Positions 1 to 49,190 of a DNA stretch of 49,190 nt are shown here, piece after piece. The stretch comes from Fibrobacter sp. (GTDB lineage Bacteria > Fibrobacterota > Fibrobacteria > Fibrobacterales > Fibrobacteraceae), in NCBI GenBank assembly GCA_024399015.1, contig JAKSIC010000024.1, positions 1 through 49,190 of the forward strand. Reading direction: 5' to 3'. Each line of letters starts with the position of its first letter. Positions within the stretch are counted from its first letter, which is position 1. The notes below the pieces were generated by a model that made no database searches, was not told the origin of the DNA, and saw only the letters and a program-made list of their open reading frames with translations. Made by a program: the position numbers and the translations under genes.

Positions 1-84
1 AAAGGAATGAGCCCGGTTGGGTACCGGACTCATTACGCAGTTTTATCCTAACTTTCAACTGTCCAACTTTTTGGGGTCAGTTCA
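1..84. mobile_element. IS3-family (IS150-like) terminus, left edge, partial
   Basis: Read inward on the minus strand from position 84, the tip begins TGAACTGACCCC and continues AAAAAGTTGGACA, the style of terminal repeat found in IS150-group IS3 elements. The same sequence recurs inverted at 49107-49190 with one mismatch (position 56). Positions 6-34 form a 12-bp hairpin (one G-T pair, 5-nt loop) that could stop transcription leaving or entering the element. No transposase is present; the element continues outside the window. The family assignment rests only on the terminus. Confidence 0.65.
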
Positions 85-103
85 AAGCCAGGGGGCTTTT
101 TTT
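84..103 (+). terminator. Terminator-like hairpin abutting the IS tip
   Basis: AAAGCC (84-89) pairs with GGCTTT (94-99) around a 4-nt loop and is followed by a T run to 103. The first base of the stem is also the last base of the IS. No plus-strand gene remains upstream, so whatever it terminated lies beyond the IS. The stem is short, so the call is tentative. Confidence 0.4.
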
Positions 104-140
104 GTGCAAAGAGAGGCTTGGTAAGAACGTTGGCAGAGTG

Positions 141-182
141 AAAGAAAAAGCCCCGCAAGAACGTGTCTGCGAGGCTGCGGGG
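141..182 (-). terminator. Intrinsic terminator after the methylthiotransferase gene
   Basis: On the minus strand CCCCGCA (182-176) pairs with TGCGGGG (157-151), followed by a T-rich tract (150-141). It lies 16 bases past the stop codon of the gene at 198-1631 and closes the yajC-def-spoIID-like transcription unit. Confidence 0.75.
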
Positions 183-197
183 AAGAGAGCGGAACCC

Positions 198-1631
198 TTA
201 GTCAATGGGTTGGCCGATGAGGGCGAAGGGCTCGGCTGCGGTAATTTTCACGCGGAGTCGTTCGCCCGGACGGTATAGGGTGGCGGATGCTTCAGCATCG
301 CCGTTTAGAATCGTGCTGGAGGGTGCGCCAGATTCGTTATTTAGGACTGCGCTGACGCTTGTGTCGGGTACGGCGATGGCGACGGGGCGGTAGGCGTCGT
401 TTCGGGCGATGAGGGTGCCCTTACGGTAGCCTTGCTTCTCGATGGTCACCTGCTCTGTCTGCCCGATCCAGCGGGAATTGTTTTCTGCGGCGATCTGCTG
501 GAAGGCGGCGGCTAGTTCTGCGGAACGCTTGTGTTTGATCTCGTCGGGAACGACGTCGGTGAGGCGGCTGGCGGGTGTGCCAGGGCGGGAAACGAAGCGG
601 GTGATGTTACAGACGGTGGGGCGGGTTTCGCGGAGAACCTTGAGGGTGTCTGCGAAGTCCTGCTCCGTTTCTCCGGGGAAGCCGACGATAAGGTCCGTGC
701 TGAGGGTAAATAGCGGGAATCGCTTGTTGAATTCCGCGGCAAGCTTGATATAGTCCTGGACGGAGTGCCTGCGGTTCATGGCCTGCAATACGCGTTCGCT
801 GCCGCTTTGAACCGGCAGGTGGATGAACTTGTACACGCGATCGTCCTGGAAGCATTCCATGAGGGCCTCGCTGTACTGCATCATGTGGCGGGGGTTGCCC
901 ATGCCGAGGCGCATGCGGTAATCTCCTGGAACATCTACAAGAATCTTCTGGACAAGCTCGGCAAGGTTCCGGGGCGCTTTTCCGGAGACGTTGGCGCTGT
1001 CAGTAATGTTTTCAAAATCAAAGCCGTAGCACCCGCAATCCTGCCCAGTAAGCTGGATTTCGTGGCAACCGTCCTGTACGAGCTGGCGGACCTGCTCCAC
1101 GATGGATCCTGCAGAAAAACTACGGAGACGTCCCTTAACCAGCCGGGTGGAACAGTAGGCGCAGGTGTCGAGACAGCCTTCCTCGATATTCACGATACCG
1201 ACTAGGGGAGCCTCACGAAGTACGGAGGATTTTGTGGCATCCCGAAGGACAGTGCTTGTTATTGCCGGTTCTGCATTGAATTGGATGGCTGGTTCTGCGG
1301 CGAGTTGGGGTGTGCCCTTGGATAGTTCCGTCAGGCTTGTGAAAATGATATTGGTATCAATCTTCGCCGCTTCTTCACGAAGGTCCTTGGGGGCGCATCC
1401 CGTGACGTAAATAGCGGCCTCGGGTGCTGCGTCTCTAGCTTGTCTCAAGAGCTTGATGGCGCTGGCATTGCCCTTTACCGTACAGACGTTTAAGATGTAC
1501 GCGTCCGGCAGAACTCCATCCAAGCCGAACATCACGTCATACTTATTCTGCAGTAGTCGGGCAATTTTTTCGCCCTCGCCGAAATTGGCGGCGCAGCCTT
1601 GGCTGATGACTTTGAGAATGGGCTTGGACAT
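198..1631 (-). CDS. MiaB-family tRNA methylthiotransferase, archaeal/eukaryotic e-MtaB type
   Basis: Predicted radical-SAM enzyme that adds a methylthio group to t6A at position 37 of tRNAs. The N-terminal UPF0004 domain has three cluster cysteines (C13, C50, C79). The radical-SAM core starts with CxxxCxxC (C153, C157, C160), and a TRAM-like RNA-binding segment lies at about 390-477. The core wording (LTGQDCGCYG, GMGNPRHMM, HLPVQSGS, DLIVGFPGE) resembles the CDKAL1/archaeal MtaB branch more than bacterial MiaB, MtaB or RimO. At 477 residues the length is normal. The start is an ATG 26 bases after the SpoIID-like stop, so it is probably the last gene of that operon. The exact tRNA target is inferred from family knowledge. 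Confidence 0.85.
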   Translation of the reverse strand: MSKPILKVISQGCAANFGEGEKIARLLQNKYDVMFGLDGVLPDAYILNVCTVKGNASAIKLLRQARDAAPEAAIYVTGCAPKDLREEAAKIDTNIIFTSLTELSKGTPQLAAEPAIQFNAEPAITSTVLRDATKSSVLREAPLVGIVNIEEGCLDTCAYCSTRLVKGRLRSFSAGSIVEQVRQLVQDGCHEIQLTGQDCGCYGFDFENITDSANVSGKAPRNLAELVQKILVDVPGDYRMRLGMGNPRHMMQYSEALMECFQDDRVYKFIHLPVQSGSERVLQAMNRRHSVQDYIKLAAEFNKRFPLFTLSTDLIVGFPGETEQDFADTLKVLRETRPTVCNITRFVSRPGTPASRLTDVVPDEIKHKRSAELAAAFQQIAAENNSRWIGQTEQVTIEKQGYRKGTLIARNDAYRPVAIAVPDTSVSAVLNNESGAPSSTILNGDAEASATLYRPGERLRVKITAAEPFALIGQPID

Positions 1632-1657
1632 AAGTTTGCTTTGCTAGTTGACGAATG

Positions 1658-3070
1658 TTAGCGGGTGTACTTTTCCAAGGTGATGCCCGGATAGTAGTGG
1701 GTCAGGATTTCCTGGAAGCTTTGTCCTGCTAGGGCTCTCGCGCGGACGCCCATCTGGCACATGCCTACGCCGTGGCCGAATCCGGAACCCTTCACCACCC
1801 ATTCCTGCTTTTCGTGCTTGACGCTGAAGAGGGAGGAGGGGAGGATTGAATTTGCTTTCTTGAAAAGCCAGCGGGTTTTATCGGTAAGCACATCGAAATG
1901 TCCCTTGTCGGTTTCTACGCGAAGGGTAAGTATGCGACCGCTGATCAAAGTATCGATGACAGAAATGTTTTTGACCTTCTTGAAGTCGGCTCCAGTTCCG
2001 CTGGAGAACTTTGCCTTGGCTTCCTTGGCATTCTTCTTGAACAGGTCAACAATTTCTTTGTCTGTAAAACGCTTCTCCCACTTCATGTAGCTAGACTCAT
2101 CGCACCAGGGACTGCCATTGGGTCGCAGGTCCGGCTTGCATTGCAGGTAGGGAAGGTTGGGACGATTCCAGGTTGCCAGCGTTTCTGTCTTGCCGCCACA
2201 TGTGGAATGGTAGTAGGCGATGATGAATTCGCCGTTGTAGGTCATGACCACGCCTGCGGTAGCCTTGACTGCCGCGTCTGTCAGCGGGGTGGCGCCTTCA
2301 AGGCCCTTGTAGACCTGGTCCTTCACGTCGGCGTAGACATCGAAACCCAAGGCTTCGCGGCTGTTGAAATGCTTGTAGGCGTAGGTGCGTGCGGCGATTG
2401 CCTGGGCCTTCAACGCTTCGATGCGGGAGGCGTCCAGCTTGCCGATTTCGTAGGGCACGGAACCGCGTAAGTAGTCTTCCACGTCGACGGCATTGATTGC
2501 GTCGACTTTGCCATTGGTTGCGCGGAGCAGTACGGAGCCCGGATAGCAGGCGCGCTTTAAGGATTTCTGGTCCTGGGCTACGGCGATGCAACTGCCGTCT
2601 TCGTTCTGGAATTCGCGGGATTCCATTTCCATGGACTTGCCGCCGGCCTGCAATTTAACGTGGGAGCCTGTTGCGGTTACCTTGATTTCTTCGCCGTTGA
2701 ACATCAGGTAAAGTTCCTTGACGCCAACGAAAATTCCCACGCGGATGGGACGGTTCAAATCCTGAGGAATGGCCCTGTTTTGCAAACCCTGTGGCGCAGC
2801 AACTTCTACTTCTTCTGATGTGGACGCCGCTTCGATAGGGGCGAAGTTTTCCATGAACAAGGAATCCTCGCTTGCGGAGTCTACGACAGGTTGAGCAACA
2901 GGTGTTGCGTTCGTAGGAGCTACCGGAACGAACTTGACCACTTCCGCCTTGGCCACGTCATCGGGCAAGTCAAAGTCATCTGCAGATGCAGAAACAGCCT
3001 GCGACTCTGCAAATGCAAAGTGCGTCAGGCTGTAAAAGAGAATGGAGAGGAATGTCCACCGGAACTTCAA
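1658..3070 (-). CDS. SpoIID/LytB-domain exported protein
   Basis: A signal peptide (residues 1-21, ending near FAFA) is followed by a low-complexity linker and then a SpoIID domain from about residue 100. It shows the typical VEDYLRGSVPYEI, LKAQAIAARTYA and GFGHGVGMCQMG motifs. SpoIID proteins are peptidoglycan lytic transglycosylases acting on denuded glycan strands in sporulators; in non-sporulating Gram-negatives they are thought to act in envelope remodelling or division. Fibrobacter does not sporulate, so the latter is likelier. The start is a TTG at 3070: no ATG lies upstream in frame, and the signal peptide requires this start. The gene begins 19 bases after def. Confidence 0.85.
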   Translation of the reverse strand: MKFRWTFLSILFYSLTHFAFAESQAVSASADDFDLPDDVAKAEVVKFVPVAPTNATPVAQPVVDSASEDSLFMENFAPIEAASTSEEVEVAAPQGLQNRAIPQDLNRPIRVGIFVGVKELYLMFNGEEIKVTATGSHVKLQAGGKSMEMESREFQNEDGSCIAVAQDQKSLKRACYPGSVLLRATNGKVDAINAVDVEDYLRGSVPYEIGKLDASRIEALKAQAIAARTYAYKHFNSREALGFDVYADVKDQVYKGLEGATPLTDAAVKATAGVVMTYNGEFIIAYYHSTCGGKTETLATWNRPNLPYLQCKPDLRPNGSPWCDESSYMKWEKRFTDKEIVDLFKKNAKEAKAKFSSGTGADFKKVKNISVIDTLISGRILTLRVETDKGHFDVLTDKTRWLFKKANSILPSSLFSVKHEKQEWVVKGSGFGHGVGMCQMGVRARALAGQSFQEILTHYYPGITLEKYTR

Positions 3071-3089
3071 TGGATATCCCTGCCCTAAA

Positions 3090-3632
3090 TTAGCGCTTGC
3101 CCTTGAGCTTGGCCTGGGAATCCTTGGCCATCTTCTTCAACTTGGACTGGTTCATCATGCGGTCAGAAGTAGAGATCTTGTCCACGAACAGGTCGCCGTT
3201 CAGGTGATCGGTTTCGTGCTGGATGCAGCGGCCAAAGAGACCGTCGCAATCGTGGATTTCCTGTGCTTCGCCGTTGATGTCGAAGAAACGTACGCAGACC
3301 TTGCTCGGACGCAGTACGTTGCAGAAAATGTCGGGAACAGAGAGGCAGCCTTCATCGTATTCAACGATTTCTGCATCAGGTTCAGCTTCCCATTCCGGGT
3401 TGAACATGATGTAAGGGCGAGGTTCCTCTTCTCCGGGGATAGCGGTGTCGATCACCACAAGACGGATGTTCTTGCCAATCTGAGGAGCGGCAAGGCCGCA
3501 ACCCGGGGCGTCGTACATGGTTTCAAGCATGTCGCGGGCCAGTTGACGGAGTTCCGGGGTAATTTCGGTAATGGGTTCGCACTTCTTGCGCAGAACCGGG
3601 TCGCCGTAAATTCGGATGGGGAGGATTGCCAT
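3090..3632 (-). CDS. def: Peptide deformylase
   Basis: Removes the N-formyl group from nascent proteins. All three metal-site motifs are visible: GCGLAAPQ (residues 44-51), EGCLS with metal ligand C96, and QHETDHL with H139, catalytic E140 and H143. At 180 residues the length is normal for a type 1 deformylase. It starts with ATG 17 bases after yajC and runs into the SpoIID-like gene. It is not paired with fmt here, unlike in many bacteria. Confidence 0.96.
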   Translation of the reverse strand: MAILPIRIYGDPVLRKKCEPITEITPELRQLARDMLETMYDAPGCGLAAPQIGKNIRLVVIDTAIPGEEEPRPYIMFNPEWEAEPDAEIVEYDEGCLSVPDIFCNVLRPSKVCVRFFDINGEAQEIHDCDGLFGRCIQHETDHLNGDLFVDKISTSDRMMNQSKLKKMAKDSQAKLKGKR

Positions 3633-3649
3633 AACTTATGTACCTTGGA

Positions 3650-4027
3650 TTACTTCTTTTCTTCGGTCTTTTCTGCCGGCTTTGCTTCTGCGTTGAGAAC
3701 GCGGAGGATTGCTGCCTTTTCGAAGTCGATGAGGGTGGTAGAACCGGTACGAACAGTGACGGTGGTAGAGGTTTCGTCGATGTTGGTCACAATGCCGATG
3801 ATACCAGCGGTGGTCATCACCTTGTCACCCTTCTTGAGGCCCTTGCGCATTTCTTCCTGAAGCTTTCTTTCCTTGCTCTGCGGGCGGATGAAGAAGAACC
3901 ACATCACGACGAACATGAGGATCAGCGGAAGGAAACCACCCAAAGCGCTGGGCTGCTGTTCTGCTGCTGCATCCTGAGCAAAAGCTGCAACGGAAGCGAG
4001 GGAGATGAGAAGTGCGGAAAGTTTCAT
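3650..4027 (-). CDS. yajC: Sec translocase accessory subunit YajC
   Basis: Small inner-membrane partner of SecDF-YidC. The sequence has a cleavable-looking N-terminus (MKLSALLISLASVAAFAQ), one transmembrane helix (about residues 31-48, FLPLILMFVVMWFFFIRPQ), then the conserved basic stretch and KKGDKVMTTAGIIGIV typical of the family. The C-terminus is lysine- and glutamate-rich. An extra N-terminal signal-like segment before the usual YajC helix is seen in several Gram-negative lineages. It heads the yajC-def-spoIID-like-mtaB run. secD and secF are not adjacent. Confidence 0.93.
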   Translation of the reverse strand: MKLSALLISLASVAAFAQDAAAEQQPSALGGFLPLILMFVVMWFFFIRPQSKERKLQEEMRKGLKKGDKVMTTAGIIGIVTNIDETSTTVTVRTGSTTLIDFEKAAILRVLNAEAKPAEKTEEKK

Positions 4028-4092
4028 TTGAATAACCTTTATGTAAGGGGTTTAATAATTACGGAAATAAAATAGTAAAAACCGCGGAACGA

Positions 4093-5025
4093 TTAGACCA
4101 GCTTCTTGTCCAATTGCGGGAATATGCGGTTCAATTCCAGCATATCCATGATCTTCTCGAAATCACAGTAGAAGAAACCGATGGATTCCAGAGGGATGGT
4201 GGGATCGCCGAAGTCCACGGGAATGGAGGGCTTGATGAGGCCGCGCTGAACCAAGGGCTGGATGGTGAGCATGGTGACGGTCATACCGTGCATTGCCTTT
4301 TTGGCGGTAGCCTTGATGGTGTCGGTGGTGACGACGCAAACACCGTTGTTCAGCGGCTCGTGGCTTTCCTGTACGGCCTTCATGATGGCGGTAAGGATCA
4401 TCTGTTCCGTCATGGAAAGAATGTTGGGAGAAACCTTCTTCTTAGTAGCACGGTACTGGATTGTCTCGTACAGAAGCCCGATGACGCGGGGGCTATCTAC
4501 AAAGATTTCGTCGCCGTGAACCTTGAGTACATCTAGGCCTTCCAATGCGGACAGAAGTTCCTGGATGTCTTCCTTTCCCAAGTTCACCAGGATGTTGATT
4601 TCCTTGATGATTTCCTGCAGGGAAATCTTTTGGTTGGAATTGTTTTCCAGATGGGATTTCAGCAAGTACAGAAGAGTGGGCAAGGCCATGACGCGGCTGT
4701 TCTTCTGGTTTGCTTCTTCGGCAATATGGTAACGTCCGGTGAGGAATGTCAAAATGGAGCGGAGCCAGCTTGGTTCTTCGTCCAGGATATTCTTCAAGGC
4801 AACGTGAGGAATTTCCTGGATTGCAGCGTCTTCCATGACCTGGATAGTTTCATCGCAAGGCGTACCCTCGATTAAGCTGAATTCCCCAATCAGGGAGCCG
4901 GGACCGTAGTTGTTAACCTTGCTTGTGTGGGTAGAAGATCCCTTGAGGAGACCGTCCTTTACGATGTAGAGGGCGTCCTTGGAATCTCCTTCCTTGCAGA
5001 GGAATTGACCTTCGGAAAGATTCAT
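4093..5025 (-). CDS. Cyclic-nucleotide-binding-domain protein (second of a pair)
   Basis: An N-terminal CNB fold (about residues 1-110) is visible from GQFLCKEGDSKDALYIVKDG and the YGPGSLIGEFSLIEG turn. The phosphate-binding-cassette arginine expected after that turn is not evident (TPCDETIQV), so cAMP binding is doubtful. Residues 110-310 are mainly helical, and I recognise no standard Crp helix-turn-helix in them. The ATG shares one base with the stop of the upstream paralogue (TAATG), which implies translational coupling. Probably a regulator or sensor; no target is evident. Confidence 0.75.
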   Translation of the reverse strand: MNLSEGQFLCKEGDSKDALYIVKDGLLKGSSTHTSKVNNYGPGSLIGEFSLIEGTPCDETIQVMEDAAIQEIPHVALKNILDEEPSWLRSILTFLTGRYHIAEEANQKNSRVMALPTLLYLLKSHLENNSNQKISLQEIIKEINILVNLGKEDIQELLSALEGLDVLKVHGDEIFVDSPRVIGLLYETIQYRATKKKVSPNILSMTEQMILTAIMKAVQESHEPLNNGVCVVTTDTIKATAKKAMHGMTVTMLTIQPLVQRGLIKPSIPVDFGDPTIPLESIGFFYCDFEKIMDMLELNRIFPQLDKKLV

Positions 5026-5936
5026 TATACGACCCCCCGAATGTTGGTCTCGTAGCGCAGGGCTTTCAAGAAGTATGTTACTTTGTTTGTATCGACAGCG
5101 AAGTTGTCTTCATCTACGGGCTTGAACCAACCCAACTTGACCAGGTGAATCCATTCTGTTACATCGGCCTTGGGGTCGTTCTGCTTTATGAAGGCAAGCC
5201 ACCCCGGACCATCCTTCTTGACGCCAGCGTCCATGGTGGACAGAAACACCAGAACCTTTTTCTGGTAAAGCGTCAGCTTGTAGGGTGCGAAGGTTTCGCA
5301 CTTCTCCACAGAAGTCAGGTAGTCGATGAAAATTTTCAGGAGGAACGGGTCGGGGATTTTGCAAATCGCACGGCCGTCGATTTTCGTAAGCTGCAGCAGG
5401 TGCCTGCGGATGAGGGACTTGAAATCCTCTTGCACGGAGTCGCTGGGGATGCGTGTAAGCCAGGCGTATTCCTGGATCATCTCGGTAAGGGACAGCGGAG
5501 TCTTTGCTGGCTTGTGGCTGCAGTACTCTGCCAAGCTCTTTAAAGTGTTCTGCACGTTGGACTGGCGGGCTGCATACTTCAGCTTACGGGTCTTTGCAGA
5601 AAGGGTCTTGATAACGGCAAGAAGCCATACCGGCAGACGATGCAGTTCGGATTCCATGCACTCTTCGTTGACGATGGTGATGGTGGAATCCTTGGTAGCC
5701 ACAAGTTCGTGATGGAAAGGCTCACGCTCCAAGAGGGCGGCCACACCTACGAGGTCACCTGGATGCATGGTGAAAACAATTTCGTTGTGATTGTCTTTGT
5801 TGCGAGCTGCCAGTTCCCCGTCGTTCAGGATGACGATACTCCGTTCGTCGCTATCCGGAGTATAAACAACAAATCCCGCCTTCACGTGAATACGATTGGG
5901 CGGGATTATATGTTGCCGGGAATCCACCGTTTTCAT
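5025..5936 (-). CDS. Cyclic-nucleotide-binding-domain protein (first of a pair)
   Basis: A CNB-like beta roll occupies about residues 10-110 (KAGFVVYTPDSDERSIVILNDG, HPGDLVGVAALLEREPFHHEL). It is followed by a long helical region that aligns in plan with the neighbour at 4093-5025, including a central helical block and a basic segment (SLIRRHLLQLTK) that could be winged-helix-like. The two are similar in length (303 and 310 residues) and appear to be an old tandem duplication. The gene begins 26 bases after rplS and may be co-transcribed with the ribosomal operon. Function unknown beyond probable ligand sensing. Confidence 0.72.
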   Translation of the reverse strand: MKTVDSRQHIIPPNRIHVKAGFVVYTPDSDERSIVILNDGELAARNKDNHNEIVFTMHPGDLVGVAALLEREPFHHELVATKDSTITIVNEECMESELHRLPVWLLAVIKTLSAKTRKLKYAARQSNVQNTLKSLAEYCSHKPAKTPLSLTEMIQEYAWLTRIPSDSVQEDFKSLIRRHLLQLTKIDGRAICKIPDPFLLKIFIDYLTSVEKCETFAPYKLTLYQKKVLVFLSTMDAGVKKDGPGWLAFIKQNDPKADVTEWIHLVKLGWFKPVDEDNFAVDTNKVTYFLKALRYETNIRGVV

Positions 5937-5962
5937 GGTCGGACTACCGATAGCAGTAAAGA

Positions 5963-6307
5963 TTACTGACGTTCGTCGATACGAGCAGCCTTACCGCGGA
6001 GGTCGCGCATGTAGTAAATGCGAGACTGACGAACCTTACCCGGGCGATCCAGGAGGATGTTAGCGATACGCGGAGAGTTGACCGGGAAGATACGTTCAAC
6101 AGCAACGCCGTTGGACATCTTACGAACGGTGATGGTCTTGGAAATGCCAGAGTTCTTGACCTGGATGACAACGCCCTTGAACGGCTGGATACGTTCCTTG
6201 GTGCCTTCAATAACCTTGACGTTAACGGTGACGGTGTCGCCAGCGCGGAATTCCGGAAGGTCGGTCTTCACGTTTTCATTCTGGATTGCTTCGATATTCA
6301 GGGACAT
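5963..6307 (-). CDS. rplS: Ribosomal protein bL19
   Basis: Large-subunit protein at the 30S-50S interface. At 114 residues it has the usual length and signatures ([33 protein letters not shown]-like segment [26 protein letters not shown] with the K/R-rich end). Last gene of the classic rpsP-rimM-trmD-rplS order, 15 bases after trmD. Confidence 0.98.
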
Positions 6308-6322
6308 AATGTACCTCGTTAA

Positions 6323-7027
6323 TTATTTGATGCCAAATTTAGTATCTCTTTCGAGATTTTTAAAGATGTCTGGGCGCCTTTCTGCCGTTCTTTTTAACGA
6401 TTCTTGACGCCTCCAGGCTGCAATGTTCTTGTGATGGCCCGATAAAAGCACATCTGGAACCTTTTTTCCTTCAAAAACTTCCGGACGGGTGTAGACCGGC
6501 CATCCTAGTACGCCCTGGGCAAAGGAGTCGGTATCACCGGATTCTCGGTTGCCGAGTGCGCCGTCGATAAGGCGGACCACTGCGTCTGTTACCAGCATGG
6601 CGGGCAATTCACCACCACTGACAACGAAGTCGCCTATGGAAATTTCCAAATCCACTTCGGACTGGCGGATGCGGTCGTCGATACCCTTGTAGTGCCCGCA
6701 TACCAGCACCAGGTGACTTTCGTGGGAAAGTTCCTCTGCCAGTTTGTGGGTGAAAGGCACGCCGTCTGCAGTCAAATAGATGACCTTGCCGCCGTCTTCC
6801 TTGACGCCCGTACTGCGAATAGCTTTAGCCAGAGGTTCCGGTCGGATGACCATACCCGGCTCGCCGCCGTAGGGAACGTCGTCTACCTGACCGTAGTCAT
6901 TGATTGCGAAGTCTCGCAGGTAGACTGTGTTGAATTCCATAAGCCCCTTATTCTGAGCCCTTCCCATGATAGAAGACTTCATGGGGGTGAACATTTCAGG
7001 AAAAATGGTGATACAATCTATCTTCAT
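6323..7027 (-). CDS. trmD: tRNA (guanine-37-N1)-methyltransferase TrmD
   Basis: Forms m1G37 in tRNAs with G at position 36, preventing +1 frameshifts. The SPOUT knot motifs are clear: MVIRPEPLAKAI, LVLVCGHYKGIDDR and SIGDFVVSGGELPAM. The chosen start is the ATG at 7027 (MKIDCITIFPEMF), because it fits the family N-terminus and its ATGA overlaps the rimM stop. An in-frame start 15 bases upstream is possible but adds a non-conserved MPGGK. 234 residues. Confidence 0.97.
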   Translation of the reverse strand: MKIDCITIFPEMFTPMKSSIMGRAQNKGLMEFNTVYLRDFAINDYGQVDDVPYGGEPGMVIRPEPLAKAIRSTGVKEDGGKVIYLTADGVPFTHKLAEELSHESHLVLVCGHYKGIDDRIRQSEVDLEISIGDFVVSGGELPAMLVTDAVVRLIDGALGNRESGDTDSFAQGVLGWPVYTRPEVFEGKKVPDVLLSGHHKNIAAWRRQESLKRTAERRPDIFKNLERDTKFGIK

Positions 7028-7590
7028 TTTTCCCCCGGGCACATACTCTTGAGGTAGTCTGCGCCGCAGGTAATGCTCTCGCCTTCTTCGTCGATTTCCA
7101 AGATGCAGTCGTCGACCCAGGGGGCTAGAATAGGTTGAGCGGAAAACTCTTTCTGGTACTCCAGATCAAACTTGATCTGGAAGGCATAGACGGAGGGGAG
7201 TTCTTGAACCTCAATGACCTCTCCAACATCACGGCCGTCTTCCAGTTTGACACGGAATCCAGCCAGGTCGTCAATGTAGTACTCGCCCTCGGGGGCAGGC
7301 AGGCGTTCAGATTCAGGAATCATGATGTCGCCATTGACAAAGTGGGTGATGGACTCTGGTGTGTCGTACCCCTTGAATTTAAGCAGCCACAAGTTGTTTG
7401 CCAGCCTGGAATCTTCCACCGTCAGTTTAACCAGTTCGCTATTGGTCTTTTTTAGCATCACATCCGTAAGCTTCTCGTGACGGGTGAGGTCGTGAGTCAG
7501 AGGCATCGCCTTGATGTAGCCTTTTACGCCATGAGTGCGCATGAGCTGACATACGGTGATATACTCTTCTTGTGCTTCGGATTCAGACAT
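7024..7590 (-). CDS. rimM: Ribosome maturation factor RimM
   Basis: 16S processing factor that binds protein uS19. The N-terminal RimM domain is recognisable (ITVCQLMRTHGVKGYIKAMPLT). The C-terminal PRC-barrel has EYYIDDLAGFRV, VGEVIEV and ILAPWVDDCILEID. Its stop overlaps the trmD start by 4 bases. It is separated from rpsP by 150 bases holding a terminator-like hairpin; the KH-domain gene often found there in other phyla is absent. Confidence 0.95.
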   Translation of the reverse strand: MSESEAQEEYITVCQLMRTHGVKGYIKAMPLTHDLTRHEKLTDVMLKKTNSELVKLTVEDSRLANNLWLLKFKGYDTPESITHFVNGDIMIPESERLPAPEGEYYIDDLAGFRVKLEDGRDVGEVIEVQELPSVYAFQIKFDLEYQKEFSAQPILAPWVDDCILEIDEEGESITCGADYLKSMCPGEK

Positions 7591-7687
7591 TAAAGACGTG
7601 GGTGGGAATCTGACTACAGTAAACTAAAAAGCGGATACTGTATATGGAAGGTGGTTGCAAAGGGGTTTTGGAACCTTGCGATTCCTT

Positions 7688-7723
7688 TGAAAAAAGCCTC
7701 GTGCAGGGTTACTGCGCGAGACT
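7688..7723 (-). terminator. Intercistronic terminator or attenuator between rpsP and rimM
   Basis: On the minus strand the stem CTCGCGCAG/CTGCACGAG (one mismatch or wobble) is followed by a T run (7695-7690). It lies 18 bases after the rpsP stop. In the mRNA it could terminate part of the transcripts, leaving S16 made in excess over RimM and TrmD. Confidence 0.65.
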
Positions 7724-7740
7724 CATTCAAAAAGCTTGGA

Positions 7741-8187
7741 TTAAGCTTCTGCCGGTGCTTCAGCAGCTTCAGCCGGAGCTTCTGCAGCAGCTGCAGCTTC
7801 TGCTTCAGCAGCAGCCTTGGCAGCCTTTTCAGCTTCGATCTTGGCGAGAGCCTTAGGACCGAGCTTTGCCTTCTTAGCCTTAGCAGCCTTCGGAGTGGCA
7901 ACCTTACCTTCAATGGAACGGCCAGCCTTAGCTTCGTGGAAGAGTTCCATGATGCCAGCCTGCTTGAGGAGGCTACGGACGGTGTCAGACGGCTGAGCGC
8001 CAGTCATGAGCCACTTGAGAGCCTTTTCCTGATCGAACTTGATTTCAGGATTCTTGGTGTTCGGGTTGTAGAAACCGACCTGTTCGATAAAGCTATCGTC
8101 GCGTGCCTTACGGCTGTCGATAACGACTACGCGGTAGATCGGGTTGTGACGCTTACCAAAGCGGGAAAGACGGATTGCGGTTGCCAT
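7741..8187 (-). CDS. rpsP: Ribosomal protein bS16 with alanine-rich C-terminal extension
   Basis: The core of about 90 residues is canonical ([55 protein letters not shown]). It is followed by a roughly 60-residue tail of Ala, Lys, Glu and Pro that ordinary S16 lacks, giving 148 residues in all. The start at 8187 is fixed by the conserved MATAIRL and an AGAGG ribosome-binding site; an in-frame start 87 bases upstream would add a non-conserved leader. First gene of the rpsP-rimM-trmD-rplS operon. Confidence 0.96.
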
Positions 8188-8262
8188 TTTTGACCTCTTT
8201 TTTTGCCTCTTTTGAGGCTGTTTAAATGTATCCCGGAAACCGGGCTTATTCTGTTTTGATGC

Positions 8263-8292
8263 CAAATATAACAATTAAATCTTGTCTGTAAA
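8263..8292 (-). promoter_or_regulatory. Promoter of rpsP operon
   Basis: On the minus strand a TTTACA box (8292-8287), a 16-bp spacer and TATATT (8270-8265) extended to TATATTTG. It lies about 75 bases before the rpsP ATG, leaving a leader that could carry feedback control. The -10 box matches a motif repeated upstream of other genes in this window. Confidence 0.65.
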
Positions 8293-8356
8293 GGACGGCA
8301 ATGTAAAATTTTTCCGTTCTTTACATACAAAGTAATAAACGAAAAGTGCGGAAATT

Positions 8357-8390
8357 GCGTAAAAATGGCGAAATTCGCGTAAAAACAGCG
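8357..8390. repeat. Two 14-bp direct repeats 20 bp apart in the rpsP/FISUMP divergent region
   Basis: GCGTAAAAATGGCG (8357-8370) and GCGTAAAAACAGCG (8377-8390) are two copies of one motif with a 20-bp period, close to two helical turns. They lie in the 360-bp space between divergent rpsP and the first FISUMP gene. I see no gene in 8293-8547. The spacing suggests a protein-binding site, but there is no direct evidence. Confidence 0.4.
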
Positions 8391-8547
8391 ATTTTTAAGG
8401 GGCTAGGTGTGAAAGATCAAACTGCTGTCATGGGGGCGTAGGACACTTTTGATGTTGTTTTTTATTGAAATCTTGAAGAACAACGGCCTAGTTCAGAAAA
8501 ATTTAAGCTTTTTTTGCTACCTTGTTCAAAAAATGTAAGGAGAACGA

Positions 8548-10695
8548 ATGAAAAACTGTTTTTTGGCAATGTTGGCTGCCGTCGGTATGGTGATGGTTGG
8601 TTGCGGTGGCGATTCTGGCAGTGGAAATTCTGGAGAACATAACGATACAATTTCAAACGATGTACAGAAACTTCCCAATGGCGAGGAAGTTGTTTGTGAC
8701 GACAAAATGGAAGGGGCTGTTGTTAAAACAGCTGACGATGGCTATTATAAGTGCGCAAATGGTGATTGGGTAAAAATCAGCAAAAGCGAAGCTCTAAAAG
8801 CAGATTTTATCCTTGGTGTCACGGATGATAAGGATGTAAGAAGTTCTTCGTCTATAGAAAAAGAGCCCGTGTCCTCCGATTCGAAGCCTGTAGAAAGTTC
8901 TGATAGCGAAAAACGCGAAGAAAGCTCTAGCAGCAACGAACGTGTTGAAAGTTCTTCTAGCGCAATGACTACGCTTTATGTATGCTTGGACGGGACATTT
9001 GTAGCAAACATGGAGAATTGTCCGTCAGAGTCTTCTTCCAGCGTTGAGAGTAGCTCCTCCTCCAGTGTCCTAAGTGATAACGAAGAATCAAGCAGCATAA
9101 AGGACGGCAGCGAATATGATGAAATAACCAATACCCTCAAGGACCTCCGCGATGGTAAGACCTACAAGACCGTAGCCATTGGCTCCCGTGTCTGGATGGC
9201 AGAAAACCTGAACTACGACTATAATGAAGGTTCAGCCTTGAGTTTCTGTTATGCATTCCTGAATAGAAAATGTGCTGAAGTCGGTCGCTTGTATCAGTGG
9301 GCTGCAGCCATGGACTCTGCAGCGGTGTTCAGTGACGCGGGCAAGGGCTGTGGTTACGGTGTGGAATGTAATTCTAGTGAATTTGTGCGAGGCGTTTGCC
9401 CTGATGGCTGGCGCTTGCCCAGAAGGGTTGAATTTGAAAATCTAAAAGCAATTGCCAAACAATACGCTGGGCAGGAACATCCTGCAGGATTTGTGCTGAA
9501 ATTAAAAGATGCTGGCAATGATTCCCTTGGTTTTGGATCAATCCCTACAGGCTGTTATAAAGGAGGAGCTTTTCAAGGAGATGATAGGGATGCGTATTAC
9601 TGGTCTTCTACGAAGTCTGACAAGTATCGGTCTAGCTATATGTACTTGGGTATCGATGATGCTAACTATGGTGTGACGAACAACTATAAGCACTTGGGCT
9701 TTGCAATTCGCTGTGTCAAGAGCTCCGATGATGATGTCGTAATTTACTCGTCCAGTTCTGTAGTGTCTTCGTCTAGTATTGAGAGCTGTTCTTCTGCCGA
9801 AAGTTCCTCCTCAAGTGCCATTCAGAGCTCTTCTTCCAGTGTCATCCCGGGCTCCTCTTCCAGTGTCATCCCGGGCACTGACCCGGGATCTAGCAGCTCT
9901 GTCGCAAGTTCCAGCTCTGTGTCTTCTAGTTCCGCTGAGTCTTCGTCCAGTGTTGAAAGCAGTTCCTCCGAGGAAATAACGCCTACTCTCTACAAAACAC
10001 AATGCCCTGCGGGCAAAATCTGTACCTATGCTCCCACGGAACAGCTGAATCCGAAAATAACTTATGGAGAACTTCTGGATACTCGTGATTATCAGGTGTA
10101 CAAGACTGTGACTATTGGAAAACAGATCTGGATGGCTCAGAACCTGAATTACAAACCGGGCAATGCTTCGTCTTGGTGTTATGGAAATTCTACAGAGAAT
10201 TGCGATAAGTATGGTCGATTGTACACATGGGACGCTGCCATGAACGATAGATATTGCGCCTATGGCTTGTCCTGTAGACCCTCTGGGAAAGTACGTGGCA
10301 TTTGTCCGGATGGCTGGCATTTGCCTAGCTTTAATGAATTCATCACTTTGGTTACTCCTATGACGAGTGAAATAGACTATTATGATGATGACGAAACTGG
10401 GAAGTATTATGATGCCGGTATGATGCTCAAGTCCCAAACAGGGTGGAAAGCAAGCTGTTGTGGTTCCTATTATTCAAAAAGTTCTAATGAATCTGGTTTT
10501 TCGGCGCTCCCTGGCGGTGGCTATAACGGAAATCGTGATTTTGCAGATGTAGAAACAACTGCTTATTTCTGGTCTGCTAGTGAAGAAGAGGAACGTATTG
10601 CATATGGCATGGAGTTGACTAAAGATTTTTATACAGTTTATTTGAGCGTTTTCACAAAAAGTCATGTTGCATCCGTTCGCTGCGTTAAAGACTAA
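8548..10695 (+). CDS. FISUMP-domain lipoprotein, two domains joined by serine linkers
   Basis: The lipoprotein signal has the acceptor Cys at residue 19 (MVGC). A short N-terminal module (YYKCANGDWVKI) follows, then serine-rich linkers. FISUMP domain 1 spans about residues 190-395: DGKTYKTVAIGSRVWMAENL, GRLYQW, CPDGWRLP, YYWSS, AIRCVKS. A long Ser/Pro/Gly linker precedes FISUMP domain 2 at about 505-715 (VYKTVTIGKQIWMAQNLNY, CPDGWHLP, GFSALPGGGYNG, YFWSAS, SVRCVKD). Conserved cysteines recur at the same places in both domains. The family is characteristic of Fibrobacter and its function is unknown; surface display is inferred. Ribosome-binding site AAGGAGA. A partial -10-like TACCTTG lies just upstream. 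Confidence 0.9.
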   Translation: MKNCFLAMLAAVGMVMVGCGGDSGSGNSGEHNDTISNDVQKLPNGEEVVCDDKMEGAVVKTADDGYYKCANGDWVKISKSEALKADFILGVTDDKDVRSSSSIEKEPVSSDSKPVESSDSEKREESSSSNERVESSSSAMTTLYVCLDGTFVANMENCPSESSSSVESSSSSSVLSDNEESSSIKDGSEYDEITNTLKDLRDGKTYKTVAIGSRVWMAENLNYDYNEGSALSFCYAFLNRKCAEVGRLYQWAAAMDSAAVFSDAGKGCGYGVECNSSEFVRGVCPDGWRLPRRVEFENLKAIAKQYAGQEHPAGFVLKLKDAGNDSLGFGSIPTGCYKGGAFQGDDRDAYYWSSTKSDKYRSSYMYLGIDDANYGVTNNYKHLGFAIRCVKSSDDDVVIYSSSSVVSSSSIESCSSAESSSSSAIQSSSSSVIPGSSSSVIPGTDPGSSSSVASSSSVSSSSAESSSSVESSSSEEITPTLYKTQCPAGKICTYAPTEQLNPKITYGELLDTRDYQVYKTVTIGKQIWMAQNLNYKPGNASSWCYGNSTENCDKYGRLYTWDAAMNDRYCAYGLSCRPSGKVRGICPDGWHLPSFNEFITLVTPMTSEIDYYDDDETGKYYDAGMMLKSQTGWKASCCGSYYSKSSNESGFSALPGGGYNGNRDFADVETTAYFWSASEEEERIAYGMELTKDFYTVYLSVFTKSHVASVRCVKD

Positions 10696-10726
10696 TCATC
10701 TCCAACATTTTTTAGGAATTAGAATT

Positions 10727-12868
10727 ATGAAAAAGTTCAGTAGTTTGCTGTTTGTTGCATTAGCATCTTTGGTAATGGCAAGTGGTGTATTTGCTCAGGC
10801 TACACCCAAAATCTCAAAGTATATATTGCTTAGGTCTAAAGAGCAGAAAACTTACACTGTTGCTGAAGAGGTTGAGAAAAAAACTGATAATGGTAGGTCT
10901 GTGACTTATCACTATGTTGAGAAACCCGTTTATGAAGAAATTTTCTTTAAATGGATTATGTCCTATACTGAAGAAGCCAAATCTTTCCTGAACAATAAAT
11001 ATTTGCAGGAAGATCTGGTGTGGTACATGTCCGACACTCACAAGCATAACGATTCTCTTATAGTACAGGTTCTCAACCAAATAAAAGGAGCCAAAACTGT
11101 TGATGAGGCCTTGGACAAACTGTGCAAGATAGATGGCTATAATGCATTTGTTATGGATGAGGATTCGTTTAATGCCGAGGCTTGGCGCAATTCGGACAAT
11201 AGGAAAGTATATGCAACCAAAGATGTGAAAATCTCTGTGACAAATGGCATCGTAAAAGTTGAAATAGCCAATGGCTGGGGTATAGGCAGTTCCAATTTTT
11301 CTGAACTTTATGATTTTGAATCGGGAAAAAGAATACAACCATCTGATTTGCTATCAAACATCCATCTGCCGGACAACGGGGATGAACGTTCTAAAACAGT
11401 GGTGAAGATAAAAAGTATTCAAAAAGACAAAATTGTTTATGAAGCCACTTATGTGGTTGAACGTCGCGATGAATTTAATTTTAAGAAAGATGATTCTCTG
11501 CTAACCGACTATGCAAAATCTTTGATGGCCAAAGACAAAGGCTATACCAAATCTATAGAGAAAAATGCTTTTGGTGATAAGATTCAAAAATACCATTTTG
11601 AGGGTGTTAACGGCGGTTATAAGAGGATTGACGTCATGATTCCGTTGGAACTGAAAGGTTGTGCTAACACAAAGAATATTCGGAATCGCATGCTTGACGT
11701 GATGTTTGGACGTCACGTTGGTGACATGGATGCTTTGGTTGCCGAAGGTGTCGGAAAATGGGTCCCAGAAGATGGTTATGGAAGTGGAAAAGAAATGCTG
11801 TTGAAAGTTGGCGATGGTCTGGTTTCCTTTGGTTTCGAAGACCAGTCCGCGAGCAACAATTCAAAAAATGTCTTTATTGTTTTCGATAAGAAGACTGGCA
11901 AAGAAATTTCTGCGAAAGAACTCATAAAGGATAAGGACGGATTCATGAAGTTCGTCAATTCTCATAACCTTTATATGGCGGGCTATCTTGTTGATACCAC
12001 GAAAATAGAAGAACAGTCGAAAAAATTTGGCCCTGAATTCAAAAGCTATCTGCGCCATTCCGGTGGCATGTGGCCTTTCCCAGGACTGGAAGAATTTCCG
12101 ACCTCCTGGTGGTTTGCGTTCAACAAGATGGACGAAATTGTACCTGTGGAATTCAATACATCTAAATCCAGAATATTCCTGGATTATGCCGACATCAAAA
12201 AGTACATAAATCCCAAGTACCTTAAAGTGATGGAAAGTGCGGTGAAACCGTTTATGAAAGAATACGGCTCTTTGACCGATGCAAGAGATAAACAAACTTA
12301 CAAGACTATAATCATAGGCTCTCAGACCTGGATGGCCGAGAACTTGAACTACAACTATAACAAGGGATCTGCCAAGAGCTTCTGCTACAATAATGACGAA
12401 CATAACTGCAACAAATATGGTCGCCTTTACCAGTGGTCCGCTGCTATGGATTCTGCTGCAGTATTCAGCGATGCTGGCAAAGGTTGTGGCTCTGGTAAGA
12501 AATGCAGCCCCAGCGGGACTGTTCGGGGTGTATGTCCCGAGGGCTGGCACCTGCCTAACAAGGCTGAACTTGAGAAAATAAAAACTCTTGCAGAGCATAA
12601 TGCTAAGAATGAGGCTGCCGGCGCAGTGTTGAAGTCGAAGGACGTTGGTGGCTCGAATGAACTTGGCTTCGCTGCATTGCCTGCGGGCTGGTTTCAAGGA
12701 TCAACTGGTGAATTCCGTGCTGTGCAGAAGGATGCCTACTATTGGTCTATTACGGAATTTGATGAGGAAAAAGCAGCCTATATGTATTTGGGTTACAGCG
12801 ACGGCAACTATGGTATAACCAATAACTATAAGAATATTGGTTTCTCTGTTCGCTGCGTGAAGGACTAA
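10727..12868 (+). CDS. Exported protein with large novel N-terminal region and C-terminal FISUMP domain
   Basis: A signal peptide (MKKFSSLLFVALASLVMASGVFAQ) is followed by about 500 residues I cannot assign confidently. Two stretches (near NFSELYDFESGKRIQPSDLL and VFIVFDKKTGKEISAKELI) look like repeated beta modules, faintly reminiscent of DUF3298-type domains. The C-terminal FISUMP domain (about 525-713) is very close to domain 1 of the preceding protein, sharing MDSAAVFSDAGKGCG and the TNNYK..GF..RCVK ending, so the two are recent paralogues. The ATG at 10727 gives the signal peptide; an in-frame start 63 bases upstream would overlap the previous gene. Likely co-transcribed with it (31-base gap). 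Confidence 0.85.
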   Translation: MKKFSSLLFVALASLVMASGVFAQATPKISKYILLRSKEQKTYTVAEEVEKKTDNGRSVTYHYVEKPVYEEIFFKWIMSYTEEAKSFLNNKYLQEDLVWYMSDTHKHNDSLIVQVLNQIKGAKTVDEALDKLCKIDGYNAFVMDEDSFNAEAWRNSDNRKVYATKDVKISVTNGIVKVEIANGWGIGSSNFSELYDFESGKRIQPSDLLSNIHLPDNGDERSKTVVKIKSIQKDKIVYEATYVVERRDEFNFKKDDSLLTDYAKSLMAKDKGYTKSIEKNAFGDKIQKYHFEGVNGGYKRIDVMIPLELKGCANTKNIRNRMLDVMFGRHVGDMDALVAEGVGKWVPEDGYGSGKEMLLKVGDGLVSFGFEDQSASNNSKNVFIVFDKKTGKEISAKELIKDKDGFMKFVNSHNLYMAGYLVDTTKIEEQSKKFGPEFKSYLRHSGGMWPFPGLEEFPTSWWFAFNKMDEIVPVEFNTSKSRIFLDYADIKKYINPKYLKVMESAVKPFMKEYGSLTDARDKQTYKTIIIGSQTWMAENLNYNYNKGSAKSFCYNNDEHNCNKYGRLYQWSAAMDSAAVFSDAGKGCGSGKKCSPSGTVRGVCPEGWHLPNKAELEKIKTLAEHNAKNEAAGAVLKSKDVGGSNELGFAALPAGWFQGSTGEFRAVQKDAYYWSITEFDEEKAAYMYLGYSDGNYGITNNYKNIGFSVRCVKD

Positions 12869-12890
12869 AATAATTTAGACCATAAACAAG

Positions 12891-12922
12891 AAACCCCGCT
12901 TGCGCGGGGCTTTCTTTTTTTT
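12891..12922 (+). terminator. Terminator after the FISUMP gene pair
   Basis: CCCCGC (12894-12899) pairs with GCGGGG (12904-12909) around TTGC, with an AAA/TTT extension and a long T run to 12922. It lies 25 bases past the stop at 12868, facing the convergent ffh gene. Confidence 0.85.
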
Positions 12923-12963
12923 AAGCATAACGAGCGTTAAGCTCGCGGCATTCACCTTAGCGT

Positions 12964-14331
12964 TTACTTTTTCTTTTTCTTTTTATTCTTATCCTTGGGC
13001 GGGGTGTAGTTAGAGCCCACGGGGTTGCCGCCGTTCTGTTTCTTGGCGAAGTCGCCCACCTTCTTGAACATTTCCTTCATGGTTTCGTACTGCTTGAGCA
13101 CTGCGTTCACGCGACCGATTTCGGTGCCGGAACCCTTAGCCACGCGGTCCTTGCGGCTGCCGTTCAAAATGCTGGGGTTCTTGCGTTCCTTGGGGGTCAT
13201 GGAGCTGAGCACAGCTTCCACGTAGACCAGTTCCTTTTCGTCGATCTGGTCGATGGGGAGCTTGTTCAAGCCAGGAATCAGGCTGATGATGCTCTTGATG
13301 CTGCCCAGCTTCTTGATGGTGCGCAGCTGGTTCAAGAAGTCGTTCAGGTCGAAGGTGTTGTTCAGGATCTTCTTCTTAAGGTCCTTGGCGTCCTTTTCGT
13401 CGATGACCTGCTGAGCCTTTTCCACCAGGGAGACCACGTCGCCCATGCCGAGGATTCGGCTGGCCATACGGTCGGGGTGGAACAGGTCGATTTCGTTCAG
13501 CTTTTCGCCAACGCCGATAAAGCAGATGGGAACGCCGGTCATCTTCTTGATGGAGAGTGCAGCACCGCCGCGGGTGTCGCCATCCATCTTGGAAAGGCAG
13601 ACGCCGGTGAACTTCAGACGCTGCCAGAAGGTTTCGGCAACGTTCACTGCTTCCTGACCGATCATGGCGTCGGCAACGAAGAGCACTTCATCTGGATGGA
13701 CGGCTTCCTGAGCCTGTTCCAGTTCCTGCATCAGTTCTTCGTCGATCTGCAAGCGGCCTGCGGTATCGTAGATTACCAGGTCAAAGCCGTTGTCCTTGGC
13801 GTACTGGTAACCGTGCTTGATGATTTCAACAGGATTGCCCTGGCCTTCGTCGTAGACGGGAATGCCGATGGACTTACCCAGCACCTGCAACTGCTTGATT
13901 GCTGCCGGACGGTAAACGTCGGCTGCCACCAGCAGGGGCTTGCGCTTCTTCTTGGTGCGCATCCAGAGGGAAATCTTGCCTGCAAAAGTAGTCTTACCGG
14001 AACCCTGGAGACCCACCATCATGATGCCCACGGGAGCGGGGGCGTTCAGGTTGATTTCCTTAGTTTCGCCACCCATGACGTTTACGAGTTCGTCGTGGAT
14101 GATCTTCACAATCTGCTGACCCGGGGTCACGGAAGTGAGGACTTCGGAGCCTAGAGCCTTTTCCTTGACGGCCTTGACGAAGTCGCGGGTCACGTTGAAG
14201 TTAACGTCGGCTTCCAGGAAGGCGCGACGGACTTCACGGAGGGATTCCGCAACGTTTTCTTCGGTAAGTTTGCCCTGCCCACGCAGGTTCTTAAGGGTAT
14301 TTTCTAGAGAATCAGTCAGCTGTGAAAACAT
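12964..14331 (-). CDS. ffh: Signal recognition particle protein Ffh
   Basis: SRP54 GTPase that targets nascent membrane proteins to FtsY and Sec. N domain 1-90; G domain with P-loop GLQGSGKTT (107-115), DTAGRL and SKMDGDTRGGAAL; methionine-rich M domain from about 300 with FDLNDFLNQLRTIKKLGS and SLIPGL. At 455 residues the length is usual; it ends in a lysine run. No Shine-Dalgarno precedes the ATG, and a TATATTTG promoter element ends only 8 bases before it, so the mRNA is probably leaderless. It is convergent with the FISUMP gene. Confidence 0.98.
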   Translation of the reverse strand: MFSQLTDSLENTLKNLRGQGKLTEENVAESLREVRRAFLEADVNFNVTRDFVKAVKEKALGSEVLTSVTPGQQIVKIIHDELVNVMGGETKEINLNAPAPVGIMMVGLQGSGKTTFAGKISLWMRTKKKRKPLLVAADVYRPAAIKQLQVLGKSIGIPVYDEGQGNPVEIIKHGYQYAKDNGFDLVIYDTAGRLQIDEELMQELEQAQEAVHPDEVLFVADAMIGQEAVNVAETFWQRLKFTGVCLSKMDGDTRGGAALSIKKMTGVPICFIGVGEKLNEIDLFHPDRMASRILGMGDVVSLVEKAQQVIDEKDAKDLKKKILNNTFDLNDFLNQLRTIKKLGSIKSIISLIPGLNKLPIDQIDEKELVYVEAVLSSMTPKERKNPSILNGSRKDRVAKGSGTEIGRVNAVLKQYETMKEMFKKVGDFAKKQNGGNPVGSNYTPPKDKNKKKKKK

Positions 14332-14339
14332 AGTGGGGG

Positions 14340-14347
14340 CAAATATA
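14340..14347 (-). promoter_or_regulatory. TATATTTG promoter element of ffh
   Basis: TATATTTG on the minus strand (14347-14340). Start of transcription about 7 bases downstream would fall within 5 bases of the ATG at 14331. No convincing -35 box; that position is occupied by a purine-rich heptad repeat. Confidence 0.55.
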
Positions 14348-14354
14348 GTAAAAA

Positions 14355-14403
14355 GGGAAGAGGATAAAGGTTAAAGGGGGTAGGGGATGGGGGAGAAGGG
14401 AGT
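14355..14403. repeat. G/A-rich degenerate 7-bp tandem repeat upstream of ffh
   Basis: Seven consecutive heptads sharing a purine pattern, for example GGATAAA, GGTTAAA, GGGGATG and GGGGAGA, immediately upstream of the ffh promoter element. It keeps the same 7-bp period as the arrays at 28496, 37924, 38582 and 45541 but with a different unit. Period is clear, homology between units is loose. Confidence 0.55.
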
Positions 14404-14468
14404 GTTTTGAAATATCGTGACAATTTTCACTAAATGAATCCCAAAAATGGTGAAATTCTGCAAAATAC

Positions 14469-14501
14469 TTGACGTTGTTGTTTTTTTTGGGGTTACATTT
14501 G
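14469..14501 (+). promoter_or_regulatory. Promoter for the third FISUMP gene
   Basis: TTGACG (14469-14474), a 19-bp spacer, then TACATTTG (14494-14501), the TAnnTTTG form seen elsewhere here. Transcription from about 14507 would cover the small reading frame at 14531 and the FISUMP gene at 14639. The 19-bp spacer is longer than optimal. Confidence 0.5.
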
Positions 14502-14530
14502 TGGTGTGCGAATATAAAGATGAGGTTTGT

Positions 14531-14623
14531 ATGGCTTATCAAATTGAATGCGTTGTTCAAGAAGTATTAGGTGTTGGAATAGAAAATGACGAAATAAGAA
14601 TTTATGTGGTGAAATTTATTTAA
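14531..14623 (+). CDS. Possible 30-residue peptide upstream of the third FISUMP gene
   Basis: An ATG with a GAGG ribosome-binding site 5 bases upstream opens a 30-codon frame (begins MAYQIECVVQEVLG) ending with TAA, 15 bases before the FISUMP start. It lies just downstream of the predicted promoter. I recognise no family. It could be a small protein, a leader peptide coupling translation, or chance; it is too short to judge from codon use. Confidence 0.35.
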   Translation: MAYQIECVVQEVLGVGIENDEIRIYVVKFI

Positions 14624-14638
14624 GAAGACGGAGAAAAT

Positions 14639-15211
14639 ATGAATATTGAAATTAGTGTAAAAAAAATTCTGATGATTATAGGTGTGTTGGTCGTATGCTC
14701 CATTGCAGGATCTCTTAAGGATTCACGCGATGGTAAGACATACAAGACCGTGCAAATTGGCAACCAAGTCTGGATGGCCGAGAATTTGAATTATCAGACC
14801 AGCGAGAGCTTCTGCTACGATAACAAGGAAGGCAATTGCAAAAAATACGGTCGCCTGTACACCTGGGATGATGCGAAAAAAGCATGCCCTGCGGGCTGGC
14901 GCTTGCCCAGCGTGGTGGATTTTAAAACGCTCTTGGCCGCTATGGGAACCTCTGGTGAAGAAAGATCCCAAAATCTACGCGCAGGAACTTGGAATAATGG
15001 ATCGGATATGTTCGGCTTTTCCGCTCTCCCTGCTGGCAACTACTACAGCAGCAACAAGAAGTTCAGCAATGTGGGCTACAGCACCTACTTTTGGACTTCT
15101 ACGGAGGACAATAGCTACGACGCCTACAGCCTGGACGTCTACGACGACAGCGCGAATGTCACCTACGACGGCAAGTACGGCGGAAACTCGGTGCGTTGTC
15201 TCCAGAACTGA
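14639..15211 (+). CDS. Single-domain FISUMP protein, exported or membrane-anchored
   Basis: 190 residues. An N-terminal hydrophobic segment (about 10-24, LMIIGVLVVCSIAG) could be a signal peptide or anchor; the VVC triplet is a poor lipobox. The rest is one compact FISUMP domain: DGKTYKTVQIGNQVWMAENL, YGRLYTW, CPAGWRLP, GFSALPAGNYY, YFWTST, SVRCLQN. It lacks the AVFSDAGKG insertion of the two larger paralogues, so it looks like a minimal domain. Ribosome-binding site GGAGA. Followed by a hairpin array. Confidence 0.85.
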   Translation: MNIEISVKKILMIIGVLVVCSIAGSLKDSRDGKTYKTVQIGNQVWMAENLNYQTSESFCYDNKEGNCKKYGRLYTWDDAKKACPAGWRLPSVVDFKTLLAAMGTSGEERSQNLRAGTWNNGSDMFGFSALPAGNYYSSNKKFSNVGYSTYFWTSTEDNSYDAYSLDVYDDSANVTYDGKYGGNSVRCLQN

Positions 15212-15217
15212 AGCAAG

Positions 15218-15345
15218 GCGAGTGCCTCGCTAGAACGCTTGCGTTCTGGCATGGTCGAGCCGCAGCGAAGTGGCGTGTGAACGCCACTCTAACAAGGCAT
15301 CCATCGAAGGTGGATGGCCTAGCCATGGCCTAGCGAAGCAAGGCC
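15218..15345 (+). other. Array of consecutive perfect small hairpins 3' of a FISUMP gene
   Basis: Five stem-loops lie head to tail directly after the stop codon. GCGAG/CTCGC at 15218-15230. AGAACG/CGTTCT with loop CTTG at 15232-15247. GTGGCGT/ACGCCAC closing a GTGA (GNRA-type) tetraloop at 15270-15287. A 9-bp stem with one bulge at 15295-15320. GGCCT/AGGCC at 15327-15345. A true terminator follows at 15357. This could be a structured 3' untranslated region, an RNA released from it, or a nested repeat element. No known RNA family is recognised. Confidence 0.5.
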
Positions 15346-15356
15346 TTGAAACAAAA

Positions 15357-15391
15357 CCCCAGGGTATTTTCAACCCCTGGGGCATTTTTTT
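15357..15391 (+). terminator. Terminator of the third FISUMP transcript
   Basis: CCCCAGGG (15357-15364) pairs perfectly with CCCTGGGG (15375-15382) around a 10-nt loop and is followed by seven T. It ends the transcript that carries the hairpin array. Confidence 0.85.
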
Positions 15392-15463
15392 ATCCATGCC
15401 TCCTCCCACATGTCATCCCGGGCTTGAGAGTCGCAAAAGGAGATCTTTGGCCTGAAAATGTCC

Positions 15464-15708
15464 AAATTACGGGAAAAGTGATGCTTTTTGATTAGTTTTT
15501 CCCGTAATTTTATAGACAAACTATCGCAAAAGTCGGGCTGAAATTGAAAAACAGCTCTGTTCGGCCACTTTTTACCGGCATTTTCATTGTTTTGGCATCA
15601 CTTTTGGCCATGTTGCCATGGAAAAATTAGCCCTAACCACAAAAATATCACAAACAACCTAATAAATTACGGGAAACTGGTCTCTAAAAAAGCAGTTTTT
15701 CCCGTAAA
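15464..15708. repeat. Two related dyads repeated exactly 200 bp apart
   Basis: Dyad 1: AAATTACGGGAAAA (15464-15477) with its perfect 14-bp complement at 15497-15510. Dyad 2: the same left arm AAATTACGGGAAA at 15664 with right arm TTTTTCCCGTAA at 15696-15707; 10 bp pair perfectly. Both arms of dyad 2 are offset from dyad 1 by exactly 200 bp. No gene is visible in 15392-15865. This could be the footprint of a small mobile element, twin operators or a small-RNA locus. Confidence 0.5.
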
Positions 15709-15807
15709 TCAGCCCTATTTTTGAAAATTATCCTCCGGGGGCGCCAGGATTTCAAAAAATTTCATTTTCAGGGGCGCATTCCAAGCGAAAAAAACGTGTA
15801 TATATCT

Positions 15808-15831
15808 GACTAGGAGAACTTGCGCCTAGTC
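15808..15831 (+). promoter_or_regulatory. 7-bp dyad upstream of the Rpn-like fragment
   Basis: GACTAGG (15808-15814) and CCTAGTC (15825-15831) form a perfect inverted repeat with a 10-nt loop, 34 bases before the ATG. An AT-rich TATATAT tract precedes it and could be a -10 region. Role unknown. Confidence 0.3.
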
Positions 15832-15865
15832 TCGTCTGGCAATATCGCCTGCTGCACTAAAAAAC

Positions 15866-16177
15866 ATGCTTATGGGAAATGAAAAACGCAATCGCGACCA
15901 TGATGGTTTCTTGAAATACGTTTACTCGGTACCCGAAAATGTACACTCGTTTTTCAATATCGCCTCAAAGACAAACTTAAGCCTTGCTGCAATGCTTTCG
16001 GAAGTGGACCTTACCACTCTTGAAGAAATCCCAGAGGCCTACAACGAGGTGCAGGAGCGTGGCGAAGCGGATGTCGCATTTAAGGTCAAGTCGAACTCTG
16101 GTGAAGAAGTATTCTTCGACATCCCGCTTTCGCAGGTCCTTGAACTTCAGCAGGAACTTCAGAACGCATCTTTGTAA
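15866..16177 (+). CDS. N-terminal fragment resembling Rpn/YhgA-like PD-(D/E)XK nuclease
   Basis: 103 residues. The text HDGFLKYVYSVPENVHSFFN, then LTTLEEIPEAY and a DVAFKVKSNSGEEVFFDIPL strand pair, matches the start of Rpn-family recombination-promoting nucleases (Transposase_31). Members usually run to about 300 residues and carry the rest of the catalytic site next; here the frame ends right after that strand. No continuation is seen in the other frames before the GH10 promoter region. The start may be the ATG at 15866 or 15872; neither has a good ribosome-binding site. Probably a decayed or truncated mobile-associated gene, or a stand-alone small protein. Confidence 0.5.
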   Translation: MLMGNEKRNRDHDGFLKYVYSVPENVHSFFNIASKTNLSLAAMLSEVDLTTLEEIPEAYNEVQERGEADVAFKVKSNSGEEVFFDIPLSQVLELQQELQNASL

Positions 16178-16235
16178 ATCGATCCTGCCGTATAGTTTCT
16201 GAATTCACTTGATACAGTCGTAAACGTTTTTTGAA

Positions 16236-16263
16236 TTGCTGAAGGCTTATTCAGCGCTATAAT
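16236..16263 (+). promoter_or_regulatory. Promoter with internal dyad for the GH10 xylanase
   Basis: TTGCTG (16236-16241), a 16-bp spacer and TATAAT (16258-16263). The spacer carries a perfect dyad, GCTGAA (16238-16243) and TTCAGC (16250-16255), placed where a repressor would block polymerase. About 44 bases before the ATG. Confidence 0.5.
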
Positions 16264-16306
16264 ATTTATATTCTTGGTGTAAAAACCGATTTGAATAGGA
16301 ATATTT

Positions 16307-18100
16307 ATGCACAAATCCTTGAAAACTGCCCTTTGGGCTCTGTCGATGTTGGCTTTGGCAAATTGCGCCTCCAGCGAAAATGCCGCTCCCGCTGTTATTT
16401 CTACTGCAGGTGGCCCTGCCAGCATGGCTGTGGCATCGGCCAATGCGGCAAGTGTTCCGCCCACCAGTTGCAGCCCCGATGAATTTGAAGAAATCGGTGG
16501 CGCCAACAAGATGACCAACGGCGACATGGAATATGGCGATGGTGGTTGGTATCTGTGGATCAAGGAAGATGGTCGCAAGACTGCCAAGGTGGAAAGCAAG
16601 ATTGGCGTTCCGGGCATTGGCGTAAACTGCACCAACGGCGCCCAGGTCATTGTGACGGAATTGCCGGATCCTTGGTGGGGCTTGCAGCTCCAACCGCCTA
16701 AGTTCCTTGCGGACTCCTCCTATTACACCTTGTCCTTCGTGGCAAGGGGCAACATGGCTATGAACGCCGTGGTCCAGGGTGGCCCCGATACGGAATACAA
16801 GCAGAAGGAAAGTGCTTCCTACGCCTTGACTCCGGAATGGCAGACTTACTCCATGACCTTCCTTGCCGACCAGAAGGGTTACGGCCTGAACAACGTTACT
16901 TTCCAGATCGGTATCCAGAAGGGTTGGATGCAGATTGACAATGTGTCCATCGAAAAGCAGGGCGATTTGGACACCACTTGGTATGCTGAAGCAGATTCCC
17001 GCATTGCAGAAGTCCGCCAGACTGATTTCGAAGTGAAGGCAAACCCGGGCGAAGAAGTTTCCGTGAAGCTTGTCCGTCATGATTTCCCCTTCGGTACCGC
17101 TCTCGCATTCTACGGTCCGGACAAGGACAGCACCGAAAAGTGGTACAAGGAAGCTGCCAAGAAGTATTTCTGGCACGGCGTCACTGAAAACCAGTTCAAG
17201 TGGCCGGAATACGAACGTAAGGAAGGCAAGCCTCTCCGCGAAGAAATGGATCGCTACGTGAAGTTCGCTCAGGAAAACGGCTGGTCTCTCCGTGGTCACG
17301 CTCTGTACTGGGCTCATCAGGGTTACGGCTTCGACAAACATTTCTCCAACCCCAATAAGGCTAGCCAGTGCGAAGACTTCGGCAAGAAGCTGAAGGCTCG
17401 CATCAATCGCGACCTGAAGGAATACAAGGGCAAGATTGTGGAATACGATGTGTGGAACGAACCGATCCACGAAATGTACACCACCAACCTTTGCGGAATC
17501 AACTATCTGGATAGCGCCTTCATCTGGGCTCACGAGGCCGATCCTGAAGCAGTCCTCTACATCAACGACTACCAGGTGGTTGCCGCCGGTGAAACCGACC
17601 GCTACATCAGCCTTATCAAGGGCATGCTGGACCGTAAGGTTCCTGTGATGGGCATTGGCGTGCAGTGCCACTTCGGTACTCGTCCCGTGGTTCCCGCCCT
17701 GATTCGCGAACGTTTGGATAAGCTGGCTGCCTTGGGTCTCCCCATCAAGGTGACTGAACTTGACTTTGGCGCCTGGGACAAGGGCCTCACCATCTCCGAA
17801 GAAGAACAGGCTAGCGAATACGAAAAGGTGCTTCGTACCTTGTTCAGCCATCCTGCTGTAAATGGTATCGTCATGTGGGGCTTCTGGGATAACCGCCACT
17901 GGGTACAGCGCGGCGGTATCATTCGTGCCGACGGTTCTGAAAAGCCTGCCGCCACCAAGATTTACGACTTGTGGCACAAGGTTTGGACCACCGAAGCTAC
18001 TGCAACTGCTGACGAAAACGGCGTTGCAAAGTTCCGTGGTTTCAAGGGTAAATATCAGGTTACAATCGGTGGTAAAACTTCTGAAACCTACGTGAAGTAA
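16307..18100 (+). CDS. GH10-type endo-xylanase lipoprotein with CBM4/9-like module
   Basis: Lipoprotein signal with candidate lipidated Cys20 (LANC). A carbohydrate-binding module of CBM4/9 type lies at about residues 55-215 (MTNGDMEYGDGGW, WQTYSMTFLAD). The GH10 barrel runs from about 240 to 555, with general acid E385 in WNEP and nucleophile E484 in TELDF. The last 40 residues are a small beta segment (GVAKFRGFKGKYQVTIGGK). Two active-site features differ from standard xylanases: HALYWAHQ (W335-A336-H337) where W-H is usual, and WGFWDNRHW. This resembles the planctomycete/plant-like branch of GH10. Likely cleaves xylan at the cell surface. Ribosome-binding site AGGA; own promoter and terminator. 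Confidence 0.9.
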   Translation: MHKSLKTALWALSMLALANCASSENAAPAVISTAGGPASMAVASANAASVPPTSCSPDEFEEIGGANKMTNGDMEYGDGGWYLWIKEDGRKTAKVESKIGVPGIGVNCTNGAQVIVTELPDPWWGLQLQPPKFLADSSYYTLSFVARGNMAMNAVVQGGPDTEYKQKESASYALTPEWQTYSMTFLADQKGYGLNNVTFQIGIQKGWMQIDNVSIEKQGDLDTTWYAEADSRIAEVRQTDFEVKANPGEEVSVKLVRHDFPFGTALAFYGPDKDSTEKWYKEAAKKYFWHGVTENQFKWPEYERKEGKPLREEMDRYVKFAQENGWSLRGHALYWAHQGYGFDKHFSNPNKASQCEDFGKKLKARINRDLKEYKGKIVEYDVWNEPIHEMYTTNLCGINYLDSAFIWAHEADPEAVLYINDYQVVAAGETDRYISLIKGMLDRKVPVMGIGVQCHFGTRPVVPALIRERLDKLAALGLPIKVTELDFGAWDKGLTISEEEQASEYEKVLRTLFSHPAVNGIVMWGFWDNRHWVQRGGIIRADGSEKPAATKIYDLWHKVWTTEATATADENGVAKFRGFKGKYQVTIGGKTSETYVK

Positions 18101-18139
18101 AAGCTGTCAATTGTAAAATTATTTTACTGTGATTTAAGT

Positions 18140-18168
18140 CCGTCTCCATAGCGAGACGGGCTTTTTTT
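18140..18168 (+). terminator. Terminator of the xylanase gene
   Basis: CCGTCTC (18140-18146) pairs with GAGACGG (18153-18159) around a 6-nt loop, followed by seven T. It isolates the xylanase from the CotH gene, whose -35 box begins at the next base but one. Confidence 0.85.
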
Positions 18169-18169
18169 A

Positions 18170-18198
18170 TTGACTTGATAGGAACAAAAAAATATATT
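18170..18198 (+). promoter_or_regulatory. Promoter of the CotH-domain gene
   Basis: TTGACT (18170-18175), a 17-bp spacer and TATATT (18193-18198). Good sigma-70-type promoter placed immediately behind the upstream terminator; leader of about 35 bases to the ATG at 18242. Confidence 0.7.
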
Positions 18199-18241
18199 CA
18201 CAACGGATTTATCCTTTGTATACAAAAGGACTGTTTGGTTT

Positions 18242-20131
18242 ATGAAGAGAATTTGTTTTTCTGCGTTTTTCGCCGGCGCCTTGTTGGTGGCTTGTTCTGG
18301 AACAACCGAGCCGGAAGATAAGATAATTGTAGATGAAAATGGCAACGAAATTCCCGAGTCTGCACTTGATGAAATTTTGGTAACAGACTGGGTTGCTGAA
18401 GCTGCCAAGGAAGATGGCCCCACTAAGAAGGTCTTGCCTAAGGTGACTCTGCCGCCTGCAGGTTTTTATAAGTCCGTCGATATTGCTGTACCGACTCCGA
18501 CTGTTGAGGGCGGGGTGGTGCGTTGTACTTTTGATGGCGAAGAACCGACATTGTCCTCTGAGTTGTTTACCGAACCTATGACAATTAAGTCTTCCACGGT
18601 AATTCGTTGTACGGAATTTGTTGCGGATACTGCTGCTGCCAAATCCACAGAAACATATCTCATTGATGAGTCTGTTTCTATGCCGGTGGTTGCCGTGACG
18701 GTGCCTGACTGGTATTATACGGGTTATCTCAAGTTGGACCGTTGTGAGAATCCGCCCTGCAAAGATGCTCCCTATTGGCAGGATACGGCGGTTGCGGCCC
18801 ATGTGGAGTATTTTCCTAATGGTAGTGCTTCCTTGTCCAAGGCTTTCGAAATTGATGCGGAAGCGTCTATCATGGGTGGCTATAGCAAGGATCAAAAGAA
18901 AAAGTCTGTTTCCATCAACATGAAGAAGAAACTTCAGAAGGGACATTTCAGATACCCGTTGTTCGAAACTCGCGCGTACCAGAAAAAGTTTAAGGGATTT
19001 ATTCTTCGTAATAACGGTAACCGCTTCGTTAGTGACTATATTGAAGATCCCATGGCCACAAGTCTTCTGGAAGGAACCAATGTGGATTATCAGCGTTCTC
19101 GCCAGGTGGTGGTTTTCTATAACGGTCACTACTATGGCATCCATGATATGCGTGAAAAGCTGAACGAACATTTTGTAGAAACCAACTATGGTATTGATGC
19201 CGAGGCTGTAGACTTTATTAAGCACATAAACAAGTCTGTTGAAGCTAGTGGAGGCTCTGCTGATGATTACATTGACTTGCTGAATTATGTGGCTTCTAAC
19301 GATTTGTCCGGCGAAAATAATGAAGCCTATAAGAATATTAAGACCCGATTGAATGTAGCCAGCCTGGTTGACTACTTTGCTGCGCAGATTTACTACCACA
19401 ATGGAGACTGGCCCAATAACAACGTTCGAGCATGGCGTTCCGGAACCCAGAAGTGGAAATTTGTTGCCTATGATATAGACCATGGCTTTGATTGGATGTG
19501 GGGCGTTGATGAGGGCGCTTTCAATCAAGAAACGAACATGTTTACATGGATAAAGCAAGGTGGTCATAGTGGCTGTATGAATTCCGATAGTCCTCTTTGT
19601 TTTCATAACTTGTATGTGAACTTGATGAAGAATCCTGAGTTCAAGAGAACATTCATTAATAGAGCGTCTGTTATCTATTCGAACTATGTGAATTCCGAAA
19701 AGGTTACCGCTGCTGCAGAACGTATTGTGGCCACAATTCCTGAAGCAGAGTCGGAAAGAGATATGAAAAAGTTTGACCGTTCCAAACTTTGGTACAAGAA
19801 TTCCTGTGGCAAGGGCTTCTCCGTTACTGGAAGTTGCCTTAAGGAATGGGCATCGGAAAGAGATCCGAAGGTCCGTGCTGAATTTAAAAAGGAATTTGGC
19901 TTAAGCGACGACGTTACGGTTGGCTTCTCCTGGGCTGGCAATGGCAAGATTCTTTTGGATGGTAATCCTCTTCCGGAAAATAACTATGTCGGTACATTCT
20001 TTGGTGGAAACCTCATGGAGCTGACTGCTTACGGTGAAGGTAAGTTCCTGGGTTGGGAAGATGGTTCTACCGAAAATCCACGTCTGATCATGCCGGTAAG
20101 TGGAACGGTTTATACTGCCGTGTTTGAATAA
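18242..20131 (+). CDS. CotH-kinase-domain lipoprotein
   Basis: Lipoprotein signal with Cys18 (LLVAC). Residues about 75-145 look like a chitobiase/hexosaminidase C-terminal-type sandwich (VRCTFDGEEPTLSSELF). The CotH domain spans about 150-500, with the nucleotide-binding glycine segment near YYGIHDMREKLNEHF (about 297) and the metal-site motif VAYDIDHGFDW (about 408). The C-terminal 50 residues resemble an InlB B-repeat-like module (FLGWEDGSTENPRLIM). CotH proteins are atypical protein kinases, named from spore coats but also found in cellulolytic bacteria. A role in phosphorylating or anchoring surface proteins is inference. 629 residues. Confidence 0.85.
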   Translation: MKRICFSAFFAGALLVACSGTTEPEDKIIVDENGNEIPESALDEILVTDWVAEAAKEDGPTKKVLPKVTLPPAGFYKSVDIAVPTPTVEGGVVRCTFDGEEPTLSSELFTEPMTIKSSTVIRCTEFVADTAAAKSTETYLIDESVSMPVVAVTVPDWYYTGYLKLDRCENPPCKDAPYWQDTAVAAHVEYFPNGSASLSKAFEIDAEASIMGGYSKDQKKKSVSINMKKKLQKGHFRYPLFETRAYQKKFKGFILRNNGNRFVSDYIEDPMATSLLEGTNVDYQRSRQVVVFYNGHYYGIHDMREKLNEHFVETNYGIDAEAVDFIKHINKSVEASGGSADDYIDLLNYVASNDLSGENNEAYKNIKTRLNVASLVDYFAAQIYYHNGDWPNNNVRAWRSGTQKWKFVAYDIDHGFDWMWGVDEGAFNQETNMFTWIKQGGHSGCMNSDSPLCFHNLYVNLMKNPEFKRTFINRASVIYSNYVNSEKVTAAAERIVATIPEAESERDMKKFDRSKLWYKNSCGKGFSVTGSCLKEWASERDPKVRAEFKKEFGLSDDVTVGFSWAGNGKILLDGNPLPENNYVGTFFGGNLMELTAYGEGKFLGWEDGSTENPRLIMPVSGTVYTAVFE

Positions 20132-20152
20132 GGTTTGAAGACAAATTAGTAC

Positions 20153-20190
20153 AAAGGTCTGTTGCGGTTGCCGCGACGGACCTTTTCTTT
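20153..20190 (+). terminator. Terminator of the CotH-domain gene
   Basis: AAAGGTCTGTTGCGG (20153-20167) pairs over 15 bp (two G-T pairs) with 20171-20185 around a 3-nt loop, followed by a T-rich tract. 21 bases past the stop. Confidence 0.85.
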
Positions 20191-20235
20191 TGGGGTGAAA
20201 TTTTCTATTTTGCGGCTCGCAAGGAAGGGAGACGA

Positions 20236-21645
20236 ATGTTAGGAAAGGTCATCGGATTTTTTAAGCCTGTAAAGTTCAAGAAGAACGGGGACATCCACGA
20301 TGTTTTGGTGGTTGCCCTTCCCATGCTTTTGTCCATGTCCTTCGACACGCTCATGACCTTCGTTGACCGATTGTTCCTGAGTAAGCTTGGACCTGCCGAA
20401 ATGAATGCTAGCTTGGGGGCCGGCGGCATGAACATGGTACTTACTACGTTCTTTACCGGCATGATCAGCTATACCACTGCCATGGTGGCTCAACGTTTTG
20501 GAGCCGGCAAGAAGAACGAGTGCGCCAGCGTATTTATGCAGGCGGTGTACCTTTCCATCGTTTGTGTGCCTCTGCTTTACTTGACCATCCCGCTGGGACA
20601 CTTGATCTTTGACCATCAGGGTGTGGCGCCCGACCAGCTGGTGCATCAGAAGACCTACTTCAACATCTTGATGTTCGGTGGGGTAGTTACCCTTATTCGA
20701 AATGCGGCGCCCTGCTTCTTTAGCGGTATCGGCGAAACTAAGATTATTATGAAGGCAGCCTTCGTGGGCATGCTGGTGAACATTGTCTGCAACTACTTCC
20801 TGATTTTTGGTGTGGGACCGTTCCCTCGTTTTGGTGTGGCTGGCGCCGCCTACGGAACCGTTATCGGAAACATTGTTTCTACCGCCATGCTCTTTATTGT
20901 CTATTTCAGCAAGAAGAACCACTGTCGTTTTGCAACCCGCAGCAACCTGAAGGTGAACTTTGAACAAGTCAAGGAATTGCTGAAGCGCGGTCTCCCTTCA
21001 GGCGTGGAAATGTTCCTGAACATGGCTGCGTTCCAACTTTTGATTCTCATCTTCCATGGTCTTGGTCCCGAAATGGCCACGGCCGCTTCCGTGATGTTCA
21101 ACTGGGACATGGTGGCTTACGTTCCCCTGATGGGCCTTGAAGTGGCGTCTACCAGCCTGGTTGGAAGGTATGTGGGGGCGAAGCAGGCTGCAGCGGCTAC
21201 ACGATCTACACGATCCGGACTTAAGGTGGGCTGGGCCTATTCCTTGATGATCGGTGTGCTGCTGGTTTTCCTGCCTGGCGTTTTGACGGATATTTTCAGG
21301 CCTGAAGCAACGGCTTCCGCCGAGGCTTTGGCCATTTTTGAGGCGGCCCGCCCCATGAGCATTTTCATGTTGCGATTCGCCACTATCTACATCTTTGTGG
21401 AAGTATTACTGGTAATCTACTGCGGAGCTCTGCGTGGTGCCGGCGATACGGTCTGGGTCATGATTGCCTGTGGCATTATGAACTGGTTCAATACTGTCGC
21501 CCTCTATGTAGCAACGCATATTTTTAACGTTCCGGGTCACTATGCCTGGATTATTGTGGTGGGGGTTTACGGAACCGCTCCGCTGATTTTCTGGCGCCGT
21601 TGGAAGAACGGCAAGTGGCGCCGCCACGTGCTGGACGCCGAGTAA
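20236..21645 (+). CDS. MATE-family multidrug/sodium efflux transporter
   Basis: 469 residues with about 12 hydrophobic helices in two similar halves. Family cues include LPMLLSMSFDTLMTFVDRLFL in helix 1, AQRFGAGK after helix 2, FGVAGAAYGTVIG in helix 5-6, the second-half LPSGVEMFLNM and GALRGAGDTVWVM. Exports cationic or aromatic compounds using a sodium or proton gradient; the substrate cannot be read from sequence. Ribosome-binding site AAGGGAG. A TATTTTG element at 20206-20212 is a possible -10. Convergent with psuG. Confidence 0.93.
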   Translation: MLGKVIGFFKPVKFKKNGDIHDVLVVALPMLLSMSFDTLMTFVDRLFLSKLGPAEMNASLGAGGMNMVLTTFFTGMISYTTAMVAQRFGAGKKNECASVFMQAVYLSIVCVPLLYLTIPLGHLIFDHQGVAPDQLVHQKTYFNILMFGGVVTLIRNAAPCFFSGIGETKIIMKAAFVGMLVNIVCNYFLIFGVGPFPRFGVAGAAYGTVIGNIVSTAMLFIVYFSKKNHCRFATRSNLKVNFEQVKELLKRGLPSGVEMFLNMAAFQLLILIFHGLGPEMATAASVMFNWDMVAYVPLMGLEVASTSLVGRYVGAKQAAAATRSTRSGLKVGWAYSLMIGVLLVFLPGVLTDIFRPEATASAEALAIFEAARPMSIFMLRFATIYIFVEVLLVIYCGALRGAGDTVWVMIACGIMNWFNTVALYVATHIFNVPGHYAWIIVVGVYGTAPLIFWRRWKNGKWRRHVLDAE

Positions 21646-21664
21646 TCGGCTTTTGAAAAATGAA

Positions 21665-21706
21665 TAAAAAAAGAAAAACGCCCTTTTGACGGGGCGTTTC
21701 TTTTTT
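21665..21706. terminator. Bidirectional terminator between MATE gene and psuG
   Basis: AAACGCCC (21676-21683) pairs with GGGCGTTT (21692-21699). T run 21701-21706 serves the plus strand, and the A run 21666-21678 becomes a T run on the minus strand, so it serves both convergent genes. Confidence 0.85.
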
Positions 21707-21720
21707 GAAAGTCTTTGTTT

Positions 21721-22629
21721 TTACGGAAGAGCCTTGGCAATCTTTGCGGCCAGCTCTGCATTATTCAAGCGCAAGTGTTTTTGTGCTTCCACGCTTTCGG
21801 CGCCCATCTGGTTCTTGACGCTTTTCAGCAGGTAAGGCGTGATGGCCTTGCCCTTGATGTCGTCCCACACGGCTTCCTTCACGGCCTTCTCGATGGCGCG
21901 GTTCATTTCGCTTGCGTTCACGGCGTACTGTTCGGGAATGGGGTTGGTGACCAGAAGGCCGCCTTCCAGGTTCAGGGCCATCTTGGCTTCGAAGGCCTTG
22001 GCGATGGTTTCCACGTCGTCGGCGCGGTAGTCTACGTTGAAGTCGCTTTCTCGGGCCATGTAGGCGGGCAGTTTGTCGGTGCCGTAGCCAATGACAGGAA
22101 TGCTCTTGGTTTCAAGATATTCCAGGGTCAGACCCAAATCCAGGATGGACTTGGCTCCGGAACAGACGCAGACCACGTTGCTTACGGCTAGCTCTTCCAG
22201 GTCGGCGGAGATGTCCATGGATGTTTCTGCACCGCGGTGCACGCCACCGATTCCGCCTCCGGCAACCACCTTGATTCCCACCAGGTCTGCAATAAGCATG
22301 GTGGCGGCGATGGTCATGATGGCGTCCTTCTTCTGGGCGATGAGCATGGGAATGTCTCGGCGGGAAGCCTTGATCAGCTTGCCTTGCTTCTTGGCGAATT
22401 CCTCGATTTCTTCATCGGAAAGGCCAACCTTGATACGGCCGTCCTTGATGACGATGTGGGCGGGAATGGCTCCCAGTTCGCGAACCCTGTTGGCCAGGGT
22501 CTGGATGGTGTCACGATTCTCGGGGTAGGGGATTCCGTCAAATGCACCGGCTGATTCCAGGGCGACGATTGCTGAACCGTCTTCAAGGGCTTTACGGGCG
22601 TCTGGTTCGAAATCGATGTATTTAAGCAT
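21721..22629 (-). CDS. psuG: Pseudouridine-5'-phosphate glycosidase
   Basis: Cleaves pseudouridine 5'-phosphate to uracil and ribose 5-phosphate in pseudouridine salvage. Family signatures include IVALESAGAFDGIPYPEN, KVGLSDEEIEEF, ATMLIADLVGIKVVAGGGIGGVHRG, CSGAKSILDLGLTLEYLET and NPIP. 302 residues, normal. The start at 22629 is chosen because AGGAG lies 7 bases upstream and MLKYIDFEPDA fits; a longer in-frame start at 22665 is unlikely. The kinase partner psuK is not adjacent. Confidence 0.93.
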   Translation of the reverse strand: MLKYIDFEPDARKALEDGSAIVALESAGAFDGIPYPENRDTIQTLANRVRELGAIPAHIVIKDGRIKVGLSDEEIEEFAKKQGKLIKASRRDIPMLIAQKKDAIMTIAATMLIADLVGIKVVAGGGIGGVHRGAETSMDISADLEELAVSNVVCVCSGAKSILDLGLTLEYLETKSIPVIGYGTDKLPAYMARESDFNVDYRADDVETIAKAFEAKMALNLEGGLLVTNPIPEQYAVNASEMNRAIEKAVKEAVWDDIKGKAITPYLLKSVKNQMGAESVEAQKHLRLNNAELAAKIAKALP

Positions 22630-22653
22630 AAAAATCTCCTTTTTTTCGCATTT

Positions 22654-22661
22654 CAAAGATA
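22654..22661 (-). promoter_or_regulatory. TATCTTTG promoter element of psuG
   Basis: TATCTTTG on the minus strand, 24 bases before the psuG ATG, in the divergent space shared with ilvC. No clear -35 box. The same 8-mer precedes rlmN and the penicillin-binding protein gene. Confidence 0.5.
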
Positions 22662-22741
22662 GCAAAAATGCCGTATCGCTTGCCTTTTCCTATATTTACG
22701 CTCGTTAAAACTTTAATACTACTCAAAAGAGGTTCAATATC

Positions 22742-24250
22742 ATGGGTATGAATTACTTCAATACACTTCCGCTGCGTCGTCAGCTCGAAGAACTTGGCCA
22801 CTGCCGTTTCATGGAAGCATCTGAATTTGCCAATGGCACCGATGCTCTCAAGGGCAAGAAGATTGTTTTCGTTGGTTGCGGTGCTCAGGGCCTTCATCAG
22901 GGTCTCTGCCTCCGTGCTAGCGGTCTCGACGTTTCCTACGCTCTCCGTAAGGAAGCTATCGAAACCAAGCGCAAGTCCTACTTGAACGCTACCGAAAACG
23001 GCTTCACCGTTGGTACTTTTGAAGAACTCATCCCGCAGGCTGACCTGGTTTGCAACCTCACACCGGATAAGCAGCACCACAATGTGATCCCCACTCTCAT
23101 GCCGCTCATGAAGAAGGGGGCAGCTCTCTCCTACAGCCATGGCTTCAACATCGTTGAAGAAGGCCAGGAAATCCGTAAGGACATCACCGTTATCATGGTC
23201 GCTCCGAAGGGTCCGGGTTCCGAAGTTTGGACCGAATACCAGCGCGGTTTCGGTATGCCGAGCCTCATCGCCGTTCATCCGGACAATGACCCGGAAGGCA
23301 AGGGCTGGGACTATGCTAAGGCTTACGCAGTTGGCCTCCATGCAAACCGTCCGGGCGTTCTGGAAAGCGCATTCGTTGCAGAAGTGAAGTCTGACCTTAT
23401 GGGCGAACAGACCATCCTCTGCGGTATGCTCCAGACCGGTACAATTCTCTGCTACGACAAGATGGTCAAGGAATTCGGTGTAGAACCGGCATACGCAGTC
23501 AAGCTCATCCAGTACGGCTGGGAAACCATTTGCGAAGCCCTGAAGCACGGCGGCATCACCAATATGATGGACCGTCTCTCCAACCCGGCTAAGATTCGCG
23601 CAACCGAACTTGCTGAAAAGATGAAGAAGATCATGCGTCCTCTCTATCAGCAGCATCAGGACAACATTATCTCCGGTAAGTTCTCCAGCACCATGATGGA
23701 AGACTGGGAAGCTGGCGATAAGGACCTCCTGGCATGGCGCGCTGCTACTGGCGAACTGGAATTCGAAAAGGTTGCTGCTACCGATAAGGCTATCAGCGAA
23801 CAGGAATACTTCGACCGCGCAACTCTCATGGTCGCTATGATCAAGGCTGGCGTGGAACTGGCATTCGAAACCATGTGCTCCGTCGGCATCAAGCCCATGA
23901 GCGCTTACTACGAATCTCTCCACGAAACTCCGCTCATCGCAAACCTCATTGCTCGTAAGAAGCTCTACGAAATGAACCGCGTTATCTCCGATACCGCTGA
24001 ATACGGTTGCTACCTCTTCGCAAACGCTTGCGTACCTCTCCTCAAGGATTTCATGAAGGAAATCACCAAGGAAGATATCGGCGCTGTTTATGGCGAAGGC
24101 AAGACCACTGCTGTTGATAACGAACAGCTCATCAAGGTCAACGCTAACATCCGTAAGCACCCGGTTGAAGAAATCGGTGCATGGCTCCGTGCTCGCATGA
24201 CCGGTATGTCTGAAGCTCTCAAGGGCGCAGACGTCGCTATCTATCACTAA
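22742..24250 (+). CDS. ilvC: Ketol-acid reductoisomerase, class II
   Basis: Second step of branched-chain amino-acid synthesis: Mg-dependent alkyl migration and NADPH reduction of acetolactate or acetohydroxybutyrate. The Rossmann motif is [13 protein letters not shown] (about 38-50). The 502-residue length with two C-terminal knotted domains marks the long, E. coli-like class II, rather than the roughly 330-residue class I. Metal-site segments [15 protein letters not shown] and [13 protein letters not shown] are intact. Ribosome-binding site AGAGG. A TATATTTACG element at 22691-22700 is a probable -10. ilvB, ilvN and ilvD are not nearby, so the gene stands alone. Confidence 0.97.
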
Positions 24251-24274
24251 GTTTAACGCTTAGTTGAAAGCTTT

Positions 24275-24308
24275 AAAAGGTCGGTTCCCTAGGGAATCGG
24301 CCTTTTTT
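24275..24308 (+). terminator. Terminator of ilvC
   Basis: AAAAGGTCGGTTCCC (24275-24289) pairs with the GGGAATCGGCCTTTT arm (292-306) with TA at the tip, then a T run. Very stable stem, 24 bases past the stop. Confidence 0.9.
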
Positions 24309-24432
24309 GTTTGCTTCTCTCAACCCGTCTTCCAACTTGGAATATAGTTGTGTACACTAATTGTATAGAAAATGGAAAAAGGCCCTCCAATTAATATATG
24401 TTACTAGAGTGTAAGGATAATTGGGTGGTTTT

Positions 24433-26031
24433 ATGGTAGACTTCCAACAAATTGCTGAATCATTTGAACCCGCGATTGTGAATCGTGAGTTCTCTGTGTA
24501 TTTCCAGCCACAGTACAATCACTCCACTGGAGCTTTGATTGGTTCTGAAGCCCTGGTCCGTTGGATTTCTCCCAAGTACGGATTTATTTCCCCGGCCGAT
24601 TTTATTCCCGCTCTTGAAGAGATGGGCGTTATTCCTACTCTGGACTTGTACGTTTTTGAAGAAGTTTGCAGGTTCCTCCGCAAGTGCATTGATGAGGGGA
24701 AGTCCCTTGCCCGCATTTCGGTGAACATGTCCCGCAACGACATCCTTTGTGAAGACTACATCGAACGTCTTGAAAAACTTCGCGTAAAGTATGATGTCCC
24801 CACAAAGTTGATTCATGTAGAATTGACGGAAACTGCCGCCGTTGCAGGTCCTAACGTTGTTATTAACGCCATCAGAAAGCTCCATGACCTGGGCTATACC
24901 GTGGAAATGGATGATTTCGGCAGTGGCTACTCCTCCTTGAATGTGCTGAAGGATATTGATTTTGACGTCCTGAAGCTGGATCTGAAATTTATTGGCGGCG
25001 CCATTGGCAGTGAACGTGGTGGGACTATCTTGAGTTCTGTTGTCCGTATGGCCAAGTGGCTCAAGCTTCCTGTGATTGCCGAAGGTGTGGAAACCATTGA
25101 ACAGGCTGACTTCCTGAAGAGTGTGGGATGTGACTACATTCAGGGCTACCTTTATTCCAAGCCTATTCCTGCGCCTGAATACGAAAAGTTGTTGAGTGGT
25201 AAGACCATTGGCTCCATCGTTCCCCAGATGAATATCGACCAGTTTGTGGATGCTGGCAAGTTCTGGAATCCGGCTTCCATGGAAACCTTGATCTTCAGTA
25301 ATTTTGTGGGCGCAGCTTCCATTGTCGAAGTCAGCAATGATTTTGAATCCCTGGATATTCTTCGCGTGAACCAGAAGTACGTTCGGGAACTGGGAATGAA
25401 TTTGTCCGAAAGCGAAATCATTTCCTTCAAGCCCTACGATACATTGGAAGGCGAATCCAAGAGGATTTACAGGGAAACCCTTAGGAAGGTTGTGGCCACC
25501 CGCGAAGAACAGGAATGTGAAACCTGGCGCATCATCAAGTCCGAATGCTGTGGCACGGAACGCATCTGCATCCGCAGTTCTATCCAGATTATTGGCGAAA
25601 GCAAGGTCAGCCGCTTGTTCTATGTGATGGTCCGAAACATCACCGTAGAAAAGAACGCCCTTGAAACCATGCGGGATAGCGAACGTCGTTTTAAGGCCGC
25701 TAGCGAACAGGCTAACATTTACTACTGGGAATACTCGATTGCCACGAAGGAAATGCGTCCCTGTTTCCGCTGCCAGCGTGACTTGGGCTTGCCGCCCCTT
25801 GTCCGTAACTACCCGGAACCTTTGATCGAGAATGGAACCTTCCCGGAAGATTTTGCGGATATGTACCGTGACATCATGCACCAGATCAATGGGGGAGCCA
25901 AGCGTCTGGAAGCGATTATTCCTTTGACCAAGGAAAGGGTCCCTTACCATGTCCGTTACACCACGGAATTCGATGAAAACGGTAACCCGATCAAGGCTTA
26001 CGGATCAGCCACCAAGGTGGTGGACAAGTGA
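24433..26031 (+). CDS. EAL-domain c-di-GMP phosphodiesterase with C-terminal PAS region
   Basis: The EAL domain comes first (about residues 8-252) and has every residue needed for hydrolysis: E39 in EALVRW, N98, E130 in HVELTE, D160-D161 in MDDFGSGYSS, K181, E217 and Q237. Residues 275-530 hold two PAS-like segments (ILRVNQKYVRELGMN; RFKAASEQANIYYWEYS ... PYHVRYTTEFDENGNPIKAYG). Sensor placed after the catalytic domain is the reverse of the common order. No GGDEF and no membrane segment, so cytosolic. ATG at 24433 is preferred; an in-frame TTG at 24421 with AAGGA 3 bases upstream is an alternative. Confidence 0.92.
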   Translation: MVDFQQIAESFEPAIVNREFSVYFQPQYNHSTGALIGSEALVRWISPKYGFISPADFIPALEEMGVIPTLDLYVFEEVCRFLRKCIDEGKSLARISVNMSRNDILCEDYIERLEKLRVKYDVPTKLIHVELTETAAVAGPNVVINAIRKLHDLGYTVEMDDFGSGYSSLNVLKDIDFDVLKLDLKFIGGAIGSERGGTILSSVVRMAKWLKLPVIAEGVETIEQADFLKSVGCDYIQGYLYSKPIPAPEYEKLLSGKTIGSIVPQMNIDQFVDAGKFWNPASMETLIFSNFVGAASIVEVSNDFESLDILRVNQKYVRELGMNLSESEIISFKPYDTLEGESKRIYRETLRKVVATREEQECETWRIIKSECCGTERICIRSSIQIIGESKVSRLFYVMVRNITVEKNALETMRDSERRFKAASEQANIYYWEYSIATKEMRPCFRCQRDLGLPPLVRNYPEPLIENGTFPEDFADMYRDIMHQINGGAKRLEAIIPLTKERVPYHVRYTTEFDENGNPIKAYGSATKVVDK

Positions 26032-26064
26032 TTTTTCATAACGTGTAAAACGCCTTTTCCCATA

Positions 26065-26096
26065 GGCACAATCTTTTACGGATTGTGTCTTTTTTT
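26065..26096 (+). terminator. Terminator of the EAL-domain gene
   Basis: GGCACAATC (26065-26073) pairs with GATTGTGTC (26081-26089), one G-T pair, 7-nt loop, then seven T. Confidence 0.85.
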
Positions 26097-26170
26097 CATA
26101 TCCGACCCTAGGGGAGGGGACACCATTTTTTTATTTTTTGTCCGATAAATTTTTCGTACATGAGGCGAGT

Positions 26171-27655
26171 ATGTTCAAAGTTGGTTTTGATAACGACGCG
26201 TACCTGAGAACGCAGTCCGAGAAGATTGCCGAACGTATTGCAAAGTTCGGCGGAAAGCTTTACCTTGAATTCGGCGGCAAGCTGTTTGACGACCACCACG
26301 CAAGCCGCGTTTTGCCGGGCTTCGCACCGGACTCCAAGATCCGCATGCTTGAAAAGCTGAAGGACAAGGCTGAAGTCATTATTGCTGTTAACGCAAACGA
26401 TATCGAAAAGAACAAGGTCCGTGGTGACCTTGGCATTACCTACGATCAGGACGTTCTCCGCTTGATCGACGCCTTCCGCGGCTACGGCCTCTACGTGAGC
26501 AGCGTTGTGCTGACTCGTTGGCAGGACCAGCCCAGTGCTCTTGCTTACCAGAAGAAGCTTGAAGGCCTCGGCCTCAAGGTCTATCGTCATTACCCCATTG
26601 CAGGCTACCCGAACAACATTCCTCTGGTAGTGAGCGACGACGGTTACGGCAAGAATCAGTTTGTGGAAACTACCCGCGAACTGGTTGTGGTTACCGCTCC
26701 GGGTCCGGGAAGTGGAAAGATGGCTGTGTGCCTTTCCCAGATTTATCACGAAAATACCCGCGGCGTCAAGGCCGGCTATGCTAAGTTCGAAACCTTCCCG
26801 ATTTGGAACATTCCTCTGAAGCACCCGGTGAACCTGGCTTACGAAGCCGCCACTGCAGACTTGAACGATGTGAACATGATCGACCCGTTCCATCTGGAAG
26901 CCTACGGCAAGACCACCATCAACTACAACCGCGACGTTGAAGTGTTCCCGGTTCTGAATGCATTGTTCACTCGCATCCTTGGCGAATCTCCGTACAAGAG
27001 CCCCACCGACATGGGCGTGAATATGGCTGGCAACTGCATCGTTGATGACGAAGCTGTTAGCGAAGCTGCAAAGCAGGAAATTATCCGCCGCTACTTCAAC
27101 ACCCTTTGCGACGTCCGTAAGGGCAACGCTGACAAGGACCAGGTTTACAAGCAGCAGCTCGTGATGGAACAGGCTCACATCAGCGTTGAAGACCGCCCGG
27201 TTGTTGCCGCAGCAGTCAAGCGCTCTGAAGAAACCAATGGTCCTGCAGTTGCTATTGAATTGCAGGATGGCGCAATCATCGCTGCAAAGACGTCCTCTTT
27301 GCTGGGCGCATCCTCCGCAATGCTCCTGGATGCTCTCAAGCACTTGGCTGGCATTCCGGATGAAGTCCGCTTGCTGTCTCCCATGGTCATTGAACCGATT
27401 CAGAACTTGAAGACCAAGCAGCTGGGCCATACCAATCCCCGTCTCCACATGGACGAAGTGCTGGTTGCTCTCTCTGTCTGCGCTCTCACCGATTACAACG
27501 CAAAGATCGCTCTGGAAAAGCTTCCGGAACTCCGTCATTGCGATGTTCACTCCAGCGTGATCCTGTCCCAGGTTGACGTGGGCGTGTTCCGCCGTCTCGG
27601 TGTGAACTTGACTTCTGAACCCAACTATCAGACCAGCAAGTTGTATCACACTTAA
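26171..27655 (+). CDS. DUF1846 (UPF0371) family protein
   Basis: 494 residues, the usual length for this family. Typical text includes GFDNDAYLRTQSEKI at the start, LYLEFGGKLFDDHHASRVLPGF, VVTAPGPGSGKMAVCLSQIYHE, a P-loop-like turn, and DMGVNMAGNCIVDD. The start at 26171 has GAGG 5 bases upstream and fits the family; an upstream in-frame TTG (26138) is rejected. The biochemical role is not established; the family is often described as uncharacterised, possibly nucleotide-binding. Monocistronic, with terminators on both sides. Confidence 0.9.
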   Translation: MFKVGFDNDAYLRTQSEKIAERIAKFGGKLYLEFGGKLFDDHHASRVLPGFAPDSKIRMLEKLKDKAEVIIAVNANDIEKNKVRGDLGITYDQDVLRLIDAFRGYGLYVSSVVLTRWQDQPSALAYQKKLEGLGLKVYRHYPIAGYPNNIPLVVSDDGYGKNQFVETTRELVVVTAPGPGSGKMAVCLSQIYHENTRGVKAGYAKFETFPIWNIPLKHPVNLAYEAATADLNDVNMIDPFHLEAYGKTTINYNRDVEVFPVLNALFTRILGESPYKSPTDMGVNMAGNCIVDDEAVSEAAKQEIIRRYFNTLCDVRKGNADKDQVYKQQLVMEQAHISVEDRPVVAAAVKRSEETNGPAVAIELQDGAIIAAKTSSLLGASSAMLLDALKHLAGIPDEVRLLSPMVIEPIQNLKTKQLGHTNPRLHMDEVLVALSVCALTDYNAKIALEKLPELRHCDVHSSVILSQVDVGVFRRLGVNLTSEPNYQTSKLYHT

Positions 27656-27691
27656 AAGCTTCGGCTTACCGTCGCACTACGGCGTTAAAAA

Positions 27692-27721
27692 AGACTGGCT
27701 TTAAAGCCGGTCTTTTTTTTT
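27692..27721 (+). terminator. Terminator of the DUF1846 gene
   Basis: AGACTGGCTT (27692-27701) pairs with AAGCCGGTCT (27704-27713), one G-T pair, followed by a T run to 27721. Confidence 0.85.
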
Positions 27722-27750
27722 GTTTTTCAAAGCTTCTTAAGTAAGATTGA

Positions 27751-28476
27751 TTACTTCTTGGAAGATTTCGGCGGATGGGCAGCAATCTTCTTTACGCCCT
27801 TTGCCTTGTCTGCTGCCTTGGCAGCCTTTTCGGCTTCGAGAGCTTCCTTTTCAGCAGCTTCGAATGCAGCCTGCATGTCTTCAAGTGCGCCAACCGGATC
27901 TTCTTCGATGATTTCGGAAGCTTCATCGACCATTTCGGCGAATTCGTCGTACCAGTCTGCGAAGATTTCGATTTCGAGGTGGTCAACACCCGGAACAGTC
28001 AGACGGACGCCGCAGCTTTCGCCAACGCGGTCCATGAACTTAGCCATTTCCGGCTTCAGGAGGGTCAGGTCGAGACCGTCCAGGTCTTCCGGTTCCAGCC
28101 AGATGCCGTCTTCGTCATCTTCTTCAACCTTGGCCTTCTTGGACTTCTTGTCTTCCTTGCAACCGCACTTGCAGTCGTCACCGCAGCAGCAACAGCAGCT
28201 GGGATCTGCGCCGTTCATGGCGAGGTATTCTTCGTCATCGATGCCGCTGTCATAGTAGAATTCGTCGTCTTCGAGGTAGAGGGTTTCAACAAAGATGCTC
28301 TTTGCACCGAGGGACTTTGCTGCAACAATGAATTCCTTGAGGTCGCCACCGAAATAGCGGGTAGCTTCCACTTCTTCGTTCAAGGTCTGAACGGGGATGG
28401 GGAGGAGCTTCTGCTTGCTGATGTAAGCGCAGACTTCGTCATAGACGGACTTCTGAACCTTTGCGTTCTTTGCCAT
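27751..28476 (-). CDS. Uncharacterised acidic protein with an eight-cysteine cluster
   Basis: 241 residues, no signal peptide. An N-terminal part (about 1-90; VYDEVCAYISKQKLLPIPVQ) is followed by eight cysteines in thirteen residues (C94-C98, C102, C104, C106; DPSCCCCCGDDCKCGC), a Lys/Glu/Asp stretch, a second folded part (130-200, IWLEPEDLDGLDLTLLKPEM) and an Ala/Lys/Glu tail. The cluster is metallothionein-like in density, but its placement inside a larger acidic protein is unfamiliar. Metal binding is an inference. AAGGAG ribosome-binding site. Downstream of dapA across a heptad-repeat spacer. I do not recognise the family. Confidence 0.7.
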   Translation of the reverse strand: MAKNAKVQKSVYDEVCAYISKQKLLPIPVQTLNEEVEATRYFGGDLKEFIVAAKSLGAKSIFVETLYLEDDEFYYDSGIDDEEYLAMNGADPSCCCCCGDDCKCGCKEDKKSKKAKVEEDDEDGIWLEPEDLDGLDLTLLKPEMAKFMDRVGESCGVRLTVPGVDHLEIEIFADWYDEFAEMVDEASEIIEEDPVGALEDMQAAFEAAEKEALEAEKAAKAADKAKGVKKIAAHPPKSSKK

Positions 28477-28495
28477 GGTAAATCTCCTTGGAATA

Positions 28496-28634
28496 GTGGT
28501 TAGTATGCAGTGGTTAGTATGCAGTGGTTAGTAAACAGGAATTAGTATGTAGTGGTTTGTAAACAATGGTTAGTAAACAAGAATTGTGGGAGAAGATTTT
28601 CTCTATACCACTAACCACTAGCCACTAATCACTT
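28496..28634. repeat. Heptad-repeat inverted element between dapA and the Cys-cluster gene
   Basis: Thirteen in-phase 7-mers at 28496-28586, variants of GTGGTTA, GTATGCA and GTAAACA, and four complementary 7-mers at 28607-28634 (ACCACTA type) separated by about 20 bases. The right arm ends one base before the dapA stop codon; the left arm begins shortly before the ribosome-binding site of the downstream gene. The transcript could fold into an imperfect hairpin. Confidence 0.8.
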
Positions 28635-28635
28635 A

Positions 28636-29592
28636 TTAAACGTGATACTTCTTGAGGCTTTCTGCCTTTTCGTTGATGAGCTTCATGATGCGTTCAACGG
28701 CTTCTTCACCGCGGGCGGTGTCCTTGACGCTGGTCATGGGCTGGAACAACGGGCTGTTGAACAAGGTGCCCAAAGGAATGGGGTTCTTGCGGCAGAAGGT
28801 AATTTCGACGTAGTCGCGAGCTGCGGCCTGCAGATCCTTGGCCTTGGAAGCGTCGCCTGCTGCGTAAGCCTTGTACAGGTCAGAGAAAATCTTTGCTGCT
28901 TCCGGAATGTTGCCGGTTGCAGTGATGAGGCCCTGGCCACCCATTTCGAGCATGTCGATGAAGAAACCGTCTTCGCCGGAAAGAACTGCGAAGTCGTTGT
29001 TCTTGGTTTCCTTGATGACGCGGAGAGTGTCTTCGTGGAACTTTTCACCGATGCGGAAATCCACTGCCTGCTTAAGACCGATGATGTTCTTGTCCTGAGA
29101 CAGGGAGATGAGGGTGTCGGGGTGAACGTAGCTGGCGGTGCGGCCCGGAACGTTATAGATAATGATCTTGGCGCCAGTTTCTTCGCTCAAGGTCTTGAAA
29201 TGCTTTTCGATGCCTTCCTGGGACGGGTTGTTGTAGTAACCGGTCACGCAGAGCATGGGAACTTCAGCAATCTTCAGGATTTCCTGAATCATTTCCACAG
29301 ATTCACGGGTGCAGTTGGAACCTGCGCCTGCGATGACAGGAACGCGACCATCAACGTAGTCCAAGGTGAACTTGATGATGTCGAGGTGCTGTCTGTGAGT
29401 GACGGTTGCGCTCTGACCGGTGGTGCCAACCGGGAGAATGCCGGAGACGCCAGAGGCGATAAGGTCGTCAATCATCTTTTCCATCTTCTTGTAGTCGATG
29501 GAGTTGTTGAGGTTCTTGGGATCATCGTTCATCAGCGGGGTGAACAATGCGGGAAAAACACCAGTAAGTTGAGAAGCTTTAGTAATTTGCAT
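28636..29592 (-). CDS. dapA: 4-hydroxy-tetrahydrodipicolinate synthase
   Basis: Condenses pyruvate with aspartate semialdehyde in lysine and diaminopimelate synthesis. Schiff-base K174 (GLKQAV), Y146 with NVPGRT (R151), the Y119-Y120 region in TGYYNNPSQEG, and T57-T58 in the GTTG motif are present. Gln follows the GTTG motif where Glu is usual in E. coli. At 318 residues it is slightly longer than the common 292 because of extra N- and C-terminal residues. Other members of the DHDPS/NAL superfamily remain possible, but the active-site set favours DapA. Translation leader carries AAGG. Confidence 0.9.
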   Translation of the reverse strand: MQITKASQLTGVFPALFTPLMNDDPKNLNNSIDYKKMEKMIDDLIASGVSGILPVGTTGQSATVTHRQHLDIIKFTLDYVDGRVPVIAGAGSNCTRESVEMIQEILKIAEVPMLCVTGYYNNPSQEGIEKHFKTLSEETGAKIIIYNVPGRTASYVHPDTLISLSQDKNIIGLKQAVDFRIGEKFHEDTLRVIKETKNNDFAVLSGEDGFFIDMLEMGGQGLITATGNIPEAAKIFSDLYKAYAAGDASKAKDLQAAARDYVEITFCRKNPIPLGTLFNSPLFQPMTSVKDTARGEEAVERIMKLINEKAESLKKYHV

Positions 29593-29764
29593 GCCTTAAA
29601 AATAGCTAAAAAAAGCCGAAAAGAACGAATTTACCATTAATATTGCCACTTTTTTGACCCCAATGGAAGGGTCTCTTACCGAAAAAATGAAAATTTATTT
29701 AGAACAAAGTAACGAAAAGGAGGGAAACCTTTGTTTGCGATAAGGAAAAAAACGGATTTAAGGT

Positions 29765-29794
29765 TTGATAGTGTTTCGGAATTTTTACTAGATT
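29765..29794 (+). promoter_or_regulatory. Promoter of the phosphoglucomutase gene
   Basis: TTGATA (29765-29770), an 18-bp spacer and TAGATT (29789-29794), 32 bases before the ATG. The rest of the 234-bp divergent region (29593-29764) shows no gene. The leader shares GTTAAAACTTTAA with the ilvC leader (22706-22718). Confidence 0.55.
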
Positions 29795-29826
29795 AGAGCC
29801 GTTAAAACTTTAAAATAGGAACCCTT

Positions 29827-31440
29827 ATGGAAAACATTACTCAGATTTGGAAGAAAATCCAGTCCCCCGAATTCAACCCCGCTACCGACATGGGCCTTGT
29901 TGAACAGGTCAAGCAGGTGGCTCTCACCTCCCAGGAACCGGCTAAGGTTAGCTTCGGTACCTCTGGCTGGCGTGGCGAAATCGGTTCTGAATTCACCCTC
30001 CGTAATCTGCAGGTTGTTGGCGCAGCCATCGTTCGCCTCTACAAGGAAGCCGACGCTGCTATGTTCGAAGCTCTCGGCGTGAAGGACTTCGCTGACCTCC
30101 AGAAGCGTGGCGTGGTCGTCGGCCACGACAACCGTCTCCTCGGTCATGAATTCTGCGAAGCTGTGGCTGACCAGTTTGCCAAGGCTGGCGTTAAGGTTTA
30201 CTACGGCAATGAAATGCCGACCCCGGAATTCTCCGCATGTATCGAAATGCTTGGTGCAGCTTGCTCCATCAACATGACCCCGAGCCACAACCCGAGCCAC
30301 TACAACGGCATCAAGTTCAACCCGGCTGACGGCGGTCCTGCAGGTCCGGAAATCACCAACGTCATCACCAAGCTTTCCAACGAAATGATGGCTACCTGGA
30401 AGTTTGAACCGGTATCCAAGGTTGACTGGGAAATCATCGACTCCTTGAAGATCTACAAGGAATTCCTCATCAAGCAGGGCACCATCAAGTTCGACCGTAT
30501 CAAGGACTTCATCAAGAAGGGCCGCCTCACTCTCGTCTGCGACCACGTTCACGGTTCTACCCGTCGTCGTCCGGCTGCTCTCCTCGACAATCCGGAATGC
30601 CTCATCACTCTCCGTAACGAAGATGATAGCCTCTTCGGCGGTATCGCACCGGAACCGTCTTCCAAGAACTTGGAAAAGGTCCGCAAGGTTCTCGACGAAA
30701 GCCAGAGCTGGTTCCGTCTTGGCGCAATCTTCGACCCGGATGGTGACCGTATCCGCTTCTACGATGGTTCCCGCGAAATCGACATGAACCAGTTCGGCGC
30801 AATCGCTTTCCACTACATGGCTACCTGGCGCAAGGAACAGGGCGTGGTTGCCAAGTCCGTTGCTACCTCCAACTTCGTGAACATCATTGCTGAAAAGCTT
30901 GGCGTTCCTGTCATGGAAACTCCGGTTGGCTTCAAGAACTTCCGCCCCTGGCTCAGCCGTACCGCTAAGGACAAGGCTCTCGTTGCCTTCGAAGAATCCG
31001 ATGGTATCTCTGGCCTCAACAACACCTTGGAAAAGGACGCTCAGTTCGGCCTCCTCATCGCTCTTGAAATCATGGCTCAGACTGGCAAGAACCTGGGCGA
31101 ATACCTGGATGCCCTCTACGAAGAATATGGCCGCTTCTACCCGAGCCGTGCTGGCTTCGAAGTGGACAAGTCCCTCGTTGGTGCTCCGCTCATCGCCAAG
31201 GTGAACGCTGTTGCCGAAGCTGCTAAGGTCGGTGCTAAGGTCATGGTCGGCTCTACCGAAAAGACTGTCAAGCAGCTCTTGACTTTGGATGGCGTAAAGA
31301 TTATTTTCGAAGACGACTCCTGGATGCTGGTCCGCCCGTCCGGTACCGAACCCAAGGTTCGTATCTACACCGAATGCCGCAATCCGGATGAAAAGGACCC
31401 GATGTTTGAAGCAGCCAAGGCCCTGTTCTACAAGAACTAA
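29827..31440 (+). CDS. pgm: Phosphoglucomutase (alpha-D-phosphohexomutase family)
   Basis: Interconverts glucose 1- and 6-phosphate. Phosphoserine loop TPSHNPSHYNG with S153, as in E. coli Pgm; metal loop DPDGDR (303-308); sugar-binding FEESDG (about 388-393); phosphate-binding RPSGTEPKVR near the C-terminus. 537 residues, typical of the alpha-PGM branch. Relevant to glycogen and cell-envelope sugar supply in a cellulose degrader. Ribosome-binding site AGGA. Phosphomannomutase activity cannot be excluded. Confidence 0.92.
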   Translation: MENITQIWKKIQSPEFNPATDMGLVEQVKQVALTSQEPAKVSFGTSGWRGEIGSEFTLRNLQVVGAAIVRLYKEADAAMFEALGVKDFADLQKRGVVVGHDNRLLGHEFCEAVADQFAKAGVKVYYGNEMPTPEFSACIEMLGAACSINMTPSHNPSHYNGIKFNPADGGPAGPEITNVITKLSNEMMATWKFEPVSKVDWEIIDSLKIYKEFLIKQGTIKFDRIKDFIKKGRLTLVCDHVHGSTRRRPAALLDNPECLITLRNEDDSLFGGIAPEPSSKNLEKVRKVLDESQSWFRLGAIFDPDGDRIRFYDGSREIDMNQFGAIAFHYMATWRKEQGVVAKSVATSNFVNIIAEKLGVPVMETPVGFKNFRPWLSRTAKDKALVAFEESDGISGLNNTLEKDAQFGLLIALEIMAQTGKNLGEYLDALYEEYGRFYPSRAGFEVDKSLVGAPLIAKVNAVAEAAKVGAKVMVGSTEKTVKQLLTLDGVKIIFEDDSWMLVRPSGTEPKVRIYTECRNPDEKDPMFEAAKALFYKN

Positions 31441-31502
31441 ACCTTGGTGTGTTTTGGGTTAGACTTCGACGTCACTGTTGAATTGTTTGAAAGGAAGTAA
31501 TT

Positions 31503-32327
31503 ATGAGAAAATTACTCGCATTTCTTTTCCTGGCCTTTGCCGTAGTTTGCTCGGCCCAGACCTTGAAGCCTGAGTTCCAGGCTTTCTCTGGCGCCTTGCT
31601 CAAACTTAAGAAGGCTGACAAGGGATTCCATAAGTTCCAGCTTACCGTGGACGTGGCTCCGTGGGCTTTCCAGGCAACTGGTGAAGTCATGGCTCCCGGT
31701 GGTGACCCGGATCTTCTGATCACTGGTCTCTTCGACGGTGAACTCTATGCGGTTCTTGCGTACGTTCCGTCTACTGCAGCCGGCTCCGATGGTGAGGAAT
31801 ACCAGGTTGGCTTCTTCGACATGATGCTTTATTTCGAAGAAGAACCGACCCGCATTCGTAACCTGAAGTTCAAGCTGTTGCCTCCGGCAAACGACGAATG
31901 GGCCAAGGGCATCCTGAAGGACGCTTTGGAATCCGGCTCTCTCCTGGGTAACGTCTGGGGTGGCAAGTTCGAAAAGGACATTGCCCGTGCTTCTGCTAAC
32001 CCCATGGACAAGAGGAAGCTGGAAAATCTCCAGAAGAAGAAAAAGAAACTTCCTGAAGACGACGGCACCATTGCTCCTAAGAAGCGTCGCGTAGAGGCAG
32101 AAGAGGAACCTGTGGAAGAAGTCAAGTCCAAGAAGAAAAAGAAGAAGTCCGAAGACGAAGAAGAATCTTCTGTTTCCAAAAAGAAAAAGAAGAAGAAAGC
32201 CGTAGAAGAGGACGCTGAAGACGAAGCACCCAAGAAGAAGAAAAAGAAGAAAAAAAAACTTGAAGATCCGTGCGACGACCCTGATCTTTCCGCAAAGGAA
32301 AAGCGCCGTTGCAGGATGAACAAGTAA
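31503..32327 (+). CDS. Exported protein with lysine-block C-terminal tail, unknown function
   Basis: 274 residues. A signal peptide (MRKLLAFLFLAFAVVCSAQ) is followed by a folded part (about 20-165; GFHKFQLTVDVAPWAFQATG, YQVGFFDMMLYFEEEPTRIR) without a recognised family. From about 175 the tail alternates lysine blocks of 5-9 residues with Glu/Asp stretches and ends with two Cys (PCDDPDLSAKEKRRCRMNK). Such charge-block tails are common in cytosolic nucleic-acid-binding proteins but unusual behind a signal peptide. AGGAAG ribosome-binding site. 62 bases after pgm with no terminator visible, so probably co-transcribed. Confidence 0.75.
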   Translation: MRKLLAFLFLAFAVVCSAQTLKPEFQAFSGALLKLKKADKGFHKFQLTVDVAPWAFQATGEVMAPGGDPDLLITGLFDGELYAVLAYVPSTAAGSDGEEYQVGFFDMMLYFEEEPTRIRNLKFKLLPPANDEWAKGILKDALESGSLLGNVWGGKFEKDIARASANPMDKRKLENLQKKKKKLPEDDGTIAPKKRRVEAEEEPVEEVKSKKKKKKSEDEEESSVSKKKKKKKAVEEDAEDEAPKKKKKKKKKLEDPCDDPDLSAKEKRRCRMNK

Positions 32328-32397
32328 GTTTCTTCCTTCGCCTGACAAAAAATTTTTTAAATTTCCATCGAAACTTTTGAACCTATAGAGGTAAATT

Positions 32398-33141
32398 ATG
32401 TCCGGTCACTCCAAATGGGCCACCACCAAACGTAAGAAAGCTAAGACTGACGTTGCCCGTGCTAAGGCATGGAACAAGTTGATTAAGGAAATTTCTATCG
32501 CTGCTAAGCTCGGCGGCGGCAACCCGGACGCAAACCCGCGTCTCCGTGCTGCAATCATCAAGTCCAAGTCTCAGTCTCTTCCCACCAAGAATATCGAAAG
32601 TGCTATTGCCAAGGGTACTGGCGCTAACGGTGGCGCAGACGTTACCGAACCGCTGTACGAAGGCCGCGGCCCTGCAGGCATTGCCATCATGGTGCAGTGC
32701 ATGACTGACAACAAGGTCCGTACCGTTGCTGAAATCCGTAACATCTTCAATAAGAACGGCGGCGCCATGGGCGAAACCGGTTCCGTTACTTGGGCATTCA
32801 CCTACAAGGGCATGATCGTTATCGATGCTGAAAAGTATCCTGAAGACCAGGTCATGGACCTCGTTCTCGAAGCTGGCGCAGAAGACATGAGCACCGAAGA
32901 CGGCGTTCACGAAATCTCCACCTCTCCGGAAGCTTTCGACGCTGTTACCCGTGCTCTCGAAGGTGCTAACATCGAAATGATGAGTGCAGAAATCACCTAC
33001 GTTGCAAACGATCCCGTCAAGCTCGGCCACGACGACGCTGTGAAGCTCCTCAAGCTCATCGACAAGTTCGAAGATCACGACGACGTTCAGGACGTTTACC
33101 ACAACGCTGAAATCGCCGAAGAAGACATGGACGCTGAGTAG
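32398..33141 (+). CDS. YebC/PmpR family protein (TACO1-like)
   Basis: 247 residues with the invariant start MSGHSKWATTKRKKAKTDVARAKAW and the signatures PKNIESAI-like (LPTKNIESAIAKGTG), YEGRGPAGIAIMVQ and NKNGGAMGETGSVTWAF. The family includes DNA-binding regulators and, more recently, ribosome-associated factors relieving stalls at proline stretches; sequence alone does not separate these. Ribosome-binding site AGAGG. Confidence 0.95.
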   Translation: MSGHSKWATTKRKKAKTDVARAKAWNKLIKEISIAAKLGGGNPDANPRLRAAIIKSKSQSLPTKNIESAIAKGTGANGGADVTEPLYEGRGPAGIAIMVQCMTDNKVRTVAEIRNIFNKNGGAMGETGSVTWAFTYKGMIVIDAEKYPEDQVMDLVLEAGAEDMSTEDGVHEISTSPEAFDAVTRALEGANIEMMSAEITYVANDPVKLGHDDAVKLLKLIDKFEDHDDVQDVYHNAEIAEEDMDAE

Positions 33142-33202
33142 TCTCTAACTCCATAGAAGATTAAAAGAGCCTCTGGTGATGAACCGGTGCTTTTTGTATA
33201 TT

Positions 33203-34039
33203 ATGGATGTGGCTGAGCTTGTATTCGTACTTTTGTTTCTGATTAGTTTATTTTGGGGCCTTGTCATTAGCCCCATTTCCCTTGCTTTAAAAAAGTATAT
33301 GGATTTTGTGAAACGGTCCCAGACGGCGCTTTGGGAAAAGTTCCGTTATGTCATCTCTTATCCTGTTGTACTAGTGCTTTTTATGTTAGCCTGTTATGTT
33401 CCGCTGATCTTGGATGGAATTGCGGAAGATTTGAATCTGCCCATGCCCAAGGATTCCTGGCACTTGCTGGGCTACTTTATAGGATTCCTGGTCTATTTGT
33501 TTCTTAAACGGAAGACCATTATATCTTTTTTCAAGGACGAACGTCAGAAGGAGAGTACTCACGATACGCCCAGCGAATTGGCTGTAGAAATTATCGAAGT
33601 TGGTTGGCGTTGTAGAAAATGCGGGACGCCCTACCCATATCCTTACGATCGAGCGTCACCGATGTATGGAAGCCCTCTGTTTGTATGCCCCAAGTGTGGA
33701 TTGGAACAGGCGGATTATCGTCGTTTGGAACCTGCTTTGGACCGTCGATTTGGAAACTGGAATGTTCGTCAAATTTCCATAAAAGTGAATATTGTTTCTT
33801 TTATACTTTCTGTGGTGTTGATTGCGATGACTTTGAACATGCCTAATTCCTACGGAAAAACTTGTGCTCTTGTGCTGCTTTACGTGGGGACTGTATTTGT
33901 TGCAAGCGTGATTGTAACAGTTGAAAGCCTGTTAAAGAAAAAGCCCGACTTTATCAAGAAGTCGGAGCTTCGGTTGCAGAATAAGGATTATGTGGCGCAA
34001 CTTCGTAAATATGGCATCGAGATTCCGCGCAAAATCTAG
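33203..34039 (+). CDS. Membrane protein with central zinc-ribbon
   Basis: About 278 residues. Three N-terminal hydrophobic segments (VAELVFVLLFLISLFWGLVI; YPVVLVLFMLACYVPLIL; WHLLGYFIGFLVYLFL) precede a cytosolic-looking zinc ribbon, CRKCGTP ... FVCPKCGLE, and two C-terminal helices (VNIVSFILSVVLIAMTL; CALVLLYVGTVFVASVIV). No family recognised. Start uncertain: ATG 33203 is used here because the sequence just upstream looks like a weak yebC terminator with a T run; GTG 33176 or ATG 33179 would add 8-9 residues. No good ribosome-binding site for any. Confidence 0.7.
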   Translation: MDVAELVFVLLFLISLFWGLVISPISLALKKYMDFVKRSQTALWEKFRYVISYPVVLVLFMLACYVPLILDGIAEDLNLPMPKDSWHLLGYFIGFLVYLFLKRKTIISFFKDERQKESTHDTPSELAVEIIEVGWRCRKCGTPYPYPYDRASPMYGSPLFVCPKCGLEQADYRRLEPALDRRFGNWNVRQISIKVNIVSFILSVVLIAMTLNMPNSYGKTCALVLLYVGTVFVASVIVTVESLLKKKPDFIKKSELRLQNKDYVAQLRKYGIEIPRKI

Positions 34040-34042
34040 CGC

Positions 34043-34070
34043 CCTTTAACCTTTCTCCTTTAAACTATAG
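34043..34070. repeat. Short heptad repeat between convergent genes
   Basis: Three in-phase heptads of the CCTTTAA type plus one diverged unit, in the 33-bp gap between the zinc-ribbon gene and the amidase gene. Same 7-bp period as the longer arrays. Confidence 0.45.
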
Positions 34071-34072
34071 GC

Positions 34073-35251
34073 TTATCTACCCAAGGTTTCGCGGTAGTTG
34101 TGAACGGCGTTCTTGTAGTTTGCTACAGCCTTGGAAATGCGCTGGGCGATATCTTCCTGGCCCTTTGCTGTCATCATGTAGGCTTCGTCGTCGGGATTGC
34201 TGATAAACCCGATTTCGTATAGGACTGCGGGCATAAGCGCACCTACCAGCACCATGAAGCCCGCACCGCCTACGCCACCGGCTTGCTTACGAATCTTGCC
34301 GCCGTCGTTGCTCTTTAGCAATTCTTCTGTAAACATGTAGCTGTTCTGCTTGTATTTTTCCAGGCGAGCTTCCAGCTTAAACCACTCGATGGGGGAGAGT
34401 TCCTCCTTGGCGTTCTTTTCGCCATAGAGGGTGGCCACCTTGTTTTCGCGGCGGGCGATGGCCTTATCCTCTTCGCTTTCGGGAGCGCGGAGAACGTAGA
34501 TGTGGTATCCCTTGACCTGTTTTTTCTGTTCGGGCTTTCCGTCAATGGCGTTACAGTGGAGGCTAATAAACAAATCCCCATCCCAACCGTTTGCCAGATT
34601 GGCCCGTTGTCCCAGTTCAATGAAAACATCCTTGTCGCGGGTCATCTTGACCTTAAAGCCTTCCTTCTCCAGCTCCTTTTTCAGGAGTTTGCCCACGGCA
34701 AGAACGATGTCCTTTTCCTGGGCTTTTGCTCCGAGTGCTCCGGAGTCCTTTCCGCCATGACCGGGGTCGATGACTACGGTTTTGACTTCGCGAGTTCCCG
34801 CGGTTTCGTTCTTGGGGGTTGAAACTGTTTTTGCGGTTGTGGAACTGCTGGAGTTCTTTGTCACACTAGTGCTACTGGCTGGAGCCACTGCCGCTTTGAC
34901 CAACAATTTTTTTGTGTCTGCAGAGTCAATCCAGATGTGGTTGTCTCGAAACTCCGGGGCTGATTTCAGCGGGATGGATTTCCCGTCGGCATAGACGTAG
35001 GGGAGACCTATGGCGAACTTGATGGTGTCGCGATCCGCAATGAGTGAGAATGTTTTTTGTACGGGGTACCAGTGGAAGGATGCATTCTTGCTTTTGGCAA
35101 AAACTTCCACGTCTATCTTGCCGGCAGTTGTTGCAACGTTCTTATTTGCGGAGACCGTGTTTTTGTTTGTTGAGGAAGACGCTGCGGGTGCGGCCCAGAG
35201 GGTCGTTGCCACAAGGCTAAAAACTGCAAGCATTTTCCCGAGAAACTTCAT
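34073..35251 (-). CDS. N-acetylmuramoyl-L-alanine amidase (AmiC/Amidase_3 type)
   Basis: A signal peptide (1-20, ending TTLWAA) is followed by a variable domain (45-120) and a Ser/Thr linker, then the zinc amidase domain from about 158. Motifs: VVIDPGHGGKDSGA (zinc His), EKDIVLAV (zinc Glu), DLFISLHCNA (zinc His) and LYEIGFISNPDDE (catalytic Glu). Cleaves septal peptidoglycan during daughter-cell separation. Start codon shares one base with the smpB stop (TAATG). Last gene of the rlmN-to-amidase run. Confidence 0.92.
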   Translation of the reverse strand: MKFLGKMLAVFSLVATTLWAAPAASSSTNKNTVSANKNVATTAGKIDVEVFAKSKNASFHWYPVQKTFSLIADRDTIKFAIGLPYVYADGKSIPLKSAPEFRDNHIWIDSADTKKLLVKAAVAPASSTSVTKNSSSSTTAKTVSTPKNETAGTREVKTVVIDPGHGGKDSGALGAKAQEKDIVLAVGKLLKKELEKEGFKVKMTRDKDVFIELGQRANLANGWDGDLFISLHCNAIDGKPEQKKQVKGYHIYVLRAPESEEDKAIARRENKVATLYGEKNAKEELSPIEWFKLEARLEKYKQNSYMFTEELLKSNDGGKIRKQAGGVGGAGFMVLVGALMPAVLYEIGFISNPDDEAYMMTAKGQEDIAQRISKAVANYKNAVHNYRETLGR

Positions 35252-35721
35252 TACTTATGTGCCTTGGCTGCTCTTGCCATTTCCATCTTGGCGTCACGCT
35301 CCATGATGGACTGTCGCTTGTCATGCTGGTCCTTGCCGCGGCAGATGCCCACTTCCAGTTTAGCTCTGCGGTTCTTGAAGTAGAGCTTCAGCGGAATAAT
35401 GGTACAGCCCTTTAGTTCCTTGGCCTTACGCATTTTTGCAATTTCGTGCTTGTGTGCTAGGAGCTTTCTCTTGCGGGCAGGGAAATGATTGAATCGATTG
35501 GCAAAAAGGTATTCGTCAATGTGTGCCCCAACCATCCAGATTTCGTCCTTGTCCGGATCAATGTCTATCCAGGCTTCTCCGATGGTGCATTTACCATCGC
35601 GTATGGACTTGACTTCAGAACCAATGAGCATGATGCCCACCTCGAAGGTCTCGTCCACGAAATAGAGGTGGTTGGCCTTTCTATTCTGGATGACTGGTGT
35701 TGCCTGTTCTTTCTTAGCCAT
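35251..35721 (-). CDS. smpB: SsrA-binding protein SmpB
   Basis: Partner of tmRNA in ribosome rescue. 156 residues with NRKANHLYFVDETFEVGIMLIGSEVKSIR, HIDEYLFANRFNHFPARKRKLLAHKHEI and the basic tail KDQHDKRQSIMERDAKMEMARA that inserts in the mRNA channel. 13 bases after obgE and coupled to the amidase. The tmRNA gene (ssrA) is not in this window. Confidence 0.97.
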   Translation of the reverse strand: MAKKEQATPVIQNRKANHLYFVDETFEVGIMLIGSEVKSIRDGKCTIGEAWIDIDPDKDEIWMVGAHIDEYLFANRFNHFPARKRKLLAHKHEIAKMRKAKELKGCTIIPLKLYFKNRRAKLEVGICRGKDQHDKRQSIMERDAKMEMARAAKAHK

Positions 35722-35734
35722 TGACGGTTAAACC

Positions 35735-36898
35735 TTATTTCTTCTTTGCTGCCGGCTTGCGAGTCGCGGGCTTCTTTGCGGCGGACTTTGTTCCAGCCTT
35801 TGCGGAAGCCTTGCCTGCGGACTTTGCTGCAGTTGCAGCCTTGCGGGCTGCCTTTGCCTTGGTCTTGTCTGCAGCCTTGGGTGTCTTGGATTCAACAAGC
35901 TTCTTGGATTCCCAACCCACCTTCTTTTTCTGAACGTGAGGAACAGCTGCGTCCAATGCTTCCTGAAGTTCCTGGCAGCCTTCGCCAGTGAAAGCGGAGG
36001 TGACAATGACCTTTTCGCCGTTTTCCTTGAACTGCTTGATAGCTGCATCAATGCCCAGGTCGCTCTTGTTCAGCGCAATGACGTAGGGCTTCTGTGCAAG
36101 CTTCGGATGGAATGCTGCAAGTTCACCCTTGAGGACAGCAAACTGTTCGTAGGCGTTGTCCATGAAACCGTCGATTACGAACAAAAGAGTGTGGGTACGT
36201 TCGATGTGCTTCAGGAACTGATGGCCCAGACCCTTACCTTCGCTGGCGCCTTCCAGAAGACCCGGAATATCTGCCACCACAAAGCTATGGCCGTGCATCT
36301 GCACAATGCCAAGTACCGGTTCGAGCGTGGTAAAGGGATAGTCGCCAACTTTCGGGCGGCCGCTGGAAATCTTGTTCACCAGGCTGGACTTGCCTGCGTT
36401 GGGGAAGCCCACCAGACCAACGTCTGCCATGAGCTTAAGTTCCAGGGAGAGAACGCGCTTTTCGCCTGCTTCGCCGGGGAGGCACTTGCGAGGAGCCTGG
36501 TTGGACGGCGTTGCGAAATGCTGGTTGCCCATACCGCCCTTGCCGCCGCGTGCTGCGATCCAGCGTTGGCCGTCTTCGGTAAGGTCTGCAAGAATACGGC
36601 CTTCTTCGTCCTTCACGATGGTGCCGCGGGGAACGCCGACGACGAGGTCGTCTGCAGAAGCGCCGGTGCAACGCTTGGCACCGCCGGGCTGGCCGTTCTG
36701 AGCCTTGTAGACACGGGTGTTGCCCATGTCCAGCAGGGTAGAATACTGTTCGTTGACTTGGAGGATAACGTGACCGCCACGGCCGCCGTCACCGCCATCG
36801 GGGCCGCCCAGGGGTACAAACTTTTCTCGGTGGAAACTGCAGATGCCGTCGCCGCCTTTGCCGGAGCGTACTTCGATTGATTTTTCGTCTAAAAACAT
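35735..36898 (-). CDS. obgE: Obg-family GTPase with histone-like basic tail
   Basis: Late 50S assembly and stress-linked GTPase. The glycine-rich Obg domain (1-158; GGPDGGDGGRGGHV) is followed by the G domain with P-loop GFPNAGKS (164-171), switch II DIPG (210-213) and NKSD (277-280). The usual acidic or OCT C-terminal domain is absent. Instead residues 330-387 are Lys/Ala/Pro-rich (KPATRKPAAKKK), resembling histone H1 tails. ATG with GGGAG upstream (ribosome-binding site near 36905). Confidence 0.96.
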   Translation of the reverse strand: MFLDEKSIEVRSGKGGDGICSFHREKFVPLGGPDGGDGGRGGHVILQVNEQYSTLLDMGNTRVYKAQNGQPGGAKRCTGASADDLVVGVPRGTIVKDEEGRILADLTEDGQRWIAARGGKGGMGNQHFATPSNQAPRKCLPGEAGEKRVLSLELKLMADVGLVGFPNAGKSSLVNKISSGRPKVGDYPFTTLEPVLGIVQMHGHSFVVADIPGLLEGASEGKGLGHQFLKHIERTHTLLFVIDGFMDNAYEQFAVLKGELAAFHPKLAQKPYVIALNKSDLGIDAAIKQFKENGEKVIVTSAFTGEGCQELQEALDAAVPHVQKKKVGWESKKLVESKTPKAADKTKAKAARKAATAAKSAGKASAKAGTKSAAKKPATRKPAAKKK

Positions 36899-36928
36899 AA
36901 TTCTCCCGTGGATTGGGTGAGGTTGTGA

Positions 36929-37903
36929 TTACAGGCCCAGGGCTTCGTCGAGACCCAGGGCGATGTTCATGTTCTGGATGGCGGCGCCGCTTGCGCCCTT
37001 GCCCAGATTGTCGATAATGGTTGTAACCTGCATAACGGTTTCGTTGCCGAACACCTGGATGCAAGCGTTGTTGGTGCCGTTGCAAATGGTGGGGTTCAAG
37101 CGACCGTTAACAAGTGCCGGGGAAACAGCGGGAGCTGCTTCGTAAGGCATGACGGATACAAAGTTGGAACCTTCGTAATGCTTTGCCAGAACTTCGGTAA
37201 GTTCTTCCGGAGTGACCTTCTTGGTCAGCTGGTTTGCAAAGATGGCGGCAGTCACAGCCATGCCCTTGTAGTAGGGGCCAAGTACCGGGTTGAAGAACGG
37301 AGTGTTTTCCAGTTCGCAGTACTTCTTCATTTCAGGAAGGTGCTTGTGAGCGAGAGCCAATGCGTAAGGTGCCGGTGCCATGATGGCGAGGGATTCGCCG
37401 GGCTTGTGGCCGAGGGCTGCTTCCTCTTCATATTCGGCAATGAGCTTCTTGCCACCGCCGGAGTAACCGGTGAGGCTGTAGGCTGCAACGTTTGCGGATT
37501 TCGGGAGGAGACCGCTTGCGATCAGCGGGTGAACTCCCAGAATGAAACCGGTGGCGTGGCAGCCGGGATTTGCAATGCGCTTTGCCTTGCTGATTGCTTC
37601 ACGCTGTGCCGCGGAAAGTTCAGGCATCCCGTAGGTCCAGTCGGGATTGACGCGGTGAGCGGTAGATGCATCGATGATGCAGGTGTTGGGATTGGTGCAG
37701 AGGGCTGCGCTTTCTACAGCTGCAGCATCCGGCAGACACAGGAAGGTCACGTCGGATTCGTTGATCAATCTCTGACGTTCGTTCACATCCTTACGGAGTT
37801 CCGGATCGATGCGGAGAACTTCAACATCAGTACGCTTTGCAAGGCGGTCATAAATCTGAAGACCGGTGGTACCTGCTTCGCCATCAACAAAAATCTTGAA
37901 CAT
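36929..37903 (-). CDS. argC: N-acetyl-gamma-glutamyl-phosphate reductase, type 2
   Basis: Arginine biosynthesis step 3. 324 residues, with the N-terminal Rossmann segment VDGEAGTTGLQI, ADASTAHRV-like (IIDASTAHRVNPDWTYGMPEL) and catalytic C115 in NPGCHATGF. The GEAGTTG start and short length mark the ArgC2 type rather than the 340-residue type 1. Sits between the YchJ-like gene and obgE; the other arg genes are absent. Confidence 0.95.
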   Translation of the reverse strand: MFKIFVDGEAGTTGLQIYDRLAKRTDVEVLRIDPELRKDVNERQRLINESDVTFLCLPDAAAVESAALCTNPNTCIIDASTAHRVNPDWTYGMPELSAAQREAISKAKRIANPGCHATGFILGVHPLIASGLLPKSANVAAYSLTGYSGGGKKLIAEYEEEAALGHKPGESLAIMAPAPYALALAHKHLPEMKKYCELENTPFFNPVLGPYYKGMAVTAAIFANQLTKKVTPEELTEVLAKHYEGSNFVSVMPYEAAPAVSPALVNGRLNPTICNGTNNACIQVFGNETVMQVTTIIDNLGKGASGAAIQNMNIALGLDEALGL

Positions 37904-37923
37904 TGCAATATTCCTTCGAAAAA

Positions 37924-38031
37924 GTGGCTAGTGAACAGTAAACAGTGGTTTGTTTAAATAGTCGTGGCTGCGCCACTTGATATAAGCGCTTTGCACGCAC
38001 TAATCACTAACCACTAGTCACTAATCACTTA
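37924..38031. repeat. Heptad-repeat inverted element between YchJ-like gene and argC
   Basis: Left arm 37924-37958: five 7-mers of GTGGCTA/GTGAACA/GTAAACA type. Right arm 37997-38031: five complementary 7-mers such as TCACTAA and CCACTAG. Between them is a perfect hairpin, GTGGC/GCCAC (37964-37976). The right arm ends two bases before the stop codon of the YchJ-like gene. Confidence 0.8.
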
Positions 38032-38033
38032 AA

Positions 38034-38528
38034 TTACTTGCCAGCGCCGCAGCACTTCTTGTACTTCTTGCCGGAACCGCACGGGCACGGATCGTTACGA
38101 CCCACATCCGGTTCGGTCTTCTTCACGGTTTCCTGCTTCACAGCACGGCCATCGTAGAAGAACCAAGCACCGCCGACCTTGTGGAATTCGCCAAGTTCGT
38201 GGTGGTTGCGGGTAACGTTGCCCTGCTTGAAGCGGGCGATGAATTCGACCCAGCCGATGTTCTTTTCTTCTTCGGTCTTGGTCTGCTTGATTTCAATGCC
38301 GAGCCATTCGGACTGCTTGCTCCATGCTTCTACGCTGGGTTCGTCAAAGTCGTCACGCTGGGTAGCTTCGAGAGATTCCTTGAGCCACTTGATTTCGTGC
38401 TTGACGTAAGCGGTGTAGCGAGAACGCATCAAAGCTTCGGGAGAAGCTGCAAGAGCAGTCTGCTTGATGATAGGTTCGCAGCATTCGCAATATTCCTTAC
38501 CGGAACCGCAGGGACATAAATCAGCCAT
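38034..38528 (-). CDS. YchJ-family protein with SEC-C motifs at both ends
   Basis: 164 residues. N-terminal SEC-C ([14 protein letters not shown]), the central YchJ NTF2-like domain ([31 protein letters not shown]) and C-terminal SEC-C ([17 protein letters not shown]). SEC-C motifs bind zinc and contact SecB or ribosomal proteins in SecA. Function of YchJ is unknown. Start at 38528 (MADLCPCG) has GAGG upstream; an in-frame start 36 bases further up would add an unsupported [12 protein letters not shown]. Confidence 0.9.
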
Positions 38529-38581
38529 AATTACCTCGTTAAAAAAGGGGTGAAATTTATTCAAGGAAAAGATAGAAATTA

Positions 38582-38774
38582 GACGAGAGAGGCGAGACGG
38601 GAGACGAGAGAAATGGGCTGGAATTAGACGAGAGAGGGGAAATGAAAGAAAGGATGAAGAATGTGGATAATGGTGGCGTTCCCACGACCTCTTCTCTTAT
38701 ACTTCGTAAAAAAAAGACGAAAGGTTTTATCCTCTCGTCTTTCGTCTGTAGGCTCGAAGAGCCGTTCTTTCGTC
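38582..38774. repeat. GACGAGA-type heptad-repeat inverted element
   Basis: Left arm 38582-38637 consists of 7-mers such as GACGAGA, GAGGCGA and GACGGGA. Right arm 38733-38774 consists of TCTCGTC and TTTCGTC units with a perfect GGCTC/GAGCC hairpin (38751-38763) inside. Same layout and 7-bp period as the GTGGTTA elements but an unrelated unit. It fills the 250-bp space between the methyltransferase stop and the YchJ-like start; no gene seen there. Confidence 0.7.
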
Positions 38775-38778
38775 TAAA

Positions 38779-39399
38779 TTACAAGCACTTCTTGAGGAGC
38801 CAGAATTCTTCCTTGCCGACCCGGTTCGGGAGGCTGCCTACAGCCGGAATGCGATCCACGATATCGAACACGCCGTCCAGACGAGCCATGAGTTCGCCTT
38901 CGCTGGTGCAGTGGGGAGGACCCTGAAGAGTCTTGCCGTTCATCAGCGGATACATGAGGGAAATCAAAAGGCCGTCGTCCTTCAGCATCTTGTAGCAGAC
39001 TTCAAAGTATTCATCGCGGCGGCCCGGATGAATAGCGGTGAAGGTGCAGTAGTCATAGACGATATCGAACTGCTGGCCGCCGCGCTTTGCATCCTTCGGG
39101 GAAAGGGTGAAAAGGTCCAAATCCAAGGAACGGAGGTTCTTGTGCTTGCGGCTCAAATGGTCCAGTTCATCAACTGCGGTAGGTGCAAAATCAACTGCCA
39201 AAACGTCGTGACCGCGGAGGGCCCATGCTTCGGCATCGTAACCAAAGCCAGCGCCGGGAACGAGGACGGAGCCAGTTGCGGGGCAGGCGGGATTCTTGAA
39301 GAATTCCAACAAGGCGGGTGTTGCCTTCTTGGTGTTCCAGTAGTCCTTACCTTCGGCGTAGAGGTTGTCCCAGAAATCCGGGAGGTTCTGTGTTAACAT
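38779..39399 (-). CDS. Class I SAM-dependent methyltransferase, thiopurine-methyltransferase-like
   Basis: 206 residues. The N-terminal FWDNLYAEGKDYWNTKKATPALLEF matches the TPMT/HOL family opening. The SAM-binding motif I is VLVPGAGFGYDAEAWALRGHDVLAVDF, followed by FDIVYDYCTFTAIHPGRRDEYF and LLISLMYPL. Family members methylate thiols, halides or selenium/tellurium compounds; the substrate here is unknown. 20 bases after rlmN. Confidence 0.88.
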   Translation of the reverse strand: MLTQNLPDFWDNLYAEGKDYWNTKKATPALLEFFKNPACPATGSVLVPGAGFGYDAEAWALRGHDVLAVDFAPTAVDELDHLSRKHKNLRSLDLDLFTLSPKDAKRGGQQFDIVYDYCTFTAIHPGRRDEYFEVCYKMLKDDGLLISLMYPLMNGKTLQGPPHCTSEGELMARLDGVFDIVDRIPAVGSLPNRVGKEEFWLLKKCL

Positions 39400-39418
39400 A
39401 AGTTATTCCTTTTCTCTT

Positions 39419-40543
39419 CTAATTGGACTTCGGGGTTGCATCGGGGAGGCTGTGGCCACGTTCGAATGCTTCCTGGTTGTCTCTGTTCTTCTTGTAAGCG
39501 AGCTGGCCGCAGGCGGCAAGAATGTCTCGGCCGCGGGCGGTACGAATCGTGATCTGGATCTGTGCTGCACGGACTGCGGCGAGGAAGGTGTCCACTTCGT
39601 CGGGGGTGGGTGCATGCAAGTTGGGATCGTCACCATCGTTCAGGATGATAGCGTTCACCTTCACGCGGCGAGGTGCGCAAATGCGGATAAGTTCCTTGGC
39701 AGCCTTGGGGGTGCAGGTGATGTTCTGGATCAGAACGAATTCGAAAGTCACATAGTTGTCGGTACGACGGATGTATTCGTCAACCGCTTCCAAAAGTTTT
39801 TCGATGGGCCAGATGTTGTTCACCGGCATGACGGAAGAACGATACTCGTTGTTGGTGCTGTTGAGGCTGATGGCCAGGCAGCAGGGAGTATTGCGATCCA
39901 CAAGTTCCTTGATACGGGGAACCACGCCGGAGGTGCTGACTGTCATGCGCTTGGCGCCCATGTTGAACAACTTCTGGTTATGCAACGTGCAGCAGACACG
40001 GTGTACGTTTTCGATGTTGTTCAGGGGTTCACCCATGCCCATGAAAATGATGTTGGTGACCTGAGCGACGTTGCCGTCTTCTGCGAGAATACCCGCATCC
40101 TTCAGGTACCAGTTTACGTTCAAAATTTCTTCAAGAATTTCGCCGGCTTCCAGGTTGCGGAAGAAACCCATCTTTGCAGTACGGCAGAAGGCGCAGTTCA
40201 TGGCGCAGCCCACCTGGGTGGACACGCAAACAGAAAAACGACCGTTGGCCGGAATCATGACAGTTTCGATGTGGTAACCGTCGTGGGTTTCAAAAAGCCA
40301 CTTGACGGTACCATCCACAGAGACCATGTGCTGGTCTTCCTTGAGGGAGCGCAGTTCAAACTGCTTTGCCATCTTTTCGCGGAGAGCGGGCGAAATGTTC
40401 ACCATTTCGTCGTAGGAACGGACCTGCTGACAAAAGAGCCATTTTTGAATTTGGTCGGCTCTAAAGGGCTTTTCATTAACGTCTCTCAGCCAAGCCTTGA
40501 GCTCGTCTGTAGTCAGTGTTTTGATGTTGCGCGGCCATTCCAT
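39419..40543 (-). CDS. rlmN: 23S rRNA (adenine-2503-C2)-methyltransferase RlmN
   Basis: Dual-specificity radical-SAM enzyme (23S A2503, tRNA A37). CxxxCxxC cluster C113, C117, C120; the two methyl-transfer cysteines correspond to C106 (seven before C113) and C345 (ILAACGQLA). GMGEPLNN and ISLNSTNNEYR present. 374 residues. The start is taken as ATG 40543: an upstream in-frame TTG at 40552 lies inside the TATCTTTG promoter element. No ribosome-binding site; leaderless translation is likely. Confidence 0.96.
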   Translation of the reverse strand: MEWPRNIKTLTTDELKAWLRDVNEKPFRADQIQKWLFCQQVRSYDEMVNISPALREKMAKQFELRSLKEDQHMVSVDGTVKWLFETHDGYHIETVMIPANGRFSVCVSTQVGCAMNCAFCRTAKMGFFRNLEAGEILEEILNVNWYLKDAGILAEDGNVAQVTNIIFMGMGEPLNNIENVHRVCCTLHNQKLFNMGAKRMTVSTSGVVPRIKELVDRNTPCCLAISLNSTNNEYRSSVMPVNNIWPIEKLLEAVDEYIRRTDNYVTFEFVLIQNITCTPKAAKELIRICAPRRVKVNAIILNDGDDPNLHAPTPDEVDTFLAAVRAAQIQITIRTARGRDILAACGQLAYKKNRDNQEAFERGHSLPDATPKSN

Positions 40544-40549
40544 AGGTCG

Positions 40550-40557
40550 CAAAGATA
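40550..40557 (-). promoter_or_regulatory. TATCTTTG promoter element of rlmN
   Basis: Minus-strand TATCTTTG ends 6 bases before the ATG at 40543, in the 33-bp space after the XRE gene. Predicted transcription start falls at or within a few bases of the ATG. No obvious -35 box. Confidence 0.55.
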
Positions 40558-40576
40558 GTAAAAAATAACCTTTTTG

Positions 40577-40924
40577 TTAAGGGCGGTCTTTGTCCTTGGG
40601 CGGACGGGTGTTTTTTGTATAAGTTTGCGCGCCCGTTGGAGGTTCGGCCGCCATATTTGTGGGATTTTCCAACTTTGCTTCCCAAATTACATACAAACGG
40701 TCCACTTCCTGGAACAACTCTGTCAGGGACATTCCCACGGCTGTGGCGAAGTTGCCGATGGAGGAAATGGACGGATTTCGCTTTCCGCTTTCCACCATGG
40801 AAATGAACTGCCTTGTCGTGTTTGCGATGAGTGACAGGTTTTCCTGCGACAGTCCTTTTTGCTGACGATGAGAAATGAAAACTTGTCTGATGACTTCTTT
40901 TAGAATTTCCTCGTTGTATTTCAT
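40577..40924 (-). CDS. XRE-family transcriptional regulator
   Basis: 115 residues. A helix-turn-helix lies at about 17-72 (FISHRQQKGLSQENLSLIANTTRQFISMVESGKRNPSISSI), in the common XRE form. The C-terminal 40 residues are proline- and lysine-rich and probably disordered. GGGGG ribosome-binding site. Upstream are a perfect palindrome (40995) and a CCAAATTGG motif (40950), candidate operators. Targets unknown; may regulate itself and the following rlmN run. Confidence 0.88.
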   Translation of the reverse strand: MKYNEEILKEVIRQVFISHRQQKGLSQENLSLIANTTRQFISMVESGKRNPSISSIGNFATAVGMSLTELFQEVDRLYVIWEAKLENPTNMAAEPPTGAQTYTKNTRPPKDKDRP

Positions 40925-40949
40925 GTGATCCCCCTTTTTTGCCCCACAC

Positions 40950-41012
40950 CCAAATTGGAAGGACCCAATTTTAATTAATCATGAGAGAAAAGCGTGCAAA
41001 CAACTGTTTGCA
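40950..41012. promoter_or_regulatory. Candidate operators upstream of the XRE gene
   Basis: TGCAAACAACTGTTTGCA (40995-41012) is an 8+2+8 inverted repeat overlapping a TTGCAC -35-like box on the minus strand. CCAAATTGG (40950-40958) is a second palindrome, with a half-copy CCCAATTTT at 40963. Both fit XRE autoregulation; unproven. Confidence 0.45.
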
Positions 41013-41090
41013 AAATTTGGGAACTTGTACGAAATAAATTTTTTATAATGATTTTGAAATCTTGTTTTCCCTAGGGTAAACATCGGAAAC

Positions 41091-41123
41091 AAAAAAACCA
41101 CGATGTTTCCATCGTGGTTTTTT
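41091..41123 (-). terminator. Terminator downstream of tRNA-Arg
   Basis: CCACGATG (41098-41105) pairs with CATCGTGG (41110-41117) with a 4-nt loop. A7 and T6 flanks extend the stem and give a T run on either strand. It starts two bases past the tRNA 3' end on the minus strand. Confidence 0.9.
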
Positions 41124-41124
41124 C

Positions 41125-41198
<74 letters not shown>

Positions 41199-41212
41199 TT
41201 GTTTTGTGTGCC

Positions 41213-41242
41213 CAAATATAGTTTTCCCTAAAGAATTGTCAA
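41213..41242 (-). promoter_or_regulatory. Strong promoter of tRNA-Arg
   Basis: On the minus strand TTGACA (41242-41237), a 16-bp spacer and TATATT (41220-41215) continuing as TATATTTG. This is the best -35/-10 match in the window and anchors the reading of the TAnnTTTG motif as a -10 element. Confidence 0.8.
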
Positions 41243-41347
41243 GGGTAATTGAAGAAAAAAGTTGATTTTTTTTTAGAAGTCTAAAATAGGCCCTTTTTTG
41301 ACCCTTTTCCGGACCATAGGGGAGATAGGAGGCTCCCTTATATTAGC

Positions 41348-41355
41348 TATCTTTG
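41348..41355 (+). promoter_or_regulatory. TATCTTTG promoter element of the penicillin-binding protein gene
   Basis: TATCTTTG, 31 bases before the ATG at 41387; an overlapping alternative TATATT lies at 41339-41344. No good -35 box at normal spacing. Nothing else is seen in 41243-41386. Confidence 0.5.
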
Positions 41356-41386
41356 GCCCAACGAATTTTTTTACAGTGTTATAGAG

Positions 41387-43687
41387 ATGAACAAGATAAA
41401 ATCCGTATTGATGCCTGTCCTTATGGAACTGAAAAGCTGGGTGACCAACAAGAAGGTTCTGATTTGGCTTGGTATTATGATGATCCCTGTTATTGCTGCT
41501 TTTGTCGCAGCAGTGGTCGTCTATAATCATTATGCTCCGGAATTGCCGTCCCTTTCCCAGCTGGAACAGATTAATCCGAAGCTGGTGACCAAGATTAACG
41601 ACATGAACGGCGAAATCGCCCACGAATACTTCGTGGAACGTCGTGAATGGACTCCCATCGATTCCATCCCGGAAAATGCGATCCATGCCGTGATGGCAAC
41701 TGAAGACCGCGTGTTCTTCAGCCACTGGGGCATGAACGTCTGGGCCATTCCGTCTGCAATCCTGGAAAGTGTCACCTCCGGCAAGAAGCTTCGTGGTGCT
41801 TCCACCTTGACCCAGCAGCTGACCAAGCTCCTGTTCCTTACTCCGGAGCGTTCCATCGCTCGTAAGATCAAGGAAATGATGACGGCTATCCGCATTGAAC
41901 AGACCTACACCAAGAAGGAAATTCTTGAATTCTATATGAATGAAGTGTACCTGTCTGGCGGTAACTATGGTTTCCAGGCCGCAGGTAAGTTCTACTTTGG
42001 CCGCCCCCTGGATAGCTTGACCATTCCTGAATACGCTGTTCTCGCCGGTATGCTCCAGCGTCCGGAAGCTTACCGCCCGGACCGTCATCCCAAGGCTTCC
42101 AAGGAACGTCGTAATACAGTTCTTTACGCCATGCGCGACGCTGGCTACATCACCAACGACGAATACCACCAGTACATCGAAACACCGATTGTCCTTGCAA
42201 AGAAGGAAGTCAATAACGATGCTGGCCTGTACTTCTACGAAGAAATCCGTAAGTACATGGAAAAGAAGTATGGTGAAAACTCCTTGTATGCTGATGGCGT
42301 GACCATCAACAGTACCATCGATCCGTACATTCAGGCTTACGCAGATAGCGTGGCCCGCGTCCAGGTGGAAAAGGTCCGCCGCCGCGTGAAGTACCGTACT
42401 ACCCGCCGTCTGCAGCTCACCAAGAAGTACGACATGCCGGAAGACAGTATTGTCGCTCACTTCGATAGCGTGTACACCCTCTTCAAGAAGGAATACCTTG
42501 CCGCAGATACCAGCGCTAACCTCAACAAGCGCCGCTATCCGGATAGTATCCGTTACCACCACGCTGAAGTGGCTGCTATCTTGATTGAAAACGAAACCGG
42601 TGCAATCCGTGCCATGGTGGGTGGAAGCGACTGGAACCAGTCCCGCTGGAATCGTGCAGTGCAGTCCTTGCGTCAGCCGGGTTCTTCCTTCAAGCCCATT
42701 GTCTATTCTACTGCAATGGACAATGGTGCAAGCCCCTGTGACTCTGTGAACGACTCCCCGGTGACCATTCCCGACCCGGATGACAAGAACCCCAACAAGG
42801 TTTGGCGTCCGGCAAACTTCGAACATGACTTCGAAGGTATGATGACTCTCCGTCGCGCTCTCTATCGTTCCAAGAACCTGCCTGCAATTCTTACCGCACA
42901 GAAGTACGGTCTGAACAACGTGGTGAACTACGCCCGCAAGTTCGGTATCGTTCGCGCTCCGTTGATGGCTGTGCCTAGCTTGGCTCTTGGTTCCGTGGGT
43001 GCAACCCTCATGGAAATGACTTCCGCCTATACTGTGTTCCCCAACGGCGGTAACAGAATTGAACCTTACATGATTGAATCCATCGTGGATAAGCATGGCG
43101 AAGTGATTGAACGTAACTCCAAGGTCGAACACGAAGTTCTCCGTCCGGCTTCCGCCTACTTGATGGTGGACATCATGAAGGACGTGAACGTTCGCGGTAC
43201 TGCAGCTCGCGTTTGGGCTGGCGGCTTTACTCACCCCAGTGGCGGTAAGACTGGTACCACCAACGACTATACGGACTGCTGGTACATCGGTTACACCAAG
43301 CAGTACACCATGGGTGTCTGGGTCGGTTCCGACAATCCGGGTTCCTTGGGTGCAGGCCATACCGGTACCGAAGATGCTCTTCCGGTCTGGATCGCTGTGA
43401 TGAAGGAACTTCATAAGGATCTTCCTCGCAAGCCCTTCCCGGTTCCTCCTGGAGTTGTTAGCCGCGGCGTTTGCAACCACACTGGCAAGGCTGCTGGCGA
43501 ATTCTGCTCTGAAAAGACCTACTGCTTGTACACCGCAGGTTATGCACCGTCTGAAACTTGCGACGGTAACCACTTCTCTGTAAAGACCAAGTCTTCTGAC
43601 GACGCGACCTTGTTCAGCAACAAGAGCGCAACCACCAGCCCGGCAACTTCTGCGGGTGGCCCGAAGAAGGCACGCAAGATGTTCTAA
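41387..43687 (+). CDS. Class A penicillin-binding protein (PBP1A-like)
   Basis: Bifunctional peptidoglycan glycosyltransferase/transpeptidase, 766 residues. One transmembrane helix at about 24-46; GT51 domain with catalytic EDRVFFSHWGMN and GASTLTQQLTKLLFLTPERS; transpeptidase domain with nucleophile S433 in SSFK (433-436), SKN in YRSKNLPAI and KTG at 621-623. The C-terminal 60 residues carry four to five cysteines (GVCNHTGKAAGEFCSEKTYC), possibly disulphide-bonded in the periplasm. Ribosome-binding site weak. Confidence 0.95.
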   Translation: MNKIKSVLMPVLMELKSWVTNKKVLIWLGIMMIPVIAAFVAAVVVYNHYAPELPSLSQLEQINPKLVTKINDMNGEIAHEYFVERREWTPIDSIPENAIHAVMATEDRVFFSHWGMNVWAIPSAILESVTSGKKLRGASTLTQQLTKLLFLTPERSIARKIKEMMTAIRIEQTYTKKEILEFYMNEVYLSGGNYGFQAAGKFYFGRPLDSLTIPEYAVLAGMLQRPEAYRPDRHPKASKERRNTVLYAMRDAGYITNDEYHQYIETPIVLAKKEVNNDAGLYFYEEIRKYMEKKYGENSLYADGVTINSTIDPYIQAYADSVARVQVEKVRRRVKYRTTRRLQLTKKYDMPEDSIVAHFDSVYTLFKKEYLAADTSANLNKRRYPDSIRYHHAEVAAILIENETGAIRAMVGGSDWNQSRWNRAVQSLRQPGSSFKPIVYSTAMDNGASPCDSVNDSPVTIPDPDDKNPNKVWRPANFEHDFEGMMTLRRALYRSKNLPAILTAQKYGLNNVVNYARKFGIVRAPLMAVPSLALGSVGATLMEMTSAYTVFPNGGNRIEPYMIESIVDKHGEVIERNSKVEHEVLRPASAYLMVDIMKDVNVRGTAARVWAGGFTHPSGGKTGTTNDYTDCWYIGYTKQYTMGVWVGSDNPGSLGAGHTGTEDALPVWIAVMKELHKDLPRKPFPVPPGVVSRGVCNHTGKAAGEFCSEKTYCLYTAGYAPSETCDGNHFSVKTKSSDDATLFSNKSATTSPATSAGGPKKARKMF

Positions 43688-43706
43688 AAATCCCGAAGGG
43701 ATTTTT
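43686..43706 (+). terminator. First terminator after the penicillin-binding protein gene
   Basis: AAAAATCCC and GGGATTTTT with a 3-nt GAA loop, beginning at the stop codon. Short stem followed by T run. Confidence 0.65.
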
Positions 43707-43708
43707 CC

Positions 43709-43736
43709 AATTATCATTTACGAATTATCAATTATG
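43709..43736. repeat. AATTATC-type heptad repeat
   Basis: Four in-phase 7-mers (AATTATC, ATTTACG, AATTATC, AATTATG) between two terminators. Same 7-bp period as the other arrays, different unit. Confidence 0.5.
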
Positions 43737-43737
43737 A

Positions 43738-43768
43738 GAGATCGCGGGAAAGGCGGTCTCTTTTTTTT
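43738..43768 (+). terminator. Second terminator after the penicillin-binding protein gene
   Basis: GAGATCGC (43738-43745) pairs with GCGGTCTC (43753-43760), one G-T pair, 7-nt loop, then eight T. Confidence 0.85.
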
Positions 43769-43791
43769 GCTGGAGGCGGGAGTTTTTTCGC

Positions 43792-43828
43792 ACAAAAAAA
43801 CACCCCGACTTTTTCAAGTCAGGGTGTT
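43792..43828 (-). terminator. Terminator of groEL
   Basis: On the minus strand AACACCCTGACTT pairs with AAGTCGGGGTGTT (one G-T pair, GAAA loop), followed by seven T (43798-43792). Confidence 0.9.
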
Positions 43829-43881
43829 TTCCATAAGGAGAATTCCTTAGGTGCCGCGGGCTAGGCCTGCGACGGAGGTCA

Positions 43882-45625
<1,744 letters not shown>

Positions 45626-45628
<3 letters not shown>

Positions 45629-45907
45629 AAGAGTAGCGAAGATGTCGGATTCCTTGATGATCAGGTAGTTTTCGCCATCGACGCTGATTTCGGTGCCGCT
45701 GTACTTGCCGTAGATAACCACGTCGCCAACCTTGACTTCCATAGCGACAGTTTCGCCGGCTTCGGTCTTACGGCCCGGGCCAACAGCCACGACCTTACCC
45801 TGCATCGGCTTTTCCTTTGCGTTATCCGGGATGAAGAGACCGGAGGAGGTCTTCTGTTCGGCTTCGGCCGGCTTTACAACGATTCGATCTGCTAAAGGCT
45901 TGATCAT
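45626..45907 (-). CDS. groES: Co-chaperonin GroES (Hsp10)
   Basis: Lid of the GroEL chamber. 93 residues starting [15 protein letters not shown], with mobile loop [19 protein letters not shown] and the [16 protein letters not shown] core. The start at 45907 has AAAGGA upstream and fits the family; an in-frame extension of 42 residues upstream is basic, not conserved, and spans the probable leader. First gene of the groES-groEL operon. Confidence 0.97.
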
Positions 45908-46004
45908 TTTACTTGTCCTTTGTTGCGGGGTCCTTTTGTTTTTCGGGACGCCCTTTTGTTTTAATAGTGTGGCCCTTTTGGGGGCTTTTTTGATTTTCGC
46001 CCAT

Positions 46005-46033
46005 AATTTAGCAAGAAACGTGCCAAATGCCAA
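46005..46033 (-). promoter_or_regulatory. Promoter of groES-groEL; overlapping sigma-70 and sigma-54-like signals
   Basis: Minus strand: TTGGCA (46033-46028), a 17-bp spacer and TAAATT (46010-46005) form a good sigma-70-type promoter. The spacer contains TTGGCACGTTTCTTGC (46026-46011), which fits the sigma-54 -24/-12 consensus, with GG and GC exactly 10 bases apart. No CIRCE inverted repeat was found. The remaining 46034-46129 has no gene that I can see. Confidence 0.6.
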
Positions 46034-46133
46034 ATGGTAAAAACTGCCGAAATTACTCTAAAAACGCCAATTTTGCGAACTTTAGGGTGTTTATTTTTGA
46101 AATACTAGGGACTGGTAGAAACTAAAGTGTTTA

Positions 46134-46169
46134 AAAATGAAACAAACCGCTGGTAAAACCAACGGTTTG
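46134..46169 (-). terminator. Terminator of the beta-barrel protein gene
   Basis: On the minus strand CAAACCGTTGGT pairs with ACCAGCGGTTTG (12 bp, one G-T pair, 3-nt loop) followed by TTTCATTTT. 47 bases past the stop at 46217. Confidence 0.8.
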
Positions 46170-46216
46170 CTAAAATAAAGCGAAACTTGTGCCAACTAGG
46201 TCGGCTTATAGCGCTA

Positions 46217-47563
46217 TTACTTAAAAGTAGTAGTGAGGCGGAAGGCGAGACCAACGTCGCTCATTTCCTTTTCGCTGTAGATGCTGAACTGGAGCTTGGA
46301 CTTGCCGATGTTACGAACCATGGCGATGGTCCATGCCAGGTCATCTGCACCGACTTGGGCACGTTCGCGATCATTTACATATTCCACTTCAATGAAGAAT
46401 GCGCTGAGGGCGTTGTTGATGCCCGGAACGATGGAAACGGGGAGTTCGAGACCCACATAGAACGGCATCATCAGGTTGCCTGGTCCGTCCATGTAGCTCA
46501 GTTCCTGAAGCCTCGTGTTTGGTGCACTAAGACTGAGTTCTTCATTTTCGGTGTAGAGAACGCCAAGTTCACCATAGAGGCGGAGGTTGGGCATGAAGGC
46601 ATAGCTGACGTAAGCGGCCATGCGGTGGGTTATGGAAATGGTATATTGGATGGCGTCAATGAAGTTTACGCGATAGCCGACCTTCACTTCCAGGGGGACG
46701 GTGAACTTCATGTCGTCTTCTACGCGGAGGTAACCGGTGTTAGCCTTGTTGTCCTTGGTGGCGAGCATAACGTTCAACTGGTTGAAACCGTGCTTCCAGC
46801 CAAGTTCCAATGCGTTGTGGCTGTAGTCGCGCATCCAAAGGCCGCGCTTGGTGAGGGGAGCGTCGATATAGGTACCGAAGTGGGTAGACTGGGACCAGTC
46901 CGTCTTCCAGTGACCGATCTTCAAGTTGAGCTTGTCTTCGCCCAGGTTCCACTTGTAGTTTGCCCAGTAGAGGTCGGCGAGGATCTTGTCGTAGCTAGCG
47001 GTCTTTGCGCCATCGGAAAGCTTGTTGCCAAATTCCGGAGCAAAAATACGGAGCATAACCAAACCGTCAAGGTTTTCGCTCTTGTACTGGCCACCGATGT
47101 TTGCGCGGAACCAACCGGTGCTGAAGTTGGTGTTTTCATCCTGCATGGACTTGGTAACCTGAGTCTGGATGTTGCCCTTGAGGGTGAAGGATTCGGCAAT
47201 CTTTTCAATTGCAGTCGGAGCTGCTGCGGGAGCCGGTTCTACGGCAGGTGCTGCTTCGGCGGCAGGTGCTGCTTCGGCGACGGGTGCTGCTTCAGCAACG
47301 GGAGCCTGTTCTGCAGCGGGGGTTGCTTCAGCGACGGGAGCCTGTTCAGCGGCGGGTGCTGCTTCAGCAACGGGAGCCTGTTCAGCGGCGGGTGCTGCTT
47401 CAGCAACGGGAGCCTGTTCAGCAACAGGTGCTTGTTCAGCAGCAGGTGCGACGGACTGTTCTGCTACAGGGGCTGCAGTTTCTGCAGCGGGGGTTGCTTC
47501 TTGAGCGAATACGGCAGAAACCATTGTCATGGCGATGACTGCGGCAATCTTATTGAACTTCAT
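46217..47563 (-). CDS. Outer-membrane beta-barrel protein with Ala/Pro/Glu repeat linker
   Basis: 448 residues. A signal peptide ([20 protein letters not shown]) is followed by a repeat region of about 100 residues built on [12 protein letters not shown], then about 320 residues of alternating beta strands ([52 protein letters not shown]), ending in Phe-Lys. Porin-like architecture; the repeat would sit in the periplasm, perhaps spanning towards peptidoglycan. Substrate unknown. GGAGAG ribosome-binding site; divergent from the OmpA-like gene. Confidence 0.8.
47301..47432 (-). repeat. 36-bp coding tandem repeat
   Basis: Three in-frame 36-bp units at 47301, 47337 and 47373 plus a partial one to 47432, encoding 12-residue [12 protein letters not shown]-type repeats. 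The units at 47337 and 47373 are identical in nucleotide sequence, so duplication was recent. Confidence 0.85.
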
Positions 47564-47600
47564 ATGCTCTCCTAAAAGGACCTATAAGAAAATGTTATGG

Positions 47601-47630
47601 CAAAGTTAGCTTTTACCGCCATAATTGCAA
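47601..47630 (-). promoter_or_regulatory. Promoter of the beta-barrel protein gene
   Basis: Minus strand TTGCAA (47630-47625), a 16-bp spacer and TAACTT (47608-47603) extended to TAACTTTG, 37 bases before the ATG. Confidence 0.55.
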
Positions 47631-47664
47631 GGGTCGGGGGCTAGTTCTATTTCTTACTTTTAAC

Positions 47665-47672
47665 TAAATTTG
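47665..47672 (+). promoter_or_regulatory. TAAATTTG promoter element of the OmpA-like gene
   Basis: TAAATTTG, 20 bases before the ATG at 47693. The -35 region is weak (TAGTTC at 17-bp spacing). Confidence 0.45.
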
Positions 47673-47692
47673 AGTCCAAAAAAGGGATGTGT

Positions 47693-48388
47693 ATGAACAA
47701 GATTTATGCTTTGATTCTGGTGTCCGCCTTGGCTGTTGCCGGCGTTTCTTCTGTGGAAGCCAAGACTTTGGCCCCCAACAAGACCCATGCGGTTTTGAAC
47801 GTAACCTATACAAACTACGATGACGTTCCCCAGGTCAAGAAGAAGTTGGTTTTTGTAGGCCAGAAGAAGGGTAAGAAGATTTCCGTTACCACAGATACTT
47901 ATGGCGAAGTTAGCTTCATGATTCCCCGTGAAGATACTTACACCATTCTTTGTGAAAGCTTGACTGGCCCCTTTGAATGCGGCAACACGCCCTATGTTTC
48001 CATGACCGCAAGTACCGGCGGCATTACCGTGGTGTTTGATGATACCCGTGCCGAACTGACCGGCGTTACCTTCAAGGTAGGCAGTGCCGAACTGGTGCCC
48101 AGTTCCCTTAAGACTTTGGATGCTGCAATCGCAGGCCTGAAGCGTAACCCCAAGGCTAAGGTTGAAGTCCAGGGCCACACCAGTTCCGAGGGCGGCGACG
48201 ACTATAACCAGCAACTGTCCGAAGATCGAGCCAATGCTGTGCGCGACTACATGATCCGCAGAGGCATTGCCGAGGCCCGCCTGACAGCCCGTGGCTACGG
48301 CTCCAGTGTTCCTAAGGCCGACAACGATACTGAATCCGGCCGTAAGCAGAACCGCCGTATCGAACTGGTGGTGACCTCCGAAGAATAA
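47693..48388 (+). CDS. OmpA-family peptidoglycan-associated protein
   Basis: 231 residues. A signal peptide (MNKIYALILVSALAVAGVSSVEA) is followed by a small beta domain (about 25-120) and an OmpA C-terminal domain (about 125-225: VTFKVGSAELVPSSLKTLDA, VEVQGHTSSEGGDDYNQQLSEDRANAVRDYM, RGYGSSVPKADNDTESGRKQNRRIELV). The D and R residues that bind diaminopimelate are in the NQQLSEDRA and GRKQNRR segments. Anchors the outer membrane to peptidoglycan. The second ATG (47693) is chosen: AAGGG lies at proper spacing, whereas the ATG at 47687 abuts it. Confidence 0.92.
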   Translation: MNKIYALILVSALAVAGVSSVEAKTLAPNKTHAVLNVTYTNYDDVPQVKKKLVFVGQKKGKKISVTTDTYGEVSFMIPREDTYTILCESLTGPFECGNTPYVSMTASTGGITVVFDDTRAELTGVTFKVGSAELVPSSLKTLDAAIAGLKRNPKAKVEVQGHTSSEGGDDYNQQLSEDRANAVRDYMIRRGIAEARLTARGYGSSVPKADNDTESGRKQNRRIELVVTSEE

Positions 48389-48400
48389 GGCTGTAGTTTC

Positions 48401-48682
48401 TTAGATAACGGCCTTCTCTAGCAACGCGTTTATGTACGTTTGGTAGGGAACGCCGGCTGCTGCAGCTTTTTTCTTGATACCTTCCACGACGCTGACTTTT
48501 AGGCGTATGGAATACATCTTGCGTTGATTTTCGGCTTGCCTTTTGGCTTTTGCTTTGGCGATGAATTCGGTGATGCCGTCTCCTTCTCCGATGATCGCCG
48601 TTCCGTCCTGGATGGCGCATTCCATTTGTTCGCCAAAGTCTGTATCGTTGTAGTACTTCACTTTATTTGAACGCTTCTTCAT
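48401..48682 (-). CDS. Type II antitoxin, CopG/BrnA-like ribbon-helix-helix
   Basis: 93 residues. The C-terminal MYSIRLKVSVVEGIKKKAAAAGVPYQTYINALLEKA has the ribbon-helix-helix pattern of CopG-type antitoxins (PF12441-like). The N-terminal half, with FGEQMECAIQDGTAIIG, would bind the toxin. The start at 48682 has AGGG close upstream; it overlaps the toxin gene by 20 bases. A longer in-frame start at 48703 is possible. Confidence 0.8.
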   Translation of the reverse strand: MKKRSNKVKYYNDTDFGEQMECAIQDGTAIIGEGDGITEFIAKAKAKRQAENQRKMYSIRLKVSVVEGIKKKAAAAGVPYQTYINALLEKAVI

Positions 48683-48911
48683 ACACCCTGATTTCCTTGC
48701 CATGTGCTCGTCTTGCGGTAATGATTGAACCTGTTTCGATGTTCATTACTATCGTCCACAGTTTGTTGTCGTGTTTCCCTGTAATCAATTCAACGGATTC
48801 GTCTTTGGTTGAAGGGGTAGAAATATATTTGCCCGACAAAATTTTCGAAAGCATTTCCGGGTAAATATCTCTTTCCCCACTTCGCTTCTGGAAGTGCTTG
48901 GTTAACTTCAT
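48663..48911 (-). CDS. Type II toxin, small BrnT/DUF4258-like
   Basis: 82 residues. The KHFQKRSGERDIYPEML opening and the IVMNIETGSIITARRAHGKEIRVYEEA ending resemble small RelE-fold toxins of the BrnT or DUF4258 groups, which usually precede a CopG-type antitoxin as here. Likely an mRNA endonuclease. Start at 48911 fits the fold; a longer in-frame start at 48941 would overlap a TTGACA -35-like box. Located 200 bases from the IS end, in the accessory edge of the window. Confidence 0.7.
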   Translation of the reverse strand: MKLTKHFQKRSGERDIYPEMLSKILSGKYISTPSTKDESVELITGKHDNKLWTIVMNIETGSIITARRAHGKEIRVYEEAFK

Positions 48912-49106
48912 AAATTTAAGAAGTATATACACAAATGTCAATACATTATGGTTTTAGAATTACCTTAACGTAGAACTTATGTATGTGATTTTCCTTAGAA
49001 ACGCATTTCCCTTGTTGCGATAATATTCGCGGGCACCTGTCGGGTGATGTAGAAATGGTCGGTAAATCCGACGGAATGAATATACAAAAAAATGCCCCGG
49101 GGACTT

Positions 49107-49190
49107 TGAACTGACCCCAAAAAGTTGGACAGTTTAAAGTTAGGATAAAACTGCGTAATGAGTCCGGTACCCAACCGGGCTCATTCCTTT
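49107..49190. mobile_element. IS3-family (IS150-like) terminus, right edge, partial
   Basis: Starts TGAACTGACCCC and matches the left-edge terminus in inverted orientation with one mismatch; 49157-49185 is the same 12-bp hairpin. The preceding 48912-49103 holds no gene; it contains small dyads (GTCGG/CCGAC near 49060) and the terminator-like CCCCGGGG followed on the minus strand by a T run. Confidence 0.65.

Follow-up and report, generated by a model that had tools for sequence, protein, structure and literature searches.

The window (the whole 49,190-nucleotide stretch of Fibrobacter sp. DNA that was analysed) encodes a 241-residue protein with eight cysteines packed into thirteen residues. 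We infer, with somewhat better than even confidence, that it is a Fibrobacteraceae-specific dapA-operon protein whose metallothionein-like thiolate loop binds or buffers a soft metal. The gene and its surroundings comprise the following features.

27751..28476, minus strand: gene of the 241-residue protein (conserved halves and Cys-rich loop), an ORF with a Shine-Dalgarno sequence and orthologues.
28484..28489, minus strand: Shine-Dalgarno sequence AGGAGA, 7 nt before the ATG, read from the sequence.
28249..28476, minus strand: residues 1-76, the N-terminal conserved half, modelled as alpha-beta-alpha-beta in homologue L106 (alignments A1/A2, AlphaFold2).
28093..28248, minus strand: variable loop, residues 77-128, with eight Cys (loop survey); its equivalent in L106 (77-100) is predicted to be disordered.
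28159..28197, minus strand: CCCCCGDDCKCGC, C94-C106, with C98, C102 and C104 unchanged in all 20 Fibrobacter sequences aligned.
27802..28092, minus strand: C-terminal conserved half, residues 129-225, predicted alpha-beta-beta-alpha-alpha, holding C155 (alignment, AlphaFold2 model of L106).
28012..28014, minus strand: codon of C155, invariant in 42/42 family members, Cys-poor ones included (alignment A2).
27751..27801, minus strand: basic C-terminal tail VKKIAAHPPK..., present in Fibrobacter and absent in the aligned sister genera.
28636..29592, minus strand: dapA, 4-hydroxy-tetrahydrodipicolinate synthase, the upstream operon partner (TIGR00674 and adjacency).
27687..27718, no strand assigned: symmetrical terminator hairpin between the 241-residue protein gene and a convergent DUF1846-like gene.

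The ORF is a real gene, as shown by its Shine-Dalgarno sequence, the downstream terminator hairpin and the presence of a single orthologue in almost all genomes of the genus. Its translation confirmed the eight cysteines in thirteen residues that the first-pass annotation had pointed out. Other 13-residue stretches in window ORFs of at least 60 residues held at most five cysteines, and ORFs outside the family in 527 kb of related loci held at most six, spurious frames counted; the rank of the patch in cysteine density is an estimate from the window and these loci. Because no rival 13-mer in either set is as cysteine-dense, the patch is not a product of chance. It is nevertheless the most variable part of the protein and has no fixed motif.

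When 167 genomes of the phylum were searched with a profile, the family turned up as single-copy orthologues in 75 of 80 Fibrobacter genomes and also in 15 genomes from six sister genera within the Fibrobacteraceae, with no relatives outside these groups. A broader profile returned the identical genome list plus marginal matches at E 0.08 or worse, and no family match was found on plasmids by tblastn. In the 99%-complete Fibrobacter genome G117, which lacks the gene, dapA runs to the contig end; true gene loss was therefore set aside there, and an assembly gap explains one or more of the five Fibrobacter genomes without a match. The earlier remark that no family could be recognised still holds, as Pfam, NCBIfam and PDB sequence searches with the protein were all without a match, and a literature search found no study of this dapA-adjacent Cys-loop protein.

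The upstream neighbour in the window matched TIGR00674, the DapA equivalog, at 217.3 bits against a cut-off of 206.15. In all 59 loci with enough upstream sequence, the gene immediately preceding it on the same strand is dapA. These loci cover Fibrobacter and all but one of the six sister genera, the exception being g16, whose one locus in the set begins too near a contig end; the six loci without an upstream dapA end within 220 bp. The gap between the two genes is 8-180 bp, with a median of 19 bp, and across species it falls into two classes, 8-39 and 86-180 bp. The Cys-loop gene is thus probably co-transcribed with dapA, and because dapA is upstream across Fibrobacter and the sister genera, the operon link is as old as the known family.

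The cysteine cluster had been described as lying between two parts with a charged linker, and our alignments do place it between two conserved halves. Both halves are largely invariant in alignment A1 (20 Fibrobacter sequences), and the loop between them varies by in-frame indels. Among 75 proteins, the loop is 34-74 residues long and contains 0-24 Cys, and the homologues are 187-254 residues in length. The Fibrobacter loops have 4-14 Cys, never fewer than four in all those examined, and only 4-6 in most species. All six sister genera include a protein with five or more loop Cys; the L112 loop reaches 24, and that of L098 contains a long (CD)n run. Within genus g12, L101 has seven, L102 has four and L103-L106 have 0-1. 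One sister clade (G155-G158) has 0-1 loop Cys and keeps both halves. In a family tree with long branches and no firm root, the labels Cys-rich (at least 8) and Cys-poor (at most 3) each required two changes or more.

These results bear on the first-pass annotation, which had named retention of the cluster in homologues as a check and homologues lacking the cysteines as evidence against metal binding. The cluster is retained in all examined Fibrobacter and in at least one member of each of the six sister genera; clade G155-G158 lacks it, with the halves kept. Neither the dapA operon linkage nor the hypervariable cysteine number, both found here, was part of that annotation, and we regard its interpretation as partly supported. 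Because the G155-G158 proteins keep both halves with 0-1 loop Cys, the Cys-free fold has a role of its own, and metal binding cannot be the whole function.

The composition of the loop is consistent with thiophilic metal binding, being rich in CxC and free of His. Cysteine makes up 13% of the loop and 1.3% of the rest of the protein, an enrichment of about ten times, and no His occurs in 68 distinct loops. When residues were shuffled within the Cys-rich segment, C-x-C was enriched (216 observed versus 140 in shuffles, z 10.5), C-x5-C and C-x3-C were enriched less, and both C-x2-C (z -9.5) and CC were depleted. A ferredoxin, rubredoxin or zinc-ribbon type site was set aside on the C-x2-C depletion. 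C98, C102 and C104 are invariant amid variable neighbours in alignment A1, and in alignment A2 the corresponding positions are Cys in 32/35, 37/42 and 39/41 rows; the C-terminal half contributes C155, which is conserved in every one of the 42 diverse members of A2. In 85 gap-free loop pairs, which are related to each other and so give supporting evidence only, the residue changed in 13% of comparisons at Cys codons versus 22-40% at codons for Gly, Asp, Glu, Ser, Asn and Ala. At 16%, Lys is about as conserved as Cys, which makes this a modest test.

AlphaFold2 prediction for L106, a Cys-free homologue, with 42 diverse rows gave a mean pLDDT of 80.8 and a pTM of 0.72. In this model, the two halves are predicted to fold as one alpha/beta unit, and loop residues 77-100 are below pLDDT 50. 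The window protein with 20 close relatives reached a pLDDT of 43.7, and this poor model was left out of the fold searches; loop disorder in the window species is extrapolated from L106. Searches with the L106 model gave weak matches, none convincing (best Foldseek E 0.32, best VIA-align Z 3.5).

We propose a cytosolic protein, specific to the Fibrobacteraceae, in which the two conserved halves would form a single alpha/beta unit. The exposed, disordered loop between them would carry a thiolate cluster of CxC units spaced by Gly, Lys, Asp or Glu, and, by analogy with metallothioneins, most likely binds more than one soft metal ion, such as Zn(II), Cu(I) or Cd(II). It may buffer metal or, like the variable tail of SlyD, couple metal/thiol status to the core. 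Since its length and cysteine number change fast through in-frame indels, its capacity would be tuned per lineage, and the loop would be dispensable in one clade. The CxC density, the lack of His, the predicted exposure of a disordered loop and the lack of a classical metallothionein in 61 family genomes all fit this reading. PF02069, the classical bacterial metallothionein, was found in 0/61 Fibrobacteraceae genomes searched, the window's own included, and a Synechococcus control was positive; its absence from these genomes leaves the niche for a metal buffer open. Against the proposal, no metal gene lies next to it, dapA being the constant neighbour, and one clade has intact halves with next to no loop Cys. 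In addition, the 4-6 loop Cys of most Fibrobacter are enough for one or two metals and would make a poor store.

Among the closest known systems, SlyD is similar in having a folded cytosolic core and an unstructured metal-ligand-rich segment that varies by species and is missing in some (PMC7055735). The SlyD tail is rich in His/Cys/Asp/Glu, varies among SlyDs and is absent in Thermus (PMC7055735). The segment studied here is likewise variable (0-24 loop Cys) and predicted to be disordered (L106 loop below pLDDT 50). However, it is an internal loop with Cys only and no His, the protein is linked to dapA rather than hydrogenase, and no Pfam or NCBIfam match to an FKBP model was found in it. The bacterial metallothioneins BmtA/SmtA/PmtA/MymT have dense Cys with CxC and CC units in variable number and arrangement (PMC12193353). 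The Cys-loop protein shares this density and these units (8/13 in the patch, CxC z 10.5), although CxxC, also typical of metallothioneins, is depleted. Whereas SmtA (56 residues) and PmtA (70 residues) are stand-alone proteins, the cluster here is an insert in a protein of 187-254 residues with conserved non-Cys halves, well above the 10 kDa or so of a small stand-alone Cys-rich protein. It is also His-free, unlike bacterial metallothioneins, which nearly always contain His. Pfam scans of the window protein and its Cys-rich homologues gave no match to PF02069, and no other metallothionein profile or PDB sequence matched them. The protein therefore belongs neither to SlyD nor to a metallothionein family. 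The C-terminal extension of plant HMA4 is described as having di-Cys motifs and binding zinc (PMC6255694). HMA4 is similar in that its Cys motifs extend a larger protein, but the extension is the tail of a membrane P1B-ATPase, and the host protein here is unrelated.

The strongest alternative, which we consider possible but unlikely, is that the core binds or regulates DapA, and hence the supply of lysine and peptidoglycan precursors, with the loop controlling it by sensing metal/thiol state. This alternative partly coincides with the preferred metal-loop reading, which leaves the role of the core open, and it accounts for the same-strand adjacency at all 59 loci and the short median gap. However, the adjacency may reflect shared expression only. 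The gene-less genera (g8, g9, g10 and g14) still have dapA, and a search for a hidden homologue behind it, there and in other families, found unrelated genes wherever the downstream genes were recognised. Moreover, the dapA alleles appear to have been replaced independently of their neighbour. Within Fibrobacter, their identity to the window's dapA falls into two classes, about 77-79% and 89-98%; L110, from another genus, has a dapA about 96% identical and a Cys-loop protein only 58% identical, and the dapA of L116, from another family, is 84% identical. This pattern suggests allele replacement or transfer. We consider it quite improbable that a metallothionein-like loop of fast-changing cysteine number in a DapA-partnering core lets metal/thiol status tune lysine and cell-wall precursor synthesis in these anaerobic fibre degraders.

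The CxC and CC dithiols and the invariant C155 in the core would also suit a redox device, in which, in a strictly anaerobic organism, disulfides formed between vicinal thiols on oxygen exposure switch the core or DapA, or protect one of them. This appears improbable, as up to 24 Cys with repeated CD units far exceed the need of a switch, their number is not conserved, and CxxC, the usual thioredoxin-type spacing, is depleted. Equally hard to credit is just one structural site, for a metal or an Fe-S cluster, formed by C98, C102, C104 and another Cys, with the remaining Cys as repeat-slippage decoration. The three positions do stay fixed in 20 Fibrobacter sequences as other Cys come and go, and most species have only 4-6 loop Cys, but the site is missing from the Cys-poor clade, which has kept the fold residues, C-x2-C spacing is depleted, and the loop is predicted to be disordered. 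A neutral linker of functionless C/D/G/K tracts, arising by codon-repeat slippage, would account for the range of loop lengths, for repeat expansions such as (CD)n in L098 and for the Cys loss in one clade, but is quite improbable given at least four Cys in all examined Fibrobacter, the invariant Cys columns, the tenfold Cys enrichment and the synonymous mixing inside the repeats. Because the CD repeats mix TGC with TGT and GAC with GAT, they appear to be old, with synonymous drift, rather than fresh slippage copies.

If the metal-binding reading is correct, a dapA-operon protein would provide the Fibrobacteraceae with a built-in thiolate metal buffer, in a family where the search revealed no classical bacterial metallothionein. 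Major rumen cellulose degraders belong to this family. The natural homologues, with 0 to 24 loop Cys on one conserved core, provide a ready series for relating cysteine number to metal capacity, and they suit the study of how a metal-binding module grows or disappears through in-frame repeat change.

Two further observations concern the surroundings of the gene. A lysine-rich, low-complexity protein with a signal-peptide-like start is encoded at 31503-32327 on the plus strand; it had no NCBIfam match and is conserved next to a phosphoglucomutase-like gene in many related loci. The gap separating dapA from the Cys-loop gene, at 28477-28640, holds a dispersed intergenic repeat with units like AGTGGTTAGTA and ACTAACCACTAGCCACTAATCACT, which has about 26 partial matches elsewhere in the genome.
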